Shown: positions 1-64,000 of the stretch, one piece after another
Position numbering within the stretch: the stretch's first letter is position 1
Layout: each line of letters begins with the position of its first letter
NCBI GenBank assembly: GCA_001899635.1
Contig: MKVQ01000041.1
Coordinates: 62,001-126,000 of the forward strand
From: Myxococcales bacterium 68-20
GTDB lineage: Bacteria > Myxococcota_A > Polyangia > Polyangiales > Polyangiaceae
Reading direction: 5' to 3'
DNA length: 64,000 nucleotides
Notes under the pieces: generated by a model
Told to the model about the DNA's origin: nothing
Seen by the model: the letters and a program-made list of their open reading frames with translations, nothing else
The model's database searches: none
Program-made: the position numbers and the translations under genes

Positions 1-298
1 CGCTCGCGGTGTACGCCATCGTGTCGGTGCCGTGCACGACGACGATGCCGTCGTAGCGCGGCAGCTCACGATGGACCTCGCGTGCGAGCTTGAGCCAGTC
101 GGACGGCTGCATGTTGGCCGAGTCCATCTGGAAGAGCAGGCGCGTATCGAGCTCCGCGACGCGAGCGAGCGGCGGGACTTCCGTCACCAGGTCGCGGCTC
201 GTCCGCTCTTCTTCGCTCACGCGAAGCGCGCCGGCGCGCTCTTCGCCGGACGTCATGAGGAGCGTCCCACCAGTCAGGAGGAGGAGGAGGCGCGGCAC
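1..298 (-). CDS. ansA: L-asparaginase, type I-like (N-terminal part, runs off the window)
   Basis: Asparaginase hydrolyses L-asparagine to aspartate and ammonia. Only the first 99 residues are inside the window. Translation from GTG at 298 gives TGGT at residues 9-12, whose first Thr is the family nucleophile, then DSANMQPSDW and GIVVVHGTDTMAYTAS, the second active-site motif. These match cytoplasmic AnsA-type enzymes better than periplasmic type II enzymes, and there is no signal peptide. GTG is preferred because the first ATG lies after the nucleophile. The start is three bases after the stop of the export lipoprotein gene, so the two are probably co-transcribed, although no functional link is obvious. 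Confidence 0.88.
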   Translation of the reverse strand, partial: MPRLLLLLTGGTLLMTSGEERAGALRVSEEERTSRDLVTEVPPLARVAELDTRLLFQMDSANMQPSDWLKLAREVHRELPRYDGIVVVHGTDTMAYTAS

Positions 299-300
299 GG

Positions 301-915
301 TCAGAAGAGGCGCTGGTCGACCTTGATCGTGTCGCCCTGCTGAAGCTTGATGTCCGCGCGCGCGTTGTCGGTGATCGCGTCGACGCTCACGATCGCGTTC
401 ACGGCGCCGCCGTTTGCTGTCTGCCGGATCACCTGAACGTGGTTGGTGTCGGCCAGCGGAGTGAACCACCCCGCCGCGGAGATCGCCTGCACGAGCGTCA
501 TGCCATCCTGATAGGGCAACGGGCCCTGCTTGGCCACCTGACCGATGACCTGGATCTTCTTCGAGTTGTACGCCTTGACCTTGACCTGGACCTGCGGGCT
601 CACGAGGAACTTCGCCTCGACGAGACTCTCGCGGAGCGACATCGCGATCTGACGCGGCTCGAGCCCTGAGACCTTGATCGGATCGACGTACGGAAACGCG
701 AGCGTGCCGTCGGGACCGATCTCGTACTCGCGCGGGAGCTTCTCCTCACCCACGACGAAGACCTCGAGCACGTCCCCGGGGCCGACCTGTTGGTTCACGA
801 TCGGGTCCGGGAGCTTCGCCGGCGGCGGATAGTTGCGTCCGCAGCCCGGTGTGATCAGGCCGAGCAACACGACGATCACGATCGAGAGGAGCGACAGGAC
901 GCGGGACAGCAGCAT
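301..915 (-). CDS. polysaccharide export lipoprotein (Wza/OtnA-like)
   Basis: Predicted outer-membrane lipoprotein of 204 residues for exporting capsule or exopolysaccharide. A hydrophobic signal ends in the lipobox ITPGC. It is followed by a polysaccharide export domain (starting near VGPGDVLEVFVVGEE) and one SLBB-type segment (IQVIGQVAKQGPLPYQDG). It is shorter than E. coli Wza, as in many delta-type export lipoproteins with one SLBB repeat. The ATG at 915 is chosen because it starts the signal peptide directly; a TTG at 942 would add nine residues. It lies 86 bases after a beta-barrel gene on the same strand. No copolymerase or glycosyltransferase is adjacent, so the substrate is unknown. 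Confidence 0.85.
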   Translation of the reverse strand: MLLSRVLSLLSIVIVVLLGLITPGCGRNYPPPAKLPDPIVNQQVGPGDVLEVFVVGEEKLPREYEIGPDGTLAFPYVDPIKVSGLEPRQIAMSLRESLVEAKFLVSPQVQVKVKAYNSKKIQVIGQVAKQGPLPYQDGMTLVQAISAAGWFTPLADTNHVQVIRQTANGGAVNAIVSVDAITDNARADIKLQQGDTIKVDQRLF

Positions 916-1001
916 GGCCGGAGCTTGGGTGGCCGCAGGCAACGCCCGCGTTCAGCTGGCGGGAGCGTTATCCCTCGCCGCGCGAAGGTCAAGACCGACG
1001 C

Positions 1002-2474
1002 TCAGAAGAAGTAGCGGACACCGGCGAAGGCCTGGAACCGCCGGTAATTCAGATCGAACACGAGCGGAGCGCCGCCGACGCCCGTTCCTGCCGGGATCTG
1101 CGTGTCGCTCATCTGCTGGACGTAGTCGATCGTCGTGTTGATACCGAACGACGACGTGAAGCGGTACTCGGCGAAGAGCCCACCGCCGACGCGGAAGTTC
1201 GAGAACTCCCCCGTCACTTGCGTGGGGACACCAGCGGTGTTGAGAAACACGGCCGGGTAGTTGAGCTGCTCGCCGTAGGCATCGAGCCGGACCAACGTCT
1301 TGCCGCCGAACCAGTACTCGAGGCGGCCGTAGACCCGGTTCGTATTGTAGAAGTTGCCGAGCAGGCTGTTCTGGAAGTCTCGGAGGAAGCCGAGGCTCAC
1401 CGTCGAGAGGAGCAACGTCGCCTGCCCGGGCTCGTCGGCCCCGGAAGCGCCCTTGCTGAGGTAGAACGTGCCTTCCGCCTGCCCGTTGATGCTGTCGTAC
1501 TGGGTCGACGATGCTGCGGCGGGGTTCTGGAAGAACGTCGCGCCGTAGCCGGCCGCGAGGAGCGCTCCGAACCGCTCGGTGATGAGACCGGTCACGCCGA
1601 GCCTCGTGCGAACGGGCGTCGAGTCGTTCAGGTAGTTCACCGCCCGATCCGCGTTCGGGTAGCTGATGAAGCGGAGCGACGTGTCGTGGAAGAGGGCCGT
1701 TCGTGGGCGGAAGCGCCAGCGGTTCCTGACGGACACCTCGTGCGTGAGGTTCGTGTACGGAACGCCGTTGGACTCCTCGAACAGCGCGCCGTGGAACTGA
1801 TACCCGCCGCGGACGTCGAACGTGCCGCCGCCCGGCATGCCGATGACCTCGGCGCCGGCCCGGAGGTCGCTCCGGTTGAACGAGAGGTTCGGATCGGCGA
1901 GGACCTGCGGCTGGATCAGGCGGTTGTAGCCGGCAAAGATGCCGAACCCGATCGGGCGCCCCTGGTTGATGTCGAGCCGGGCGTCGGAGCTCAGACCGAT
2001 GTTGTGCTGCCGGCCCGTGTCCTTCCCGAGGAAGAAGCGACCGGTGGCCGCCACGCCACCGCGGAAGGAGATGACGCGCGGCTCCAGCCGCGTGTTGCCG
2101 TCCTCCTGGCGCTGCCGACCGAGCGTCGAGACGTAGAACGACGGCGTGACCCGGAACACCGCCGCGTCCGCCGGCGGGAGCGCCGGTGCGCCGTTCGCGA
2201 TCGTCGGGCCTTCGTTGTGGGAGCGGTAGAACCAGTTCGAGTCGTAGCCGACCTCACCGCCGATGCCGGGGTGCAGCTCGAGGTCGCCCGTGCGAATACC
2301 GGGTCCCTCCGTGAAGCGGCGGTCTGCAAGCCACCCCTGCGCGGAGGCAGCGCTCGTCCACGAGAGGACGGCAGCAGGAACGGCGACGAGCGTGCATGCC
2401 CGACCCCACCGGCGCAAGCGGCCAAGCGGCTCGAACAAACGCGAAGCAAGCGACTTGGCGGGGCGATTCGTCAT
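1002..2474 (-). CDS. outer-membrane beta-barrel protein
   Basis: A 490-residue protein with a signal peptide ending near SAASAQ, after a basic n-region. The rest is made of alternating polar and hydrophobic stretches rich in Gly, Tyr, Phe and Arg, and it ends in RYFF, a C-terminal aromatic signature expected for Bam-dependent barrels. Phrases such as VGYDSNWFYRS near the mature N-terminus resemble barrel proteins found beside exopolysaccharide export genes in Myxococcota. It lies directly upstream of the Wza-like lipoprotein on the same strand. An export or anchoring role is inferred from position; no enzymatic motif is visible. Confidence 0.72.
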   Translation of the reverse strand: MTNRPAKSLASRLFEPLGRLRRWGRACTLVAVPAAVLSWTSAASAQGWLADRRFTEGPGIRTGDLELHPGIGGEVGYDSNWFYRSHNEGPTIANGAPALPPADAAVFRVTPSFYVSTLGRQRQEDGNTRLEPRVISFRGGVAATGRFFLGKDTGRQHNIGLSSDARLDINQGRPIGFGIFAGYNRLIQPQVLADPNLSFNRSDLRAGAEVIGMPGGGTFDVRGGYQFHGALFEESNGVPYTNLTHEVSVRNRWRFRPRTALFHDTSLRFISYPNADRAVNYLNDSTPVRTRLGVTGLITERFGALLAAGYGATFFQNPAAASSTQYDSINGQAEGTFYLSKGASGADEPGQATLLLSTVSLGFLRDFQNSLLGNFYNTNRVYGRLEYWFGGKTLVRLDAYGEQLNYPAVFLNTAGVPTQVTGEFSNFRVGGGLFAEYRFTSSFGINTTIDYVQQMSDTQIPAGTGVGGAPLVFDLNYRRFQAFAGVRYFF

Positions 2475-2693
2475 CTCGGTCAGAAGGAGCGGCGCCAGCG
2501 CGTCACGGAAGCGGAAGAGCTACTCGGGCGAAGGCGGAAGTGCAACATTGAACGACAGAGCGAGGAGAGTCGACGACAGCATCGGTCCGGAGACCGACGA
2601 GCCCTCGGGCGCTGCCACCCCAACTACTGATTGGCTACTGCCGCGCGAGGCAAAACAGAGTGCGCGGAACGAGCTTCCGTCACTCGACGCGAT

Positions 2694-3293
2694 TCAGAGC
2701 GTACAGCTGGTGCACTGCGGCGGACCAATGACGAGCGTCGGGTCCGTCGACGGGTACGGCGTTTCATCCGGCGGGATCTGAGGGTCGATCTGAACGGTCG
2801 TCCGCGTGTCGCCGACGAACGCCGACTCCTCGCCGATGCACTGGTTCGCCTCGGCGACGAGCTGCTCGGTGCGCTGCCGAAGGACGGTCAGGATCGTGAA
2901 CTCGTGGTTCGAGAGCTCGGCGTCATTGCGATTGACGGCGGCCTGGAGCTGACCGCGACGGTCGCGCGCCGATCGAATCGCCACGTCGACCTGCGAGAGC
3001 TTGTCGTTCAGGCAGAGCGTCTTGACGACGTCACGCTGCCGGCGCGCCTCTTCGAGCATCTTGCGAACGCCGCCCGCCGCCGCCTCCATCCGACCGAGGT
3101 GCTTTTGCGACTCGACGAGCTGCTCCTGCGGGGTCAGCGACGTCTTGCGCTGAAAGCCGACCTGGCCATCCGTCGACTGTCCCGTACTCGGAGCTGCGGC
3201 TCCCCCGTTGGGCTGCTGTGCGCCCGCAGGTCCCGCGGCGAGCGCGAGGACACCGAAGGCGAAAACCCACTTCAATGCCGAGCGAACCCGCAT
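2694..3293 (-). CDS. secreted coiled-coil protein of unknown function
   Basis: A 199-residue protein not assigned to a family. It has a clear signal peptide (ALAAGPAGAQ cleavage region), a Gly/Ala/Ser-rich linker, then a charged helical segment of about 110 residues with heptad-like spacing, suggesting a coiled coil. The C-terminus is Pro-rich and ends PPQCTSCTL, a CxxC four residues from the end that could form a disulfide or bind metal. It stands between the gltG-like gene and the beta-barrel gene, all minus strand, with about 220-300 bases on each side, so it probably has its own promoter. Confidence 0.7.
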   Translation of the reverse strand: MRVRSALKWVFAFGVLALAAGPAGAQQPNGGAAAPSTGQSTDGQVGFQRKTSLTPQEQLVESQKHLGRMEAAAGGVRKMLEEARRQRDVVKTLCLNDKLSQVDVAIRSARDRRGQLQAAVNRNDAELSNHEFTILTVLRQRTEQLVAEANQCIGEESAFVGDTRTTVQIDPQIPPDETPYPSTDPTLVIGPPQCTSCTL

Positions 3294-3509
3294 CCAGCCT
3301 CCTGACCTCGCCTACGACTCTAGTGTGTGTGACGAGGAGTGTCAACGCAAAAGCCGCGCCAAAAACCTAGCAATTCCGAACACTTGCGCCAATTTGACGC
3401 GCATACGGGCGTCGGGGAAGTCTCAGCGCTGTTGTCTTTGTTGCCGCGAAGGCGCTGAACATTCGACGAAGCATCCGCGCAGCGCACCCGAATCGGCGCC
3501 ACAAACGAC
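3294..3509. other. intergenic stretch with no gene seen
   Basis: Together with the hairpins at 3510-3587 this separates the coiled-coil gene from gltG. It is noticeably less GC-rich than the surrounding genes (for example around 3350-3400), as expected for a promoter of the minus-strand gene starting at 3293. No convincing promoter boxes, RNA or conserved reading frame were recognised. Confidence 0.4.
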
Positions 3510-3587
3510 GACGGGGAGAGTCGGCGTTTGCCGCGTCTCTCCCCGTCCCCCTTTCAGCTCTGCCGAGGTCAGGGATCCCCTGACCTC
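3510..3587 (-). terminator. two tandem hairpins downstream of the gltG-like gene
   Basis: First hairpin (3565-3587): a perfect 10-bp stem, GAGGTCAGGG with CCCTGACCTC, loop ATC, starting six bases after the gltG stop. Second hairpin (3510-3547): an 11-bp stem, GACGGGGAGAG with CTCTCCCCGTC, enclosing an inner CGGC/GCCG stem. Neither is followed by a good T-run on the minus strand, so they may stabilise the mRNA 3' end or act with Rho rather than as textbook intrinsic terminators. Confidence 0.55.
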
Positions 3588-3593
3588 TCCGGC

Positions 3594-5030
3594 TCACTTG
3601 CCCTGCTGGACGAACGTGACCGGAATGTTCAGCGTGGAGCCGCCGCCGCCCGGCGGATCGAACTGGGCGCGCTTCACCACGTTCGCGATGCACGAAGCGA
3701 CGCCCTGCGAGAGGCCCGTGTTCGACGACACGTTCGCGTCGGAGACCTCGCCGTTCGGACCGACCTTCGCCGTGATCGTGACCTTGCCGGACATGCTCGG
3801 ATCGGAGTTCAGCCCCGTCTGGTAGCACTGGCGGAACCGGGCGCGGAGGCCCGCGATGACGCGGTCGGCGCCCGAGATCGGCACGGTCGCGCTCGAGCCG
3901 CTGATCTGCGCGTCGCCCTTCGGCCCTTCGACCTTGCGCTCCTGGCCGGCGTTCCCGCCTTCGCCCGAGCCCTTCGTGCCGCCACCGAGCGAGCCGAGGC
4001 CACCGCCCTTGCCGCCGCCCTGGACGGCGCCGCCGCCGCCGCCGACCTTCAGGTCGCCGGTGCCGTGCGCGACGCCCGCACCGGACGCCGCTGCGCCCGA
4101 GAGATCGACCGGGGGGATGTCGCTTCGGTTGAGCGCGCCCTGCACGGAAGAACCGCCGCCGAGCGCCGCGAGCATCTGCATCTGCATCGCGTCCGCCTGC
4201 GCGGCGAGCGCTGCTGCCTGCTTGTCGCCGACGCTGCCGGCGCCCTTGCTCTGACCGGAGGCCCCCTTGCCGCCGGCGCCACCGCCGCCGGACTTCGGAG
4301 CTGCGGCCGTCGACGCCGCCGTCGCCGTCGTGTCCGGGTTCACCTCCGTCGGCGTCTCCGTCACCGGAGGCGGAGGGATGTTCTTCATCATGTCGACGAG
4401 GCCGGCGACGTTGAAGTCGTCACCGACGACCGGATCCATCCAGTCCGAGTACATCACGCCGACGATGCCGAAGTGGATGAGGAAGCTGAACGCCGCGATG
4501 ATCGTGAGCGTCCAGTCGATCTGGCTCGCGATACCGCCCTTCACTGCAAGGGGCAGCTGCGGGCGCGGCTGAACCGGCGGCGGCGCGACGAACTGGAAGA
4601 GGAACGTGGTGTCGCCGACGACGACCTTTCCGCGCGCCTCCTCCGTCAGCTTCATCTGGTAGGCGTTGTTGACCTTCTTCGCCTGCCCTCGCAGCGCCGA
4701 CAGGTCCGTGATGCCCGAGGCGAGCGCCACGCGACCGCTCATGCCGTCGAGGAAGTTGAGGTGGTAGTCGTTGCCGATCAGCTCGAAGAGCTTGAACATC
4801 GGCGGCACCGCCTGCGACGGGATCACGAAGACAGCGCGCTCGTTCGAGCCCACCGTCACCGTGGTGCGCTGCTTGATGATGCGCTCCTCGACGACGCGCC
4901 CGCTCTGGACGAGGCCGATGCGGAGGACCTTGGGCCCCGTCTGGACGGACATCGCCCGCATGACCGCGGTCATCTGTCCCGGACGCGCTGCTCCCGGTCC
5001 TGCTTGCGGGCCTGCTCCCGGTCCCATCAT
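3594..5030 (-). CDS. gltG: GltG/PglI-like protein: FHA-like domain, one membrane helix, AgmX/PglI (TonB-like) C-terminus
   Basis: A 478-residue trans-envelope protein. Residues about 30-165 look like a divergent FHA fold (TVTVGSNERAVFVIP, then VVVGDTTFLFQFV). One membrane helix follows (WTLTIIAAFSFLIHFGIVGV, about 182-201), then a long periplasmic linker rich in Gly, Ala and Ser. The last 100 residues form a TonB-like domain of the AgmX/PglI type, with two Cys in FRQCYQ and ASCIAN. GltG of the Myxococcus gliding machinery has the same layout, linking the inner-membrane motor to periplasmic partners. It is last in the cluster, after the GltF-position gene and a TolQ/ExbB-like gene. Similar clusters exist in non-gliding relatives, so gliding is not proven. 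Confidence 0.78.
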   Translation of the reverse strand: MMGPGAGPQAGPGAARPGQMTAVMRAMSVQTGPKVLRIGLVQSGRVVEERIIKQRTTVTVGSNERAVFVIPSQAVPPMFKLFELIGNDYHLNFLDGMSGRVALASGITDLSALRGQAKKVNNAYQMKLTEEARGKVVVGDTTFLFQFVAPPPVQPRPQLPLAVKGGIASQIDWTLTIIAAFSFLIHFGIVGVMYSDWMDPVVGDDFNVAGLVDMMKNIPPPPVTETPTEVNPDTTATAASTAAAPKSGGGGAGGKGASGQSKGAGSVGDKQAAALAAQADAMQMQMLAALGGGSSVQGALNRSDIPPVDLSGAAASGAGVAHGTGDLKVGGGGGAVQGGGKGGGLGSLGGGTKGSGEGGNAGQERKVEGPKGDAQISGSSATVPISGADRVIAGLRARFRQCYQTGLNSDPSMSGKVTITAKVGPNGEVSDANVSSNTGLSQGVASCIANVVKRAQFDPPGGGGSTLNIPVTFVQQGK

Positions 5031-5128
5031 CGCTTCATCCTCGCTCGGATCCGTTCTGGATAGTGCACGAAAGACAAGGGCTTCTGTCGTCAGACGGCGA
5101 GCCGGGCAAAAAGTTCCCGACCAACACT

Positions 5129-5162
5129 CAACACGGGCCGAAGGCCGGGTCGAGGCCCGCCG
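5129..5162 (+). repeat. partial copy of the dispersed intergenic hairpin repeat
   Basis: The segment starts TCAACACGGGCCGAAGGCC, matching the first half of the better copies at 27346 and 42397 with one change in the shared core. The GGGCC-GAA-GGCCC hairpin loses its last base, and the second half is diverged. It lies in the 243-base gap between the gltG-like and TolQ/ExbB-like genes. Confidence 0.55.
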
Positions 5163-5273
5163 ATCTTACCGAACCAACACGGGCGGAGTCCAGCCACGCT
5201 GGACGGTGGGCCGCGAAGAAGCGGCCGGCGGCGGATGCCACGGCGGAGCCATCCATCTGATTGAAACCATGTG

Positions 5274-6014
5274 TCATTTTTCGGTTCGAGCGCTCCCGTC
5301 CGCCTCGGAGCTACCCGCCGGGTCCCCTCCTCCTTCGAGCCTCTCGCCGGGCTCGGGCGAACGCCGGTCGGTTCCTCGTGCGGCATCGTGCGGCTCGTCG
5401 GAGGGCCCGGCCGCCGCCCCCTCGAGCTTCTCGATCATCCGGTCGGTCGCCTCGAGGCGTGCCCTCGTCATCCGGCGCGCATGAGCGTGGACCGCAATGC
5501 AGAACGCGGTCCCGACGATCCCGAACGCCGCGACGGACATCGCGTCGCGAAAGACGCCGCGCACGAAGAGCTCGCCGACCTCCCCGCTCAGATCGGGCGC
5601 GTTCGCGAGACCGTTCCGGAGCACCAGCGTCCCGAGCAGGATGCCGAAGCTCGTCGACACGCTCGCGCATACGCGAGGGACACGCGCCCATCGCTGCATT
5701 CGCAAATCGAGCTCGGTGAGCTGCTCGTTCACGAGCGCGGCGCGCGCCTCGCTGCCCTCCTGCGCGAGCGCGTCGAGCAGGTCGCGTTCCCAGTCGGCGT
5801 CGGGCACGTCCGCCACCATCGCGCGGAGCGCCTCGAGCTTCGACCGATCGGGGGACGGTCCGAGCCAAGCGACGACGTCGTCGGGATGGATCACGGTCGG
5901 CTTCGCCGCGAGCCACAATCGCCGGCCGCTCGCGAGCACACAAGCGAGCGCCATCACGATCGACGCCGCGATGATCACGACGCTCCCCTCGATCGAGCCT
6001 GGACGAGCAGGCAA
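5274..6014 (-). CDS. TolQ/ExbB/MotA-like inner-membrane protein
   Basis: A 246-residue protein with the topology of TolQ/ExbB proton-channel subunits: one helix near the N-terminus (VVIIAASIVMALACVLAS), a cytoplasmic loop of about 95 residues, a helix pair (SVSTSFGILLGTLVL and SVAAFGIVGTAFCIAVHA) and a basic helical tail. The GILLGT and AMSVAAFGIVGTAF stretches align by eye with the TolQ TM2 and TM3 motifs. The remaining 50 residues are polar and low complexity. It lies between the GltF-position gene and the TonB-like GltG. No ExbD/TolR partner is in the window. A degenerate scaffold is the alternative to a working channel. Confidence 0.62.
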   Translation of the reverse strand: MPARPGSIEGSVVIIAASIVMALACVLASGRRLWLAAKPTVIHPDDVVAWLGPSPDRSKLEALRAMVADVPDADWERDLLDALAQEGSEARAALVNEQLTELDLRMQRWARVPRVCASVSTSFGILLGTLVLRNGLANAPDLSGEVGELFVRGVFRDAMSVAAFGIVGTAFCIAVHAHARRMTRARLEATDRMIEKLEGAAAGPSDEPHDAARGTDRRSPEPGERLEGGGDPAGSSEADGSARTEK

Positions 6015-6083
6015 GCGTCTTCAAGACCGCGCAGAAGACGAGCGTGCAACGAGCTGCCTCTCACAGGCGAGCGCGAGCGGCGA

Positions 6084-6359
6084 TCAGAACGGGTCCTTCC
6101 GCGCCGCTTCTTCGATCCGATCGAGGAAGGGCTGGCGGAGCTCGGCGAGCGTGAGCTTCGGCTGGATCTTGCTCACGTCGACCGACGCGACGGGCTTCTG
6201 CACGCGACCGACGATGGTGACCTCGTTGATCGTGATCACGCCGCCCTTCTGCTGCGCGGTGGCGTCCCCGGAGACGAAGAGCGCGGCTGCGAAGGCCGGA
6301 GCGGCGATGAAACCGAGGGGGGTGCGGGGCATGCGGATCATGCGGATCATGCGGATCAT
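6084..6359 (-). CDS. small secreted protein in the GltF position
   Basis: About 81-92 residues depending on the start: a signal peptide ending near DATAQ, then a compact domain (ITINEVTIVGRVQKP, IQPKLTLAELRQPFLDRI). It sits between GltE-like and GltG-like genes, where the Myxococcus cluster has gltF, a small periplasmic protein; the assignment rests on position and size, not on recognised sequence. The 5' end has four in-frame ATGs nine bases apart (6359, 6350, 6341, 6332) plus a GTG at 6362. A purine-rich GAAAGAG upstream favours the first ones, while the signal peptide would be cleanest from the last. Confidence 0.65.
   Translation of the reverse strand: MIRMIRMIRMPRTPLGFIAAPAFAAALFVSGDATAQQKGGVITINEVTIVGRVQKPVASVDVSKIQPKLTLAELRQPFLDRIEEAARKDPF
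6330..6359 (-). repeat. 9-bp direct repeat at a start codon
   Basis: Three copies of CATGCGGAT followed by CAT (plus-strand reading) encode Met-Ile-Arg three times and create four in-frame ATGs in the small secreted gene. Copy number changes by slippage would keep the frame and alter only the N-terminal length. Confidence 0.85.
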
Positions 6360-6430
6360 CACTGCGGCTCTTTCTTCGACGCGTCGTGGATCTTCCGAGC
6401 GAGAACGCGCATGGCCTCGCTCCTCGAAGC

Positions 6431-7735
6431 TTACTTCTTCGTGGGAGGCGCGCTAGCGGGCGGCGTCGCTGCCGGTGCTGCCGCCGCCGGGGTCTGCTTC
6501 AGCTCGGCCTGCTTCGCCTTGGCGCGGGCGATGAGATCGTCGATGTCGTCCTGGACACCGGGCAGCGGCTTCGGTCCCCGCATCGTGCGATACGTCTCGA
6601 GCTCCTTGATCGCGGTCGAGACCTGACTGTCGGCCGTGTAGCCCGGGATCGTCGGCGCGGTGAGGAACATCAACCCGAGGTCGTAGTGCGCCGCCGCGAG
6701 GCTCGAGTCGCGCGAGAGGGCGATGTCGAATTCCTTCTTCGCATCGGCGTAGCGACCGAGCAGGCGGTAGCAGTCGCCGAGGTTGAGATGCGCGATCGCG
6801 CTGTTCGGCGCGAAGCGCGTCGCGCTCTCGAGCACCGGCTGCGCTTCGGTCGCGTTTCCAGCCTCGAGACGCATCGATCCGAGGTTGATCAGCGCCTCGA
6901 CGAGGTCGGGACGCCGTTTCACCGCGGCCTCGAAGTCGGCGAGCGCGACGGCGCGTGCGCCGCCTTCACGGTAGATGAGGCCGCGGATCAGACGGGCCTC
7001 GGCGTTTTCCTTGTCGCGAGCGGGGCTCGCATCACCGAACCCCTCGAGGATCGCCTGGAGCGCATACTTCGCGAGATCGAGCTTGCGTGCGCGGTAGTGG
7101 TCGCGCGCGATCGTGACCATCGCCTCCTTGAAGTCCGGGTCCATCCGGAGCGCGTCCTGCGCGAGCTGCTGGGCCGTCGCGTGATCCTTGGCGATGCTCT
7201 TCAGCTCTGCGTTGCACGCCGTGAGGCGCGGCGAGTTCGGCTTCTTGCTCCGCCGGTCGGAGAGGAACGTGTCCGCCTCACCCGCATGCCCAGAATTCGC
7301 GAGCGAGAGCGCGTGGGCGCACACCGAGATCTCGTGCTCGGGGTTGGCCGTGAACGCGCTCCGGTACGCGTTCTGTGCGCCCGCGGTGTCTCCCAGGCGC
7401 TCGAGCACGACGCCGAGCGAGTACGGCGGCGACGGCGACTTCGGATCCGCCTCCTTGGCCTCCTGGAACTTCGTCTTCGCGGTCTGGAGGTCCCCCTTCA
7501 GCCACGCCTTCCACCCCTCTTCGTAGCGGCTGAGCGCGGTCCCGGAGAGACCGGAGCCACCGGCGCTGTCGACGACGCCGACCTCGCCCCCGCCTTGCGT
7601 CATGACGGGGGTGCCCGCTGTCGCGTTCTTCGCGGGCGGGACGACTTGCTTGTCGGCGCCGCCGCATGCCGTGAGCGCGAGGAGCAAACCCGTGGCGACC
7701 CCGGCAGAGAGCCTCTCGATGATGGTGCTTCGCAT
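6431..7735 (-). CDS. gltE: GltE/AglT-like TPR lipoprotein
   Basis: A 434-residue lipoprotein: the signal peptide ends in lipobox LTAC, a linker follows, then about eight TPR-like helical pairs (for example PPYSLGVVLERLGDTAGAQN and AIAHLNLGDCYRLLGRYADA) and an Ala/Pro-rich tail ending in Lys. The ATG at 7735 is chosen because AGAGGA lies seven bases upstream; a longer frame would add 13 residues before the signal peptide. In the Myxococcus gliding cluster GltE (AglT) is a TPR lipoprotein located between GltD and GltF, the arrangement seen here. It likely sits at the outer membrane and scaffolds GltD-like and barrel partners. Confidence 0.72.
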   Translation of the reverse strand: MRSTIIERLSAGVATGLLLALTACGGADKQVVPPAKNATAGTPVMTQGGGEVGVVDSAGGSGLSGTALSRYEEGWKAWLKGDLQTAKTKFQEAKEADPKSPSPPYSLGVVLERLGDTAGAQNAYRSAFTANPEHEISVCAHALSLANSGHAGEADTFLSDRRSKKPNSPRLTACNAELKSIAKDHATAQQLAQDALRMDPDFKEAMVTIARDHYRARKLDLAKYALQAILEGFGDASPARDKENAEARLIRGLIYREGGARAVALADFEAAVKRRPDLVEALINLGSMRLEAGNATEAQPVLESATRFAPNSAIAHLNLGDCYRLLGRYADAKKEFDIALSRDSSLAAAHYDLGLMFLTAPTIPGYTADSQVSTAIKELETYRTMRGPKPLPGVQDDIDDLIARAKAKQAELKQTPAAAAPAATPPASAPPTKK

Positions 7736-7770
7736 GGTTCGGTCCTCTGTCATCGTGAGCCGTCCAGCCG

Positions 7771-10700
7771 TCACGGCGAGGCCGGCAACGGGGTGGCGTT
7801 CCCCTGCGCCGCCGGCAGCGCGGTGAGGCCGGGTCGCGTCTGGACGTACTGGTTCTGCGAGTACGTGAGCTTCGTCGCGCCCTTCGTCGTCGGGTCGGGC
7901 GTGTTCGTCACGTACTGCTGCATCTTCGCGTCACCGATGATGTCCGTGTAGTACGCGAGCCGACCGATGGCCTTGGTGATCGCCGCGTTCTTCACGCTGT
8001 ACTTGCGTGCGTAGGCAACCGAGGTCCCGTATCGACGCACCATGATCTCGTCGGCGCCGTCGAGCTCCTGCTGCTTCTTCTGCTTCCAGAAGTCCTTCGC
8101 CGCGTCCTCGAGCTGATCGGCCTGGTTCATCAGGTCGTCACGACCGCTGTTGCGCATCGTGTTGAGGAGCCGCTCGCCCTGCGCGTTGAAGAGCTTCACC
8201 TTGACGGTGTTGTAGAGACCTGAGCGGAGCGTGTCGAAGATGGCTCCCTGCCGTGCGAACGCCGCAGGCACCCACTCGAGCGACTCGTACTTCTTGATGA
8301 TCTCGTTCTCGAGACGGAGGTCCCACTTCTGGGCTTCCTCCGCGTTGAGCTGGTACTTGCCCTTCTTCCCGGTCTTCGCGTCGCCGAGGATCTCGGGGAC
8401 CGTCGCCGGGTAGGTGTGCTTCGAGGCGAGGTCGAACTTCGTCGTGATCTCGTCATCGAGGAGCGTGAAGGCAGCCTCGGCGGCGTAGTCGACGTACGGC
8501 GGCTTCTGCGCCTCCGAACCGTTGCGTGCCCTGAGGCTGTCCCACGCGCTCACCGTGCTGGAGAGCCACGTCTTCCAATCGCCCTCGTTGCCCGCTCGCT
8601 TCATCTTCGCGATCGAGTACGCGGCCTCGACGACGTACTTGCCGGCGCCCGCGTTGTTGCGGTTCGCCTGGTAGTACTGGATGAGCGCGCCTTCACCCTG
8701 GATGCGGTTCTGGCGGTTCGTTCCGCTGTCGGCGCCCTTGCTGTCCCACTGCTTGTAGTCGAACGAAGCGACGCGGTAGTCCGCGTCCGCCTTGTCCTCG
8801 GCGGTGGGATGGAGGCGCACGAGCGTGCGGTACTCGGCGAGCATCTTCTCGCGCTGACCCATGTTCGCGTAGAGGATCATCGCGTTCTTCGCCGCATCGC
8901 GACGCTTCGGCTCGTCGAAGCGCTCGTTGGCCGAGACCTTCTCGTAGGTCTCGGCGGCGCGGGTGTAGTTGAAGAACGAGTAGTACGTCGTGCCGAGCGC
9001 GTCGTACGCGTCGCCGAGGTACTTCACGCGCTCCGCGTACTTCTTCGGATCGGGCGCGCTCTTCGTCTTCGGATCACCCTTCTGCAGTGCGGTGAGGCGC
9101 TCGTTCGAGCCGTACTCGCTGATGAAGCGGTTGTAGAGCTCGATCGCCTTGTTGTACTCGCCGACCTGCTTGTACGCGTAGGCGGCGTTCATCGCGCCCT
9201 CGGGCGCCTCGTCGCGGCCCGGCGCGGCGCCGAGCGCTTGCTCGTAGAGCCCCGCAGCCTCACGCCAGAGACGGTTCTTCTCGGGGCCCGGAGGAGCCTT
9301 GCGGGCCTCCTCGAACTTCGCGCGCGCCTTCACGTAGGCGGCCTCTTGGCCGATCGGCTTGATGATGCCGGAGGCCTGCGCCGTCTGCTCGGGGTTGAAG
9401 GCGCACGAGTTGTTCTTCTCCGCCTCGGCGAGACGGAGCGACTCCTCGGCATCGCGGGACTTGGCGGCCATCGTGATGAGCCGCTCCCACGCCTTGTAGC
9501 CGTACTCGTTGCGCTTGCAGTTCTCCTTCCACATCGCGTCGTACCGCTGACGCGCGGTGGCCCAGTCGCCGTAGAGGAAGTACTGCTCGGCGACGTAGTA
9601 CTGGTACTCGAGCCCGCGGTGCAGCGTGTCGAGGTTCGGCGGGACCGCGCGGACGTACTCGTCGCGCGCCGTCATGCTCTGGAGCACGACCGGCGGGATG
9701 ACGTCCTTCACGACGTTGCGCGTACCCTCGTCGGCGCTGTCGAACTTCACGTCGTCGCGCTTCTGGATCCCGGCGGTGCCGCGCGTCTCGTCGAAGCGGG
9801 CGTAGGCGAGATCGCGATCGACGTCGCTGATGTCGACGGCGAAGAAGGCGGCGTTGTCGAGGTACTTGTCGTCCTCGTTCGAGTCGCGGACCTCGATCGC
9901 GGCGGCGAGCGCTTCGTCGATGTCCTTCTTGGTCGGCTCCGGGTACGTCTTCGGCGCGACCTCGTGGAGCTTCACCTGGATGCGCACGTAGTTGCGGCGC
10001 GCATCGGCGTTCCAGTAGCGCGACTCGTAGGCGTCGGGCGCGTTCTCGTCCTGCTTCAGGTAGCCCTGCCAGCCGGTGCCCGCGAGCTTGTACTCGGTGG
10101 CGGCGCGGGAGAGCAGCTCGATCTGACGGGCGGGATCGCTCGTCTCGGAAGCGGCGAGGAGCGCGGCCTTGCCGTTGTTGGTGTGCTGCGCCGCCGCCTG
10201 GCGGAGACCGCCGCGCACGAGGCGCTCGGCGTTCTGGATCGCCGCCGGGTTGTCCTTGTTCGCGTCGACCCACGGCGTGTTGCCGATGTAGTTCGCGAGC
10301 TTGGTGCGCGCCTCGAGGGCCTTCTGCGCCGTCGCGTCGTGCTCCGGCGTGCCGGGGCGCTTCGTGATGTTCATCTGGTCGTACGTCTCCGCGATCGCGT
10401 TCTGCGTCTCGGGAGCCGTCGGATCCATCGGCCACTTCTGCAGCATGGTCTCGTAGACCTCGACTGCATTCTTGAACTGATTGAGGCTGCGGAACTCGTA
10501 GCCGAGCGCGCGATAGACCTCGATCGTCCAGGGCTTGTCCTGGGGGATGAGGTTCGGATCCTTCACGCGGTCGATCGCCACGTGGAGCTTCTGCTCAGCG
10601 CGATCGGGGTTCGGCTCGGTGTCGAGGATGTCGGGCCGCATGATGTACGGCTCCCACTCCTCGGGTCCCTTGAAGTCGACGTTCGTGAGCGAGCCGGCGA

Positions 10701-12117
10701 TGTACGTGTACGCTTCGCTCCGGAAGTCAGCACCGCGATCGCCGGTGATCCTCTCCTGCTCGTCCGTGTAGAGGAGGAGGTTCACGAACTCCTTCGTCGC
10801 GAGCTCGTAGCGCTGCTGCTTGAACAGCGTCCAGGCGTACTTGTAGAGCGCGACGCCGTAGAGCGGCGGCTTCTTGTACTTCATGCCGTGCGAGTAGGCG
10901 CTGGCCGCACGGTTGTAGCCCCACACCGCGGCGGGATCTTCCTTCGTCACGCCGCTCGCGAAGTCGAGCTGATCGAACTCCCAGTTGCCGATCTGCCACC
11001 AGACCTCGGCGACGTACTTCGGGTCCTCGCCCGGGCGGAGCGCCGGCTGGGCGACGAACGTACAGTCGCCCGGGTAGACCTCCTCGTAGACGGTCTCCTT
11101 GTTCCCGCGCGACGGCGACTTCGGGTTGAAGTACTTGCGACGCCACTGCGTCCAGTGCGCCTCGTCGGCGTCCTGGGGCATCGGCGCGACGATGTCCTTC
11201 TCCGGATCCTTCGGATCGACCTTCGTCGGGTACGGGAAGTGGTTGTGACAGACGAGCGAGCGCCACACCTGCTGCGACTCCGGCATGCGGCCCGAGTCGT
11301 TCAGCGCGTGGCCGAGGAAGTAGTAGATGCCGGCGAGCTCGCGGTACTTCGGGTACTCGTTGATGACGCGCTTGTAGAGACGAATCGCGTCCTTCAGCGC
11401 GTCTTCGAGCGGCACGGTCGCGTCCTCGGAGCGCGCGCGCTCCTCGTAGAGCGCCGCGAGCCGGTACATCGCGTCGGGCGTCGCCTCGGGATGCGAGCGC
11501 GGGCCGCTGTAGGTCGCGATGAACTCCTCGAGCCGGCGGATCGCGATCTCGCGCGCCTTCTTCAGCTCCGCCTTCTCGATGGCGATCTCGCGGTCGAGGC
11601 CCGAGAGGACCTCTTTCTTCTTCATCTCGTAGTGAAGCTTGATGATCGTCGTGACGGTGTCGCGATACTCCTTCGCGCCCTGCTCGTACGCGTCGACCTG
11701 CAGCTTCAGCGCCTCGAGCGCCGCGATCTGCTGCGGCGTAGGCGGGGGCGGCGGCGGATAGAGCTTCCGCTGCATCGCGGCTGCCGACATCACGTTGCTC
11801 GTGCCTGCGTCCCCGCCAGCGACCTCCGCGGCGGGAGCCCCGCCGTCGCCGGTACCGAGCACGACGCCGCCATCACCGGCGGCCTTCGGCGCATCGCTTG
11901 CGGGGGCGCCTGCCTGGGGCGCCGCCGGGTTCTGCTGCGCGTTCACGTCGGACGAAGCGAGCGACATGCCGGCAAGCGCGAGCGCGCCGACGATCACCCC
12001 CGCGAGCGCACGCCTTCTGCCTCGCCCTCCGTTCGTGGACGTCGGTCGGAGCTGCGACGCTCGCGCTTCGCCTCCCCTCACCGGTGAGCCCGAGGCCCTC
12101 GTCTCGTCATTCTTCAT
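7771..12117 (-). CDS. gltD: GltD/AgmU-like giant periplasmic TPR protein
   Basis: A 1448-residue protein: basic N-terminus, signal peptide ending near DVNAQQ, low-complexity Ala/Gly/Pro linker, a charged helical segment, then TPR-like repeats over most of the length (AAYAYKQVGEYNKAIELYNR, ALGTTYYSFFNYTRAAETYE). The ATG at 12117 is preferred over a GTG at 12144 because GGAGAG lies eight bases upstream and the signal peptide follows. It is longer than Myxococcus AgmU (about 1200 residues). Neighbours on both sides are TPR or envelope genes 23-35 bases away, so this is one operon. It probably links the inner-membrane TonB-like protein to GltE. The repeat class could also be called outer-membrane assembly-like. 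Confidence 0.72.
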   Translation of the reverse strand: MKNDETRASGSPVRGGEARASQLRPTSTNGGRGRRRALAGVIVGALALAGMSLASSDVNAQQNPAAPQAGAPASDAPKAAGDGGVVLGTGDGGAPAAEVAGGDAGTSNVMSAAAMQRKLYPPPPPPTPQQIAALEALKLQVDAYEQGAKEYRDTVTTIIKLHYEMKKKEVLSGLDREIAIEKAELKKAREIAIRRLEEFIATYSGPRSHPEATPDAMYRLAALYEERARSEDATVPLEDALKDAIRLYKRVINEYPKYRELAGIYYFLGHALNDSGRMPESQQVWRSLVCHNHFPYPTKVDPKDPEKDIVAPMPQDADEAHWTQWRRKYFNPKSPSRGNKETVYEEVYPGDCTFVAQPALRPGEDPKYVAEVWWQIGNWEFDQLDFASGVTKEDPAAVWGYNRAASAYSHGMKYKKPPLYGVALYKYAWTLFKQQRYELATKEFVNLLLYTDEQERITGDRGADFRSEAYTYIAGSLTNVDFKGPEEWEPYIMRPDILDTEPNPDRAEQKLHVAIDRVKDPNLIPQDKPWTIEVYRALGYEFRSLNQFKNAVEVYETMLQKWPMDPTAPETQNAIAETYDQMNITKRPGTPEHDATAQKALEARTKLANYIGNTPWVDANKDNPAAIQNAERLVRGGLRQAAAQHTNNGKAALLAASETSDPARQIELLSRAATEYKLAGTGWQGYLKQDENAPDAYESRYWNADARRNYVRIQVKLHEVAPKTYPEPTKKDIDEALAAAIEVRDSNEDDKYLDNAAFFAVDISDVDRDLAYARFDETRGTAGIQKRDDVKFDSADEGTRNVVKDVIPPVVLQSMTARDEYVRAVPPNLDTLHRGLEYQYYVAEQYFLYGDWATARQRYDAMWKENCKRNEYGYKAWERLITMAAKSRDAEESLRLAEAEKNNSCAFNPEQTAQASGIIKPIGQEAAYVKARAKFEEARKAPPGPEKNRLWREAAGLYEQALGAAPGRDEAPEGAMNAAYAYKQVGEYNKAIELYNRFISEYGSNERLTALQKGDPKTKSAPDPKKYAERVKYLGDAYDALGTTYYSFFNYTRAAETYEKVSANERFDEPKRRDAAKNAMILYANMGQREKMLAEYRTLVRLHPTAEDKADADYRVASFDYKQWDSKGADSGTNRQNRIQGEGALIQYYQANRNNAGAGKYVVEAAYSIAKMKRAGNEGDWKTWLSSTVSAWDSLRARNGSEAQKPPYVDYAAEAAFTLLDDEITTKFDLASKHTYPATVPEILGDAKTGKKGKYQLNAEEAQKWDLRLENEIIKKYESLEWVPAAFARQGAIFDTLRSGLYNTVKVKLFNAQGERLLNTMRNSGRDDLMNQADQLEDAAKDFWKQKKQQELDGADEIMVRRYGTSVAYARKYSVKNAAITKAIGRLAYYTDIIGDAKMQQYVTNTPDPTTKGATKLTYSQNQYVQTRPGLTALPAAQGNATPLPASP

Positions 12118-12140
12118 CACGTCTGCTCTCCGAGCGGAGG

Positions 12141-14567
12141 TCACTGCTTCGGTCCCGTCGACTCGCCGGCGTCGTCGAGCACCTCGCGCAGCTCCTCGTC
12201 GAGGAGCTGCTCTTCACGGGCACGCTCGGTCTGGAGGTTGTGCACGCGCTCGAGCTCCTCCTCGCGAACCTCCCACGCCTGCTCGGTGATGCCGACGTCG
12301 GCGCGGAGGACGATCCCGCGGATCTTGTCGCGTACGACGCCGAAGTTGCGCTTGGCGACCTCGCCGACGAGGGCATGCGCCTCGCGGTCGAGCGTGCCGA
12401 GCTGCATGTTGTAGCCGTTGATCTTGAGGCGCTCGGCTTCGACCTTCCCCTGGACCTCGCTGATCCGCGCCGCGACCTGCTGCTCGAGCTGCGCGAACTG
12501 CTGGACGAGGCGGTCCTCGACGGCGCGCGACTGCTCGAGCGCCCCCTGGACCTTCGAGGCGTATCGCTGCGCGTCGGCGCCGGCCTGGCCCTGCGCCGCG
12601 AGCTGCACCTCGCGCTCGAGGGCGTCGCGGAACGTCACGCGCGCCTGTGCGTCGCTCTGGTAGCGCGCGTCGCCGAGGCCGATCTGCGCACGGCCGATCT
12701 CGATCTGGCGGCGCAGCTCGACGACCTCGTCTTGCTTCTGCTTCAAGAGGCGCTCGTTCTCGTCGAGCTCCTCGTTGAATCGCTTCAGCGACGCCGGATC
12801 CCGCGCGAGCCCGCTCTGAGCGTCCTCCTTGAGCATCCGCCGGAGGCCGTTGATCGTCGCGTTGAGGTAGTCGATCTCCACCCCGCGGCGCGTGAGCTCC
12901 TGCGAGACGGTGTTCCACTGGCGCGTGCCCTGGTAGTCGCGCTCGGCGAACTCCGAGGTCGTGACCGGCAGCTGCCCCATCTGCGCCTGGAGCGCGCGCC
13001 GCTGCGCGCGGGCCTGCGCGATCTCGCCCGAGAGATCGCTCGGCTCCTCGGAGTCGAGGCCCTTCGCGAGGACGACGCGCATCTTCGAGATGCGGTTGAT
13101 CAGCGCGAGCGCCTTCTCTTCGCCGGCATGGAGCTCGGGGAACGCCCGAACGCGGTTCGACGCGTTGAGGATGATGTTGAGCTTGTCGATGAGAAGGTAG
13201 CTCTGACGGATGAGCGCCTTGCACTGGTTGACGTCATCAATGACCGCGAACGCCATCGGGCCGTCCTCGGCCTCGCGCGCCCAGCGCACTGCCGTCGGCG
13301 GCAGCTGCTCGTTCTGATCGAGCACGTCGAGCTGCTGCTGCGAGAGCTTGTCGTAGTAGACGGCCGGATCGGGCGTCTGCTCGATGAAGGCCTCGAGCTT
13401 CTGGCGCATCGGCTCGTATTCCTCGCGGACGCCGAGATAGAGCTGGAGCGACTTGTCGAAGGCGCCGGCGCGGAGGAGGAGGTCCGCACGGAGGAGCGTT
13501 GCGTCACCCGCCTGGGACGAGCTCGGATCGGCGACCTGGAGGACCTCGAGCGCGCGCTCGGCGCGCTGCACGTCACCGAGGCGAACGTACACCCACGCGA
13601 GCTCGTAGAGCATCGTGCTGAACTCGGGGGAGTCGCGACCGACCTTCGAGTAGGCCTCCGCCGCCTGGGTGTAGTTCTCCATCTCGTACTGGAGGCGCCC
13701 GATGGCCATCCAGGACAGGTCGATGACCTGACGGTGCTCCGACGTGTCGGGCGCGAGCTCGGTCGCGAGCTTGAACGCCTCGATCGCGGGCTTGTAGTTC
13801 GTCCTCACACCGCGCAGCGTCTGGTCCGGCGGCGCCCCCGCAGGTGCGGGCGGCGGCGTCGTCGGCGCTGCCGTCTTCATCGCCACCATGCCCTGGAAGT
13901 AGCGGGCCTGATGCGTGTACGCGCTCCCGTTCGGCACGGCCTGGAGGGCGGCCGACGCCTCCGAATAGTTGCGCTTGAAGTAGTACGCCTTGCCCTTCGC
14001 GTACGAGAGGCCCGCGTCCACCTGGGAGGGCGGCACCTGGTTGAGCTTGGCGAAGACCTCGTCGAGGCCGCTCAGATCGTCGATGCGGAGGCAGACGTCG
14101 ACGAGGCGCGCGAGCGCGCGACCGAGGTACGGACTGAAGCGCGGCTCGTTCCCACGATCGACGATCTGGCGGTAATCGCGGCGCGCGGAGAGGTACTCCT
14201 TCTGCGCGTAGAAGGTCTCGCCGCGGAGCCACAGAGCGTCGACGTACGACGGCGTGTCCGGGAACTCTTCGAGGATCTCGCTGAAGACGACCGTCGCGCG
14301 CGCGTAGTCCTTCGTGCGGTAGAGGAGCTCGCCGTTCGTCAGGCGCTGCTCCACCGTGTAGCGCTCGCCCTTCGCCTTCTCGATCGCCGCCTGAATGGAG
14401 CTGGTCTCGTTCGCAACTGCGTTGACCTCGCTCTGCGCCTTCGCGCCGTCGGCGTCGCCGTCCGCCGCGAAAGCGACCCCGGGCGCCACGGTCACACAGA
14501 CCGCAAACCCGACGGAGATCCACCGAGCGAGGCGAGCTCGCTCGGCGTGAAGGAGCCTCCCCAGCAC
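12141..14567 (-). CDS. exported TPR and coiled-coil protein
   Basis: An 808-residue protein with a signal peptide (VAPGVAFAAD). The N-terminal half holds TPR-like pairs (GELLYRTKDYARATVVFSEI, LGRALARLVDVCLRIDDLSG). The C-terminal half, from about residue 430, is a long charged region rich in Gln, Glu, Arg and Leu with strong coiled-coil character. It starts with GTG, preceded by a GGGAGGGAAG purine run that overlaps the end of the previous gene. Only two bases separate it from that gene and 23 bases from the GltD-like gene, so it belongs to the same transcript. I do not recognise a named ortholog; it may be a further periplasmic scaffold of the Glt-like complex. Confidence 0.72.
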   Translation of the reverse strand: MLGRLLHAERARLARWISVGFAVCVTVAPGVAFAADGDADGAKAQSEVNAVANETSSIQAAIEKAKGERYTVEQRLTNGELLYRTKDYARATVVFSEILEEFPDTPSYVDALWLRGETFYAQKEYLSARRDYRQIVDRGNEPRFSPYLGRALARLVDVCLRIDDLSGLDEVFAKLNQVPPSQVDAGLSYAKGKAYYFKRNYSEASAALQAVPNGSAYTHQARYFQGMVAMKTAAPTTPPPAPAGAPPDQTLRGVRTNYKPAIEAFKLATELAPDTSEHRQVIDLSWMAIGRLQYEMENYTQAAEAYSKVGRDSPEFSTMLYELAWVYVRLGDVQRAERALEVLQVADPSSSQAGDATLLRADLLLRAGAFDKSLQLYLGVREEYEPMRQKLEAFIEQTPDPAVYYDKLSQQQLDVLDQNEQLPPTAVRWAREAEDGPMAFAVIDDVNQCKALIRQSYLLIDKLNIILNASNRVRAFPELHAGEEKALALINRISKMRVVLAKGLDSEEPSDLSGEIAQARAQRRALQAQMGQLPVTTSEFAERDYQGTRQWNTVSQELTRRGVEIDYLNATINGLRRMLKEDAQSGLARDPASLKRFNEELDENERLLKQKQDEVVELRRQIEIGRAQIGLGDARYQSDAQARVTFRDALEREVQLAAQGQAGADAQRYASKVQGALEQSRAVEDRLVQQFAQLEQQVAARISEVQGKVEAERLKINGYNMQLGTLDREAHALVGEVAKRNFGVVRDKIRGIVLRADVGITEQAWEVREEELERVHNLQTERAREEQLLDEELREVLDDAGESTGPKQ

Positions 14568-14569
14568 GT

Positions 14570-15454
14570 TTACTTCCCTCCCCCGAGCTGAATCGAGCCG
14601 GAGGCGCCGTTCGACGTCGTCGACCCCTCGGTCTTCACGCCAGACGAAGGCGGGGTGGAGCCGGAGCCGCCCGGAGCGAGCGACGCGATCTTCTCACCCC
14701 ACTCGATCGTCGGACGCTGCTCGAGCGGCGTCGTCACGCCCCCCTTCTCGAGCGCCGTCGCCTGGAGCGAGAGCGTCTTGCCCTCGACGGCGGTGAAGGA
14801 GTGGGCGCTCTTCACCTCGAACTTGTAGCCGCGGAGGTAGGTGAAGACGCCGTAGCCGTTGCCCTGGAAGTTCAGGACGACCTGCACGGTGTGATCGCCC
14901 GGCGGCATCGATCCGTTGAAGATCGGGATCTCCTTCTGATCCGCGAGCGCCCCCGTGTCGTCCTGGCGGTTGTACTGAACGGCACCGTCGACCACGAAGA
15001 GCGCACGGGTGAGACGGAACGCGCTCGACATCTCGTTCCTGAAGACGACCTCGGCGCGCGAGCCCGCGGCGCCGCCCGAGAGGATCGTGTCGGAGAGGAG
15101 CGCGAGGCGCGTGTGGCTCCGCCGAATCTGATCCTTCAGCTCGTCGACGCGCGCCTCGAGATCACGGAGGCGCACGGAGTACGTCGCACCATCCATCGCC
15201 GGCTTGTCGGGGATCGGGACAGCCGGGCCAGCGCTGCCCGCGGGAGCCGCACCGGCAGCGCTCGAGGCGGGCGCGGCGGCCACGCCGGTGGCCGCAGGCG
15301 CCGAGCCTCCGCTCGTCGCAGCGGCAGTCGTGGTCGCCTGGGGAGCCGCCGTCGCGGATGCCGCCGCGGGCTTGGCCTGCTGCGCCGAAGCGATGGAGAT
15401 TCCCCCACAGAGAGCGGTGAGGGTGAAGGCAAGGCATAGCGCATGACGTCGCAT
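14570..15454 (-). CDS. exported protein of unknown function, first gene of the Glt-like cluster
   Basis: A 294-residue protein: signal peptide (GISIASAQQ), a linker of about 65 Ala/Gly/Thr/Ser/Pro residues, a short helix (LRDLEARVDELKDQIRRSH), then a beta-rich domain (TRALFVVDGAVQYNRQDD, PPGDHTVQVVLNFQGNGYG) and a disordered tail. The Ala/Pro linkers of such proteins have led to misnaming as dihydrolipoamide acetyltransferase; there is no lipoyl motif. The ATG at 15454 is used because GAAAGGG lies at good distance upstream. It heads the cluster and is two bases from the next gene, so its promoter should lie within 15455-16113. Confidence 0.68.
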   Translation of the reverse strand: MRRHALCLAFTLTALCGGISIASAQQAKPAAASATAAPQATTTAAATSGGSAPAATGVAAAPASSAAGAAPAGSAGPAVPIPDKPAMDGATYSVRLRDLEARVDELKDQIRRSHTRLALLSDTILSGGAAGSRAEVVFRNEMSSAFRLTRALFVVDGAVQYNRQDDTGALADQKEIPIFNGSMPPGDHTVQVVLNFQGNGYGVFTYLRGYKFEVKSAHSFTAVEGKTLSLQATALEKGGVTTPLEQRPTIEWGEKIASLAPGGSGSTPPSSGVKTEGSTTSNGASGSIQLGGGK

Positions 15455-16113
15455 TGCTCGGTTCCCTTTCAAGACGACTGGAGCTGGCGGATGAATGATC
15501 CCACTCGCACGTGCACCCTAGTTTGATCCGCGGAAGCTCCGGACTGCTCGCTCGGCGAACGAGCAGGGCGCTGGTCGCGCACTGCGTCGAACCCTGATGA
15601 AGCGAGCACGAGTGTAGGCCCCGGAGATGGGGCCTTGCAACGGCACACGAACTGACCAGCTTTCCGCGGTTCCGCTGGACTTCATGGCGGAGCTCGCGGA
15701 TCGAGTCGGCCCCCCACGTCGACGCCCTTGAGCCATCTCAGCAGGGCGCCTATCACCTCCCCGTCGATGGGCGGGGTCCGAACCAACTGCGACGCCATGC
15801 GTCACATCGCTCTCCTTATAGGTGGTCATCGCGGCGGGTCGGGGATGAGCTCGCGCCGCCCGCTCGACGAGGGGGACGCGAGAACTTTGTGGCGCGAGGC
15901 CCGTCTGATGTTCCAAGGAAATGCGGAAACGAGTGTTCTCGCCCTGTTCCGGAAGCGACCCGCGCCTGACACAACAGGTCGCGGATGGCGGCCCGTTCGA
16001 TGTACGCTTGGGCCGCCCTCGGACCTGGAGGGTGTCGTCCCCCACGGTCTCGTGCGTTGGACCGACATGCCCGAGACACCCACCGTACGTTCACGAGCAG
16101 GAGCAGCCTCGCG
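15455..16113. other. 659-base divergent intergenic region
   Basis: This separates the minus-strand Glt-like cluster from the plus-strand ECF sigma gene and should carry both promoters. A hairpin at 15616-15635 (AGGCCCC with GGGGCCT, six-base loop) and another near 15543-15570 (CTGCTCG with CGAGCAG) are visible. Reading frames on both strands here have no protein-like character. No tRNA or riboswitch was recognised. An ECF-type promoter could be present, but I could not fix its boxes with confidence. Confidence 0.5.
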
Positions 16114-16746
16114 ATGAGCGGCGTCCCCAACCGATCGCGAGCGCTCGACCCGCCCGACGAGACGCTGATGCTCCGGTATCAGCAGGGCGACCGCGCGGCG
16201 TTTGCACAGCTGGTGCGCCGCCATCAGACGCCGCTCTACAACTTCGCGCTCCGTCAGGTCCGCGTGCCACAGGTGGCGGAGGACGTGGTCCAGGAGAGCT
16301 TCGTGCGCGTCGTCCAGAACGCCGCCGACTTCAAGCACGAGGCGCGCTTCACTACCTGGATCTATACGATCACGCGCAACCTCTGCATCGATCACCTCCG
16401 CAAGCGCGCGCTGCGGAAGCACCCCTCGCTCGACGAGGCGCGCGGTGAGGGAGGAGACGGGCCGACGCTCGGTGAGCAGACCGCCGATCCCCATCCCCGC
16501 GCCAGCGTCGAGCGCGAGGCGACCGGCATGGAGCTCAAGGAGAGGATCGCCCGCGCGGTGGACACGCTGCCCGACGAACAGCGCGAGGTGTTCCTCATGC
16601 GCGAGGTCGCGAACCTGCCCTTCAAGGAGATCGCCGAGATCACGGGTGTGCCGGAGAACACGGTCAAGAGCCGCATGCGCTACGCATTGGAGCGACTGCA
16701 GGAACATCTTGCCGAGTACGAGGATTACGCCCGCGCGCTTCGTTGA
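16114..16746 (+). CDS. ECF-family RNA polymerase sigma factor
   Basis: A 210-residue sigma-70 family factor that redirects RNA polymerase to a small regulon. Region 2 includes FAQLVRRHQTPLYNFALRQV and VAEDVVQESFVRVVQ; region 4 includes LPDEQREVFLMREV and the helix-turn-helix FKEIAEITGVPENTVKSRM. Regions 1 and 3 are absent, as in the ECF class. ATG 16114 is chosen because it begins the conserved core and AGGAG lies ten bases upstream. The next gene encodes a zinc-finger anti-sigma protein 68 bases on, the usual arrangement in which the membrane partner holds the factor inactive until a signal arrives. Confidence 0.93.
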   Translation: MSGVPNRSRALDPPDETLMLRYQQGDRAAFAQLVRRHQTPLYNFALRQVRVPQVAEDVVQESFVRVVQNAADFKHEARFTTWIYTITRNLCIDHLRKRALRKHPSLDEARGEGGDGPTLGEQTADPHPRASVEREATGMELKERIARAVDTLPDEQREVFLMREVANLPFKEIAEITGVPENTVKSRMRYALERLQEHLAEYEDYARALR

Positions 16747-16814
16747 CCCACCCGCCCGAGTTTGATCCGCCTCTTCGAAGTCTTACGTTCAGCCCGTCAG
16801 CCCGAGTCACACCG

Positions 16815-18170
16815 ATGGATTGCGAGAAGTTCGAACCCCTGTTGCTCGACGAGCTCTATGAAGAGCTGGATGAGCTCACGAGCGCTGCCGTCAAGCGGCA
16901 CGTGTCGGGGTGCGCTCGCTGCGCGTCGATCCTCGGGGACATGACGGCCACCCGACGCGCCGTCTCCCTCCCCCTCGTCCCCGCCCCCGAGGGCCTCGAA
17001 GATCGGATCCTCGCTGCCGCGAAGGAGGCTCAGAAGGTCGTCCCGATCAAGAGCCGCATGTCGCGCGCGCTCTCCATCGCCGGGAGCTGGGCGATGCGTC
17101 CGCAGACGGCGATGGCCGCCGTCTTCCTCCTCATGATCGGCACGAGCGCGTTCCTCATTCGTTCGAAGAATTACGCGAGCAGGGACGCGGCGGTCTCCGT
17201 GACCGTCGCCGGCGCCCCTGCCCCTCTCGAAGAGGTGGCCTCGGAGAGAGAGTCCCTCGACGACAAGGCGGCGGCGACCGCGCACGGACCGACCCCGTCG
17301 AACTTCGCGCGCCCGCCCGCACCGATGCCGTCCACGCTTGCGTTCGCCGAGGCGGACGACAACAACGGGCCGCTCGATCGCCTGACCGGCGGCGCGGCAC
17401 GCGACAAGTCGAAGAAGGAAGCCACGAGCGACCCGTTCGCGAGCGCCTTCGGTGGAGACACGAAGGGCTTCGCAGCTCCGCCGGCCACGGCGACGGCCTC
17501 GCCGACGATGCCCGCGGCGGCCGCGGCGCGCGCGGAGGTCGCGAACGCGAGCGTGCCCGCGGGCGCGCCGGGCGCGGCCTACGACGGTCTCTCTCAGACC
17601 CCTCCGCCTCCGCCTGCAGCCAAGCCCGCTGGGGGGCCCGCCGGGGGGAAGGACGCGCAGGATCCGTTCAGCCTCGGCGCGGCGGCCTTCCGAGCGCGCA
17701 ACTTCGCCGAAGCGACGAGGCAGTTCGACGTTGCGGCGCAGAGCGGCGACTCGAACGCGGCGCTCTGGGCGGCGGAGAGCACGCGCGAAGGCCAGGGCTG
17801 CGCAGTCGCGCTCGGGCGCTTCGATCAGCTCGCGCATCGCGCAGCGGGCTCATGGGCAGGCAACGAGTCATCGCTCCGCGCTGCGCGCTGCCAGATCGCG
17901 ATGGGCCAGCTCGACGCCGCGCGCGCGCGCCTCGACAGCCTCGCCCACGTGCCCTCGCACCAGCATGCCGCGCAGACGGCGCTCGACGAGCTGAACCAGG
18001 TCGCCGCTCGCAAGGCCGGCGGGGCCGGGGCGGCAGGGGGCGCCGTGGCGGCACCGAAACGCGCGGCTTCCCCCGCCGCACGTCCCGCGTCGCCCGCACG
18101 GGCGCCGGCCGAGGCGCGGGAGCAGGAGCAGCAGCAGAAGAAGGCTCTCGACCACGCGAACGGCTACTGA
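16815..18170 (+). CDS. membrane anti-sigma factor: zf-HC2 domain, one helix, TPR-like tail
   Basis: A 451-residue protein. The N-terminus carries a zinc-binding anti-sigma motif (KRHVSGCARCASIL, H-x3-C-x2-C). One membrane helix follows (AAVFLLMIGTSAFLI, near residue 100), then a long Ala/Pro-rich periplasmic linker and, from about 300, two TPR-like pairs (GAAAFRARNFAEATRQFDVA). The ATG at 16815 starts MDCEKFEP, directly before the zinc finger. It should bind and silence the ECF factor encoded upstream. The periplasmic TPR part may sense the signal. Such fusions are frequent in Myxococcota. Confidence 0.87.
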   Translation: MDCEKFEPLLLDELYEELDELTSAAVKRHVSGCARCASILGDMTATRRAVSLPLVPAPEGLEDRILAAAKEAQKVVPIKSRMSRALSIAGSWAMRPQTAMAAVFLLMIGTSAFLIRSKNYASRDAAVSVTVAGAPAPLEEVASERESLDDKAAATAHGPTPSNFARPPAPMPSTLAFAEADDNNGPLDRLTGGAARDKSKKEATSDPFASAFGGDTKGFAAPPATATASPTMPAAAAARAEVANASVPAGAPGAAYDGLSQTPPPPPAAKPAGGPAGGKDAQDPFSLGAAAFRARNFAEATRQFDVAAQSGDSNAALWAAESTREGQGCAVALGRFDQLAHRAAGSWAGNESSLRAARCQIAMGQLDAARARLDSLAHVPSHQHAAQTALDELNQVAARKAGGAGAAGGAVAAPKRAASPAARPASPARAPAEAREQEQQQKKALDHANGY

Positions 18171-18175
18171 GCGTC

Positions 18176-18835
18176 ATGCCGACGACGCCGGTGGTCGCCG
18201 CATGGTCGGAGCACGACGAGGCGCGGGCACTTCATCCGGTCGACCGGAGCGCGATCGGCACGACCGAGGCCGCTCGTTCGCTGGTGCTCGAGCTGTTCGG
18301 TGCCGGCGCGCCCGCGCGCGATCTCTTCAACGCGTGTGCTCGGCTCGGCGCGCTGCTCGCCGAGGCCGGTGCATCGCCGTCGCTCGCTGCTGGAACGATC
18401 GACAATGCAGCTCGCGCGCTGTCGGACCGCGGCGCGCCGTTCGACGCCGCGCGCCTCCCAGCGGCCCGCGCATCGCTCGTGGAGGGCTATGTCGCTGCCG
18501 TGCGCGCTGCCGAGCACGCAGCGGGGCTCGCCTCGTGGGAGTACCCGGCGTGTGCGGTTCCTCTCGGAGACGACTCGGTCGCGATCGCTTGCGGACACCC
18601 CACGGATGACGGCGAGGCGCTCAGGGCATGGGCCGCGCGCGTCGTCGGCCGACTCGTGAAGGCGAAGGTCCGACGCGCAGTGCTCGCGGGAGCGAACGTC
18701 GCGACCGCCGAGATCGCAAGCGCCCTCGAGCTCGTCGGGATCGAGATCGCTGGTGGCGCCGCGCGCGATGGGCGTGAGGCGCCGCCCGCACCGGCCACGA
18801 CGAAGAGCTGGCTTCGCCTGCCCTGGCGCAGGTGA
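18176..18835 (+). CDS. unknown protein coupled to the sigma/anti-sigma pair
   Basis: A 219-residue protein with no signal peptide or membrane helix, rich in Ala, Arg and Leu and ending in a basic tail (SWLRLPWRR). It starts five bases after the anti-sigma stop in another frame, so it is very likely co-translated. The middle part (ACAVPLGDDSVAIACGHPTD) looks like an alpha/beta domain. I do not recognise the family; a cytosolic accessory of the sigma system is the simplest contextual guess. Confidence 0.7.
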   Translation: MPTTPVVAAWSEHDEARALHPVDRSAIGTTEAARSLVLELFGAGAPARDLFNACARLGALLAEAGASPSLAAGTIDNAARALSDRGAPFDAARLPAARASLVEGYVAAVRAAEHAAGLASWEYPACAVPLGDDSVAIACGHPTDDGEALRAWAARVVGRLVKAKVRRAVLAGANVATAEIASALELVGIEIAGGAARDGREAPPAPATTKSWLRLPWRR

Positions 18836-18836
18836 C

Positions 18837-18858
18837 CGGGCAGCCATCGAGCTGCCCG
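18837..18858 (+). terminator. hairpin after the sigma/anti-sigma operon
   Basis: An 8-bp perfect stem, CGGGCAGC with GCTGCCCG, and a six-base loop begin one base after the stop codon at 18835. No T-run follows, so its termination strength is uncertain. Confidence 0.5.
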
Positions 18859-19015
18859 CGCCGCTCCACGGCCCGACATCACCGCTGAATCACGCGCCCC
18901 TCCCCATCCGCCCGCGCCCCCACGCGCCCATCCCGCGCGGCGGCGGCGGACCACGGATCGACACACTGGATGGACGTGGCGCCCGAGAACCCGCTCATAC
19001 TAGAGTGACAAGGTC

Positions 19016-20815
19016 ATGGCGCGCTTCCTTCGGGCAGAAGGCTCCTTCCGGGCAGAGCAATCGTCTCGAACCGGTGGCTCGTTTCGAGGCTCCGCGCTCG
19101 TGTCCCTCGCGACGCTGGTCTTCGCCGCCGGTCTCTCCGTGGTCCCGGCATGCGGAACCGGAGACGAGCCGGTCCGCGCGGACATCGTCACGAGCTTCAC
19201 GGTGCCGCGTGGTGTCCTCGAGAAGGCCAAGCAGCTCGAGCTGCGCGTCCTCGACGGACAGGTCGCGTGCGACGATGCCACGGGCGCGGTGACGCTGCCC
19301 GGAGGTGACTCCGCTGCGCGCGAGATCGCCAAGAGCAACCTCGGTCAGCAAGGATGCCCGCCGAACGTGAAGTTCTGCGGCACCGTCTCGATCGAGAAGA
19401 GCGCAACGCCTCGAGTGTTCGAGGCGAAGGCGCGCGCCGGCTCGAACGTGCTCGCGGTCGGCTGCACGACGGCGACGATCGAGCAAGATGCGGTGCCGAT
19501 CTCGATCAAGATGTTCCGCTTCCTCGCGCCTGCCGTCTGCGGCGACGGCACGATCCAACCGACGGAGCAGTGCGAGCCCGGCGGGACGGATCTCTGCGAC
19601 GACACCTGTCAGTCGAACGAGATCCTGCTGTCGACCGGATCGGCCGGGAACAGGACATCGACGGGCAAGGCGGGCGACAAGACGGACCCGTTCTTCCTCT
19701 GGCCGCAGGGCACCGGTGACGGCGGGCGCTTCCTCGCCCTCTACTCGGATCGCGCCATGCCGAGCGGCGGCGGCACCGGCTCCCTGGAGGTCGGATTGCG
19801 GGTCATGGCCGACGATCTGTCGCCCGCGACGAGCCCGCCCGCGCTCGCGAGCGGATCGATCTTCCTTCCCAACGGAGGCGTCTTCCCTCCGGAGGCGACG
19901 CCACAACAGCAGTCGCTCCCGCAAGCGGCGCTGCTCGGCGGCAAGTACTACGTGGTCTTCCAGGATGACGTCGGCGCCACGCTCGACATCCACCTCCGCG
20001 TCATCAACAACCTCTTCCAGGCAGAAGGCACCACGCCGCTCGGGATCAACGGCGGCGACGCGGGGGAGCCCGGGAAGCAGAGCGCGCCGGCGATCGCGGC
20101 GGGCAGCGATCGCCTCTTCATCGCCTGGCAGGATGAGGCAGCGGGCACGATCGTCGGTCGAACGCTGAACGCGGCGCTGACGCTCGGAAGCCAGAACCAG
20201 ATCAGCACCGGCAACGGCAACACGCGACCGGCGCTCGCCGCGACGTCGAAGGGCTGGGTCGCGGTGTGGAAGAGCGATACGGGCATCAAGCTCCGCGCCA
20301 TCGACGAGAACGGCACGCCTTCGGGCGGCGAGCAGACGGTGAACGAGGGCGGCGGCGGAGCCGACGGCGGACGCGTCGCATCGCTGCCGGACGGCCGCTT
20401 CGCCGTGGTGTGGAGCAAGGGCGGAGACATCTTCGTCCAGCGTTACGACGAGCGCGGGATCCCGATCGCCGGCGATCAGGCCCAGCCCGTCAATGATGTC
20501 GTGACCGACGGCGACCAGACGCAGCCGACCATCGCCGCGACTCCTGCAGCCGGCGGCTCGTACGTCGTCGCATGGCATGATGCGAACAGCGGGCACGTCC
20601 ACGCGCGCTTCCTCGGCGGCACGTCGGGCTTCCTCTTCAACAACGTGAACGGCCAGGCGACCGAGTTCCAGGCGAGCCGCGTCGATGGTCGCGATCGCGC
20701 GGTGCCCGTGGCCGCCGTCGGCGGAAGCATGCCGTTCGTCGCGATCGGCTGGGAGGACAAGTCGTCCTCGAACGCCGGCATCGTCGTGCGCCGCTTCCCG
20801 CTCCCCAGCGACTGA
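19016..20815 (+). CDS. large lipoprotein with a Cys-rich motif and a propeller-like domain
   Basis: A 599-residue protein with a long basic leader and signal peptide ending in VVPAC, a lipobox. Residues about 180-200 (CGDGTIQPTEQCEPGG) match the short Cys-rich repeat frequent in myxobacterial surface proteins. The rest contains repeated blade-like phrases (APAIAAGSDRLFIAWQD, GRFAVVWSKGGDIFVQRYDE, GSYVVAWHDANSGHVHARFL), suggesting a beta-propeller. Function is unknown; outer-membrane or surface binding is inferred. It is monocistronic, with a 180-base upstream gap and a convergent gene downstream. Confidence 0.75.
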   Translation: MARFLRAEGSFRAEQSSRTGGSFRGSALVSLATLVFAAGLSVVPACGTGDEPVRADIVTSFTVPRGVLEKAKQLELRVLDGQVACDDATGAVTLPGGDSAAREIAKSNLGQQGCPPNVKFCGTVSIEKSATPRVFEAKARAGSNVLAVGCTTATIEQDAVPISIKMFRFLAPAVCGDGTIQPTEQCEPGGTDLCDDTCQSNEILLSTGSAGNRTSTGKAGDKTDPFFLWPQGTGDGGRFLALYSDRAMPSGGGTGSLEVGLRVMADDLSPATSPPALASGSIFLPNGGVFPPEATPQQQSLPQAALLGGKYYVVFQDDVGATLDIHLRVINNLFQAEGTTPLGINGGDAGEPGKQSAPAIAAGSDRLFIAWQDEAAGTIVGRTLNAALTLGSQNQISTGNGNTRPALAATSKGWVAVWKSDTGIKLRAIDENGTPSGGEQTVNEGGGGADGGRVASLPDGRFAVVWSKGGDIFVQRYDERGIPIAGDQAQPVNDVVTDGDQTQPTIAATPAAGGSYVVAWHDANSGHVHARFLGGTSGFLFNNVNGQATEFQASRVDGRDRAVPVAAVGGSMPFVAIGWEDKSSSNAGIVVRRFPLPSD

Positions 20816-20846
20816 GCGGCTCCCAGCGCTCGATCGGGCGTGACGC

Positions 20847-21239
20847 TCAGTTCGGATCGCGCAGGTACGCGATCGTCAGGATCACGTCGACGAGACGCTC
20901 GCGGTCATGGGGCGTCAGATTGATGAAGCGGACTCCCATCCCGGGGTTCGGGTTGTCTCCGTCGGAGCGCACGGGATTCACCCACGCGACGTTGCCCTCG
21001 AGCTTGAAGCTCTCCGAGCCGGGCGGCGCGAACGTGAGCAGGAGACGCGTCCCCGTCGGCAGAGGCTCCGTCGTCCGGACGAAGATACCCATCGCGCTGA
21101 TGTTCGCGATCGAGGCGAAGAGGAAGTTGTCGGAGGCAACGCAGTCGACGGCCCACTCGACGTCGACGCGGTCGAAGGTGCGGCGGTCGGCGACGGCGTC
21201 GTCCATCGCTTCTAACGCTCGGTCGTCCTTACTGCTCAT
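20847..21239 (-). CDS. PilZ-domain protein (GMX/TIGR02266 type)
   Basis: A 130-residue single-domain protein that should bind cyclic di-GMP. It has the two ligand motifs: RRTFDR (RxxxR) followed by NISAMGIFV (N-x-S-x-x-G), then the barrel strands (GTRLLLTFAPP, VAWVNPV). The PGMGVRF ending is characteristic of the paralogous PilZ family expanded in Myxococcus. ATG 21239 is used because it precedes the charged N-terminus; an upstream frame would add 11 residues with no motif. In myxobacteria such proteins are linked to motility and surface polysaccharide, but no partner is adjacent here. Confidence 0.88.
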   Translation of the reverse strand: MSSKDDRALEAMDDAVADRRTFDRVDVEWAVDCVASDNFLFASIANISAMGIFVRTTEPLPTGTRLLLTFAPPGSESFKLEGNVAWVNPVRSDGDNPNPGMGVRFINLTPHDRERLVDVILTIAYLRDPN

Positions 21240-21454
21240 GTTGCAACTCACCCCCGACTGACGTTCGCGCATAGCCCGGGAGGATGATGGGCGCCAGCCG
21301 AAACGTTGCTCGTCGCGGTACCAGGCTGAGCCGGCGCGAGGCCTACGATCACGGGCACATGGACTGCTCCCGATCGCCCGCGGTGGTCGCCCGGGCCACC
21401 GCCGTGGTGGCCCAACCAGTAGTGCCCCGAGTCCCCCCGCGGCCGCGGTGCGAG

Positions 21455-24400
21455 CTACTGAACGCGCAGCGCTCCGCCGTTCACGCGGTTGTCGTTGTCG
21501 CTCGGTCCCGACTTCACCTTGAGGCGCGACTCACCGACGAAGAGACCAAACCAGAGGTTGTACGCGCCGGGGCTGAAGTTCGGCTCGAGACTGAACTCGT
21601 GGTCGTCCATCACGATGTCGTCCTTGAGCCAGAGCGACATCGGGTACTTGCCCTCGCAGACCTTGTGGTCTCCGTTGTGACGCCGGCGGAAGCCATCGAT
21701 GTGGATGAACATGTCCCACTCGGACTGCATCGGCGCGAGCACCTTGAAGTAGGTCCTCATGTGGTACTTCTTCCCCGGCGCGACGTGCTCGACCAGCTTC
21801 CCCGTCGAGTCCGTGATGTCGTAACCGAGCACCTCGAGCTTGTCCTCGAGGACGACCTCGAGCTTGCGCTGCGGCGTTGGCGGGGTCGCGAGAACGATGC
21901 GTGAGAGCGGGTTCTGGTTCTTCTCGCCGTCGGCGAGCGACGACGTGACGAGCACGATCTGGCTCGAACGAGCGTCGAGGACGGGGAGGTTCTGCCCGGT
22001 CCCGGTCCGCTCGCGATAGGCGCGGTTGAGGCGCGAGAGCTCCTCGGCGCGGACGGCGAGGAAGCGACGCGTGCCGTGCTCACCTCCCATCAGCCACTCG
22101 TAGGCGCTCTGCGTGTCCTTCAAGATGAGCGGCTGGCCACCGGCGTAATACGCCGCCGTCCGCCCGCCGACGCCGAAGAGCGCGAGCGGCTCCGAGCCCT
22201 TGTGCGTGCGCTGGTAGCTCTCGAAGATCTCCTTCGGGGAGAGCTGGTTCGCGAGCGCGGGGTAGTACGAGAAGCAGAGGACCGCCGAGACGGTCGCGCC
22301 GAAGAGCGCGAGGAACGCGGCTCGGCTCCCGCGGAAGAGGTCGCCGATGACCCCCAGCAGGAGGAAGAGGGCGACGCCCGACGGGATCGCGAGCGCGCCG
22401 GCGACGAGCGGGCGGAAGCCGAGCTTGTGCCACAGCACGACGAAGAGGATCGCCGGCACCTGCAGGTACATGAGCGGCGCGAGGATGAAGAGCGCGATCG
22501 GTCCGAGGCCGTCGTCGAGCTTGTCGTGGTCGACGACGAGCTTGCCGGTGATGAGCTTCGGCACCGTCTGGAAGAGGCGTCCTTCCTTGAGGCGCTGCGC
22601 GAGATCCTCGAACGGCTCGAAGCCGCGCGTCACCGTCCTGCCGATGCCCGCCTTCGCGCCGTCTTCCTTCGCGGGAGCGCTCTCTCGAGCCCCGCCCCGC
22701 TTCGCCGTGCGCGTTGCGCGATCGAAGGCCCACACCCAGACGTCGCACCAGAAGTAGACCGCGAAGATGGCGGCGAGCGGGGCGAACGCCGTGATCCACC
22801 ACGCGTTGAGGACCACGTCACGCATCTGGGAGCTGAGCTGCGGGAGCCACTTCGCGTGCTGCCGCGTGCCGATCCACACCGCGAGGCCGGCGAGCGATGC
22901 GCCGGCGACCATCGCGAAGTAGGCAAGCGCGAGCATGCCATCCCAGGCATCGCGGAGCGACAGGAGCACACGAAGGTAGCCCTTCGGCTCGAACGGCTCG
23001 CGTCGCGGATCCCTCTCCACCCACGTGAGGAACGCGATCCCGGCGAAGCCGACCAGGACCACGGTCCAGAGCGCGGTCGAGTGCGTCTTGAAGCTCTCGG
23101 GGAACGTCGCCCCCGAGGCCACGGAGAACGCGTGAAACGCCTTCTCCGGGATCTTGTTGAGCTCGTGGTGCATCAGCCCCAGGAGGACCGCGGTGCCCAC
23201 GCCCACCGCGAGCGACGGATGTGCGCCGCGCTCGTAGTCGCGAAGGGCGATCCCGCAGGCCGCCGCCATGACGGCAGGCGCCGAGAACGCGATGAGGTCA
23301 GCACGCGATGCCATCCAGCCGTGCGCGACGAACGCGAAGGCGGCGCCGACGAGCAGGGCGAGGCGCGCCTGGCTCTCTCGCGCGAACGCATCCGACCTCA
23401 CGCCCACGGGCGTCGCGAACATGCGGCCGAACGCGAACGGGACGAACGCGCTCCAAGGCGCGAGCGAGGGGGCCAGATGCCCGACCATGAAATCGAACGT
23501 CGGGTACTTCGACGGCGGCTTCATCAGCGCACCGGCGATCGGGACCGTCATGTCGTTGAAGTGGTCCGCGCTCAGCGCGAGGACGCCGCGAACGGCGAAC
23601 GTCGCTCCCACGAGCGCGGCGACCGCGCCGGCGATGTGCGCGAGCGCATCGAAACGCTGGCCATTCGCGATCGCGACGAGATAGGCCGCACCGATGGCGA
23701 GCGCAGGCACGCCCACGCCGATGATCGATCCGCGCGTGAAGTAGCCGGCGACGAGACCGATCGCAGCGAGCGCCACCCATGCCACTCGAACCGTCGAGTC
23801 ACGCGGGTCCCCTTCCCGCTTTCCGAACACGCCGACGGCAAGACCGCCGAACGACATCGCGAGGGCGGCCATCATGACGATGTCGCCGAGCATCGTGCGC
23901 GCCTGCACGAAGTAGAGGGGCATCGTCGTGAGCGCGACGGCCGAGAACACTGCAGCGCGCCGGTCGACGAGGCGCGCGACGAATCCGTAGGTCGCGAGGA
24001 CGCCGATGAGGCCCCAGAGGGCAAGCGGCGCTCGTCCCGCCCACTCGTGCAGGCCGAAGGTCTTGAAGCCGAGCGCGATCGACGTGAACGGCAGCTGCGG
24101 GCGGCCGAGGTCGTTGAGATGCGGAAGCGAGTTGTCGGCCCCCTCGAGCGCAAGGGCCGTCGCTCCGTGGAGGTTCAGCGCGATCCGGCGCGCGAGGTCG
24201 GCAACGTTGAGCTCGTAGGGGTCCCAGAGGCCGCTCTTCGTGAGCGGCGGGAGGACGAAGAAGAAGAGCACCGGCAGCGCGATGGCGATCGCGAGCGGCA
24301 GCCACCGCGGACCGTGCGCGCCCTCGTCACCGACACTCTCGTCCGGAGACGGCTCGGGGTCCTCCGACGGATCGGGCTGACCGCTCTTCGCGCGGGTCAC

Positions 24401-24550
24401 GTCCGGTTCGGAAGCGTCGTCGGACGACGGCGGGGGCTCGCTTCGCCCGTCGCCTCCCGCAATCTCCCGTTCCGCCGCGTTCGCAGACGCCTCGCCGGCA
24501 GTCGACGAGTCCTCGGCATCATCCTTCGGGGGCGCTTCAGCTTCGGCCAT
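21455..24550 (-). CDS. GT39/ArnT-like polytopic glycosyltransferase
   Basis: A 1031-residue membrane protein. A disordered acidic N-terminus of about 85 residues precedes roughly a dozen hydrophobic helices. The first extracytoplasmic loop carries SGLWDPYELNVADLARRIA, with acidic residues where ArnT/PMT enzymes bind the lipid-linked sugar, followed by NDLGRPQLPF. The last 250 residues form a soluble periplasmic domain (VLGYDITDSTGKL, GAYNLWFGLFVGESRLKV). It probably transfers a sugar from a polyprenyl donor to lipid or protein. The long C-terminal domain and the acidic tail are additions to the usual size. ATG 24550 starts MAEAEAPP. It is divergent from era with 108 bases between. Confidence 0.8.
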   Translation of the reverse strand: MAEAEAPPKDDAEDSSTAGEASANAAEREIAGGDGRSEPPPSSDDASEPDVTRAKSGQPDPSEDPEPSPDESVGDEGAHGPRWLPLAIAIALPVLFFFVLPPLTKSGLWDPYELNVADLARRIALNLHGATALALEGADNSLPHLNDLGRPQLPFTSIALGFKTFGLHEWAGRAPLALWGLIGVLATYGFVARLVDRRAAVFSAVALTTMPLYFVQARTMLGDIVMMAALAMSFGGLAVGVFGKREGDPRDSTVRVAWVALAAIGLVAGYFTRGSIIGVGVPALAIGAAYLVAIANGQRFDALAHIAGAVAALVGATFAVRGVLALSADHFNDMTVPIAGALMKPPSKYPTFDFMVGHLAPSLAPWSAFVPFAFGRMFATPVGVRSDAFARESQARLALLVGAAFAFVAHGWMASRADLIAFSAPAVMAAACGIALRDYERGAHPSLAVGVGTAVLLGLMHHELNKIPEKAFHAFSVASGATFPESFKTHSTALWTVVLVGFAGIAFLTWVERDPRREPFEPKGYLRVLLSLRDAWDGMLALAYFAMVAGASLAGLAVWIGTRQHAKWLPQLSSQMRDVVLNAWWITAFAPLAAIFAVYFWCDVWVWAFDRATRTAKRGGARESAPAKEDGAKAGIGRTVTRGFEPFEDLAQRLKEGRLFQTVPKLITGKLVVDHDKLDDGLGPIALFILAPLMYLQVPAILFVVLWHKLGFRPLVAGALAIPSGVALFLLLGVIGDLFRGSRAAFLALFGATVSAVLCFSYYPALANQLSPKEIFESYQRTHKGSEPLALFGVGGRTAAYYAGGQPLILKDTQSAYEWLMGGEHGTRRFLAVRAEELSRLNRAYRERTGTGQNLPVLDARSSQIVLVTSSLADGEKNQNPLSRIVLATPPTPQRKLEVVLEDKLEVLGYDITDSTGKLVEHVAPGKKYHMRTYFKVLAPMQSEWDMFIHIDGFRRRHNGDHKVCEGKYPMSLWLKDDIVMDDHEFSLEPNFSPGAYNLWFGLFVGESRLKVKSGPSDNDNRVNGGALRVQ

Positions 24551-24658
24551 GGCAAAGATCCGGGAAGAAAGGGCAGCGGTCAGCTCTACAGCAAACGGGC
24601 CGGCTCTCTCATACCGCATTCTTCGGTGGGCACGAAGCGTGGTAAACGTGCCGGTCCA

Positions 24659-25849
24659 ATGGCCGCCGGCGCCACGTCAACCAATCGATCATCCAAGCGC
24701 CCCCACCCCCGCGGGACCGGCGCTCCACGTCCGAACGCGAAGGCAGAGAAGGCAGACAAGGCTGCGAAGGCCGCAAACGCCCCGAAGGCAGAGCCTCGGA
24801 GCGAGCGAGCGCGACCGGAGAAGGCGCAACCGCGACCGGAGAAGGCGCGACCGCGCTCGGGTACGATCGCCCTCATCGGCCGGCCGAACGTCGGCAAGAG
24901 CACGCTCCTCAATGCGATGCTCGGGACGCGCCTCGCCATCACGAGCCACCACCCGCAGACGACGCGTGACCGGATCGCGGGGATCCTCACCGAGGGACGC
25001 ACGCAGTTCGTCTTCCTCGATACGCCCGGCCTGCACAAGCCGAAGAACCGCCTCGGTCAGCGCATGAACGACCTCGCGACGGGGACCGCGGCCGACGCGG
25101 ACGTCGTCCTTTTCGTCGTCGACATCGGTCCAGCGGCAGCCGCAGCGGCAGCGGCCGAGGTCCGACCGGACGACGTCGAGGCGGTCCGCGCCGTCCCGGA
25201 AGGCACGCCGGTCATTCTCGTCGTGAACAAGATCGACCGCATCGCGGAGAAGCAGAAGCTCCTCGAGGTCCTCCCGACCTACTCCGCGCTCCGCGACTTC
25301 GCCGCGATCGTCCCGATCAGCGCCAAGAAGCGGGACGGCACGAAGCGGCTCCTGAAGGAGATCGAGAACCTCCTCCCCGAAGGCGAGCACCTCTACCCGG
25401 AGGACGAGCTCTCCGATCGTCCGGTCCGCTTCTTCGTCGGTGAGCTCGTCCGTGAGCAGGTCCTCATGCGTACTCGGCAAGAGGTCCCGCACGGCGTGGC
25501 CGTCACCGTCGACGCCTTCGAGGAGGGCAAGAAGCTCACCCGCATCACGATCTCGGTCCACGTCGCGAAGGAGTCCCACAAGGGGATCATCATCGGGCAG
25601 GGCGGGAAGATGCTCGCCGCGGTCGGCACTGCTGCGCGCGAGCGCGCCGAGCGGCTCCTCGGGCAGAAAGTGCATCTCGACGTCCGCGTGAAGACCACGC
25701 CCGGGTGGTTCGACGATGCCGCGCGCCTCGTCGACCTCGGATACAGCAACGAGGACGGCAAGCCGAAGAAGAAGGCGCCCAAAGCACCTTCGCGAACCAA
25801 GCAGCGGGGGCTGCCGGGAGATACCCGGACGAATCGGAGCGCCGAATGA
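24659..25849 (+). CDS. era: GTPase Era with an N-terminal extension
   Basis: A 396-residue GTPase that binds the 16S rRNA 3' end during 30S maturation. The G1 motif is GRPNVGKST, G3 is DTPGLHKPKNRLGQRM and G4 is NKID; the KH domain contains HKGIIIGQGGKMLAAVGTAA. Era proteins are usually about 300 residues. This one adds some 70 residues of Lys/Ala/Pro/Arg before the G domain and a basic tail. The extension starts at ATG 24659, the first ATG in frame after the gap. Its stop overlaps the start of der (ATGA), so translation is coupled. Confidence 0.96.
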   Translation: MAAGATSTNRSSKRPHPRGTGAPRPNAKAEKADKAAKAANAPKAEPRSERARPEKAQPRPEKARPRSGTIALIGRPNVGKSTLLNAMLGTRLAITSHHPQTTRDRIAGILTEGRTQFVFLDTPGLHKPKNRLGQRMNDLATGTAADADVVLFVVDIGPAAAAAAAAEVRPDDVEAVRAVPEGTPVILVVNKIDRIAEKQKLLEVLPTYSALRDFAAIVPISAKKRDGTKRLLKEIENLLPEGEHLYPEDELSDRPVRFFVGELVREQVLMRTRQEVPHGVAVTVDAFEEGKKLTRITISVHVAKESHKGIIIGQGGKMLAAVGTAARERAERLLGQKVHLDVRVKTTPGWFDDAARLVDLGYSNEDGKPKKKAPKAPSRTKQRGLPGDTRTNRSAE

Positions 25850-27264
25850 CGAAACACCACCCTGCGCGCGCACGCGTGTCGCGCGTCCTCCCTGCCGGCT
25901 CGCACGGGCTACCGCTCGTTGCCGTCGTCGGCCGCCCGAACGTCGGCAAGTCGACGCTCTTCAACCGCCTCGCACGGCGCCGCCTCGCGATCGTCCACGA
26001 CGAGCCGGGTGTCACCCGCGACCGGCACTACGTCGACACGTCCGCGTTCGGGCGTGACTACGTCCTGATCGACACGGGCGGCTTCGATCCGGACGACGAG
26101 GATCCGATGAAGTCCGGCATCGCGCGCCACGTGAAGGCGGCGATCGAGGAAGCCGACGTCGTCGTCTTCATCAGCGACGCGGCCGTCCCGCTCACGAGCG
26201 CCGACCGCGTGGCGGTGAAGCTGCTCCGCAAGGCCAACAAGCCGGTCATCTACGCGGCGAACAAGGCCGATTCGCCGAAGCTCGATGCCGACGCCTTCGA
26301 GGTCTATCGACTGGGAGTCGAGAAGGTCATCCCGATCAGCGCGCTCCACGGGCGCGGTATCGGCGATCTCGAGGCCGCCATCGTCGCCGCGATGCCCGTG
26401 AAGCGCGAAGACGCGACCGACACCGCCGAACGCGTCCCGCGCATCACGATCGCCGGCCGGCCGAACGCCGGCAAGTCGAGCCTCACGAACCGCATCCTCG
26501 GCGAGGATCGCATGCTCGTCGACGCGCGCCCCGGCACCACCCGCGACGCGATCGACGCGCTCGTCGAGCGCGCCGGCAAGAAGTACATCTTCGTCGACAC
26601 CGCGGGCGTTCGCCGCAAGGGCAAGGTCACCAAGGCCTCCGACATGATCGAGTCCGCGAGCGTCGGAGCGACGATCGGAGCGATGGAGCGTTCGAGCGTC
26701 GTCGTCCTCCTCGCCGACGCAAAGGAAGGCGTCGCCGAGCAGGACGCGAAGATCCTGGGGCTCGCGAACGATCGCGGGCGCGGGATGATCATCGCGCTCA
26801 ACAAGATCGATCTCCTCTCGAAGTCGGAGACGGCGAAGTCGGAGGAGGCCGCCCGCGACAAGATCTCCTTCGCCCCGTTCGTGCCCGTGGTCCACGTGAG
26901 CGCGAAGACGGGACGCGGCCTCCCGAACCTCTTCGAGACGATCGAGCGCGTCAGCACCGCGTTCCACACGCGCGTCCCGACCGGCGAGCTCAATCGCTTC
27001 TTCGAGAGCGTGCTCCAGACGCGGCCCCCGCCCACGAGCGGCGGCCGCGCGCCTCGCCTCTACTACATCACCCAGGCCGAGACCTCGCCGCCCCTCTTCG
27101 TCGTCATGTCGAGCTCGCCGGAGTCGGTTCACTTCTCCTACCAGCGCTTCGTGGTGAACCAGCTCCGCAAGCACTTCGGCTTCGAGGGCGTCCCAATCCG
27201 GGTCGTCTACCGCGAGAAGCGGCGCGGGAAGAAGAAGGAGGAGGCGGAGGGCGACGAAGACTGA
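25846..27264 (+). CDS. der: GTPase Der (EngA), ribosome biogenesis
   Basis: A 472-residue protein with the two tandem G domains unique to Der, required for 50S assembly. Domain 1: GRPNVGKST, then DTGGFDPDD and NKAD. Domain 2: GRPNAGKSS, DTAGVRRKGKV and NKIDLL. The C-terminal KH-like domain follows (HFGFEGVPIRVVYREKRR). Start ATG 25846 overlaps the era stop by four bases. A hairpin eight bases after its stop probably ends the era-der transcript. Confidence 0.97.
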   Translation: MTKHHPARARVSRVLPAGSHGLPLVAVVGRPNVGKSTLFNRLARRRLAIVHDEPGVTRDRHYVDTSAFGRDYVLIDTGGFDPDDEDPMKSGIARHVKAAIEEADVVVFISDAAVPLTSADRVAVKLLRKANKPVIYAANKADSPKLDADAFEVYRLGVEKVIPISALHGRGIGDLEAAIVAAMPVKREDATDTAERVPRITIAGRPNAGKSSLTNRILGEDRMLVDARPGTTRDAIDALVERAGKKYIFVDTAGVRRKGKVTKASDMIESASVGATIGAMERSSVVVLLADAKEGVAEQDAKILGLANDRGRGMIIALNKIDLLSKSETAKSEEAARDKISFAPFVPVVHVSAKTGRGLPNLFETIERVSTAFHTRVPTGELNRFFESVLQTRPPPTSGGRAPRLYYITQAETSPPLFVVMSSSPESVHFSYQRFVVNQLRKHFGFEGVPIRVVYREKRRGKKKEEAEGDED

Positions 27265-27271
27265 CGTGACC

Positions 27272-27325
27272 GAGCGCGCGTTCGAGTCGCGCGCTCATCC
27301 TTCTTTCGAGGGGCTTCATCCCTCG
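27272..27325 (+). terminator. terminator hairpins after der
   Basis: A 9-bp stem, GAGCGCGCG with CGCGCGCTC and a seven-base loop (27272-27296), is followed by the T-rich ATCCTTCTTTCG. A second 6-bp stem, CGAGGG with CCCTCG, follows at 27307-27325. The location between convergent genes supports termination. Confidence 0.68.
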
Positions 27326-27345
27326 AGCTCCCCGAATCGTCCAAT

Positions 27346-27397
27346 TCAACGCGGGCCGAAGGCCCACCTCTGCGGGTGGTTGGGGCGCGAGCCCCAA
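27346..27397 (+). repeat. dispersed two-hairpin intergenic repeat, best copy
   Basis: The element has two parts: GCGGGCCGAAGGCCCAC, which folds as GGGCC-GAA-GGCCC, and CTCTGCGGGTGGTTGGGGC, whose end begins a second hairpin TTGGGGC-GCGA-GCCCCAA with a 7-bp stem and four-base loop. It sits between the convergent der and AsmA-like genes. Closely related copies lie at 42397-42510 (reverse) and 57831-57866, with weaker ones at 5129, 31818 and 40931. Confidence 0.8.
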
Positions 27398-27413
27398 GTT
27401 CTTGGACGGCTCT

Positions 27414-30400
27414 TCAGCCGATCCGATAGCGCTCGGTCGTCCCACGCGCGGCCACGCGACGCCCAATCGTCTCCCAATCGGCGGCGTGGGCATCGAGCGC
27501 TTCCCTCAGCTCCGCGTCGAGCTCCTCCCCGTGGGAGAGTCGCTCGTGCGCGGCGCTGCTTCCCTCGCCCTCGGCGATCGGATGATGACCGAGGAGGAAC
27601 TGCGCCTCTTCGACCGCCGACGTGACGAACGCCGTGACGCGGTTGTCCTCGAGGAAGCGCCCGAGCGACTCACCGAGCCGCGCATGGACCCGCGGTCGCT
27701 CGAGCGGGCCGTCGATGCGGATCGGGACGACGAGGTGGTCCGCGAGGACCCGCGGCAGCGTGAGGAGCTTGCTCGAGCGGAGATACGCTTCCTCCAGCGT
27801 CACTTCGGCACGCCCGTCGAGCTCGCGCGAGCGCGACACGCCGAGGTCGCCGCGGAGAGTCGCGCCGCGGAGGTCGACCCTCACGTTGCGGAGCGCAAGT
27901 CCCCAGTCGTTGCCGACGAGCGTCGCGGTGACGGGCCCGAATGCGTCCTCGTTCGGCGGGCGCAGACCGTAGCGCGCGAGCACGGGCCTCACGAGATCGA
28001 GCACCGGGAACGCAGCGTCCTCGAGCATGAGATCGCCGGCGGCCACCAGATGGCCGTCGACGCGTGCGATGACCGAGCCCGAGAGGCGGCCTCGGACGAG
28101 ATGCTGCGGCTCGCGCCCAGCGATCGCCGGCAACTCGTGCACCGCGACCTGCGAGAACGAGACGCGCGCTTGCCGGCGTCCCTCGCGCTCCCACACCCCC
28201 GAAGAGGCCACCGTGCCGCCGTAGAGCCGCGCCTCGAGCCGGCTCCACATCACGCCACCGGCGTCGACACGCAGCGCGGCGAACACGCTCGTCGCCACCG
28301 CGACGAGCGGCGGCTCGGCGGCAGTGACGACGATCTGCTCCGAGTCGAGCGCGACGAGCACGACCGGACCGCGAGCGGTGGTTGCACCGACGAGCGCGTC
28401 GACCGTGACGATGCCGCGCGGCTCCCATCCACCCCCGACGAGACCCGACGCGAGGAGATCGGAGAGCGCCACGTCCCCCGTGAGCGTCGAGCCGTCGAGA
28501 TGACCTTCCCTGGCGAGGACGAGGCCAAGCTCGAGCGCCGTGCCGACCGGCGTCTTCAGGCTCACGTCCGCGCGAAGGGAGAGGTCTCCGCTCAGGCGAA
28601 GTCGACCGCTGGCGGCGAGCTCGCGCGGAAGCCAGATCTCGTCGAGCGGACGAGGCCCGTCGCCGGCGCCCCGGAGGCGAGCGCCGAGCCCCTCGATCGG
28701 TGGGGCGGCTCGCTCCTCGCTCGAAGCGTGGTCCGGCATCGAGACGTGCGCCGCATCGTCTCGCGGAGGCGTGGTCGCCGGGCGGTTCGCGAGCTGCGCG
28801 AGCGCCACCGCGAGCTCGGCCCCGCCCTCTTCGAGCTCGAGGTCGACGAGCGCCCTCGCCGGATCGGGCGATCGCGGGATGCTCCCCTTCGCGACGAAGC
28901 GTCCGCCATGGGCGTGGAAGCGCAGCTCGTCGTACCTGAGCGCGTCACTCCCGAGCGCGACGTTCGCGGTCACGCCCTCGAGGACGAAGGGCGGTACCTC
29001 CGGCCGACCACGAAGCGCGAGCACGAGCCGTGTCGATGCGAGCTTCCCGCGGAGCGCCGCGCCGTCCTCTTGCACGACGTCGAGCGCGACGGCGAGCTCG
29101 CCTTCCGTCGGGACGATCGCTCCGTCGAAGACGCCCGCGGCAACCGCATCGTGCGCCGTGACGCTTCCCGTGATCCGCACGCCGCCCCCGGGCGCCACGT
29201 CGAGCTCGAGCTTCGACGACGGGCTCGACACGACCATCGCTCCGGACACGACGGGCCCCACATCGCTCGGAGCGAGCACGAAGTCGACGGCGCCGGACAC
29301 GTCGTCGGGGACCACCAGCGCGGCGCCGAGGGTCCGCGCGACGTCGCGCAGGAAGGCCGCCTCGAGCACGGTGGCGCGGAGCGCGCCGCGCATCGACGAC
29401 GGCTCACGCACGTTGGCGTCGACGTCGACGATCACCTCGGCGGTGCGCGCGCGCGCGACCGCGCGAAGCACGGCGCGGTCGTCCTTCACGGACGCCTCGC
29501 CCACGAGATCACGGAGGACGACCGGCGGGACGAAGCGCGGGCGCTCGAAGCGGAATCCGATCTCGGAGGCGCGCATCCGCGCGTTCACCGCCGGCCGCCG
29601 AAGCGAGCCGCCGAGCTCGAGATCGAGCGCGACGACGTCCTCCTCGCGAGGCAATGCCTCCCGCGGCGCACGGCTCCGTCGAAGGAGCGGCGCCGGCCGG
29701 ACGTGCGCGTCGACATGACCGTCGAGATCGTCTCCGGTGGGCCCCACCGCGCCGTGCAGGGTGGCCCGGATCGCCTCCGATACGATGCGGAGCTCCGCCC
29801 TTGCTCCTTCCGCAACGCTCCACGAGAGCTGGCCGTCGAGCTCCGCATCGGGCGGGACGAAGGACGGGACCTCGATCGCCTTACCTCCGACCCCGGAGAC
29901 GACGTCGAGAAACGACCCCACACGCGCGTGCTCGAGCGAGAGCGCCAGCGTCGAGAGCGCCGCCGGGACCAGCAGCGCCTCGGAAGGACGTGGTCCGCTC
30001 ACGTCCTCGGCGCCGTCGAACACGCCGCTGCCGGCGAATCGGCCGCGGAAGATCTCGCCGTCGAGCCGGCCTCCGTCGAGCCGCCACTCGCGCGACGAGA
30101 CGAAGAGCCGTGCGCGTCCAAACATCGGCTTCGCCTCCGGTGTGTCCCTCCGCTCGCTCCACGTCGTGTTCCGGATCGCGAGCTCGCCCCAGATCCACGC
30201 CGCCTCTTCCGGCTCGGGCGCCGCCGTGAACGAGACCTCCGCGCGGAACCAGTGTGCGGCGCCTCCGAAGCCGAGCACGCCCTCGAACGCATGAAGGCGG
30301 ATCGTAGGGAGACCGGCACGGCCGAGCGCAGTGATCGTCGCAGACGCACGCTCGAGGACGAGCATGCCGTGGGGCCCGATCGGGATGCGCACCCCGTCGA

Positions 30401-30575
30401 GGTGCACGAGCGATCCGTCGGTCGTCACGTGCGCAACGTCGGCCGCCGGTCCGATCCGATCGCGGAGCCACTGGCGGATCGTCGGGAGCCCGAGGTCGAG
30501 GAGCGCGTTTGCCAGGCTTCCGAGCAAGCGCCCGACCGGTCCGGGTCGCGCGGGCTCGTCCTGGCCGGGGGTCAC
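27414..30575 (-). CDS. AsmA/TamB-like large envelope protein
   Basis: A 1053-residue protein made mostly of beta-strand segments alternating with charged turns, typical of AsmA-like repeating beta-groove proteins that carry lipids between membranes. Recurrent phrases support this (GRFVAKGSIPRSPDPARALV, VSFSQVAVHELPAIAG, LRGATLRGDLGVS). The N-terminus begins with a weakly amphipathic segment rather than a clear membrane anchor, which is unusual. The family is assigned by pattern, not by a diagnostic motif. The GTG start at 30575 overlaps the stop of the ArsA-like gene (GTGA), indicating translational coupling. Confidence 0.62.
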   Translation of the reverse strand: MTPGQDEPARPGPVGRLLGSLANALLDLGLPTIRQWLRDRIGPAADVAHVTTDGSLVHLDGVRIPIGPHGMLVLERASATITALGRAGLPTIRLHAFEGVLGFGGAAHWFRAEVSFTAAPEPEEAAWIWGELAIRNTTWSERRDTPEAKPMFGRARLFVSSREWRLDGGRLDGEIFRGRFAGSGVFDGAEDVSGPRPSEALLVPAALSTLALSLEHARVGSFLDVVSGVGGKAIEVPSFVPPDAELDGQLSWSVAEGARAELRIVSEAIRATLHGAVGPTGDDLDGHVDAHVRPAPLLRRSRAPREALPREEDVVALDLELGGSLRRPAVNARMRASEIGFRFERPRFVPPVVLRDLVGEASVKDDRAVLRAVARARTAEVIVDVDANVREPSSMRGALRATVLEAAFLRDVARTLGAALVVPDDVSGAVDFVLAPSDVGPVVSGAMVVSSPSSKLELDVAPGGGVRITGSVTAHDAVAAGVFDGAIVPTEGELAVALDVVQEDGAALRGKLASTRLVLALRGRPEVPPFVLEGVTANVALGSDALRYDELRFHAHGGRFVAKGSIPRSPDPARALVDLELEEGGAELAVALAQLANRPATTPPRDDAAHVSMPDHASSEERAAPPIEGLGARLRGAGDGPRPLDEIWLPRELAASGRLRLSGDLSLRADVSLKTPVGTALELGLVLAREGHLDGSTLTGDVALSDLLASGLVGGGWEPRGIVTVDALVGATTARGPVVLVALDSEQIVVTAAEPPLVAVATSVFAALRVDAGGVMWSRLEARLYGGTVASSGVWEREGRRQARVSFSQVAVHELPAIAGREPQHLVRGRLSGSVIARVDGHLVAAGDLMLEDAAFPVLDLVRPVLARYGLRPPNEDAFGPVTATLVGNDWGLALRNVRVDLRGATLRGDLGVSRSRELDGRAEVTLEEAYLRSSKLLTLPRVLADHLVVPIRIDGPLERPRVHARLGESLGRFLEDNRVTAFVTSAVEEAQFLLGHHPIAEGEGSSAAHERLSHGEELDAELREALDAHAADWETIGRRVAARGTTERYRIG

Positions 30576-31729
30576 ACGCCCCCGGACATCAGGACGTCGG
30601 AGAGCCTCGCGAGCAACGCAATGTCGTGAACGTCGGTCTCGAGCTCCGCGACGCGCACCGTTGGCATCCCCCTCGTGTTCGTTTCGAGCACGCGCACGTT
30701 CGACGCATCGAGCGCCGCGAGCTTCATCGCGTCACCGTGCGCCTGGACGAGCCGCACCGGCGCGTCTTCCTCGAGCGTGAGGCCGCGCGCGGCGATGCCC
30801 TGCGCGGCATCCGACTCGCTCAAGCCCTGCTCCGCGTAGGGCGGCGGCACGTGGAAGCGGTTCACGACGAGGGCGCCGCGAGGCATCCGTGCCTCGTCGA
30901 GGCGCTCCGCGAAGTAGAGCACTTCTTTGATCGCGGGAGGCGTCGGGCTCGTGACGAGCACGAAGGCAACGTCGTTCGCTCGCAGCGTCTGCTGGACGCG
31001 GGCCGCACGCTCCTTGAAGCCGCCGAAGAGATCGTTGAGCTCGGCGATGAACTCCGCCATCGCCTCGAGGAAGCCACCGCCCGTGATCTTCCCGATCGTC
31101 CGCAGCACCGTCGCCGCGCTCTTCGCGATCAGGTTGAGCGAGAACTTGCCGCTGTTCTGGAACGCCTCGATGAACCACTTCATCGTCGCGGAGTCGAGCG
31201 CCTCCATGAGCCGCTCGGGGGCATCGAGGAAGTCGAGCGCGTTCGCCGTCGGAGGTGTGTCGAGGACGATGAGGTCGTAGCGGGGGTCGTCCTTCACCGC
31301 GACGAGCTTCTCCATCGCCATGTACTCCTGCGTCCCGGCAAGCGACGTGGAGACATACTTGTAGAGCTTGTTCGTGAGCAGCTTCTCCGCCTTCTCCTTC
31401 GAGGAGGAGTAGCGGATCACGAGCTCGTCGAAGGTACGCTTCGTGTCGAGCATCATGGCGGTGAGGCTGCCCTGCATCGGGACGCCCGCGGCCTCGAAAC
31501 GCGCGTTGTCGACCGTGACCGCCTCGGTCGTCATCTCGGCGATCCCGAGGCTCTCCGCGAGGCGCTTCGCGGGATCGATCGTCAGGCAGAGCACCCGCTT
31601 GCCGCGCCGCGCGGCAGCGACGCTCAGCGCCGCTGCGGTCGTCGTCTTGCCGACCCCGCCCGCGCCCACGGTCACGAGGACGCGCCGCGTATCGACGAGC
31701 GTGGAGAGAGCCTCCGGCGCAGCTTCCAT
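30572..31729 (-). CDS. ArsA/Get3-family ATPase
   Basis: A 385-residue single-domain ATPase of the ArsA/Get3 class. The deviant Walker A motif is VGAGGVGKTTTAA with the signature lysine, followed by TIDPAKRLAESLG and LDTPPTANALDFLDAPERL. There are no CxxC pair and no arsenic genes nearby, so arsenite export is unlikely. Bacterial homologs are often of unknown role; tail-anchored or envelope protein handling is possible. ATG 31729 is used because it directly precedes the nucleotide-binding region; an upstream frame runs through repeat DNA. It overlaps the AsmA-like gene by four bases. Confidence 0.88.
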   Translation of the reverse strand: MEAAPEALSTLVDTRRVLVTVGAGGVGKTTTAAALSVAAARRGKRVLCLTIDPAKRLAESLGIAEMTTEAVTVDNARFEAAGVPMQGSLTAMMLDTKRTFDELVIRYSSSKEKAEKLLTNKLYKYVSTSLAGTQEYMAMEKLVAVKDDPRYDLIVLDTPPTANALDFLDAPERLMEALDSATMKWFIEAFQNSGKFSLNLIAKSAATVLRTIGKITGGGFLEAMAEFIAELNDLFGGFKERAARVQQTLRANDVAFVLVTSPTPPAIKEVLYFAERLDEARMPRGALVVNRFHVPPPYAEQGLSESDAAQGIAARGLTLEEDAPVRLVQAHGDAMKLAALDASNVRVLETNTRGMPTVRVAELETDVHDIALLARLSDVLMSGGV

Positions 31730-31757
31730 CGAACGTCGGCTATTAGCACGTTTGGGC

Positions 31758-31796
31758 CCCCATCGCGCCGCCCCATCGCGCCGCCCCATCGCGCCC
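31758..31796. repeat. 13-bp tandem repeat, three copies
   Basis: Three consecutive copies of CCCCATCGCGCCG (the last one ends in C) lie in the gap between dnaB and the ArsA-like gene, about 30 bases upstream of the latter's start. Confidence 0.85.
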
Positions 31797-31817
31797 GCGC
31801 CGTCACGCGAGCGTTCG

Positions 31818-31850
31818 CACCTCTGCGGGCGGTTGAGCCGCGAGCCCGCC
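31818..31850 (+). repeat. partial copy of the dispersed intergenic repeat
   Basis: CACCTCTGCGGGCGGTTGAG, followed by CCGCGAGCCCGCC, resembles the second half of the 27346 copy with several changes; the pairing of the second hairpin is disturbed. Confidence 0.5.
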
Positions 31851-31958
31851 AATATTCGCCGCTCCGCCAGAGCTCAGCGGAACACCCGGGCACCACTGGA
31901 GCGTCGCGCCGCTCGCGTCTCGTCGCGCTCGAGGGCAGGTGCGATGAGCCTCCGCGGC

Positions 31959-33434
31959 TCAGCCGCCGGGATCGTCCTCGAACTCGCCTTCGGCGAGGTT
32001 GTCGAAGCGCGTCCACTGCTTGTCGAAGCGGACCTTGACGGTGCCGGTCGGGCCGTTGCGCTGCTTGGCGACGATCAGCTCCGCGACGCCCTGCTCGGGC
32101 GTCTCCGGGTTGTAGTAGTCGTCGCGGTAGATGAAGATGATGTTGTCGGCGTCCTGCTCGATCGCGCCCGACTCGCGAAGGTCGCTGATCATCGGACGCT
32201 TCGACTTGTCGCTGCGCGTCTCGACGGCTCGGTTCAGCTGAGAGAGCGCGATGACGGGGAGCTCGAGCTCTTTCGCGAGCCCCTTCAGGCCTCGGGAGAT
32301 CTCGCTGATCTCCTGCTCGCGCGAGGTGACGCCGTCGCGCCCCTTCATCAGCTGGAGGTAGTCGATGATCACGCATCCGAGCTTGCGGATCTTCTTGCCG
32401 CTCTCGTCGCGCTGGTCGTACTCGGCCTGGATGCGGCGCACCTTCGAGCGGAGCTCGAGGAGGGAGAGGCCGGAAGAGTCGTCGATCCAGATCGGCAGGT
32501 TCCCGAGCGCGCTCGCCGCCATGGTGAGCTTGTTCCAGTCGGTGGGACCGAGGAAGCCCGTACGCATCTTGCTGACGTCGACGCGCGCCTCGGCGCACAC
32601 GAGACGGTTGGCGAGCTGCTCGCGCGGCATTTCGAGCGAGAAGATCGCGCAGCCGACGCCGGGCTCGTCCCAGCGCTGGCTCGGATCGTTCGCGAGCTCG
32701 TTGTGCTTCGGCTTCGCGATGTTCGACGCGAGGTTGAGGACGAAGCTGGTCTTGCCCATGCCGGGACGGGCAGCGATGATCGTGAGGTCGCCCTCGTGGA
32801 GGCCGGCCGTCTGGCGATCGAAGCGGTCGAACCCGGTGGAGACGCCCGTGATGCGGTCGCCACGCGCCACGGCGTCGTTCAGCTTCGCGAACGCCTTCTT
32901 CATGACGTCGAGGAGCTTCTCGACGCTCTGCTTCGAGGACGTTCGCGCGAGGTTGTAGATGGCCTGCTCCGCTCCGTCGATGAACGCCTGCGGGTCGCCG
33001 TAGTCGCCGTAGCCCTGGGCCGAGACGCGCTGGCAGGCGAGGATCAGCTGCCGGATGCGGTACTTCTCGTGGATGATCCGTCCGTAGGCGGCGACGTTCG
33101 CGACGACGGGGGCGGCGTCGAGGACCTGCCCGAGGTAGGGCATGCCGCCGACCTGCGCGAGGCGCTGGCGATCCTTGAGGAAGCTGCCGACCTGGACGAC
33201 GTCGATGGGCGATCCACTCGATTTGAGCTCGACGCAGGCCTCGAAGATCCGGCGATGCGCCTCGGAGTAGAAGTACTCGGGCTTCAGCTCGACGACCTTG
33301 TCGAGCGCCGACGGGTCGAGCATCGCGGCCGAGAGAACGGCCGCCTCGGCGTCGAGGTCGTGCGGAGGAACGCGCCCCTCGATCGTCGGAGGGTTCTCGG
33401 GCTCTTTCGCACGCTTTTCCCACTTCTTCTCCAC
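31959..33434 (-). CDS. dnaB: replicative DNA helicase DnaB
   Basis: A 491-residue hexameric helicase that unwinds DNA ahead of the replisome. The N-terminal domain begins at RVPPHDLDAEAAVLSAAMLD. The RecA-like domain has Walker A ARPGMGKTS, FSLEMPREQLANRL, Walker B VIIDYLQLM and SQLNRAVETR. No intein is present. About 20 extra residues (including NDPSQRWDEPGVG) separate Walker A from the next strand. The start is set at GTG 33434 because a strong GGAGGT lies seven bases upstream; a longer frame from ATG 33641 has no ribosome site and adds a non-helicase stretch. It lies downstream of the rpsF-rpsR-rplI operon but beyond its terminator. Confidence 0.96.
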   Translation of the reverse strand: MEKKWEKRAKEPENPPTIEGRVPPHDLDAEAAVLSAAMLDPSALDKVVELKPEYFYSEAHRRIFEACVELKSSGSPIDVVQVGSFLKDRQRLAQVGGMPYLGQVLDAAPVVANVAAYGRIIHEKYRIRQLILACQRVSAQGYGDYGDPQAFIDGAEQAIYNLARTSSKQSVEKLLDVMKKAFAKLNDAVARGDRITGVSTGFDRFDRQTAGLHEGDLTIIAARPGMGKTSFVLNLASNIAKPKHNELANDPSQRWDEPGVGCAIFSLEMPREQLANRLVCAEARVDVSKMRTGFLGPTDWNKLTMAASALGNLPIWIDDSSGLSLLELRSKVRRIQAEYDQRDESGKKIRKLGCVIIDYLQLMKGRDGVTSREQEISEISRGLKGLAKELELPVIALSQLNRAVETRSDKSKRPMISDLRESGAIEQDADNIIFIYRDDYYNPETPEQGVAELIVAKQRNGPTGTVKVRFDKQWTRFDNLAEGEFEDDPGG

Positions 33435-33441
33435 AGACCCG

Positions 33442-33447
33442 ACCTCC
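33442..33447 (-). promoter_or_regulatory. ribosome binding site that fixes the dnaB start
   Basis: A GGAGGT sequence, complementary to the 16S anti-Shine-Dalgarno, lies seven bases upstream of GTG 33434 and supports that start over upstream ATGs. Confidence 0.8.
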
Positions 33448-33708
33448 GAAATGGCGAACGCCCCGACCGCTTCGTCCGGTCGAGGCGCGACGTCGCGCGC
33501 GATCTTCTCCTCTTCGATAGCCTGTCCGCGCAGGTGCACGCAAGGCGCGACCGGCCCTCGTCGATCGAACCGTCGCTCTCGAGATTGCGCCCACGCAGCC
33601 GACGAATTGCCGACCGGCGCGCTCGGCGACGACCGGCTCATCGCCGCGACGCGATGAGTGCACACTACAGGAATCCGTCGCCGGCCCACCTCCCCGAAGC
33701 CGGCGCAC
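33448..33708. other. dnaB leader and promoter region
   Basis: About 260 bases between the rplI terminator and the dnaB ribosome site. A frame continues upstream in phase with dnaB, but it lacks family similarity. The dnaB promoter must lie here or transcription must read through from the ribosomal operon. No boxes were recognised. Confidence 0.4.
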
Positions 33709-33744
33709 AAAAAAGCAACGGCGCGCGGTGGATGCCGCGCGCCG
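33709..33744 (-). terminator. intrinsic terminator of the rpsF-rpsR-rplI operon
   Basis: A perfect 10-bp GC-rich stem, CGGCGCGCGG with CCGCGCGCCG, has a six-base loop. On the minus strand it is followed by TTGCTTTTTTG. It begins 38 bases after the rplI stop and is the clearest intrinsic terminator in the window. Confidence 0.9.
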
Positions 33745-33781
33745 TCTTCGAATCAGGCTCCGGTCCGGAGCCCGATCCCGC

Positions 33782-34237
33782 TCACTTCTTGACGACTTCG
33801 ACCTTGAGCGTCGCCGTCACGTCGGCCATCAGCTTGACCGGGATCTCGAAGGTGCCGAGGGCCTTGAGGGGCTCCGCGAGATGCATCTTCTTGCGGTCGA
33901 CGGTGAGGCCCGCCTTCTTCACTTCGCTCTCGATCTCCTTGGTGGTGACCGAGCCGAAGAGCTTGTTGTCGTCGCCGACGGAGCGCGCGAGCGTGACCTT
34001 GAGCGCGCTGATCTTCTCGGCGAGGGCCTGCGCCTCCTTCTTGTTCTTCTCCGCACGAGCCACGGCGACAGCCTTCTCGTGGTTGATGCGGTTCACCTGC
34101 GCGGTCGTCGCGGGGACGGCCAGCTTGCGCGGGAGGAGGAAGTTGCGCGCGAAGCCCGGGCGGACCTTCACGAGCTCACCGGACGCACCGAGGTTCGGGA
34201 CGTCGCTCTGGAGGATCACTTGAAGCGTGGTTGCCAT
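33782..34237 (-). CDS. rplI: 50S ribosomal protein bL9
   Basis: A 151-residue two-domain ribosomal protein that binds 23S rRNA. The N-terminal domain has VILQSDVPNLGASGELVKV, RPGFARNFLLP and the basic connecting helix (HEKAVAVARAEKNKKEAQAL). The C-terminal domain has KLFGSVTTKEIESEVKKAG. Length is normal for the family. It is the last gene of rpsF-rpsR-rplI, 11 bases after rpsR and followed by a strong terminator. Confidence 0.98.
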   Translation of the reverse strand: MATTLQVILQSDVPNLGASGELVKVRPGFARNFLLPRKLAVPATTAQVNRINHEKAVAVARAEKNKKEAQALAEKISALKVTLARSVGDDNKLFGSVTTKEIESEVKKAGLTVDRKKMHLAEPLKALGTFEIPVKLMADVTATLKVEVVKK

Positions 34238-34248
34238 GACAGCCTCCT

Positions 34249-34536
34249 TCAGCTCGTGACGGTGAAGGGAAGGAGCGCGATGTTGCGCGCGCGCTTGACC
34301 GCGAGCGTGACCTTGCGCTGGTGAAGAGCGCAGTTGCCGCTGATGCGCCGCGGAACGACCTTGCCGCGCTCCGAGACGAAGTACTTCAGCGCCTGCGGGT
34401 CCTTGTAATCAATGACCGCGGCCTTGTCCGCGCAGAACTTGCAAACGCGCTTCTTGCCACCGCGGCGGCGGCCCGGAGCGTCGGCGTTGAGGTCCGGCGT
34501 GCGGCCGAAATCCTTGTCGTCATCCATCATTGCCAT
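34249..34536 (-). CDS. rpsR: 30S ribosomal protein bS18, zinc-binding form
   Basis: A 95-residue ribosomal protein that pairs with bS6 on the platform of the small subunit. It has [18 protein letters not shown] and [20 protein letters not shown], then RNIALLPF. The CxxC pair plus Cys and His in NCALH make the four ligands of the zinc-containing C+ form. An acidic N-terminal stretch of about 25 residues precedes the core. It lies between rpsF and rplI in the classical order. Confidence 0.97.
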
Positions 34537-34593
34537 GAGTCGAATCTCCTAGAGAAGAAGTCTTGGTGGGGCGGTACGGGGACGAACGGCCGA

Positions 34594-35172
34594 TCAGGCC
34601 TCGCCCTCGCCGCCTTCCTTGGCGGCCGCAGGCTCCGCGTCCTCGCCGCCCGCCGGCGGAGCGGCGGCTTCGCCACCAGCCTCGGCAGCCTCGCCGTACT
34701 CGTCCTCGGCGCGCTCGCCGCGCATGCTGCGCGGGCCGTCACCGAAGTCGACGAGACCGAGCGCCTTCTCGCGCGACTCCTTCTCCTCTTCCTCGGCCGG
34801 AAGCTCGAGGCGCTGGAACTTGATCTCCTCGGGGTCGACCGTGACCGATTGGACGTCGACCTCGGCGCTCGTGAGGACCGTCTGGAACTTCAGGACCGAG
34901 TCCTGGAGCTTCAGGTTGCGCTCGAGCTCCTGCACGAGCCCGCCGCGTCCCACGTACTTCACGTAGATGTAGACGCCCTTCTTCTGCTTGCCGACCGGGT
35001 AGGCCAGCTTGCGGCGGCCCCACGACTCGACCTTGACGAGCTTGCCGTTGTCGCGGCCGACGACCTCTGCCACGCGGCCCTGCACCTTGTCGGCCGTGTC
35101 GGCATCGACGTCGGAACGCAGGATGTAGATCGTCTCGTATTCCTTCGACTTCAGGATCTGTGCTTCGGGCAT
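34594..35172 (-). CDS. rpsF: 30S ribosomal protein bS6 with a long acidic tail
   Basis: A 192-residue bS6. The core (YETIYILRSDVDADTADKVQ, WGRRKLAYPVGKQKKGVYIY) spans about residues 12-105. After it come some 85 residues rich in Glu, Ala and Gly (REKALGLVDFGDGPRSMRGE). Typical bS6 has 95-140 residues; E. coli gains extra C-terminal glutamates enzymatically, whereas here acidity is encoded. ATG 35172 follows GGGAG at seven bases. It is the first gene of rpsF-rpsR-rplI. Confidence 0.96.
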   Translation of the reverse strand: MPEAQILKSKEYETIYILRSDVDADTADKVQGRVAEVVGRDNGKLVKVESWGRRKLAYPVGKQKKGVYIYVKYVGRGGLVQELERNLKLQDSVLKFQTVLTSAEVDVQSVTVDPEEIKFQRLELPAEEEEKESREKALGLVDFGDGPRSMRGERAEDEYGEAAEAGGEAAAPPAGGEDAEPAAAKEGGEGEA

Positions 35173-35245
35173 TTCGTACTCCCTGTGGATCGCTCCGCCC
35201 CGGGAGGAGACGGAGGAGCCCGCGAGACATCTCGCGAGCAAGGAT
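35173..35245 (-). promoter_or_regulatory. rpsF 5' leader with an inverted repeat
   Basis: An inverted repeat at 35221-35236 (CGCGAGA with TCTCGCG, two-base spacer) lies about 50 bases upstream of the rpsF start. bS6-bS18 is known to repress its own operon through a leader RNA in many bacteria, but I did not find the CCGAA-containing fold that defines that motif, so this is only a candidate. Confidence 0.35.
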
Positions 35246-35266
35246 GAAAAACTGGGAAATCCCAGT
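35246..35266 (-). terminator. terminator-like hairpin between pth and rpsF
   Basis: On the minus strand ACTGGG pairs with CCCAGT across the four-base loop ATTT, followed by TTTTC. It lies about 140 bases after the pth stop and 74 bases before the rpsF start. It may end the rplY-pth transcript or act as an attenuator of the ribosomal operon. Confidence 0.6.
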
Positions 35267-35406
35267 CCCTGACTGGTCTTTCCCCGCGAAAAAATCGTGG
35301 AGAGTCCCAGCTGGGGGCGCGCTTCTTAGCAGCGTCGGCGTAAGCCGTCCAGCCGAGACTCTGCCGCCTGCCGCCCGGAGGGACGGGGCGAGCGGCATGG
35401 ATGCGT

Positions 35407-35991
35407 TTACTTCTTCGTGTTGACCGCGTTCATCGCCGGCGCGATTCCCTCGGCGACGATCTTCTCGATCGCCGAGGAGGCGCGGTCGACGACGTCGGGC
35501 AGCTCCGCCCGCTCCATCGCATCGAAGTCGGCGAGCACGTAGTCCGCGACGTCCCCCTTGAAGCCGGGCGGCGGGCGTCCGACGCCTACGCGGACGCGGA
35601 TGAACTCCGGCGACCCGAGGCGCTGCATGATGCTGCGGAGCCCGTTGTGTCCGGCGTGTCCGCCGCCCACCTTCAGCCGCACGTCCTGCCATGGCAGGTC
35701 GAGCTCGTCGTGGACGACGATGACCTTGGGCGGATCGACCTTCAGGAAGGCAGCCGCGGGCTGAACGCTGTCGCCCGACAGGTTCATGAACGTCTGCGGC
35801 TGAATCAGCGCGACGGGGTGACGAGCCCCGCCAGCGGCGAGCTCGCCTTTCGTCCAGACCGCGCTGAACTTCTCTTTGAAATCCGGCAGGCCGTGCGAGC
35901 GCGCAAGGCGCTCGACGACCATGAAACCGACGTTGTGCCGGTTCTTCTCGTACTTCTTGCCGGGATTGCCGAGACCAACGACGAGGTACAT
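35407..35991 (-). CDS. pth: peptidyl-tRNA hydrolase
   Basis: A 194-residue monomeric enzyme that frees tRNA from prematurely released peptidyl-tRNA. Family motifs are complete: VVGLGNPGKKYEKNRHNVGF holds the substrate-binding Asn and the catalytic His, then QPQTFMNLSG, VVHDELDLP with the catalytic Asp, and GGGHAGHNGLRSI. A short Ala/Lys tail follows the core. It lies 54 bases downstream of rplY in a conserved rplY-pth order. Confidence 0.97.
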   Translation of the reverse strand: MYLVVGLGNPGKKYEKNRHNVGFMVVERLARSHGLPDFKEKFSAVWTKGELAAGGARHPVALIQPQTFMNLSGDSVQPAAAFLKVDPPKVIVVHDELDLPWQDVRLKVGGGHAGHNGLRSIMQRLGSPEFIRVRVGVGRPPPGFKGDVADYVLADFDAMERAELPDVVDRASSAIEKIVAEGIAPAMNAVNTKK

Positions 35992-36045
35992 GGCGGGGCT
36001 CGACTCGGAGCCGCGATCGCCGCGTGGGCCGCGGCGGAAGAAGCG

Positions 36046-36723
36046 TTACTTCTTCTTCGCGTCCTTGCCAGCGTCCTTCTTGTCGGCCGCGGCCGGAGCC
36101 TTGCCGGCCGCCGGAGCTGCTGCCGCTGCACCGGGGGCCGCCGCCTCTTCGGTGCGATCCTTCTCGGGCGCGACGACTGCAACGAGCGTCTGCTCGGCCG
36201 GGAGACGAACTTCGACGCCCTCGGGGAGCTGCAGGTCCTTGGTCGCGATCGCGTCGCCGAGCTCGAGGGCCGTCACGTCGGTCTCGATCTTGAGCGGGAT
36301 GCGGTCCGGGACGCAGCGCACGGGGATCGTGCGGTAGACCTGACGGAGGAGACCGCCGAGGGTCACGCCGACAGCCTTGCCGTTGGCGATGAGCGGAACG
36401 TCGACGTCGACGGGCTGGTCGAGCTTCACCTCCACGAAGTCGACGTGCTCGAGCGAGCGCGAGACCGGGTGATAGGTGTAGTCCTTGATCATGACGAGGA
36501 GATCGTTGCCGCCGTTGACCTTCATCTGAAGGACGGTGTTCTGGCCGCGCTCGCTCTTGAGAACGGTGACGACGTCCTTCGGCGCGACCGACAGCGTCGT
36601 CGCTGCGAGGCTCTTGCCGTACGCGACCGCGGGGATCTGCCCCGAGTTGCGGAGACGGCGAGCGGCGCCCTTTCCGGTCTCGGTCCTGGGGTTGGCGGCG
36701 ACGGTGTGCATGGCGGCGGACAT
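36046..36723 (-). CDS. rplY: 50S ribosomal protein bL25 (CTC form)
   Basis: A 225-residue two-domain bL25 that binds 5S rRNA. The N-terminal domain has RTETGKGAARRLRNSGQIPA, YGKSLAAT and DYTYHPVSRSLEHVDFVEV. The C-terminal TL5/CTC domain has IPVRCVPDRIPLKIETDV. The last 40 residues are Ala/Lys-rich and probably disordered. It lies upstream of pth; prs is farther upstream on the same strand, with a plus-strand gene between. Confidence 0.96.
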   Translation of the reverse strand: MSAAMHTVAANPRTETGKGAARRLRNSGQIPAVAYGKSLAATTLSVAPKDVVTVLKSERGQNTVLQMKVNGGNDLLVMIKDYTYHPVSRSLEHVDFVEVKLDQPVDVDVPLIANGKAVGVTLGGLLRQVYRTIPVRCVPDRIPLKIETDVTALELGDAIATKDLQLPEGVEVRLPAEQTLVAVVAPEKDRTEEAAAPGAAAAAPAAGKAPAAADKKDAGKDAKKK

Positions 36724-36905
36724 GGCGGGCTCCTACGAAAGACTTGCCGGTCCCTGAAATGACTTCGCGGGACTTCGGGGGGCCGGATGCTTAGCAGAGA
36801 GCCGCGGCCAGGGGTAGCGGATCTTGCTTGTTCGAACGGTCCGGGTAAGTAAGGACTCTCTTTTCCTCAGGCTTCCTTCAGGCTTTCGCCTCGCGAGGTC
36901 CATTC

Positions 36906-37610
36906 ATGACGAGGTTCACGCTGCTCGGCCGTCGCCGCGCACCGCACGCAGAGACGGCTTCTTCCTCGAGCTCTGCCAGGCACGACAGGCTCGGCCCGCA
37001 TCGCCTCCCTGGTCTCGCCCGTGGCATCACCGCCGCCGTCCTGACCGCTGCCGCGCTCTCCGTGGCCGCATGCAGCGACGACTCTTCGGAGCCCGCTGGC
37101 GCCAATCTGTCCGAGCGCTACCGCCAGCTCGCCGACAACCTCGGGCCGACGCTCGCCAGCTTGAAGTCGAGCGCGACCACGCCCGGTCCGATTGCACCGG
37201 CGGACCTCGGCGAGGTCGCTCGCGTCCCGAAGAACCTGACCGGCGGCGTCGACATCGCCGTCGAACAGAACGGCAAGCGCGGAGAGAAGGCGGCGAACAT
37301 CGACGCGACCGGCGGTGCCGAGACCGTCTCGATCTTCGTCCCCGACGCCCCGACCGGGACCGGAACGTCGGCCAGCCTCCCCTCCTTCGCGGCATGGAAG
37401 GGCGATGCGGAGTCGAAGGACGCTGGGCTCTGCTATCTCGCCTGGACCAAGGGCGCGTCCTGGTTCGTCGCGTCGAAGTGCGGCGACACCTCGGGCGCCT
37501 GGGTCTGCCAGGTATCGAGCTCCGAGGCCGCATGCAGCGCGTGCAACGCGGCCGGAGAATGCGCGCCGTGCGACATGGCGCAAGGCTCGTTCACTTGCGC
37601 GTGGCCCTGA
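36906..37610 (+). CDS. lipoprotein with a Cys-rich C-terminus
   Basis: A 234-residue protein of unknown function. The leader is long and basic; the signal helix (AAVLTAAALSVAACSDD) ends in the lipobox VAAC. The mature part has no recognised domain, but the last 70 residues hold nine Cys (CYLAW, KCGDTSGAWVCQV, CSACNAAGECAPCDMAQG), likely disulfide-bonded. It is a single plus-strand gene inserted between prs and rplY, which face the other way. Confidence 0.68.
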   Translation: MTRFTLLGRRRAPHAETASSSSSARHDRLGPHRLPGLARGITAAVLTAAALSVAACSDDSSEPAGANLSERYRQLADNLGPTLASLKSSATTPGPIAPADLGEVARVPKNLTGGVDIAVEQNGKRGEKAANIDATGGAETVSIFVPDAPTGTGTSASLPSFAAWKGDAESKDAGLCYLAWTKGASWFVASKCGDTSGAWVCQVSSSEAACSACNAAGECAPCDMAQGSFTCAWP

Positions 37611-37738
37611 GCGGGCGCGGCTGATTCAGCGAGGGCCCGCGAGCGAGCCCCCAGCGAACGACGTCGAGCTCGAGCTCGAGCCGCCGCGTGGCCGGAGAGC
37701 CAGACTTGCTGGCTCGTCCGGCGCTCGCGACGGTCAGG

Positions 37739-38683
37739 TCAGGAGAAGAGCGAGCTGACGGAGTCGGAATTGTGGATGCGCTTGATCGCCTCGCCCAGGA
37801 GACGAGCCATGCTGACCTGCTTGATCTTCGAGCAGGTCTTCGCTGCCTCGCTCAGCGGGATCGTGTCGCTGACGATGACCTCGTCGAGCGGCGAGTCGAC
37901 GATGCGCTGAATGGCCGGGCCCGAAAGGACGCCATGCGTGGCGCAGGCGACGACGCGCGTTGCGCCGTGGTCGACGAGGGCACGCGCCGCGCCCGTGAGC
38001 GTGCCGGCCGTGTCGATCATGTCGTCGACGATGATGCACTGCCTGCCCTTCACGTCACCGATGAGGTGCATGACCTCGGAGACGTTCGCGCGCTCGCGCC
38101 GCTTGTCGATGATCGCGAGGCTCGCGTTCAGGCGCTTCGAATAGGCGCGGGCGCGCTCGACGCCGCCGGCGTCCGGCGAGACGAACACAGCCGACGAGTC
38201 GAAGTTCTTCTTGAGGTAGTCCTCCATCATGATCGGCAGCGCGTAGAGGTGATCGAAGGGGATATTGAAGAACCCCTGGATCTGCCCCGCGTGGAGATCG
38301 ACGGAGACGACACGGGTGACGCCCGCGGCCTGGATGAGGTCGGCGACGAGCTTCGAGGTGATCGGCGTTCGAGGCGCGACCTTTCGGTCCTGGCGCGCGT
38401 AGCCGTAATACGGGATGACCGCCGTGATGGTCGCGGCCGAGGCACGACGCAGCGTGTCAGCCATGATCAGGAGCTCCATCACGTGATCGTTCACGGGGCT
38501 CGACGTCGGCTGGATGATGAACGCGTCGACCCCGCGCACGTTCTCGTTGATCTCGCAGAAGGTCTCGCCATCGCTGAAGCGCTGGACCTTCACCTTCCCA
38601 AGCGGAGTCTCGAGGTAGCTCCCGATCTGGGCCGCGAGCTCGGGGTTCGCGTTACCGGAGAAGAGGCAGACCTTCTTGAACAC
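37739..38683 (-). CDS. prs: ribose-phosphate pyrophosphokinase
   Basis: A 314-residue cytosolic enzyme that makes PRPP from ribose 5-phosphate and ATP for purine, pyrimidine, His, Trp and NAD synthesis. Motifs: [27 protein letters not shown] (ATP site), [30 protein letters not shown] and the PRPP-binding loop [11 protein letters not shown]. Length is normal. It starts with GTG; AGGAGG lies eight bases upstream. A terminator-like hairpin stands directly upstream of that site. Confidence 0.97.
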
Positions 38684-38702
38684 GGGCGAACGCCTCCTGG
38701 CG

Positions 38703-38730
38703 AAAAAGCCCTGATATTCGGGGCTCTTTG
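38703..38730 (-). promoter_or_regulatory. terminator-like hairpin immediately upstream of prs
   Basis: On the minus strand AGCCC pairs with GGGCT, extendable with A-T and G-T pairs, followed by TTTT. It ends only 20 bases before the prs start and next to its ribosome site, so a prs transcript must either start inside or pass through it. It could be an attenuator, or simply the terminator of the gene upstream. Confidence 0.5.
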
Positions 38731-38991
38731 AGCGCGTGCTCTACCCCCCGCTTCGGGTCATGTCAACGGACCACCTGTGCGTTTCGACACGATCTCCGTT
38801 TTGCCGGGAGTTGTGTGCACGGGCTAGCTGCAAGTCCGTCGCGGATGGCCCGCGAAGAGCGACGACGGGGCGCGTGTCGAGCGATCGCGCCCCGCACGCG
38901 GTGGGCGTAGCCAGGACACGCAGCGCGGATCGAGCGCGCACGTCGATCGTCGTTCGTGGACCGGCGACGGATCGACGTCGCCGGCGCGCCA
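38731..38991. other. intergenic stretch upstream of prs
   Basis: About 260 bases with no convincing reading frame on either strand and no complete tRNA. It should carry the prs promoter. One short stretch (38733-38748) resembles a tRNA D-arm but lacks the rest of a cloverleaf. Confidence 0.4.
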
Positions 38992-40749
38992 TCACCGAAG
39001 CATCTTCGCGCACTCGGTGCGCGGGCCGGTCTTCCCTTCCTTCACGCACGAAGAGTAGGCGCGGCGCGCTTCGGTGATGTTGCCCTTCTCCTGATAGGCG
39101 GCGCCGAGGATCAGCCACGCCTCGCCATCGGTGGGATCGAGCTTCACCGAGCGCTCACCCGCTTCGATCGCGTCGGCGATCTTCCGCTTCTCGAGGGAGG
39201 AGCGAGCCTTCGCCTTCGCCTCCTTCGCGTCGCCCGTGACCTCATCGGCCTTGGTCTCCGGCGTCGCGTTCGCGTTCGCCGGCTCCGCGACGACCGCAGG
39301 CGCGTTCGCCGGCTCCGCGGCGGCCGCAGGCGCGTTCGCGGGCTCCGCGGCGACCGCGTTCGCCGGCTCCGCGGTGGCCGCAGGCGCGTTCGCGGGCTCC
39401 GCGGTGATCGCGTTCGCGTTCGCAGGCTCGGCGGTGGCGGTGACGGTGGTCGTGGACGTCGGCGCCGCCGCGGTGGGCTCGGCCATCGGTGCAGCGGCCG
39501 ATGCCGCGGCCTTGGGAGAAGCCGGCGGCGCCTCCGCCGTCGCGACGACCGCCGCTCCGCGCGCCGCCGTCGCCGGGACCGACACGGGCGCCTTCGACGA
39601 CATCGTCGTGCGCGCGATGGCCGCGACACAGAGGAGCGCCGCCGCGGCGACCGCCCACTTCACGTAGCGCACGAAGCGGGCACGACGCTCGACGACGTGG
39701 GGCTCGGACTTTCGCTTCGCCTTGTCCGGTACGGTCAGCGCGTCGCCCTCGAACGCGTCGCTGGCGTGATGCGAGACCTCCCCTTCCGAGAAGAACTTCT
39801 CGTCGACGCCGATGTCGCCGACGGGCGGGACGCTGACGTCGTCGGGCTCCGCAGCCGCGGCCTTGGCCGCCTCCCCCTTCGCCGCGCCCTTCTTCTTGTT
39901 CTTCTTCCCACCCGACGTGACGTCGCGGCCCTTGGCCTCTTCGGTCTTCGCCTTCTCCGGGTTGACCGGCTCCGCGGCGACGGGCTTCGGGCTCGGGAGC
40001 GGGTCCTCGATCACCTTTACCGGCTCCGCAGGCCGCGTGGCGATCGGCTCGGTCTTCTCCGGTGTGTCGGTCTTCTCCGGCGTCTCGACTTCCGGCGTCT
40101 CGATTCTCTCCGGTGCGGCGGCCTCGGCGAGCGACGATCCCAAGGCGAGCGTCGAGGCGAGGCTGCGCTTCGTGCTCGCGCCCTCGGCGTCGTCGGCTTC
40201 GGCGTCGTCGACCTTCGCGGCGGAGCCGAAGGCGAGCGTCGAAGCGAGGTCCGGCTTCGCTTTCGGTTCGCCCTGCTCCTGCTGCCCGTCGTCCTTCGCT
40301 TCGACGCCCTGCGCCTCGCTCGCCGGCGTGTCGGGAGCCTTCGCCGAGCCGAGCATCATCGTGGACGCGAGCGCCTCGCGCTTCTCCTCGGGCGTGGCGA
40401 CGGGCTCCTCGGGCGTGGCGACGGGCTCCTCCGGGCTCGGCAGCGGAGGCACGCTCGTCTTCTCGAGCGTCTCGAGCGCCGCGGCCGGATCCAGCGGCGC
40501 AGCTCGCTCGGCCGACGACCCCGCCGGCGTGACGACATCCACCGCGCCCTTGGCCTCGAGGGACGGCGGGATCAGCGACTCGGCTGTCTCGGACGGCGGC
40601 GGCTCGGACGGAGAGATCCCGACCACGACCCGGGGCGTCTTGGCCGCGCCGATCTCCGTGGCGAGCGCCTCCACCGACGCGGGCGGCGCCGTCGAGCCGA
40701 TCAGGGGTCGCGACGACCGGCTCCGCCTGCTTGAACGTCCCTTTCTCAT
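38992..40749 (-). CDS. membrane protein with repeats and a C-terminal TPR
   Basis: A 585-residue protein. The cytosolic part of about 370 residues is Pro/Glu/Ala-rich and repeats the phrase ASTMMLGSAK, ASTLAFGSAA, ASTLALGSSL. One membrane helix follows (YVKWAVAAAALLCVAAIA). The periplasmic part begins with about eight EPANA units, then a TPR-like pair (GEAWLILGAAYQEKGNITEA) and an ending rich in charge. The kinase-substrate-like cytosolic part plus TPR resembles myxobacterial membrane scaffolds. ATG 40749 is preceded by GAGGAG; a longer frame adds 54 residues without family features. Function unknown. Confidence 0.68.
   Translation of the reverse strand: MRKGRSSRRSRSSRPLIGSTAPPASVEALATEIGAAKTPRVVVGISPSEPPPSETAESLIPPSLEAKGAVDVVTPAGSSAERAAPLDPAAALETLEKTSVPPLPSPEEPVATPEEPVATPEEKREALASTMMLGSAKAPDTPASEAQGVEAKDDGQQEQGEPKAKPDLASTLAFGSAAKVDDAEADDAEGASTKRSLASTLALGSSLAEAAAPERIETPEVETPEKTDTPEKTEPIATRPAEPVKVIEDPLPSPKPVAAEPVNPEKAKTEEAKGRDVTSGGKKNKKKGAAKGEAAKAAAAEPDDVSVPPVGDIGVDEKFFSEGEVSHHASDAFEGDALTVPDKAKRKSEPHVVERRARFVRYVKWAVAAAALLCVAAIARTTMSSKAPVSVPATAARGAAVVATAEAPPASPKAAASAAAPMAEPTAAAPTSTTTVTATAEPANANAITAEPANAPAATAEPANAVAAEPANAPAAAAEPANAPAVVAEPANANATPETKADEVTGDAKEAKAKARSSLEKRKIADAIEAGERSVKLDPTDGEAWLILGAAYQEKGNITEARRAYSSCVKEGKTGPRTECAKMLR
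39264..39440 (-). repeat. imperfect tandem repeat encoding EPANA units
   Basis: Units of 15-24 bases built around GCGTTCGCCGGCTCCGCG (plus-strand reading) encode alternating EPANA and Ala/Val/Thr residues in the periplasmic linker of the TPR protein. The repeat keeps the reading frame, so linker length can vary. Confidence 0.8.
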
Positions 40750-41105
40750 TTCTCCTCGTCGACCCGGGGTGGTGGTTGGAGCCGTCCCCAACGTGGCGGC
40801 GCGATCATCTGCAAGCATCGTGCACGAGGGCTGTTCCTCACGGCTGCCCGTGCTCTTCGACCGAAGTTGGCGTATTGGAACGTGCGCACAACCCACCGTC
40901 AACGCACGCACGACGAACCGATCGAAAAATCAACGCGGGCCGAACGCCCACGTCCACGGGCTGCTGGCTCGCCCGCCCGAGGCCCGTACCACGTTGCGCC
41001 AGGTTGAGCCGCGAGAGCAACGCACCCGTGAATACACGACGCCGGGGACGACCGACACGAGCCGGTGGTCCAAACAAACCAGGATCGAAGCGAGACACGA
41101 CTGAC
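40750..41105. other. divergent intergenic region of 356 bases
   Basis: It separates the minus-strand TPR protein gene from the plus-strand methyltransferase gene and should hold both promoters. It contains a partial dispersed repeat at 40931-40977. Frames in this stretch extend the neighbouring genes but show no family similarity. No RNA gene was recognised. Confidence 0.5.
40931..40977 (+). repeat. diverged copy of the dispersed intergenic repeat
   Basis: CAACGCGGGCCGAACGCCCA matches the first half of the 27346 copy except for one G-to-C change. The following CGTCCACGGGCTGCTGGCTC is more diverged but keeps the overall layout. Confidence 0.6.
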
Positions 41106-42374
41106 ATGGCGTCGAGGCCGAAGCAGCGAGACGAGGGAATGCGTGGACGTCCAGCGAAAGGGATGGCCGACGTGGCCGTGTCCCGTCGCGGACTCGATTC
41201 GGTCCGTCGAGGACACCCGTGGCTCTTCCGGTCCGCGGTGGTCCAGGTTTTTGGGGCTGGCGCCTCGAAAGGCGGCCCTCCCGTCGGAGGCTCGATCGTA
41301 AACATCGTCGACGAAGCGGGCCAGGCCCTGGGCTGCGGCATCTGGGACCCGGTCTCGCCGATCGCCGTCCGCGTCTGGTCCCTCGACCCGAGCGCGCGCC
41401 TCGATTCCCAAATGTTCCGCGCGCGCCTCGAACGTGCCATCGAGGTCCGGCGAAGGCTCTTCGCCGACGGGCTGACGACGGCCTACCGGCTCCTCAACGG
41501 AGAGGGAGACCGTGTACCGGCGTTCGTAGTGGATCGCTACGCGGACGTTGCAGTTCTCCGCATCGACGGCGACGCGGCAAAGGCGGTCTCTGCGGAGCTC
41601 CTCCGCGACGTCGAGGCGCCGCTGCGCGCGCACGGGATCACGACGCTCCTCGAGCGCACGGGCCGTCGGGGCGAGGCGCCGGAGATCCGCCCGCTGTTCG
41701 GTCCGGCTCGCGAGAAGGTCGAGGTGAAGGAGCACGGGATCCCCTTCATCGTCGACCTCGCGCGCGGCCAGAAGACCGGCGCCTTCCTCGATCAGCGCGA
41801 GAACCGCCGCCGGATCGGCGAGCTCGTCGCCCGCCGCGCGCGCTCGTCGGGCCGGCCCGTTCGCGTCCTCAACCTGTTCTCGTACACCGGCGGCTTCTCG
41901 CTCCATGCCGCGCTCGCGGGCGGCACCGTCACGAGCGTCGACGTCGCCATGGCGGCACATGCGACCGCGCAGGAGAGCTTCCGTCTCGCCGGCGTCGATC
42001 CGCGCGCGCACACCTTCGTCAGCGCCGACTGCTTCGCGTGGCTCGAGGCGGCAGCGAAGCGCGGCGATCGCTGGGACGTCGTGATCAGCGATCCGCCGAG
42101 CTTCGCGCCGAGCGAGAAGGCGAAGCCGAAGGGGCTCGCGGCGTACCGCTCGCTGCATCGTGCCTGCGCGGATGTGCTCGCCGAGGGCGGCACCTTCGTC
42201 GCGGCCTCCTGCTCCAGCCACGTGACGGCAGAGGACTTCGCCGGCACCCTCGACGACGCCGCGCTCGGCCGTGCCGACCTGCGTCTGCTCGAGCAGTTCG
42301 GACCGCCCGCCGATCATCCGACGCTGCCGGCGTTCCCCGAGGGGCGCTACCTGAAGCTCGTCGTGCTCGAGTAA
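41106..42374 (+). CDS. RlmI-like class I rRNA methyltransferase
   Basis: A 422-residue SAM-dependent methyltransferase. The N-terminal PUA-like domain begins RRGLDSVRRGHPWLFRSAVV. A middle domain follows (LLNGEGDRVPAFVVDRYADV), then a Rossmann domain with LFSYTGGFSLHAALAGG (SAM-binding), SVDVAM and the catalytic SDPPSFAPS. This layout is that of RlmI/RlmK enzymes that make 5-methylcytosine in 23S rRNA; the exact site is not deducible. It is followed by the tandem-repeat hairpin region. Confidence 0.9.
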   Translation: MASRPKQRDEGMRGRPAKGMADVAVSRRGLDSVRRGHPWLFRSAVVQVFGAGASKGGPPVGGSIVNIVDEAGQALGCGIWDPVSPIAVRVWSLDPSARLDSQMFRARLERAIEVRRRLFADGLTTAYRLLNGEGDRVPAFVVDRYADVAVLRIDGDAAKAVSAELLRDVEAPLRAHGITTLLERTGRRGEAPEIRPLFGPAREKVEVKEHGIPFIVDLARGQKTGAFLDQRENRRRIGELVARRARSSGRPVRVLNLFSYTGGFSLHAALAGGTVTSVDVAMAAHATAQESFRLAGVDPRAHTFVSADCFAWLEAAAKRGDRWDVVISDPPSFAPSEKAKPKGLAAYRSLHRACADVLAEGGTFVAASCSSHVTAEDFAGTLDDAALGRADLRLLEQFGPPADHPTLPAFPEGRYLKLVVLE

Positions 42375-42396
42375 GAGGACGACGGACGAGGTCCAT

Positions 42397-42510
42397 TTGG
42401 GGCGGCGCCCCAACCACCCGCAGTGGTGCCCCAACCACCCGCAGAGGTACCCCAACCGCCAGCAGTGGTGCCCCAACCACCCGCAGAGGTTGGCCTTCGG
42501 CCCGCGTCGA
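42397..42510 (-). repeat. dispersed repeat expanded to four 21-bp units
   Basis: Plus-strand reading: a 7-bp hairpin, TTGGGGC-GGC-GCCCCAA (42397-42413), leads into four 21-bp units at 42407-42490, each of the form GCCCCAACCACCCGCAGNGGT, and then GGCCTTCGGCCCGCGTC, the reverse of the first half of the 27346 copy. The unit alternates GTGGT and GAGGT endings; the third copy has three changes. It lies between the methyltransferase and hydrolase genes and may act as terminator. Confidence 0.85.
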
Positions 42511-42571
42511 ACCGGCCCCCGAGCGCGGCGAAGCCGGCGCCGTGCTATCTCTCGAGCCGCCTCGAGGGTCC

Positions 42572-43528
42572 ATGAAGGTCGATCGCTTCCTCGTCGACAA
42601 CCGTGCTGGGTGGCGTCTCGCCGTCACGCGGTATCGCGCTGCGCGCGAGCCGAAGGGCCGGCCGGTCCTCATCGTGCCCGGCTACGGGATGAACTCGTAC
42701 ATCTTCAGCTTCCATCCGAACGGGCCCTCGATGGTCGAGTCCCTGGCCGCTCGCGGGATCGAGGTGTGGACGGTCGACCTGCGCGGACAAGGCCGCTCGA
42801 TCCGCGCCCGCGGGCACCATCGTTACGACATCGGCGACCTCGCCGTGGAGGATCTCGGCGCAACGATCGCTCACATCCTCGCGAACACGGCGACGCGAGC
42901 GACGAAGCTCGACCTCGTCGGGTGCAGCCTCGGCACGGCCCTCGCGTTCGCACACGTCGCGGTGGTTGCCGATGCTCCCGTTCACGCCCTCGTGTCGATG
43001 GCGGGTCTCGTCACCTGGCGGGACGCCCATCCGCTCGTCCGCTTCGCGTTCGGCTCACCGCGTGTCGCGGGCTTGATGCGGATGAAGAACACCCGTCGCA
43101 TCGCTCGCTTCGCCCTCCCCGTCGTGTCGAAGCTCGCGCCGTCGCTCCTCTCGATCTATCTCAACGAGCGCTCGACGGACCTGTCTCAGTCCGCGCGCAT
43201 GGTGCAGACGGTCGAGGATCCCCACCCGATCATCAACCGCGAGATCGCCGAGTGGATCCGCCGCGGCGACCTCGTCGTCCGCGGGGTGAACGTCTCGGCG
43301 CGGCTCCCCGAGATGAAGCACCCGTTCTTCTGCGTGGTCGCGAACGACGACGGCATCGTCCTGCCCGCCACTTCCCGGCACACGTTCGACACGATCGGGT
43401 CGACCCACAAGGACATCCTCTTCGTCGGCGACGCGGACATGCCGGTCGCCCACGCGGATCTCTTCCTCTGCAAGGCCGCCCAGCCCCGCGTCTTCGCGCC
43501 GATCGCCGACTTCCTCCTTCAGGCCTGA
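42572..43528 (+). CDS. alpha/beta hydrolase
   Basis: A 318-residue cytosolic hydrolase. The fold starts with a strand and oxyanion region (VLIVPGYGMNSYIFS), then VWTVDLRGQGRS and the nucleophile elbow DLVGCSLGTALAF (G-x-S-x-G). A later acidic residue in VVANDDGIVLP and a His in the final part (MPVAHADLFLC) complete a plausible triad. The length and the repeated phrase resemble PhaC/esterase-like members, but the substrate is unknown. It has no signal peptide, and its start is about 60 bases after the 21-bp repeat array. Confidence 0.82.
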   Translation: MKVDRFLVDNRAGWRLAVTRYRAAREPKGRPVLIVPGYGMNSYIFSFHPNGPSMVESLAARGIEVWTVDLRGQGRSIRARGHHRYDIGDLAVEDLGATIAHILANTATRATKLDLVGCSLGTALAFAHVAVVADAPVHALVSMAGLVTWRDAHPLVRFAFGSPRVAGLMRMKNTRRIARFALPVVSKLAPSLLSIYLNERSTDLSQSARMVQTVEDPHPIINREIAEWIRRGDLVVRGVNVSARLPEMKHPFFCVVANDDGIVLPATSRHTFDTIGSTHKDILFVGDADMPVAHADLFLCKAAQPRVFAPIADFLLQA

Positions 43529-43556
43529 GAGAAAGCGCTGGCGAGAGCGGCTCTGC

Positions 43557-44174
43557 TCAGCGCGCCTCGAGCTCGTAGAAGAGGACGTTCGCGTCCTTCT
43601 TGCACCAGATCCCGCAGCCGACCTCGATGTAGTGCTTCGAGAGGCGCGAGCGGTACCAGGCGCCGGTGCGCTCGTGCACCTTCACGTCCGTCCGCGTCCC
43701 GTCGCAGACCTCGCGGAGGTCCCGCTTCGTGATCGCCTCGAGGTAGAGGAAGCCGCTCGTCATCGCGGCAAGGTTCTCGATCGCCTTCGCCGCGCCGGCA
43801 TCGTCGACGTACGGCAGGACGCCCTGGCAGACGACGAGGTCGAACTGCTCCTTCGCCCGCCACTTCGTGATGTCGCGCTGCTCGTGGCCGTACTCGCGGC
43901 ACGCGTGTGCGCTGTACTCCGTCGAGCGGTAAGCGACGCCGGGCCGCTTCTTCGTAAACCAGTCGCGCCAGAGCCCTACCCCCGCCCCCACGTCGAGCAC
44001 GGTCTCGAGCGGGTGCTGCCACCACTCGATGAACGAGACGACGGCAGTGCAGAGCTTGGCGACCTCGGCCGCGGAGTGGACGCGTGTCTGCGCGCTCCCG
44101 TAGTAGCGGTCGTAGTAGTCGGAGTCGAACGGCTCGGAGCTCTTCGCAGCGCGTGCAGGCATGTGGGCGGTCAT
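43557..44174 (-). CDS. class I SAM-dependent methyltransferase
   Basis: A 205-residue protein with a Rossmann methyltransferase core: VLDVGAGVGLWRDWF (SAM-binding motif I), STEYS, RDITKW, and FDLVVCQGVLPYVDD. The C-terminal half has RTGAWYRSRLSKHYIEVGCG and several Cys. ATG 44174 overlaps the stop of the upstream permease gene (ATGA), so it is the last gene of the efflux operon. Its substrate is unknown; modification of the exported molecule or of a self-protection target is an inference from context. Confidence 0.83.
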   Translation of the reverse strand: MTAHMPARAAKSSEPFDSDYYDRYYGSAQTRVHSAAEVAKLCTAVVSFIEWWQHPLETVLDVGAGVGLWRDWFTKKRPGVAYRSTEYSAHACREYGHEQRDITKWRAKEQFDLVVCQGVLPYVDDAGAAKAIENLAAMTSGFLYLEAITKRDLREVCDGTRTDVKVHERTGAWYRSRLSKHYIEVGCGIWCKKDANVLFYELEAR

Positions 44175-45400
44175 TCGTATCGCAACGCGTCGATGGGATC
44201 GAGCTGCGATGCCTTCCGAGCGGGGTAGAGGCCGAACACGACGCCGACGAGCGCGCTGAAGACGACCGAGATCCCGATCACGTCGACCTGGATCTGCATC
44301 GGCCAGCGGAACTTGTCCGCCAGCCAGCTCGCCGTTCCGACGCCGATCGCGACGCCGAGGAGGCCTCCTGCGAGCGAGAGCACGAGCGCCTCGACGAGGA
44401 ACTGGAGGAGGATGCTTCGGGGCTTCGCGCCGATCGCCATCCGGAGGCCGATCTCGCGGGTCCGCTCCGTCACGCTGACGAGCATGATGTTCATGATCCC
44501 GATGCCGCCGACGAGGAGCGAGACGGCGGCCACGCTGGCGAGCAGCGTCGTCATCGTCTCGGTGCCCTGCTGCTGAGCGCTCGCCACTTCGGAGAGGTTG
44601 CGGATCGAGAAGTCGTCCTCGCCGCCCGGCGCGATGTGGTGACGATCGCGGAGAAGCGCCTTCACCTCCTCGAGCGCGCGCTGGGTGGTGTCCGACCCGG
44701 TGGCCTGCACGTGGATCGAGCCGACGAGGAACTTGCCGAGGCCGCCCTGGATCCGCTGGGCGAACGTCGTCATCGGGATGAAGGCGGCGTCGTCGTAGTC
44801 CTGGCCGTTCGGCGACTGGCCTTTCCGATCGAGGACGCCGACGACGGCGAAGGGCGACTTGCCGATGCGGACCGTCTGGCCGACCGGGTTCGCGGAGCTC
44901 CCGAACAAGCGCTCCACCACGGTCTGCCCGAGGAGCACGACCTTCGATCCGGCGTCGACGTCGGCCTGCGTGAAGATGCTGCCGGTCGCGACCGGCCAGT
45001 TGCGGATCTCGAAGTACTCGGGCGACGTCCCGGTGACCGAGGTCGTCCAGTTCAGCTCGTCGCTGACGATCGACTGGTTCGAGCGCAGCTGCGGAGCCGC
45101 CGCCTTGACCGACGGCACCTCGGTCCGGATCGCCGCGAGGTCGTCCCACGTGAGCGTGGGCATGCTCCCGAAGCCGCCGAACGATCCGCCTGCAGTCGTC
45201 GAGCCCGGCATCACGATGAGGAGGTTCGTGCCCATCGCCGCGAAGGCCTGCTCCACCTGCGCCTTGGCGCCGGCGCCGATCGCCATCATCGCGATGACCG
45301 CGGCGACGCCGATGATGATGCCGAGCGTCGTGAGGAACGACCTCATCTTGTTCCGGAGCACCGCCCGGAGCGCGACCACGATCGTGACGAAGGGGTTCAT
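44171..45400 (-). CDS. MacB-type ABC transporter permease
   Basis: A 409-residue mechanotransmission-type permease with four membrane helices. Helix 1 is MRSFLTTLGIIIGVAAVIAM, followed by a periplasmic MacB-like domain of about 210 residues. The helices that end the protein include VSLLVGGIGIMNIMLVSVTE, the signature TREIGLRMAIGAKPRSIL, and a closing FGLYPARKASQLDPIDALR. It pairs with the ATPase encoded 10 bases upstream and the adaptor before that, giving a tripartite pump for an unknown substrate. Confidence 0.93.
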   Translation of the reverse strand: MNPFVTIVVALRAVLRNKMRSFLTTLGIIIGVAAVIAMMAIGAGAKAQVEQAFAAMGTNLLIVMPGSTTAGGSFGGFGSMPTLTWDDLAAIRTEVPSVKAAAPQLRSNQSIVSDELNWTTSVTGTSPEYFEIRNWPVATGSIFTQADVDAGSKVVLLGQTVVERLFGSSANPVGQTVRIGKSPFAVVGVLDRKGQSPNGQDYDDAAFIPMTTFAQRIQGGLGKFLVGSIHVQATGSDTTQRALEEVKALLRDRHHIAPGGEDDFSIRNLSEVASAQQQGTETMTTLLASVAAVSLLVGGIGIMNIMLVSVTERTREIGLRMAIGAKPRSILLQFLVEALVLSLAGGLLGVAIGVGTASWLADKFRWPMQIQVDVIGISVVFSALVGVVFGLYPARKASQLDPIDALRYE

Positions 45401-45410
45401 CGCGCCTCCC

Positions 45411-46169
45411 TCACGGGTACTCTCTCTTCTCGACGGAGACGCCGCTGCTCGAAGGCGACTCTGTGCGCGCAGGCCGCGGCACCTGCTTACGATCCGTGAC
45501 GACGTTGCCGTCCTTCACGACGATCACGCGTGAGGCGCACTCGGCGATGTCCGGCTCGTGCGTGACGAGGACGATCGTGATCCCGGCCTGGCCCAGCTCC
45601 TGGAAGAGCGCCATCACGTCGACGCTCGTCTGCGAGTCGAGGTTGCCGGTCGGCTCGTCGGCGAGGATCACTTTCGGCTCGCCGACGAGCGCGCGCGCGA
45701 TCGCGACGCGTTGCTGCTGCCCGCCGGAGAGCTGCGCGGGCGTGTGATCGAGGCGGGCGCCCAGACCGACGCGCTCGAGCGCATGTGCGGCGCGACGATG
45801 GCGCTCGCGACCGCCGACGCCGCGGTACACCAGCGGCAGCTCCACGTTCTCGAGCGCGCTCGTCCGCGCGAGGAGGTTGAAGCTCTGGAAGACGAAGCCG
45901 AGGACCTCGCTCCGCACCTCCGCGAGCTCGTTCCTGTTCATCTTCGCGACCTCGCGGCCGGCGAGCCGGTACGAGCCGGACGAAGGCCGATCGAGGCAGC
46001 CGAGAAGGTTCATCAACGTCGACTTCCCCGAGCCGGACGAGCCCATGATTGCGACGAACTCGCCCGGGTAGACATCGAGCGAGACGCCGCGCAGTGCATG
46101 CACCTCGACGTCACCGGTCTTGTAGACCTTCTTGACGTTCGCGACGCGGATGAGGGGTTCTTCGATCAC
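45411..46169 (-). CDS. MacB/LolD-type ABC transporter ATPase
   Basis: A 252-residue ATPase: Walker A MGSSGSGKSTLMN, Q-loop VFQSFNLL, signature LSGGQQQRVAIARAL, Walker B VILADEPTGNLDS and H-loop VLVTHEPD. All catalytic residues are present. Here the ATPase and permease are separate polypeptides, unlike E. coli MacB where they are fused. A tail of about 25 Pro/Ser-rich residues follows. It lies 12 bases after the adaptor gene. Confidence 0.95.
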   Translation of the reverse strand: MIEEPLIRVANVKKVYKTGDVEVHALRGVSLDVYPGEFVAIMGSSGSGKSTLMNLLGCLDRPSSGSYRLAGREVAKMNRNELAEVRSEVLGFVFQSFNLLARTSALENVELPLVYRGVGGRERHRRAAHALERVGLGARLDHTPAQLSGGQQQRVAIARALVGEPKVILADEPTGNLDSQTSVDVMALFQELGQAGITIVLVTHEPDIAECASRVIVVKDGNVVTDRKQVPRPARTESPSSSGVSVEKREYP

Positions 46170-46181
46170 GAGAGCGCCCGA

Positions 46182-47462
46182 CTAGAACATCCGCCCCATG
46201 CGCGCAGGCGGCCCGGAGCTCGCAGGTTTGCCGGCAATGTTCGCCTCCAGGATGACGAGGTCGCCCTCCGCGAGGTCGCCGGAGACGACCTCGGTGATCG
46301 TCCCGTCGGAGAGCCCGGTCTTCACCTCGACGACCGCGGGACGGCCGCTGCGAAGCACGTGGAGCGTGCGCGTATGGGCATCGGCCCCGTCGGCGCCCGG
46401 CTTGCGGGCGAGCTTGCCCGCGGGCGGTGCCGCCCCGGCCGCGGTCACGGAGAGCGACACCGCCGGCGAGGCGTTCGAGGCCAGCGCCGACGCGACCTCG
46501 GACGGGGGCTTGAAGCGCATCGCCGCGTTCGGGATCGCGAGGACGTCGCTCTTCTCGGCGAAGATGATCGTCGTCGTCGCCGTCATGCCGGGACGGAGGC
46601 GGAGGTCGTCGTTCTCGACGTCGATCACGGCGTCGTAGGTGACGACGTTCTGGACCGTCTGCGCCGCGTTGCGGATCTGGGAGATCCGCCCCTTGAAGCG
46701 CTGTCCCGGGAACGCGTCGACGGTGAACCACGACTCCATCCCCGGCTGGAGGCGCCCCACGTCGCCCTCCGCCACGCTCGTGTGGACGCGCATCTTCTTG
46801 AGGTCCTCGGCGATCGTGAAGAGGACCGGCGCCTGGAGCGATGCAGCCACGGTCTGACCGACGTCGACGCTGCGCGAGATCACGACTCCGTCGATCGGCG
46901 AGATGATGTTCGTGTACGAGAGGTTCACCTGCGCCTGGTGCAGCGCCGCGCTCGCCTGCTGGAGCGTAGCCTTCGCGACCTCCGTCTGCGCGACAGCCAC
47001 CGCCGCGTTCGTATCCGCGGTCTGGAGCTCGGCGGCGGAGGCAAGCCCCTGTTCGGTGAGCGACTTCGCCCGCTTGAGCACGAGGTCGGCATCACGCTGC
47101 TGCGCCTCGGCGCGGACGACGCCCGCCTTCGCAGCGGCGAAGTTCGCCCGCTCACGCTCGACGGCGGCGGTGAAGAGCTGCGGATCGATCTTGGCGATCA
47201 CCTGCCCCTTCTTCACCTCGGAGTTGAAGTCGGCGGTGAGCGAGGCGACCCGCCCGCTCACCTGAGCGCCAATCTGCACGGTGACGGTCGCCTCGAGCGT
47301 GCCGCTCGCCGTCACGCGAGCCACGATCTTGCGCTTCTCGACGGGCGCCGTCCGGTACGTGACTTCGGGGGCGGTGCGGCTCGATCGCCACCTGTAGACG
47401 CCGAACGCCACACCGGCCAGCACCAGGACGAGGATGACCCAGGACACGGCCTTCTTGAGCAT
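46182..47462 (-). CDS. MacA-like periplasmic adaptor (HlyD/RND family)
   Basis: A 426-residue adaptor. One N-terminal helix (AVSWVILVLVLAGVAFGVY) anchors it; then the biotinyl-lipoyl part (GTLEATVTVQIGAQVSGRVA), a long alpha-helical hairpin rich in Ala and Glu (residues about 110-195), ISPIDGVVISRSVDVGQTV and the beta-barrel and membrane-proximal parts (RLRPGMTATTTI). ATG 47462 is chosen because the anchor begins there. A Gly/Pro/Arg tail ends the protein. It links the ABC permease to an outer-membrane channel that is not encoded nearby. Confidence 0.92.
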   Translation of the reverse strand: MLKKAVSWVILVLVLAGVAFGVYRWRSSRTAPEVTYRTAPVEKRKIVARVTASGTLEATVTVQIGAQVSGRVASLTADFNSEVKKGQVIAKIDPQLFTAAVERERANFAAAKAGVVRAEAQQRDADLVLKRAKSLTEQGLASAAELQTADTNAAVAVAQTEVAKATLQQASAALHQAQVNLSYTNIISPIDGVVISRSVDVGQTVAASLQAPVLFTIAEDLKKMRVHTSVAEGDVGRLQPGMESWFTVDAFPGQRFKGRISQIRNAAQTVQNVVTYDAVIDVENDDLRLRPGMTATTTIIFAEKSDVLAIPNAAMRFKPPSEVASALASNASPAVSLSVTAAGAAPPAGKLARKPGADGADAHTRTLHVLRSGRPAVVEVKTGLSDGTITEVVSGDLAEGDLVILEANIAGKPASSGPPARMGRMF

Positions 47463-47681
47463 GAAGCCGTCGGATCTTAGGGCGTCCACGGCGCGAAGCG
47501 GGATGAAAGCCGACGAGCCGTAGATCGTTTCGCCTCCGGCCGCGTTCAAAGGCAAAGGCGGCACGGCAGAGCCGTCTCGCGAGCCGCACGCCGGCAACGT
47601 CCTCCGTCCGACGTCCGGGCGAGCAATGACGCGCGATCTCAACGCTTCGTGACGCCCGCAGGCCGGGCGAAAGGATTTCGC

Positions 47682-49178
47682 ATGCGCAAGGTGACGGCCA
47701 CGAGGCTAGGGCTGGGTCTGGTGATGGCTCTGCTCGGTTCGGGGTGCGGCAGCTCGAGCGTCGGGGCGACACGAGCCACGACGGCGACGGCTGGGACACG
47801 AGCGTCATCGAACGACCAGGGCATCGCGAGCGACGGCACGAGGGTGGAGCAGGTGGAGCCGCTGGAGCCGGCCGACGCGAAGCGGGCGAGCCAGAGCGGA
47901 CCGTGGATCGGAGCCTCGGCCGAGGGTGAGATGCTGATGGCGAGCACGCGCGAGACGTTCCTCGGCGTTTGGGTCGACGTCCCGGAGATCCGACCTGCGG
48001 CCCGACCACCGATGGAGCTCGCGCTCGTCGTCGACACCTCCGGCTCGATGGCAGGCGCCAAGATCGAGAACGCGCGACACGCGGCCTCGATGCTCGTCGG
48101 CAAGCTGAAGGACGGTGACATCGTCGCGCTCGACGTCTTCTCCGACACCGCGCGCACCATCGTTCCCCCGACGCGGCTCACCGCGACGTCCCGCCAGCAG
48201 ATCCTCCGTGCGATCGCCGGACTGACCGTGAGCGGCTCGACGAACATGTTCGACGGCCTCACCCTCGCCGAAGGTCAGGTCGCTGCCGCGCCGCCCACGC
48301 ATCCCCTCCGCCGCATCGTGGTCATCTCCGACGGCATCGCGAACGTCGGGCCGTCGTCGCCCGAGACGCTCGGCGCGATCGCGGAGCGTGGCCTCCGCTT
48401 CCGAGCGCAGGTGACGTCCCTCGGCGTGGGCAACGACTACGACGAGCGCACGCTCAACGCGCTCGCCGTCAAGTCGAGCGGCCGCCTCTATCACCTCGCC
48501 GAGCCGCGCGAGATGGCGAGCATCCTCGAAGGAGAGCTCCGTCTACTCGACGCGACGCTCGCGAGTGACTCGTTCGTCGAGATCGTCCCGGCGCCCGGAG
48601 TGCAGCTTCTCGGCGCCGACGGCATCCGAGCGGATTGGCACGACGGTGGAGCGCTGCGGATCCCGCTCGGCGCGCTCCACGCGGGCCAACATCGAGAGGC
48701 GCTCGTACGCGTCCGCATCACGGATCCGGCGACGTTCGAAGGGCAGACGCGCTCACTGGCGAGCGTACGCCTTCGGTTCCGCGACGCGCAGGACAGCGAC
48801 CTCGAGCGGGTGCAGGAGGTCGTCGCGCGCACGCAGCTGACGAGCGACGCGGCGGCCGTCGCGAGCCACGTGAGCTCGCGCACGAAGGCGATCGTCGCGA
48901 TCCAGGAGTCGGCGAAGCTCCAGATGGCCGCCGCGCAGCGGATCAACGACGGCCAGTTCATGGACGCGGAGAAGGAGCTCGCCCGCGCGGAGGCATCGCT
49001 TGCGGCGCAGGCCAGCGTCGTCACGGCTCCGGCGGAGAAGAGGCGCATCGCGGAGGCGCAGACCAAGATCGCGACCGCACGCGCGACGACCCGAGCGCTG
49101 CCGAGCAAGCCGGCGGCGGCTCAGCGCAAGGGCGCGCTCGAGCTGAACGCGGACGGCATGCGCGACATGGGCTTCTGA
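47682..49178 (+). CDS. VWA-domain lipoprotein
   Basis: A 498-residue lipoprotein: signal peptide with lipobox GSGC, a linker, then a von Willebrand A domain with the metal site DTSGSMAG (D-x-S-x-S), SGSTNMFDGL (Thr) and ISDGIANVG (Asp). After it a beta-sandwich-like domain and a helical C-terminus (KLQMAAAQRINDGQF, KELARAEASLAAQASV). The MIDAS residues are complete, so metal-dependent protein binding is likely. GAAAGGAT just upstream supports ATG 47682. It resembles YfbK-like Ca-activated channel-type proteins; function unknown. Confidence 0.85.
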   Translation: MRKVTATRLGLGLVMALLGSGCGSSSVGATRATTATAGTRASSNDQGIASDGTRVEQVEPLEPADAKRASQSGPWIGASAEGEMLMASTRETFLGVWVDVPEIRPAARPPMELALVVDTSGSMAGAKIENARHAASMLVGKLKDGDIVALDVFSDTARTIVPPTRLTATSRQQILRAIAGLTVSGSTNMFDGLTLAEGQVAAAPPTHPLRRIVVISDGIANVGPSSPETLGAIAERGLRFRAQVTSLGVGNDYDERTLNALAVKSSGRLYHLAEPREMASILEGELRLLDATLASDSFVEIVPAPGVQLLGADGIRADWHDGGALRIPLGALHAGQHREALVRVRITDPATFEGQTRSLASVRLRFRDAQDSDLERVQEVVARTQLTSDAAAVASHVSSRTKAIVAIQESAKLQMAAAQRINDGQFMDAEKELARAEASLAAQASVVTAPAEKRRIAEAQTKIATARATTRALPSKPAAAQRKGALELNADGMRDMGF

Positions 49179-49328
49179 GACCAGCTTCGACCGCTGGATC
49201 GCTGGCGATCCCCCACACCCGGGGCGGCAAGGACGGCGACACCGCGCCAGCCAGGGTCCAACACCGTGAAACCACGCGTGTAGGATTGTGTCGCCAGTGT
49301 GGCATCAAGGTTGCCATACGGTGGCACG

Positions 49329-50282
49329 ATGCGCTTTTGCTCGCTCGTCGCCGCACTGCTGCTCTCGGCCTGCGCCGTGTCGAACGCGACGAGCCAGAGC
49401 GTATCGGAAGCCGAAGACGAGCTCCGGGGGACGACGACGAAGGTCGTCGAGAGTCGTCCGCTCCCGATCGTCGAAGTGTCGGGATTGGGGCAACGTCGTA
49501 TCGACGGCGCGATGACGTACCTGGCGATCGGAGACTCGTCGCCGACCATCGTGACGTTCTCGATCGGGGAGGATGGCGATGTCTCCGACGTCCAGCCGCA
49601 CGACCTGACGCGCCTCTTCGGTCGCAAAGCCCCGCAGTGGGAAGCCGTCGCCGGCGACGCGGCCGGGCGAGTCTTCGTCCTGGCGGAGTCGACGAGCACG
49701 ATCGCGGTGCTCGACCCGCGACTCGAGGACGTCACGCACACGATCCGGCTCGAGATCCCGTCGTCGTTCCCGCTCGCGAGCGCGTGGGCGGCGGACGAGA
49801 ACTCACGCGGAGAGGGCCTCGTGCTCCTCGCGAACGGGCACGTGCTGGTCGCGAAGGAGAAGAACCCGCCGGCGATTGTCGAGCTCGGCCCTCGCGGCGC
49901 GGCCCCCGAGGGGTTCCGGCCGGAGCTCGCGCTCGGCGATCGACCGTTCTCTTTGCCCGCCTCCGGCGAGAGCGAGCTCGTCGCGCTGAAGCACTGGGTG
50001 CTGAAGGCGAAGGACGCGAAGCCGATCGGCGACATCTCCGAGCTCGCCGTCGACGGTGACGGCCGGCTCTACCTCCTGAGCGATCAGGGCCGCGCGATCG
50101 CGCGCCTCGAGCGGGAGCTCGAGCCCGCGGAGGACAAGATCGACGTGAAGGCGCTCTTCTCGCTTCCGTCGAAGGTCGCCAAGCCGGAGGGCCTCGTGTT
50201 CGCTTCTGGTACGCCGTTCATCGCGACCGACGGCAAGAAGGTCGCCGCGGACGCGCTCTACGAGCTCGAGCCGCTCTTCTGA
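49329..50282 (+). CDS. propeller-like lipoprotein (SdiA-regulated-like)
   Basis: A 317-residue lipoprotein, lipobox LSAC, followed by a domain with four to six blade-like repeats (WEAVAGDAAGRVFVLAEST, ISELAVDGDGRLYLLSDQG, KPEGLVFASGTPFIATDG). The pattern resembles SdiA-regulated and esterase-like-phytase propellers, but there are no catalytic residues that I can name. ATG 49329 starts the signal peptide. It is a single gene. Confidence 0.68.
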   Translation: MRFCSLVAALLLSACAVSNATSQSVSEAEDELRGTTTKVVESRPLPIVEVSGLGQRRIDGAMTYLAIGDSSPTIVTFSIGEDGDVSDVQPHDLTRLFGRKAPQWEAVAGDAAGRVFVLAESTSTIAVLDPRLEDVTHTIRLEIPSSFPLASAWAADENSRGEGLVLLANGHVLVAKEKNPPAIVELGPRGAAPEGFRPELALGDRPFSLPASGESELVALKHWVLKAKDAKPIGDISELAVDGDGRLYLLSDQGRAIARLERELEPAEDKIDVKALFSLPSKVAKPEGLVFASGTPFIATDGKKVAADALYELEPLF

Positions 50283-50515
50283 CGATCCGACGACGCGCTC
50301 GGTCCGCTCTCCGCTGCGCAACGACCGTAAGGGCAGCCCGCAGGGTCGGGCGCGCGCATACCTCCACGCGAACTGCTCGCACCGGCATCGCCCGGCCGCC
50401 CTCTGCGCATGCCTCCGCTCGCAACCTCAGTCGTCGACCGGCCGGCCATCGAGCAGATCCGTATCGGGATCAGGGGCTGATTCATGCTCGACCGCCCGCC
50501 GACCGCGATCGACAT

Positions 50516-50532
50516 GGTATCGCGATGATACC
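50516..50532. promoter_or_regulatory. inverted repeat just upstream of the atypical kinase
   Basis: GGTATC and GATACC are separated by five bases (GCGAT). It ends 18 bases upstream of the GTG start at 50551 and is unusually AT-rich for this genome; an operator or a promoter element is possible. Confidence 0.35.
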
Positions 50533-50550
50533 GAGGGTAGAGTCAGTGAC

Positions 50551-51984
50551 GTGAGTGAATCGCGGCCACCTCCGGGGCCTCCGTCCGTTCGGGATCCATC
50601 GCTCGGGGGACAACACGGCGGTGGCACCTCACCACGTTCCCTGCCCACGCCCCCGCTCGGGCGGCCGGCCACACATCCGAGCGGCATCGTCCCGTCACCG
50701 ATCATCCCCGCCGCTCCGTCGTCCCAGCCGGGACACATGATGGGGCCGCTGGCGGCGCCCTCCCCTGCTCCGCCGGGGCCATACGGGCCCGCGCCGATGA
50801 CGCCAGGTGCACCGCCCGCGCCGGCGATGAACCCCTACCAGAGCCAGGTCATCCCGCCGTCGCACCCGTATCCGCAGCCGTATCCGCCGACGGCGACCCC
50901 TGCGCACGGCGTGCCGATCCCTCAGCCGGCGCACGTCCCCCCGCAGGTCCATCCTCGAAAGCCGGACCGTGGGACACTCCCGGCGATCCCCGCGGTGACG
51001 ACCCCGCAGATGCCCCACGTCGCGCCCGTGAGCCCGGCTCCGGCGCCGAGCCGCCCCGCGACCGGTACCATCCCGGTGACGCCGGTGCGCCCGGGCTCGT
51101 TCCCGACCTCGAACGTCGCGCCCCCGCGGATCATGGTGCAGTACCCGCAGGTCGGCTCGAAGCTGCCCGGCACGCGCGGGACGTACGAGGTGCGGGACGT
51201 CATCGGCTCCGGCGAGTTCGGCGCCGTCTACGAGTGCATCGGCCCGTTCGATCAGATCTACGCCGTGAAGATGGTGCGGCCGTCGAACCGACCGTACTCC
51301 GAGGTGCATGCCGAGTGGGCGCGCGAGGTCCAGCGGCTGTTCTCGCTCCGCCATCCGAACGTCGTCTACATCTACGACTCGTTCACGCACGACCACCTCT
51401 TCTATCTCGCCCTCGAGCGGTGCGATCACCCGCTCAAGATGATGCTCGGCACGCCGATGCAGGAGGGGCTCGTCCTCGAGATCTCGCGACAGCTCCTCGC
51501 CGCCGTCCAGTTCCTCCACGACAATGAAGTCGTTCACGACGACCTCCACGGCGGCAACGTCCTCATCACGCACACCGATCGCCCGACGGTGAAGATCAGC
51601 GACTTCGGGATCAGCAACGAGCTTCGCGGCATGACGGCGGTGAGGCCGAACATCGTCCATCACGCGATCATGGCGCCGGAGATCCTCGTGACCGGCTACA
51701 CGAGCCGCCAGAGCGACCTCTACCAGGTCGGTCTGCTCATGTACTGGATGCTCACCGGCGAGTCGGCGATGCAGCTCGACGTTCCCTACCAGGAGCTCGT
51801 GCGCCAGGTCTCCGAGGGCGAGCCTCGCCAGCGCGCCGAGCAGCTCGGGACTCCGCTCGGACAGCTGATCGCGAAGATGCTCCGTCGGCGCGAGGCGTTC
51901 CGATACTCGAGCGCGCGCGAAGTCTGGGCGGACCTCCGCGAGCTGCCCGCATGGAAGCAGCGGCATCTCTTTCCTGCGAAGTGA
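50551..51984 (+). CDS. Ser/Thr protein kinase with an atypical catalytic loop
   Basis: A 477-residue protein. The first 200 residues are a Pro-rich disordered region; the kinase domain covers about 205-470. The ATP site is complete (VIGSGEFGAVYE, YAVKMV with the Lys). The catalytic loop reads VVHDDLHGGNVLI instead of HRDLKxxN: the base Asp and Asn are kept, but Arg is replaced by Asp and Lys by His. DFG (KISDFGIS) and APE (IMAPEIL) are present. DLHGGN is closer to ABC1/aminoglycoside-kinase loops. Activity is likely but unusual. No membrane helix. The GTG start has AGGGTAGAG upstream. Confidence 0.86.
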   Translation: MSESRPPPGPPSVRDPSLGGQHGGGTSPRSLPTPPLGRPATHPSGIVPSPIIPAAPSSQPGHMMGPLAAPSPAPPGPYGPAPMTPGAPPAPAMNPYQSQVIPPSHPYPQPYPPTATPAHGVPIPQPAHVPPQVHPRKPDRGTLPAIPAVTTPQMPHVAPVSPAPAPSRPATGTIPVTPVRPGSFPTSNVAPPRIMVQYPQVGSKLPGTRGTYEVRDVIGSGEFGAVYECIGPFDQIYAVKMVRPSNRPYSEVHAEWAREVQRLFSLRHPNVVYIYDSFTHDHLFYLALERCDHPLKMMLGTPMQEGLVLEISRQLLAAVQFLHDNEVVHDDLHGGNVLITHTDRPTVKISDFGISNELRGMTAVRPNIVHHAIMAPEILVTGYTSRQSDLYQVGLLMYWMLTGESAMQLDVPYQELVRQVSEGEPRQRAEQLGTPLGQLIAKMLRRREAFRYSSAREVWADLRELPAWKQRHLFPAK

Positions 51985-52171
51985 TCGATACCCGACGCAG
52001 GGCCGAGTGATGGCACCTGCCCGCAGCGGCGATGCACGCAACGAAGCGCGCCACGAGACCGACGCGTTGCGGGGTGTTGCCATCATCGATGGCACGCTCT
52101 CACCAAAAGCGCCTTGGAGCCCTGTTCGCCGAGCGGATCGCGTGACCGACTGAGCTAGACTGCAGGCTCCG

Positions 52172-54067
52172 ATGTCGAACGGGAGCGCGCAGGCAGATGG
52201 CGCGATCGCGACGTATCGGGTGCTGCGAGAGCTCGGCGAGCGATCGCAACGCTCGTATGCCGCTTTGCGCGGCGACGGCTCGCTCGTCGTGCTCCATCGC
52301 TTCACGCGCGGAGCGGAACACGGCGACGGCGAGCGCGAGCTCGTCTCCGCCGAGCAGATGGCACTTCTGCTCCGCGATGCCCGCTGCCTCGCGAAGAACT
52401 GGCACCCCAACGTCGCGCGGGTCCGTCATGTCGACCTCGCGACGGAAGTACTCCACGTCGCGACGGACCTCGTCGACGGAGTCACCCTCGACGAGCTCCT
52501 CTCGATTGCGAGCGCCAGGCGTGCCCACCCGGAAGAGCCGGCGCTCTCGCACGCGGTCGTTGCGCGAATCTTCCTCGATGTCCTTGCGGGCCTCTCCGCC
52601 CTCCACGCGCTGCGAGACGGGATCAACGCGCCCCTCGATGCGTTCCACGGCGAGCTCTGCCCCGCGAACGTGGTCGTCGGCAAGGACGGCGTCGCCCGGA
52701 TCGTCAACGTGTTCCGCCCGCGTCCCGTGACGATCCGCGCGACGAGCGAAGCCCTCGGCTATGCATCGCCCGAGATCCTCGCCGGCGAGATCGAACAAGA
52801 CGCTCGCGCCGACATCCATGCCGTCGGCGTGATGCTGTGGGAAGCGCTGGCGGAGCGCCGCCTCTACGACGAGACCAGCCCTGGTCGAATCGCCCAGCGA
52901 CAGCGGGAGGAGGAGATCGCGCCTCCGAACGCACGCCTCGCCGACGTCGCGATGCGCGCGCTCGCGTTCGATCCGGCGCTCAGGTATCGCACGGCACATG
53001 AGATGGCAGCGAGCATGCGCGCGCTCGCGGGGACGGTCGCCTCGGGGAGCACGGTCGCGCAGATCGTGACCGACTTCGCGGGCGACCGCATCCGCTCGCG
53101 CCGAGCCAACCTCGATCCACAATCGTCGGGCCAGCGCCGCGTCCCCGCCAGGCTCCGGAAAGCGAGCTCCGGGACGCACCCGCGCATGCCGTCGGATCCG
53201 CTGCTCGCCGCACGCCCGCCGTCGGCACCGTCTCTCGGTGCGATGAGCGCACGCGAGATGGGGATCGTTGCGCCGCTGCCGCGTCTGGACGCCGACCTCG
53301 AGCCCGGTCCGCTGCCGCCTCGGCACGCGAGCTCGGCGCCGCCGCTCGCGACGGACGAAGCTTCGCGGCCGCCCAACGCCCCCGCACACGAGCTTCCGCT
53401 TCCAGGGAAAGCGACCGTCTCGTCGCTACCACCTCCGGACGAGGACGAGGACGACCTCCCCGGGCCGCGCGAGAGCACGCCTGATGACGAGTACCTCGCT
53501 AGCCTCGCGACGGACCTGCGCGGGCCACGCTCGTCGAGCACGGTCCTCGACGAGCTCGGCGCCGCCGACGACGACGACGATGACGACCTCGATGCGCTCG
53601 CGACCGCACGCGAGGTCACGCTGTCGAAGCGCGCGATCACGCCCGCTCCCGAACCGCACACGATCTCGCCCGAGCTGCCTGCGGTCGCGCCCGTCCCGCC
53701 GTCGCCGCCACGAGCGCCTTCGACGCGAACACCGTTCGTGGTCGACGTCCTCCCGAACGCGCTCGAGCCGACGAGCGACGTCGACGAAACACCACGGTGT
53801 TCACGTCCGCGCATCGCGCTCGCCATCGCCGCGGCGATCGTCCTCGCCGGCGTCGGCGCGGCGATCCTCGCGCTCCAACCTGCGCCGATCGCGCCGACGG
53901 CGGCCGCGCGTGCGCCCGACCCGCCGAGCACGGTGATCGTGGCGCCGCCCCCCGCGGTCGATCCGCTCCCGCATCCGAGCGCGACCGCGTCGACCGACGC
54001 GGCGCCTCGGGCAAGCGCGCCCGCATCTCCCCGGCAGAAATCGATCCCCGATTCGTCGCGCCACTGA
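52172..54067 (+). CDS. membrane pseudokinase with a disordered linker
   Basis: A 631-residue protein. The first 300 residues follow the kinase fold (YRVLRELGERSQRSYAAL, HPNVARVRHVDLA, GYASPEILAGEIEQDARADI, ALAFDPALRYRTAHEMAASM) but lack the glycine-rich loop, the ATP-binding Lys (VVLHRF), the catalytic Asp (FHGELCPANVVV) and DFG (RIVNVF). A linker of about 230 residues, including a run of seven Asp, leads to a helix (IALAIAAAIVLAGVGAAILAL) and a Pro/Ala tail. It should be inactive and may scaffold or inhibit kinases; the atypical kinase is its neighbour. Confidence 0.8.
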   Translation: MSNGSAQADGAIATYRVLRELGERSQRSYAALRGDGSLVVLHRFTRGAEHGDGERELVSAEQMALLLRDARCLAKNWHPNVARVRHVDLATEVLHVATDLVDGVTLDELLSIASARRAHPEEPALSHAVVARIFLDVLAGLSALHALRDGINAPLDAFHGELCPANVVVGKDGVARIVNVFRPRPVTIRATSEALGYASPEILAGEIEQDARADIHAVGVMLWEALAERRLYDETSPGRIAQRQREEEIAPPNARLADVAMRALAFDPALRYRTAHEMAASMRALAGTVASGSTVAQIVTDFAGDRIRSRRANLDPQSSGQRRVPARLRKASSGTHPRMPSDPLLAARPPSAPSLGAMSAREMGIVAPLPRLDADLEPGPLPPRHASSAPPLATDEASRPPNAPAHELPLPGKATVSSLPPPDEDEDDLPGPRESTPDDEYLASLATDLRGPRSSSTVLDELGAADDDDDDDLDALATAREVTLSKRAITPAPEPHTISPELPAVAPVPPSPPRAPSTRTPFVVDVLPNALEPTSDVDETPRCSRPRIALAIAAAIVLAGVGAAILALQPAPIAPTAAARAPDPPSTVIVAPPPAVDPLPHPSATASTDAAPRASAPASPRQKSIPDSSRH

Positions 54068-54187
54068 CGAAGTGACCAGCGTTGCCGGAACGACGCGACG
54101 CCCGACGAATCGTGCGTGCGAGACCGAGACGAGACGACGGCGTCGTCGGCACGCCTCGCTGGCTACCGCTAGAGCGGCGCCATCGGG

Positions 54188-54943
54188 CTACTGACGGTCG
54201 CGGCGACGCCGACGCGCGAGCGCGAGGAGCCCGAGGCCCGCCGATGCGAAGAGCGAGAACCCGCCCGTCGCCCCGACGGCAATGCTGCAGCCGCCCTCGT
54301 CCGCGTCGGTCGAAGTGAGCCTTCGCGTGCCGCTCGACGTCTTGCCACCGCCGTCGGTGGGCGTAGTCGACACGCCGCCCGAGCTCGTCCCGCCGTCGCC
54401 GTCGTCGTCGTCGTCGTCCCCTTTCGGTGGCTCCGAAGGTCCCGCATCGGGGAAGTCACCCACGCGGATATCCGCACACGAGTAGTAGGTCCCCGGGATT
54501 GCGGGCGTCGCTGTATCGGTCGGGCAACCCGGGGTACCGCTCATCTGCTGGCGCAACTGCAGGGTGCACGCCTGACAGGTCACGCCATCCGGTAGCTTCA
54601 CGTCGAGCGTGTAGCTCGTTCCAGCACCGCCGGCTGGGTCGACCATCTGGGCGAGGACCTTGAAGTTCTCGTCCTTCGCCTCGCTGAACGCCACCTGGTA
54701 GCACCCGGCATGCGAGATGGTCTCCTTGAAGGTGACCTTGATCGTCGCGCCCGCGTCGTACTGGGTGAAGCCGGTCGTCCGAGCCACGTTCCCGCAAGGC
54801 GCTGGATAGGTCGGTGGCTTCAGGTCGTCACGATCGTTGCGCGGCGGCGGACTCGTCATCAGCACGTGCGCCGACGCCGTTGCCGGCATGAGCATCACGA
54901 CAGCGAGTGCGAGCGCGCGACCCCCGAGACTGCGGCTTCCCAT
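54188..54943 (-). CDS. LPMO-like secreted protein with a MYXO-CTERM-like tail
   Basis: A 251-residue protein. After the signal peptide (MPATASA) the mature chain would start HVLMTSPPPR, with His first, as in copper-dependent lytic polysaccharide monooxygenases; a second His in ETISHAGCYQVAF could complete the histidine brace. Five or more Cys occur in the domain. Then comes an Asp/Gly/Ser linker and a C-terminal signal: GGCSIAVG, a helix (FSLFASAGLGLLALA) and RRRRRD, the pattern of MYXO-CTERM sorting. ATG 54943 directly begins the signal peptide. It fits the SCE4755 monooxygenase-like family; copper binding is inferred. Confidence 0.78.
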   Translation of the reverse strand: MGSRSLGGRALALAVVMLMPATASAHVLMTSPPPRNDRDDLKPPTYPAPCGNVARTTGFTQYDAGATIKVTFKETISHAGCYQVAFSEAKDENFKVLAQMVDPAGGAGTSYTLDVKLPDGVTCQACTLQLRQQMSGTPGCPTDTATPAIPGTYYSCADIRVGDFPDAGPSEPPKGDDDDDDGDGGTSSGGVSTTPTDGGGKTSSGTRRLTSTDADEGGCSIAVGATGGFSLFASAGLGLLALARRRRRDRQ

Positions 54944-55043
54944 GAGCCCGACACTACCATGCACAAGCGCGACAGGCCGCTAGTTCCAGGGATAAGCCTA
55001 GGATTCCACTTTTGCGGATCTTCTTTGATACGGTACGAAATCG

Positions 55044-56402
55044 GTGCTGCCGATCACGCAGAGAAAACCTCCCAAGCACCTCGGCCGGTTCGAGGTCGGC
55101 GCCAAGATCGGCGGCGGGGGAATGGCGACGGTCTACCTCGGTCGCGACATCCGGGAGGATGGGAGCGAGGCCCTCGTCGCGCTGAAGGTGATCCGCGACG
55201 AGCTCGCGAACGACGAGCAGTTCGCAGCGATGTTCGTCGACGAGGCGAAGATCCTCGCCCGTCTCTCGCATCCGAACGTCATCCAGACCCTCGAGTACGG
55301 CGTCACCGGTCAGCATCGCTTCATCGCGATGGAGCTACTCAGTGGGCGGACCATCGCCGATGTCTGGGAGACCCTGGTCGAAGCGAAGGAGGCCTTCGAC
55401 CTCGGCATGGCCGCATGGATCTGCGCGCGAGTGGCCGAGGGGCTCCATTCCGCACACGAGCTCGTCGACGAGACGGGCTCCCCGCTCAGCGTCATCCACC
55501 GAGACGTGAACCCGACGAACATCTTCCTCACCCACTCGGGCGAGGTGAAGCTGATCGACTTCGGGCTCGCTCGCGCGCGCGTCCGCGCCTCGAAGAGCGC
55601 CGACGGCATCGTGAAGGGGAAGATCCCTTACCTCGCTCCCGAGCAGGCGTACGGCCGGCCGCTCGACCGACGGATCGACATCTACGCCCTCGGCACGACG
55701 CTCTGGGAGATGGCGACGATGAAGCGCTTGTTCAAGCGCGACACCGACATCGACACGCTCAAGGCGATCCGCGACGCCGCCGTGCCGGATCCGCGCGACC
55801 AGAATCCCGACTTCCCCGAGTCGCTGTGGAAGATCATCGATCGCGCGCTCCGCCGCGATCGCGACGAGCGCTATGCGACGGCGGAAGAGATGCGCACCGA
55901 TCTCGACGCGTTCGCGCGCGCGAGCGGACCGCACGCACAGAAGCTCGCCGCCCTCGTCGAGCGACTCTTCCCCGGCGGAGAGGCCCGGCAGGCGAAGTGG
56001 CTGCGCGACGCCGCGGCGGTCCGCGTCCCGGCCGCGACGATGGCGCCTCCCGCGCCGGTGCCGATCGCCTCCTCGAGCCTCCTCGAAGACGACGACGCGC
56101 GGTCGGTCCCCCACCTGCCCGCGCGTGAGTCGAAGCAAACGCCGCTTGCAGAAGCGAAGGCCGAGCACGAGTCGTCCCCTCCGCAGTCGCGCCGATCGTC
56201 GAAGGCGCCCACCCGACAATCGACGCGGCCGAAGCTCGAGAGCAAGCGACCGAAACCGAAGAACAAGAAGAAGGGCAAGCGGTCCGAGAGCGCCTCGCCC
56301 GCTCCCGTGGTCACGCCGGAAGAGGACACGCGGAAGCTCTGGATGATCGTCTCCGCCGTGGTCGCGGCGCTCGTCATCCTCGCTGTTCTCGCCTCGCGCT
56401 GA
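55044..56402 (+). CDS. Ser/Thr protein kinase with a C-terminal membrane helix
   Basis: A 452-residue protein with the kinase domain at about 13-290: IGGGGMATVYLG, VALKVI, VIHRDVNPTNIFL, IDFGLARA, YLAPEQ and DIYALGTTLWEMA. All catalytic residues are present; HRDVxPxN is usual in myxobacterial kinases. A basic, disordered linker (KRPKPKNKKKGKR) leads to a C-terminal anchor (IVSAVVAALVILAVLA). It faces the cytosol with practically no extracytoplasmic part. It starts with GTG, about 100 bases from the divergent LPMO-like gene. Confidence 0.92.
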   Translation: MLPITQRKPPKHLGRFEVGAKIGGGGMATVYLGRDIREDGSEALVALKVIRDELANDEQFAAMFVDEAKILARLSHPNVIQTLEYGVTGQHRFIAMELLSGRTIADVWETLVEAKEAFDLGMAAWICARVAEGLHSAHELVDETGSPLSVIHRDVNPTNIFLTHSGEVKLIDFGLARARVRASKSADGIVKGKIPYLAPEQAYGRPLDRRIDIYALGTTLWEMATMKRLFKRDTDIDTLKAIRDAAVPDPRDQNPDFPESLWKIIDRALRRDRDERYATAEEMRTDLDAFARASGPHAQKLAALVERLFPGGEARQAKWLRDAAAVRVPAATMAPPAPVPIASSSLLEDDDARSVPHLPARESKQTPLAEAKAEHESSPPQSRRSSKAPTRQSTRPKLESKRPKPKNKKKGKRSESASPAPVVTPEEDTRKLWMIVSAVVAALVILAVLASR

Positions 56403-56427
56403 CGCGCGCTCACACGGTCGTCCTCGC

Positions 56428-56477
56428 AAGCTCCGTCAGAGCCAGGCGTCGAAAGCTCCGTCAGAAGCCCGGCGTCG
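56428..56477. repeat. 25-bp imperfect tandem duplication over a stop codon
   Basis: AAGCTCCGTCAGAGCCAGG and AAGCTCCGTCAGAAGCCCGG head two copies that both continue with CGTCG. The right copy contains the last codons and stop of the minus-strand kinase; the left copy follows it. Confidence 0.75.
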
Positions 56478-57801
56478 TCGCGACGCCACCCGCGGTCGCG
56501 GTCGGACGGGGCTTCGGAGGCTTCTTGTCGCCGGGCGCAGGCGGACGCTTCACCGTCGTGGTCGGCCGCGCGGTGGCGACCGCCCGCACCGCAGTCGACC
56601 CCGGCTCGGCGGCCGGCGGCGCAGGCTCGGCGCTCGGTGCAGGAGCCGGCGCCTCCGATGGCGGCGGGACCGAGATCGCAGGCTCGACCGCGGGTACCGT
56701 CGACACGGGGACCGAAGCGCCCGTCGTCACGGGATCCGGAGGACGACTCGGGCCGAGCGTCAGGCCGATGGCGATCACCGCGGCCCCGAGCGCAGCGCCG
56801 CCTGCGATGGCGAGCGTCTTCGCTTTGTTCCCCCGGGGAGCCTCGACGACGGGCCGCTCCGAAGAGATCGCGAGGCTCGACGGGCTCGTGGAGCGCGACG
56901 TGCCGGCCTCGGTTTGCGGGCGGAGCTCCTGGAGCGACTGCGCGAGGAGCTCGTCCGTCGCGTCGATCGCTCTACGAAGCGCCTCCGCGAGCTCGGCGCA
57001 CGTCGCAAAGCGTTCGTAGGGGCGCTTCGCGAGCGCACGCGAGATCGCGAGCCAGAGCCGGGGCTCGATGCGCGGATCGGGATCGACCTCGTGCTCGAGC
57101 ACCGCCGCGAGTGACGCCGCAGCCGCGTCCCTTTGGAAGACACGCACGCCGGTCAACATCTCGTAGAGGAGGACCGCGAACGCGAACATGTCGCTCCGCC
57201 CATCGAGGTCCTCCTGTCCGCGGATCTGCTCGGGCGACATGTAGTGCGGCGTCCCGAGGACGCTGCCATCCATCGTGAGCGCCGAGCCGGCGGCGGGAAG
57301 CTTGGCGATGCCGAAGTCGAGGAGCTTGGGGATGACGTGCCCGTCGGGCTCGACGGCGAAGAACACGTTCGCCGGCTTCACGTCGCGATGGACGATGCCC
57401 TTCTGGTGGACGTGGTGCATCGCAGAGAGGACCGGCACCGCGACGGCGACCGCCTGGAGCGCCGAGAGCGCGCCGCGCTCACGCATCGCGTCTTCGAGCG
57501 TGCTCCCGCGGAGCAGCTCCATCACGAGCCCGAGCGTGCCGTCCGCTTCGTCCACGAGATCGAAGACGCGCACCACGTTCCGATGCGAGATCGTCGCCGA
57601 AAGGCGTGCCTCGCGCCGGAACCGCTCGTCGTGCACCGGCGAGCGTTCGAAGCGATGGAGCGTCTTGACCGCGACCTCGGCCTGGGTGGCTTCGTTGCGC
57701 GCGACCCAGACGTCGCCCATCCCACCGCGCCCGATGCGCTTGATGAGCCGGATTTTTCCCCCGAGCAGGGTGTCGGGGGGGATTTCGCTTCGGGCCAACA
57801 C
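56461..57801 (-). CDS. Ser/Thr protein kinase with a C-terminal membrane helix
   Basis: A 446-residue protein. The kinase domain has IGRGGMGDVWVA, VAVKTL, IVHRDVKPANVFF, LDFGIAKL, YMSPEQIRG and SDMFAFAVLLYEML; catalytic residues are complete. A membrane helix follows (LAIAGGAALGAAVIAIGLTL) and a long Pro/Ala-rich extracytoplasmic tail. GTG 57801 is chosen because the upstream frame runs through a dispersed repeat and a poly-Ala stretch; TTG 57798 is an alternative. It is downstream of the small Cys-rich lipoprotein gene on the same strand. Confidence 0.9.
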   Translation of the reverse strand: MLARSEIPPDTLLGGKIRLIKRIGRGGMGDVWVARNEATQAEVAVKTLHRFERSPVHDERFRREARLSATISHRNVVRVFDLVDEADGTLGLVMELLRGSTLEDAMRERGALSALQAVAVAVPVLSAMHHVHQKGIVHRDVKPANVFFAVEPDGHVIPKLLDFGIAKLPAAGSALTMDGSVLGTPHYMSPEQIRGQEDLDGRSDMFAFAVLLYEMLTGVRVFQRDAAAASLAAVLEHEVDPDPRIEPRLWLAISRALAKRPYERFATCAELAEALRRAIDATDELLAQSLQELRPQTEAGTSRSTSPSSLAISSERPVVEAPRGNKAKTLAIAGGAALGAAVIAIGLTLGPSRPPDPVTTGASVPVSTVPAVEPAISVPPPSEAPAPAPSAEPAPPAAEPGSTAVRAVATARPTTTVKRPPAPGDKKPPKPRPTATAGGVATTPGF

Positions 57802-57830
57802 GCCTCGCCGGGATCCTAACGCAACTCGCG

Positions 57831-57866
57831 GCGGGCCGCAGGCCCACGTCTGCGGGTGGTTGGGGG
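57831..57866 (+). repeat. dispersed intergenic repeat, good copy
   Basis: GCGGGCCGCAGGCCCAC, then GTCTGCGGGTGGTTGGGG, differs from the 27346 copy at only two or three positions; the GGGCC hairpin is kept with GCA in its loop, while the second hairpin is lost. It lies just upstream of the kinase start at 57801. Confidence 0.75.
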
Positions 57867-57901
57867 TCGACGCGAGTGGTGCCCCGGTGTGGTCATCGCC
57901 G

Positions 57902-58267
57902 CTAGCACGAGGACGGACGTCGACAGTCGATGCCGTTCGGACCGCCGCCGCTGCCGCTGCCGCTGCCGCTGCCACCCGATCCGTTGCGGGCGCAGCAGAC
58001 CTCCGGGCTCTCGCAGTCTCCACGCTCGCACCAGGAGCAATGGTTGGTGGTGCAGTTCAAGCAGAGACGCGAGCCGCAGCAGACGCCTCGGCCCTGCGGC
58101 GGAGGGTTGTCGGGACAGCTGTACGCATCAGGGTCGTTGCCGCTGCTCGTGCCGGTGTCGGCCGCGCTGGCGTCGGCATCCGCGTACACGACGTCCGGGA
58201 CGGACGAACACGCGAGCGCGGGCAACGAGAGGAGCCCCAGCCCGAGGATGATGCTGACGGCACGCAT
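57902..58267 (-). CDS. small Cys-rich lipoprotein
   Basis: A 121-residue protein of unknown function: lipobox LALAC, an acidic linker, then twelve Cys (GVCCGSRLCLNCTTNHCSWC, CESPEVCCARNG) followed by a Gly-Ser run and a closing CRRPSSC. It is probably a disulfide-rich extracytoplasmic domain. The Gly-Ser run is encoded by a hexanucleotide repeat (57947-57974). It lies 22 bases after the TPR/PEGA gene and 100 before the kinase, so the three may share a transcript. Confidence 0.75.
   Translation of the reverse strand: MRAVSIILGLGLLSLPALACSSVPDVVYADADASAADTGTSSGNDPDAYSCPDNPPPQGRGVCCGSRLCLNCTTNHCSWCERGDCESPEVCCARNGSGGSGSGSGSGGGPNGIDCRRPSSC
57947..57974 (-). repeat. hexanucleotide microsatellite
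   Basis: GCTGCC (plus-strand reading) is repeated four times with flanking near-matches, encoding Gly-Ser pairs in the Cys-rich lipoprotein. Confidence 0.8.
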
Positions 58268-58289
58268 GGCGCTATGGAGTGAGTGTACC

Positions 58290-59282
58290 TCAGAACGTCA
58301 ACGCGAGACGCATACCGCCAAGCTTCGGCGTGACGAGATGCGTCGTAGCCTTCTGGCCCGCCGCAGGCGACCGGAGCAGAAAGTACGCTCCCGCACCCAT
58401 GGCTGCGAGCCCGACGATCGTGAGCGCACCGCCGAGTGGCCCGAACAGGCTCGCGCGATCGCGATCGCCCTCGATGTCCTCGCGCAGGCTCGTCGGGCAG
58501 ACGTTGCCCGGACATGCGGTATTGATGTCGTCGATCGTTCCCTCGCGAACGACCAGCAGCGCGCCGCCGGTGACGGCCAGAGCAGCGCCGGCGCCGAGGG
58601 CGATCCACGGGAGGGTCTTGTCACTCGACAGCGACGTGAGCGGCCCCCGCTCCGGCGTGAACGTGACCGTGTGGCCGACCTCGCCACCGCCGTCGGCGAC
58701 CGAGATGGTCTGCTCGTAGGGCTGCGAGTCTCGCGCGGTGGCGGCGATGACGTGATCGCCGGGGTCGAGCTCGATCACCCGCGGTGTCGTCGAGACGGGG
58801 ACCGGCGCACCGTCGACCGTGAGACGCACGTCGGCCGGGGGACTGTCCTGCACGCGCACGGCGACCTTCGGGATGCGTCGCTGCAGCTCGGCCGCCCGCT
58901 CCGCGGCGCTGTCCGCGGTCTCCTGATCGCTCGGAGGGAGGGACGGCTTCGCGACCGCGAGCGCGCGGTACATGTCACGCGCCTCACGGAGGCGCCCCAT
59001 GGCGACGAGCACCGTCGCGATCCGGTAGCGAACCGACGCGCTCTCCTTCACCTTGGCGACGCGCTCGAACTTCTCGAGCGCTTCGGGATAGCGCTTCTCC
59101 TGTTCGTCCTTGAACGCTTCCTGGAAAAGCTCACGCGCGGCCTGGAGCTCCTCGGGGGACTGAGCGAAGGCCCGCGGCGACAGCAGCCCTGCCCCCATCG
59201 CGACTGCGAGGGAGAGGGAGAGGGCGAACGCGCCGGACTTGCGCTTCACACTCCCCCGCAGACACGTGTGGCTATCCATCAT
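58290..59282 (-). CDS. TPR and PEGA-like membrane protein
   Basis: A 330-residue protein with a signal peptide (LLSPRAFAQS), two or three TPR-like pairs (FQEAFKDEQEKRYPEALEKF, VLVAMGRLREARDMYRALAV), a PEGA-like sheet (PPADVRLTVDGAPVPVSTTP, DPGDHVIAAT) and two membrane helices (TLPWIALGAGAALAVTGGAL and ALTIVGLAAMGAGAYFLL). ATG 59282 overlaps the end of the FHA/AAA+ gene by 11 bases, so the two are translationally coupled. This arrangement is common next to myxobacterial kinases; function unknown. Confidence 0.78.
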   Translation of the reverse strand: MMDSHTCLRGSVKRKSGAFALSLSLAVAMGAGLLSPRAFAQSPEELQAARELFQEAFKDEQEKRYPEALEKFERVAKVKESASVRYRIATVLVAMGRLREARDMYRALAVAKPSLPPSDQETADSAAERAAELQRRIPKVAVRVQDSPPADVRLTVDGAPVPVSTTPRVIELDPGDHVIAATARDSQPYEQTISVADGGGEVGHTVTFTPERGPLTSLSSDKTLPWIALGAGAALAVTGGALLVVREGTIDDINTACPGNVCPTSLREDIEGDRDRASLFGPLGGALTIVGLAAMGAGAYFLLRSPAAGQKATTHLVTPKLGGMRLALTF

Positions 59283-60618
59283 CGAGCGACACCCCATAGA
59301 GGCCCCGCTTCTTTAGCAGATCGCGAAGATGATGCCGCGCGACATCGGCCTTTCGTGCCGCGGCGGAGAGATTGCCCTGACACCCCTTCATCAGGATCGT
59401 GAGATAGGCTTTCTCGAAACGCTCGATTGCGCGCTCCTTCGCCTGGGCGAACGTCCCCGACAGATCGAGCGGCGCGCGCTCGCCCTCCGTCCCACGGAAG
59501 CCCTCGCCTTCACCGGCCACGTCTTGCCGCCGGATGACGCCGTCACGCGCGACCGCGGCAGCGCGCAGGAGCGCGTTGTCGAGCTCGCGGACGTTCCCCG
59601 GCCACGGCATCGACGCGAGGTGCTCGAGCGCGTCGACATCGATCATCGCCTCGATCCCGGCGCGCGCGAGGAGCTTCGCGCAGACCAGCGGCAGGTCCTC
59701 CTTCCGCTGCCGGAGCGGCGGCACGAAGACGCGAACCTGAGCGAGGCGGAAGTACAGGTCCTCGCGGAAGCTCCCCTTGTCGATCGCGTTGCGCAGATCG
59801 CGGCTCGTCGACGAGAGGACTCGCACGTCGATCGGAACCGGCGTCTGTCCCCCGACCCGCAGGATCTCGCGTCGCTCGAGCATCCGGAGCAGCTTGGCCT
59901 GGAGTGCAGGGAGTAGCTCGCCGACGCCGTCGATGAACACGGTGCCGCCCTGGGCGCTCTCGATGAGACCGCCCTCCTGGGCGTCGCCTCCGCCTTCGCC
60001 CTTCTCGTGACCGAAGATCATCGTCTCCGCGAGCGCCTCGGGGAGCGACGTCACGTCGATGACGACGAACGGCGCGGACGCGCGTCCGGACGCAAGGTGG
60101 ATCGCGCGGGCGACCCCCTCCTTGCCCGTGCCGGTCTCGCCCTGGACGAGGACGGCGAGCTCCTTGGGAGCGATGCGCTCCAGCGTGGCAAAGAGCTCGC
60201 GCATCGCGGGCGAGCGTCCGACGAGATCACCGAACGACTCGCGCGCGTTGGACGGAGGCACCGCCGCGTTCTCGTCGACATCGAGCCGCAGCACGGTGTC
60301 GCCGATCGTGAGCTCGCCTCCGATCGCGAGCTCGACGTCCATCACCTTGTGCTGTCCCAGCCACGTGCCGTTCGTGCTGCCGACGTCACGCGCACGAACA
60401 CGGTCGTGAACGCGCGTGAGCTCGAGGTGGGCTCCGCTGACGCGCGGGTCATCGACGACGAAGTCGTTCGTCGGGTGACGACCAACCGTGGCGCTGGCGC
60501 GGACGATCGCAAAGGCGCGTCCGGCAGAGGGGCCGCTCACGGCGACAAGCTTCGCCAACGTCTCGGTTCGCGTCACCAACCCCGGATTCGCTTCTGTACC
60601 CCCACGGACGGTACTCAT
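59272..60618 (-). CDS. FHA/AAA+ NtrC-like regulator lacking GAFTGA
   Basis: A 448-residue protein. FHA domain (about 28-115): VGRHPTNDFVV, SGAHLEL and STNGTWLG, all phosphothreonine-binding residues present. AAA+ domain (about 130-365): Walker A QGETGTGKEG, arginine-finger-like FREDLYFRL and WPGNVRELDNALL. The segment after FGHEKG reads EGGGDAQEG in place of the GAFTGA loop that touches sigma-54, and Walker B reads VFIDGVGEL, so the Glu after Asp is Gly. A Fis-type helix-turn-helix ends it (AAARKADVARHHLRDLLKKR). It may regulate without sigma-54 or ATP hydrolysis. ATG 60618 precedes MSTVRGG. Confidence 0.88.
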   Translation of the reverse strand: MSTVRGGTEANPGLVTRTETLAKLVAVSGPSAGRAFAIVRASATVGRHPTNDFVVDDPRVSGAHLELTRVHDRVRARDVGSTNGTWLGQHKVMDVELAIGGELTIGDTVLRLDVDENAAVPPSNARESFGDLVGRSPAMRELFATLERIAPKELAVLVQGETGTGKEGVARAIHLASGRASAPFVVIDVTSLPEALAETMIFGHEKGEGGGDAQEGGLIESAQGGTVFIDGVGELLPALQAKLLRMLERREILRVGGQTPVPIDVRVLSSTSRDLRNAIDKGSFREDLYFRLAQVRVFVPPLRQRKEDLPLVCAKLLARAGIEAMIDVDALEHLASMPWPGNVRELDNALLRAAAVARDGVIRRQDVAGEGEGFRGTEGERAPLDLSGTFAQAKERAIERFEKAYLTILMKGCQGNLSAAARKADVARHHLRDLLKKRGLYGVSLDDG

Positions 60619-60719
60619 CGGGGGCAACCATATTCATTCTCCGTTGCAAGACGCAACAGCTGCAGGTTTTTTCCGATTTCCGGTCGCGCTCAATCCGGCT
60701 GCTCTGTATACGAGAGGCC
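60619..60719. promoter_or_regulatory. divergent promoter region
   Basis: A 101-base AT-richer gap between the FHA regulator and the SulP fusion. It contains an inverted repeat near 60642-60656 (GTTGC with GCAAC), a run of Ts (60667-60672) and TGTATA (60705-60710), which would be a -10 element for a very short leader. The boxes are tentative. Confidence 0.4.
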
Positions 60720-62813
60720 ATGGGGGAGGAACGACGCGCCCGATCGAAGGGCGCTTACGTGACGGAGCTCATCGGGCTCGGTCGGCGCTACCGTGAGACG
60801 TGGTCGGACGCGCTCAAGGCGCGCTCCTGGGGCCAGGATCTCCTCGCCGGCCTGACGGTGTCTGCGGTCGCATTGCCGCTCAACGTCGGCCTCGCGATCG
60901 CGAGCGGAATGCCTCCGAGCGCCGGACTCGTCGCCGGCGTGATCGGCGGCGCAGTCGCCGCTCTCTGCGGTAGCTCGCAGTTCCAAGTCTCCGGCCCTGC
61001 GGCCGCGCTGAGTGTGATGGTGCTCGCGCTGTCGAAGGAGTTCGGCATGGCCGGCGTCGCCGCGGCGACGATGTACATCGGCGTCATCGAGCTCGTCCTC
61101 GCGTTCGCGCTCGCAGGCCGCGTCGTCAAGTACGTGCCCGAGTCCGTCCTCGCCGGCTTCACCACCGGCGTCGGGCTCAAGCTGCTCGATCAGCAGCTCC
61201 CCGAGCTCCTCGGGTTCCCCGAGGTCGTCGACTGGGCCCCGGATCACCACGCCGACACGATCGACATCGTCACGATGATGCACCACCCGATGTGGCTGCA
61301 CGACGTCTCGTGGCTCGCGGCGATGAGCGGCGTCTTCGTCGTCTTCGTCGTGACGGCGATGCGCGCCTTCAAGCGCTTTCCGGCGGCGATCGTGAGCATC
61401 GCGCTCGTCACCTTCGTGTCGATCTATCTGAAGTGGGATGTCGAGCGCGTCGCGAGCATCGGCGAGGTCCCCTCCAAGCTCCCGGCGGCGGCCTTCCCTG
61501 CGGTGCCGGACGAGAAGTGGCTCGACCTGCTCGTCAAGACCACGCCGCTCGCGCTGCTCGCCGCCGCCGAGTCGCTCCTCTCCGCGAGCGCGATCGACCG
61601 CATGGCGAACGCGAAGAAGGCCCACGACCCGAACGTCGAGCTCACCGGTCAGGGCATCGCGAACCTGTTCGTCGGCCTCTTCTCGGGCATGCCGGTCACC
61701 GGCGTCGTCGCACGAAGCGGCGTGAACGTGCAGAGCGGCGGACGCACACGGCTGTCGGCGTTCTTCCACGCGCTCTTCCTCGCCGCGATGATGTTGTTCC
61801 TGAGCCGTTACATCGGTCAGGTGCCGCTCGCGGCGCTGGCCGGCTTGCTGTGCGTCATCGGCTTCCGCCTGATCGAGCTGAAGACGCTCATCCACCTCTT
61901 CCGGGAGCACAAGCTCGAGGCGGTCGCGTTCATCGTCGCCGCGGGCGGGACCGTCTCCGGCCACCTCATGGCCGGCCTCGCCGGCGGCCTCGTGATCCAC
62001 TTCATCGGCCGGCGCCTCTTCGGCCACGGCCACGCGTCGTCGCACACCGATGCGGAGAGCAAGAAGCTCGGCGTACGCGCGGTCCTGTCGAAGCAGAAGG
62101 CGGAGGCTCGTCGCCCGACGCACTTCGAGCACCTCCCGAGCGAGTACCGCAAGTGGCTCGGTCAGATCCGCGAGGAGCCGCTCGTCGCGGGCAGCGCATA
62201 CGTGCATCCGGCCGCCACCCTCATCGGCCGCGTCGTCGTCGGCGATCGCGCCCATATCGCTGCCGACACCTCGGTTCGCGCGGACGAGGGCTCGCCGTTC
62301 CACATCGGCCCGAACACGAACATCCAGGACGGCGTCGTCCTCCACGCGCTCAAGGACAAGCACGTGATGGTCGCGGGCGAGCCCTGGGCGATCTACGTCG
62401 GTAAGAACGTCTCGATCGCGCACGACGCGCTGGTGCACGGCCCCTGTTACATCGGCGACGAGACGTTCGTCGGATTCAAGGCCGTCGTGCACGACTCGGT
62501 CGTCGGAGCGCACTGTTTCGTCGGCATCGGCGCCGTCGTGGTCGGAGTCGAGATCCCGGACGGACGCTTCGTCCCGCACGGGCGCATCGTCGACAGCGCC
62601 GACGCGGTCGACGCCCTGCCGCTCGTCAGCGAGTCACACAAGGAATTCAACGAGGACGTCGTCGAGGTCAACCGCGGGCTCGCGGTCGCCTACCACGCGC
62701 GTGATCGCGAGCGCGTCGGACATCGCCGCCCGAACGGCGAGGCCGACGACGTCACACGTCCCCCGGCCTGGGACGCGCGCTGGGCCACCGAGCTTCCGAA
62801 GGAGAGGTTCTGA
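60720..62813 (+). CDS. SulP anion transporter fused to gamma-carbonic anhydrase
   Basis: A 697-residue fusion. Residues about 38-445 form a SulP membrane domain with 10-14 helices (DLLAGLTVSAVALPLNVGLA, SGPAAALSVMVLAL, GLFSGMPVTGVVARSGVNVQ). The usual C-terminal STAS domain is absent. From about 490 a gamma-carbonic anhydrase left-handed helix follows: IQDGVVLHALKDK, VGKNVSIAHDALVHGP with the three zinc His, and EIPDGRFVPHG. The acidic proton-shuttle loop of the archaeal enzyme is missing, as in CcmM-like forms. It probably couples bicarbonate transport to CO2 hydration. Its stop overlaps the SPFH gene start (TGATG). Confidence 0.93.
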   Translation: MGEERRARSKGAYVTELIGLGRRYRETWSDALKARSWGQDLLAGLTVSAVALPLNVGLAIASGMPPSAGLVAGVIGGAVAALCGSSQFQVSGPAAALSVMVLALSKEFGMAGVAAATMYIGVIELVLAFALAGRVVKYVPESVLAGFTTGVGLKLLDQQLPELLGFPEVVDWAPDHHADTIDIVTMMHHPMWLHDVSWLAAMSGVFVVFVVTAMRAFKRFPAAIVSIALVTFVSIYLKWDVERVASIGEVPSKLPAAAFPAVPDEKWLDLLVKTTPLALLAAAESLLSASAIDRMANAKKAHDPNVELTGQGIANLFVGLFSGMPVTGVVARSGVNVQSGGRTRLSAFFHALFLAAMMLFLSRYIGQVPLAALAGLLCVIGFRLIELKTLIHLFREHKLEAVAFIVAAGGTVSGHLMAGLAGGLVIHFIGRRLFGHGHASSHTDAESKKLGVRAVLSKQKAEARRPTHFEHLPSEYRKWLGQIREEPLVAGSAYVHPAATLIGRVVVGDRAHIAADTSVRADEGSPFHIGPNTNIQDGVVLHALKDKHVMVAGEPWAIYVGKNVSIAHDALVHGPCYIGDETFVGFKAVVHDSVVGAHCFVGIGAVVVGVEIPDGRFVPHGRIVDSADAVDALPLVSESHKEFNEDVVEVNRGLAVAYHARDRERVGHRRPNGEADDVTRPPAWDARWATELPKERF

Positions 62814-63742
62814 TGATCGAGATCGGTGTCGCAGCGGGGCTCGCGCTCTACTGCATCTACGCCTTCTATCGATGCAGCTTCCGCGTGGAGGAAGGCCACC
62901 TCGCCGTCCTCGTCGCCTTCGGCAAGGCGGCGACGCACGACGGCCAGCGCCGGCTGAAGACCTACGGTCCCGGCATCCACTGGAAGAAGCCGTGGGAGCG
63001 CGCGGTGATCGTCTCGATGAAGGAGCAGACGCTCGACCTCAACCGCGAGGAAGGCGGCGGCAGCGCGATGGCCGACGACGGGACGATCCTCCGTCTCGAC
63101 TCGTTCGTCCGCTACGTGCCGGTGCAGAGCGAGCTCTACGAGTTCATGTTCGGGCTCGAGCGCCCGCTCGATCACATCACCGGCCTCTTCACCTGCCTGC
63201 TCCGGAACGAGATCGCCAACTTCCGCGGTAGCGAACCGGAGGTGGCGGGCGCGAAGGCCGCCAGCCTCGCGACCCGCTTCGACTTCGCGAGCCAGGCCGG
63301 CTCCTACGCTCTCATCCGCCAGCAGCGGCGACTCCTCAACGAACGGATCGAGTCGTTTTGCAGGCTGAAGATCGACGACCGATACGGCGTCCGCTTCAAC
63401 GCCGTCGACCTCGCCGACATCTTGCCTCCCGACGAGCTCGCGGACGCGCTCAACGCCGTCATCCAGGCACGCAGCGAGGCCGACGCCCTGCTCCATCGCG
63501 CGGAGGCGGAGTGCCAGCAGCGGATCGTCGCCGCCGAGCGCGGCGTCAGCGTCGCGACCGCACGCGCGCAGGCGATCGAGACGGAGATCCGGGCGCTCTG
63601 CGCCTTCCTCGACGACCTCGACGAGAAGGCCGTGCTCGAGGCTTACGTCGCACGACGTCGGGCGGAGGTGACGAGCGAGTCGCGCACGCTCTTCGTCAAG
63701 GAGCCCGCAACGAACGGCAAGCGCGTCGAGAGTGGAGCCTGA
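62813..63742 (+). CDS. SPFH/band-7 protein (HflK/stomatin-like)
   Basis: A 309-residue protein: one N-terminal helix (GVAAGLALYCIYAFYRC), an SPFH domain (VEEGHLAVLVAFGKAA, YGPGIHWKKPWERAVIVSMK) and a coiled-coil tail rich in Ala, Glu and Arg (ARSEADALLHRAEAECQQRI). It should form oligomeric membrane microdomain assemblies. It overlaps the SulP-carbonic anhydrase gene by one base and lies one base before the second SPFH gene, so the three are one translational unit. No protease gene is adjacent in the window. Confidence 0.88.
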   Translation: MIEIGVAAGLALYCIYAFYRCSFRVEEGHLAVLVAFGKAATHDGQRRLKTYGPGIHWKKPWERAVIVSMKEQTLDLNREEGGGSAMADDGTILRLDSFVRYVPVQSELYEFMFGLERPLDHITGLFTCLLRNEIANFRGSEPEVAGAKAASLATRFDFASQAGSYALIRQQRRLLNERIESFCRLKIDDRYGVRFNAVDLADILPPDELADALNAVIQARSEADALLHRAEAECQQRIVAAERGVSVATARAQAIETEIRALCAFLDDLDEKAVLEAYVARRRAEVTSESRTLFVKEPATNGKRVESGA

Positions 63743-63743
63743 G

Positions 63744-64000
63744 ATGAACCCCGAGATCCTGCGACTCGTCATCGGCATCACCATCGGTCTCGCGCTCGTT
63801 CCGCTGGTCGTGGCCCTCGTGAAGGGGACCACGATCACGGTGGAGGACGAGGAGGCCGTCCTCGTCACGAGCTTCGGCAAGCTCGTGAGCACGTACGACG
63901 CCCCTGGCCTTCACTTCGTCCCCGCGAAGCTGATGCCGTGGGTGAAGACCTCGCACGTGTCGCTCCGTCGCGACTTCCGGCACTTCAAGAACGTCCACGT
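63744..64000 (+). CDS. second SPFH/band-7 protein, cut by the window end
   Basis: Only the first 85 residues are visible. After a helix (LVIGITIGLALVPLVVALV) comes TVEDEEAVLVTSFGKLVSTY and APGLHFVPAKLMPWV, the SPFH start shared with the preceding gene. It begins one base after that stop. Two consecutive SPFH proteins recall HflK-HflC, which form a hetero-oligomer. Confidence 0.85.
   Translation, partial: MNPEILRLVIGITIGLALVPLVVALVKGTTITVEDEEAVLVTSFGKLVSTYDAPGLHFVPAKLMPWVKTSHVSLRRDFRHFKNVH

Follow-up and report, generated by a model that had tools for sequence, protein, structure and literature searches.

A SulP–γ-carbonic anhydrase fusion linked to a pair of SPFH genes in two bacterial phyla

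Gene organization of the locus

At the end of the window, i.e., the whole 64,000-nucleotide stretch of DNA that was analysed, lies a fusion gene for a SulP membrane domain and a γ-carbonic anhydrase (CA), followed by two SPFH genes, the second of which runs past the window. The features are as follows:

60720–62813 including the stop codon, + strand: SulP–γ-CA fusion, 697 residues, a single open reading frame with an ATG start
60834–61937, + strand: SulP/SLC26 membrane domain without STAS, fusion residues 39–406 (PF00916, E = 3.1e-67)
62007–62171, + strand: flexible linker, fusion residues ~430–484 (pLDDT below 50 at residues 438–479)
62172–62714, + strand: Cam/CcmM-type γ-CA domain, fusion residues ~485–665, by profile and structure matches
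62343–62345, 62421–62423 and 62436–62438, + strand: codons of the zinc histidines H542, H568 and H573
62715–62810, + strand: variable fusion tail, residues 666–697, with a conserved C-terminal Phe (here E-R-F-COOH) and WxxxW upstream of it
62813–63742, + strand: SPFH1, 309 residues, with an N-terminal transmembrane (TM) segment, an SPFH domain and a 65-residue helix, HflC-like by profile
63744–64000 and on to window coordinate 64664 (L005:4744–5664), + strand: SPFH2, 306 residues, stomatin/QmcA/HflK-like

A preliminary description of this DNA had placed a STAS-less SulP membrane domain and a γ-CA in one reading frame, which was borne out by the PF00916 match and a match to the CcmM model. The one-base overlap that it reported between the fusion and an SPFH gene was found at base 62813, which is common to the fusion stop codon and SPFH1, and the second SPFH gene does follow at once, starting at the ATG at 63744 (an upstream GTG at 63732 is a possible alternative start, giving 310 residues). 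Reading the genome past position 64000 for the remainder of the operon completed SPFH2 at 64664 and placed the next likely same-strand gene 280 bases beyond its end; therefore, the operon probably consists of these three genes. The arrangement of a SulP–γ-CA fusion with an SPFH pair is confirmed as real.

Conservation of the gene linkage

The unit is carried by some soil and water bacteria, and its genes are linked in two bacterial phyla. The search for relatives of the CA domain gave at least 80 loci, the best 80 of which were kept, with identity down to ~41%. Among these 80 listed loci, every one at or above 58% identity (28 loci) is a SulP–γ-CA fusion with SPFH1 and SPFH2 directly downstream, and none of the 52 with 47% identity or less carries either SPFH gene in the flanks retrieved. 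The preliminary description had named a lack of conservation of this linkage as one refutation of its reading, and the test did not refute it: both genes recur 3′ of the fusion in every one of the 28 close relatives listed. This recurrence also shows that the arrangement is not due to chance. The converse search from SPFH2 led to the same linkage, with 29 of 30 evaluable places adjoining a fusion. Across the window's phylum (377 genomes), 17 of 17 evaluable SPFH2 places adjoin one, counting L042, the SulP part of which lies beyond the contig edge; the start of a contig truncates an 18th place. In 58 genomes of the phylum of Fluviispira the count is 12 of 13, a 14th place being a contig-edge piece. 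The sole non-adjoining place is decayed or misassembled, and the linkage is thus near-exclusive as well as conserved.

Conservation was counted over 45 loci, which include the near-identical pairs L054/L057 and L238/L239; one genome contributes two units (L149/L150). Excluded were L036, L038–L041 and L044 (counterparts of L051, L054, L062, L071, L072 and L074), L148, L151, L153, L232 and L244 (which have 60-mers in common with L056, L066, L057, L067 and L064), the broken L237 and the contig-edge pieces L155 and L243. L042 enters the counts for the CA, the tail and the SPFH pair, contig ends truncate SPFH2 in L064 and L069, and the distance correlation among units covers 36 of the 45.

Among the 14 largest neighbour families (44 loci), none beyond the three genes is widespread beside the unit, leaving a larger operon unsupported. 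Two of these families look like shadow frames antisense to the unit's own genes, two small ones occur in 6 and 5 of the 44 loci, all on the Fluviispira side, and a frame resembling an FHA-sigma54 activator lies beside the unit in 3 loci. A search for plasmid-borne copies gave 94 matching PLSDB records, none of which covers 80% of the query. The same genome also encodes a SulP–STAS–β-CA protein with no SPFH gene beside it in 16 kb, so a SulP–CA pair does not in general require SPFH neighbours.

The γ-carbonic anhydrase domain and the C-terminal tail

The CA domain matches the CcmM model NF053794 with E = 1.3e-57 and 195.4 bits, far under the equivalog-domain cut-off of 550 bits, and its best match among solved structures is CcmM 3kwc (E = 6.1e-48). 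When aligned to Cam 3ow5 and CcmM 3kwc, it presents a full Cam-type site, i.e., three zinc histidines together with Arg, Asp, Asn and Gln, which we take to be the residues with roles in the Cam active site. R520, D522, E523, N534, Q536, D537, H542, H568 and H573 are conserved in 45 of 45 units, so that the three zinc histidines described earlier as kept are in fact invariant. The domain had been delimited as residues 490–697; a γ-CA is present there, but it ends near residue 665, and residues 666–697 form a separate tail. A confident model of the full-length fusion was dropped because both the CA part and the linker have low pLDDT in the AlphaFold model. The unit's CA shares zinc and active-site residues and hexapeptide repeats with CcmM of the β-carboxysome and Cam of Methanosarcina, and a short loop after the first zinc His with CcmM. 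In contrast to these proteins, it is fused to a membrane transporter and is not followed by further CcmM repeats, and it is only 41–47% identical to the 52 CcmM/γ-CA loci kept among the 80 listed.

The tail ends in Phe in 43 of 45 fusions, compared with 0 of 50 control γ-CA/CcmM proteins (the 50 of the 52 other CA loci with the stop codon in view), and a WxxxW motif precedes the Phe in 20 of 45. The Phe is not a by-product of overlapping stop and start codons, since 32 of the 34 fusions with an intergenic gap of at least 9 bases still end in Phe. The Phe-ended tail is a candidate docking peptide for the SPFH proteins.

The SulP half and its exchange

The SulP domain is complete by Pfam (PF00916, 227 bits against a cut-off of 23.2), and its model matches SLC26Dg 5iof (E = 1.3e-20) and BicA 6ki1 (E = 1.8e-19) in Foldseek. 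Neither Pfam nor the 25 NCBIfam families listed gave a STAS domain in the fusion, and the γ-CA sits in the STAS place. The best NCBIfam SulP model is that of the dicarboxylate transporter DauA, and a BicA identity was ruled out by the score of 144 bits against the NF050096 cut-off of 880 and by differing site residues. BicA, the Na+-dependent cyanobacterial bicarbonate transporter, resembles the unit in its SulP fold and in bicarbonate as the likely substrate. However, the unit has E284 where BicA has the Na+-binding Asp, and R332 replaces the Gly of the three BicA proteins that pass the family cut-off; a fourth relative, which scores below it, has Arg.

At the putative ion site, E284 is present in 44 of the 44 SulP-bearing units (39 of type A and 5 of type B) and R332 in 43 of them. 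In alignment, E284 corresponds to the acidic residue found in SLC26Dg and BicA, and R332, kept in both SulP types, to an Arg of prestin. In PMC8298490, the acidic SLC26Dg/BicA residue is equated with the H+-sensing E347 of SULTR4;1 and is given as absent from mammalian SLC26 members except SLC26A11. The E284/R332 pair was rejected as a substrate signature because it is common to all 31 non-BicA reference SulPs examined.

In the SulP tree, 8 of the 14 reference SulPs on the type A side are fused to or near a β-CA, whereas the opposite side has none among the 17 examined (Fisher p = 0.0004), in a sample retrieved with a SulP–βCA query, which may favour CA-linked loci. This count took loci of ~3–5 kb, includes L129 and L004 (the β-CA of the latter lying ~3.4 kb away with another frame between) and does not extend to DauA of E. 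coli or to two loci of the BicA group that are in the tree. A sister-group relation of the type A SulP to the same genome's SulP–β-CA protein was unsupported; the two have only a broad tree side in common. Type B SulPs fall outside the CA-linked side, and thus not all units need carry the same anion. The SulP half has changed at least twice on the tree of the unit's remaining parts (AU p = 1.5e-5), the two types being swapped while the CA, tail and SPFH pair stayed. In the chimera L150, an identity break at its residue ~480, inside the linker, marks the exchange joint.

The SPFH pair

Both proteins have the SPFH fold, SPFH1 by model and profile (PF01145, E = 7e-18, 65.7 bits against a cut-off of 23.6) and SPFH2 by profile (80.9 bits from the genome sequence). 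The SPFH1 model matches HflC, prohibitin and stomatin, the best Foldseek match being loose (TM-score 0.56, rmsd 8.9). HflC is the best solved relative of SPFH1, and SPFH2 is nearest to stomatin/QmcA. SPFH1 stays below the NCBIfam equivalog cut-offs for hflK (27.7 of 159.4) and hflC (23.8 of 134.4), as does SPFH2 for the HflK/HflC models when scanned as its 89-residue window piece. Each forms its own clade in a tree of 13 of the 45 units with few outgroups, which was used for the separateness of SPFH1 and SPFH2 and not for the genome's other SPFH paralogues, several of these having been read in the wrong frame. In their TM segment, SPFH domain and long helix they resemble the SPFH cages of HflK/HflC, QmcA and stomatin, and in being encoded by paired genes they resemble HflK–HflC. 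Unlike all of these, they are linked to one transporter–enzyme unit.

A net-positive stretch before the TM segment occurs in 0 of 45 SPFH1 and 2 of 45 SPFH2 sequences; HflK and HflC of E. coli carry two K/R at this place, with none in QmcA. These leader charges suggest, weakly for SPFH2, that the SPFH domains lie on the same side of the membrane as the CA. Support for this topology is weak, since the stretch before the TM segment of SPFH1 is only ~1 residue and since after the TM segment SPFH2 has 56 K/R versus 135 D/E over 45 sequences. The kinship of SPFH1 with HflC, which is periplasmic in E. coli, also speaks against it.

Proposed function and alternatives

With slightly better than even confidence, we propose that the unit is a metabolon for bicarbonate transport, kept together by an SPFH assembly of its own, i.e., a self-contained three-gene inorganic-carbon unit. 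The SulP domain would carry an anion, of which HCO3− is the likeliest, through the inner membrane, and the γ-CA tethered at its cytoplasmic end would interconvert HCO3− and CO2 at the transporter mouth. HflK and HflC form a hetero-oligomeric ring or cage, and SPFH1 and SPFH2 may form a similar one on the cytoplasmic face, which would gather and hold many SulP–CA units in one membrane patch, probably gripping the fusion via its Phe-ended tail. SulPs work as dimers and γ-CAs as trimers, and therefore the fusion should cross-link into clusters, bounded by the SPFH ring. The preliminary reading, a membrane-domain-organised bicarbonate uptake or pH module, is partly supported: its membrane-domain part fits a dedicated stomatin/HflC-type SPFH pair, and the bicarbonate substrate, the direction of transport and CA activity are inferences. 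A more elaborate version, to be regarded as rather doubtful, would have an SPFH1/SPFH2 dome on the cytoplasmic face over a lattice of SulP dimers and γ-CA trimers recruited through the Phe peptide, locally confining HCO3−/CO2 conversion. Such a nanocompartment would be a functional counterpart of the carboxysome CcmM core, but membrane-bound and equipped with a transporter that can be exchanged.

The SPFH pair could instead act as quality-control or protease adaptors for a single client, as HflK/HflC do for FtsH, with the Phe tail as a recognition signal that sets the amount of fusion rather than gathering it. The HflC kinship of SPFH1, the two-gene pair recalling HflK–HflC and a conserved C-terminal signal on an otherwise variable tail all suit this idea, which we nevertheless consider unlikely: the lack of any further widely recurring neighbour gene (in a tally where families are unnamed) argues against a linked protease, and the leader charges point, if weakly, to a cytoplasmic SPFH domain, unlike HflK/C. 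Similarly improbable is the opposite direction of transport, in which the CA hydrates metabolic CO2 and HCO3− leaves via SulP in anion exchange, serving to regulate pH or to dispose of CO2 as red cells do, with the SPFH proteins supporting exchange as stomatin does for AE1. The sampled hosts belong to lineages regarded as heterotrophic, which would suit export, as would R332 with its prestin counterpart and the stomatin–AE1 precedent (PMC5383999). However, the alignment of E284 with the acidic residue equated with the H+-sensing SULTR4;1 E347 (PMC8298490) favours symport. Substrates vary in the SulP family and the best model is DauA, so that sulfate or another anion might be carried, with the γ-CA as a trimerisation or regulatory domain replacing STAS; this is quite improbable, given that nine active-site residues needless for a structural domain are kept in 45 of 45 units and that the type A SulP lies on the CA-linked side of the tree.

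Relation to known systems

Felce and Saier reportedly described SulP–(STAS–)β-CA fusions and sulP–can neighbours in 2004. In these systems, as in the unit, SulP is joined to or beside a CA and is read as a bicarbonate transport metabolon; the unit differs in its unrelated γ-class CA, the lack of STAS, the two SPFH genes and the C-terminal Phe tail. The SulP–βCA system of Acidithiobacillus clade C is among the closest known (PMC6458275). The arrangement is undescribed in the literature searched by titles and abstract starts, a scope that most subscription journals fall outside; the main text of a 2009 SPFH survey (PMC2636767) has no mention of carbonic, sulfate, permease or SulP, and PMC13086221 none of carbonic, SulP, sulfate or bicarbonate. 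The function of most bacterial SPFH proteins is described as unclear in PMC12005517. Here evolution points to an SPFH client, i.e., one transporter–enzyme fusion with its own SPFH pair and a candidate docking peptide, and the unit shows how a transporter half can be exchanged with enzyme and scaffold left in place. It lends itself directly to domain swaps, tail truncations and reconstitution, with Fluviispira multicolorata (L065) as a named isolate genome.

The red-cell assembly of AE1, CA and stomatin likewise combines a bicarbonate transporter of related fold (SLC4 and SLC26 being kindred in fold), a CA and an SPFH protein. However, these are separate animal proteins with SLC4 rather than SulP, in contrast to a covalent fusion in a bacterial operon, and the two are presumably independent in origin. 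Stomatin binds AE1 and raises its HCO3−/Cl− exchange, according to PMC5383999. The question of what stomatin-type assemblies do to bicarbonate transporters, familiar from red-cell AE1, could be addressed in this compact bacterial system. A solved structure, 9zd2, is titled as aquaporin 1 bound to stomatin.

Architecture of the unit

The preliminary description had joined a SulP transporter and a gamma-class carbonic anhydrase (CA) in one frame, and this is borne out by the matches of the two parts to PF00916 (E 3.1e-67) and to the CcmM structure 3kwc (E 6.1e-48). Its further claim, that the fusion shares one base with an SPFH gene and that a second SPFH gene follows directly, agrees with the reading frames (62813 and 63744).

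60720-62813, +, SulP-gammaCA fusion, one 697-residue frame
Fusion residues 39-406, SulP domain (PF00916)
Fusion residues about 485-665, gamma-class CA domain
C-terminal 32 residues of the fusion, tail
62813-63742, SPFH1, start sharing one base with the fusion stop codon
63744-64664, SPFH2, 306-310 aa, end read in L005, the window's locus continued past the window
G000:C42:295954-298239, L129, SulP-STAS-betaCA fusion of the window's genome, 762 aa, its STAS and CA parts recognised by eye and by BLAST
G000:C41:298516-299703, L004 (also L246), free-standing STAS-less SulP of the window's genome

The linker between SulP and CA is disordered. Beyond the window, the next likely gene lies 280 bases after SPFH2, in a genome of 11.9 Mb assigned to Myxococcota by its nearest named relatives. 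An FHA-domain sigma-54 activator (59272-60627, minus strand) is divergent from the fusion, and similar frames occur near two other units (L066, L239), probably by chance recurrence. Upstream, three neighbouring frames resemble serine/threonine protein kinases by eye (52172-54067, 55044-56402 and 56461-58023).

Conservation of the linkage

When 282 genomes of the window's phylum were searched with the CA domain, nine other genomes gave very close relatives (E below 1e-75), with SPFH1 and SPFH2 directly downstream of the CA in all nine; one of them (L042) has its SulP part past a contig edge. An alignment of ten CA domains was scanned against a collection of 84,980 species, and the 80 loci among the matches listed form two sets without overlap in identity, 28 at 58% or more and 52 at 47% or less. 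Each of the 28 listed loci carries a one-frame SulP-gammaCA fusion followed by SPFH1 and SPFH2 (SPFH2 being truncated by the contig end in L064 and L069), so that the coupling proposed earlier is conserved among these relatives, whose hosts are Myxococcota and bacteria of Bdellovibrionota type, the isolate Fluviispira multicolorata among them. The fetched flanks of the 52 others (cyanobacteria, Bacillaceae and others) held no SulP or SPFH match. Four free-standing gamma-CAs of the window's phylum (L045-L048; genomes G239, G265, G137, G158), 36-48% identical to the CA domain and lacking any match to SulP or SPFH in the sequence fetched around them, are possible kin of its ancestor.

The converse test ran the SPFH2 profile on 377 genomes of the window's phylum and 58 of Fluviispira's. 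The former gave 18 places in 16 genomes, 17 of which adjoin SPFH1 and the fusion, the last being at a contig start; the latter gave 14 places in 13 genomes, 12 of which adjoin the fusion. The remaining two are a contig-edge piece and an incomplete unit in genome G418 (L237:5216-7240), where SPFH2 is intact but half of SulP, all of the CA and the initial third of SPFH1 are gone, reflecting either deletion in a decaying module or misassembly. The association thus holds both ways at all testable places, with this one decayed or misassembled exception.

Frames neighbouring the unit at 44 loci were compared all-against-all, and no fourth broadly recurring family was found among the 14 largest clusters, two of which resemble antisense shadow frames. 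The FHA-sigma54-type family occurs at 3 of the 44 loci, and two families of small uncharacterised proteins at 6 and 5, on Fluviispira's side only: L065:8511-8990 (relatives in L233, L238, L239, L241, L242) and L233:2858-3298 with its relatives. No SPFH match was found in the 16 kb fetched around the SulP-STAS-betaCA fusion (L129). Since no broadly recurring fourth family appears, the unit is taken to comprise three genes. Near the unit of genome G139, a 598-aa frame (L037:10889-12685) looks flotillin-like by eye and, if so, would bring the SPFH proteins around that module to three.

SulP-CA fusions of the beta class are already known, as are SPFH cages; in the limited literature searched, no gamma-CA fusion accompanied by its own SPFH pair was described.

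The CA domain and its tail

The best solved relatives of the CA part are CcmM and the Cam-type enzymes. Nine positions aligned with the active sites of Cam and CcmM (R520, D522, E523, N534, Q536, D537, H542, H568, H573) are invariant in 45/45 units, and CA activity is likely on this sequence evidence.

The last residue is Phe in 43 of 45 fusions, a count that includes related, non-independent sequences (exceptions L073 and L152), and in none of the 50 gamma-CA or CcmM proteins used as controls. The end reads [R/K]F in 37/45 and [D/E][R/K]F in 26/45, with a WxxxW motif upstream in 20/45, while tail length and sequence vary. Gene overlap was ruled out as the cause, since Phe persists in 32 of the 34 fusions that are separated from the next gene by 9 bases or more. 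Standing free at the C-terminus of a disordered tail, such an aromatic residue resembles a docking peptide, for which the SPFH pair would be the obvious candidate partner. No description of this Phe tail was found in the limited literature searched.

The SPFH pair

SPFH1 and SPFH2 form separate clades in a tree of 13 units. The SPFH1 profile is nearest to HflC (E 2.8e-15), and that of SPFH2 to stomatin (1.6e-19), then QmcA and HflK. In the SPFH1 model (mean pLDDT 87), a single transmembrane segment (TM) at the N-terminus is combined with an SPFH domain and a helix of 65 residues; the structural matches of the model are HflC, prohibitins and stomatin, at modest TM-scores.

About one residue precedes the TM in SPFH1, never K/R in 45 sequences; 45 SPFH2 sequences have 7 K/R vs 31 D/E there. 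In E. coli, HflK and HflC have two K/R each before the TM and QmcA none. K/R are more numerous after the TM than before it in 44/45 SPFH1 and 34/45 SPFH2, with D/E far above K/R after the TM of SPFH2 (135 vs 56, 45 sequences). QmcA is oriented N-out, and this likeness suggests that the SPFH domains may face the cytoplasm, the CA's side.

The SulP domain and its substrate

SLC26Dg and BicA are structural matches of the membrane domain as predicted, with pLDDT mostly 80-96 but 60-75 around residues 161-190. E284 aligns with Glu of SLC26Dg and Asp of BicA, and R332 with Arg of prestin. The E284 position is reported to correspond to E347 of AtSULTR4;1, where it matters for proton sensing, and to matter for Na+ in BicA (PMC8298490). 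Because E284 and R332 occur in 31/31 non-BicA reference SulPs, they speak against an Na+ site of the BicA kind and name no substrate. On the tree side of the window's SulP kind (type A), 8/14 reference SulPs have a beta-CA fused to them or close by, vs 0/17 examined on the other side (p 0.0004), in a set gathered with a SulP-betaCA query and hence possibly biased toward such loci. An earlier study reads SulP beside or fused to can as bicarbonate transport (PMC6458275), which together with the tree position lends circumstantial support to HCO3- as the substrate. In the window's genome, SulP is fused to CAs of two unrelated classes, gamma in the window and beta in L129.

A proposed role for the unit

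Gamma-CAs are homotrimers (Cam, CcmM). SulP/SLC26 proteins are homodimers (PMC8298490), and since a homodimer is here joined to a homotrimer by a flexible linker, the fusion should cluster, SulP dimers and CA trimers cross-linking one another. An SPFH ring on the CA's side would bound and hold this cluster, perhaps gripping the Phe tail, and the held cluster would keep HCO3-/CO2 conversion at the transporter. This metabolon-plus-SPFH reading is, on balance, just probable. A precedent for an SPFH protein acting on bicarbonate transport is red-cell stomatin, which interacts with AE1, HCO3- permeability being 47% lower in stomatin-deficient ghosts (PMC5383999). The main rivals are that the SPFH pair serves quality control of the fusion, and that the unit exports bicarbonate.

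Exchange of the transporter half

Five units (L066, L071, L072, L074, L150) carry a different SulP, type B, only 27-30% identical to the window's, vs 58-78% for the CA; all five retain the terminal Phe. A SulP tree of 35 units unites the 30 domains of type A in a single group and joins the five of type B to L004. The CA+SPFH1+SPFH2 tree (36 units) refuses a single clade of type B units (AU p 1.5e-5), places L150 inside the window's own group and requires, by its starred branches, at least two changes of SulP type, interpretable either as two gains or as one gain followed by a return. Each change is an exchange, barring two units in one ancestor sorted by loss.

L150 is a chimera: up to about residue 480 it follows L004 (77% identity over the SulP domain) and from there on the window's protein (77-93% in 30-residue stretches across the CA domain), with the joint inside the linker. 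Genome G347, of the same genus, holds a type A and a type B unit. Judged by sequence, L004 is likely a recent relative of the domain-swap donor. Transporter exchange within a SulP-gammaCA unit was not described in the limited literature searched. As SulP types are exchanged while CA, tail and SPFH pair stay, the latter constitute the stable core and the transporter is exchangeable. Among 36 type A units, the closest correlation of distances is that between SPFH1 and SPFH2 (Spearman 0.88; other pairs 0.69-0.77).
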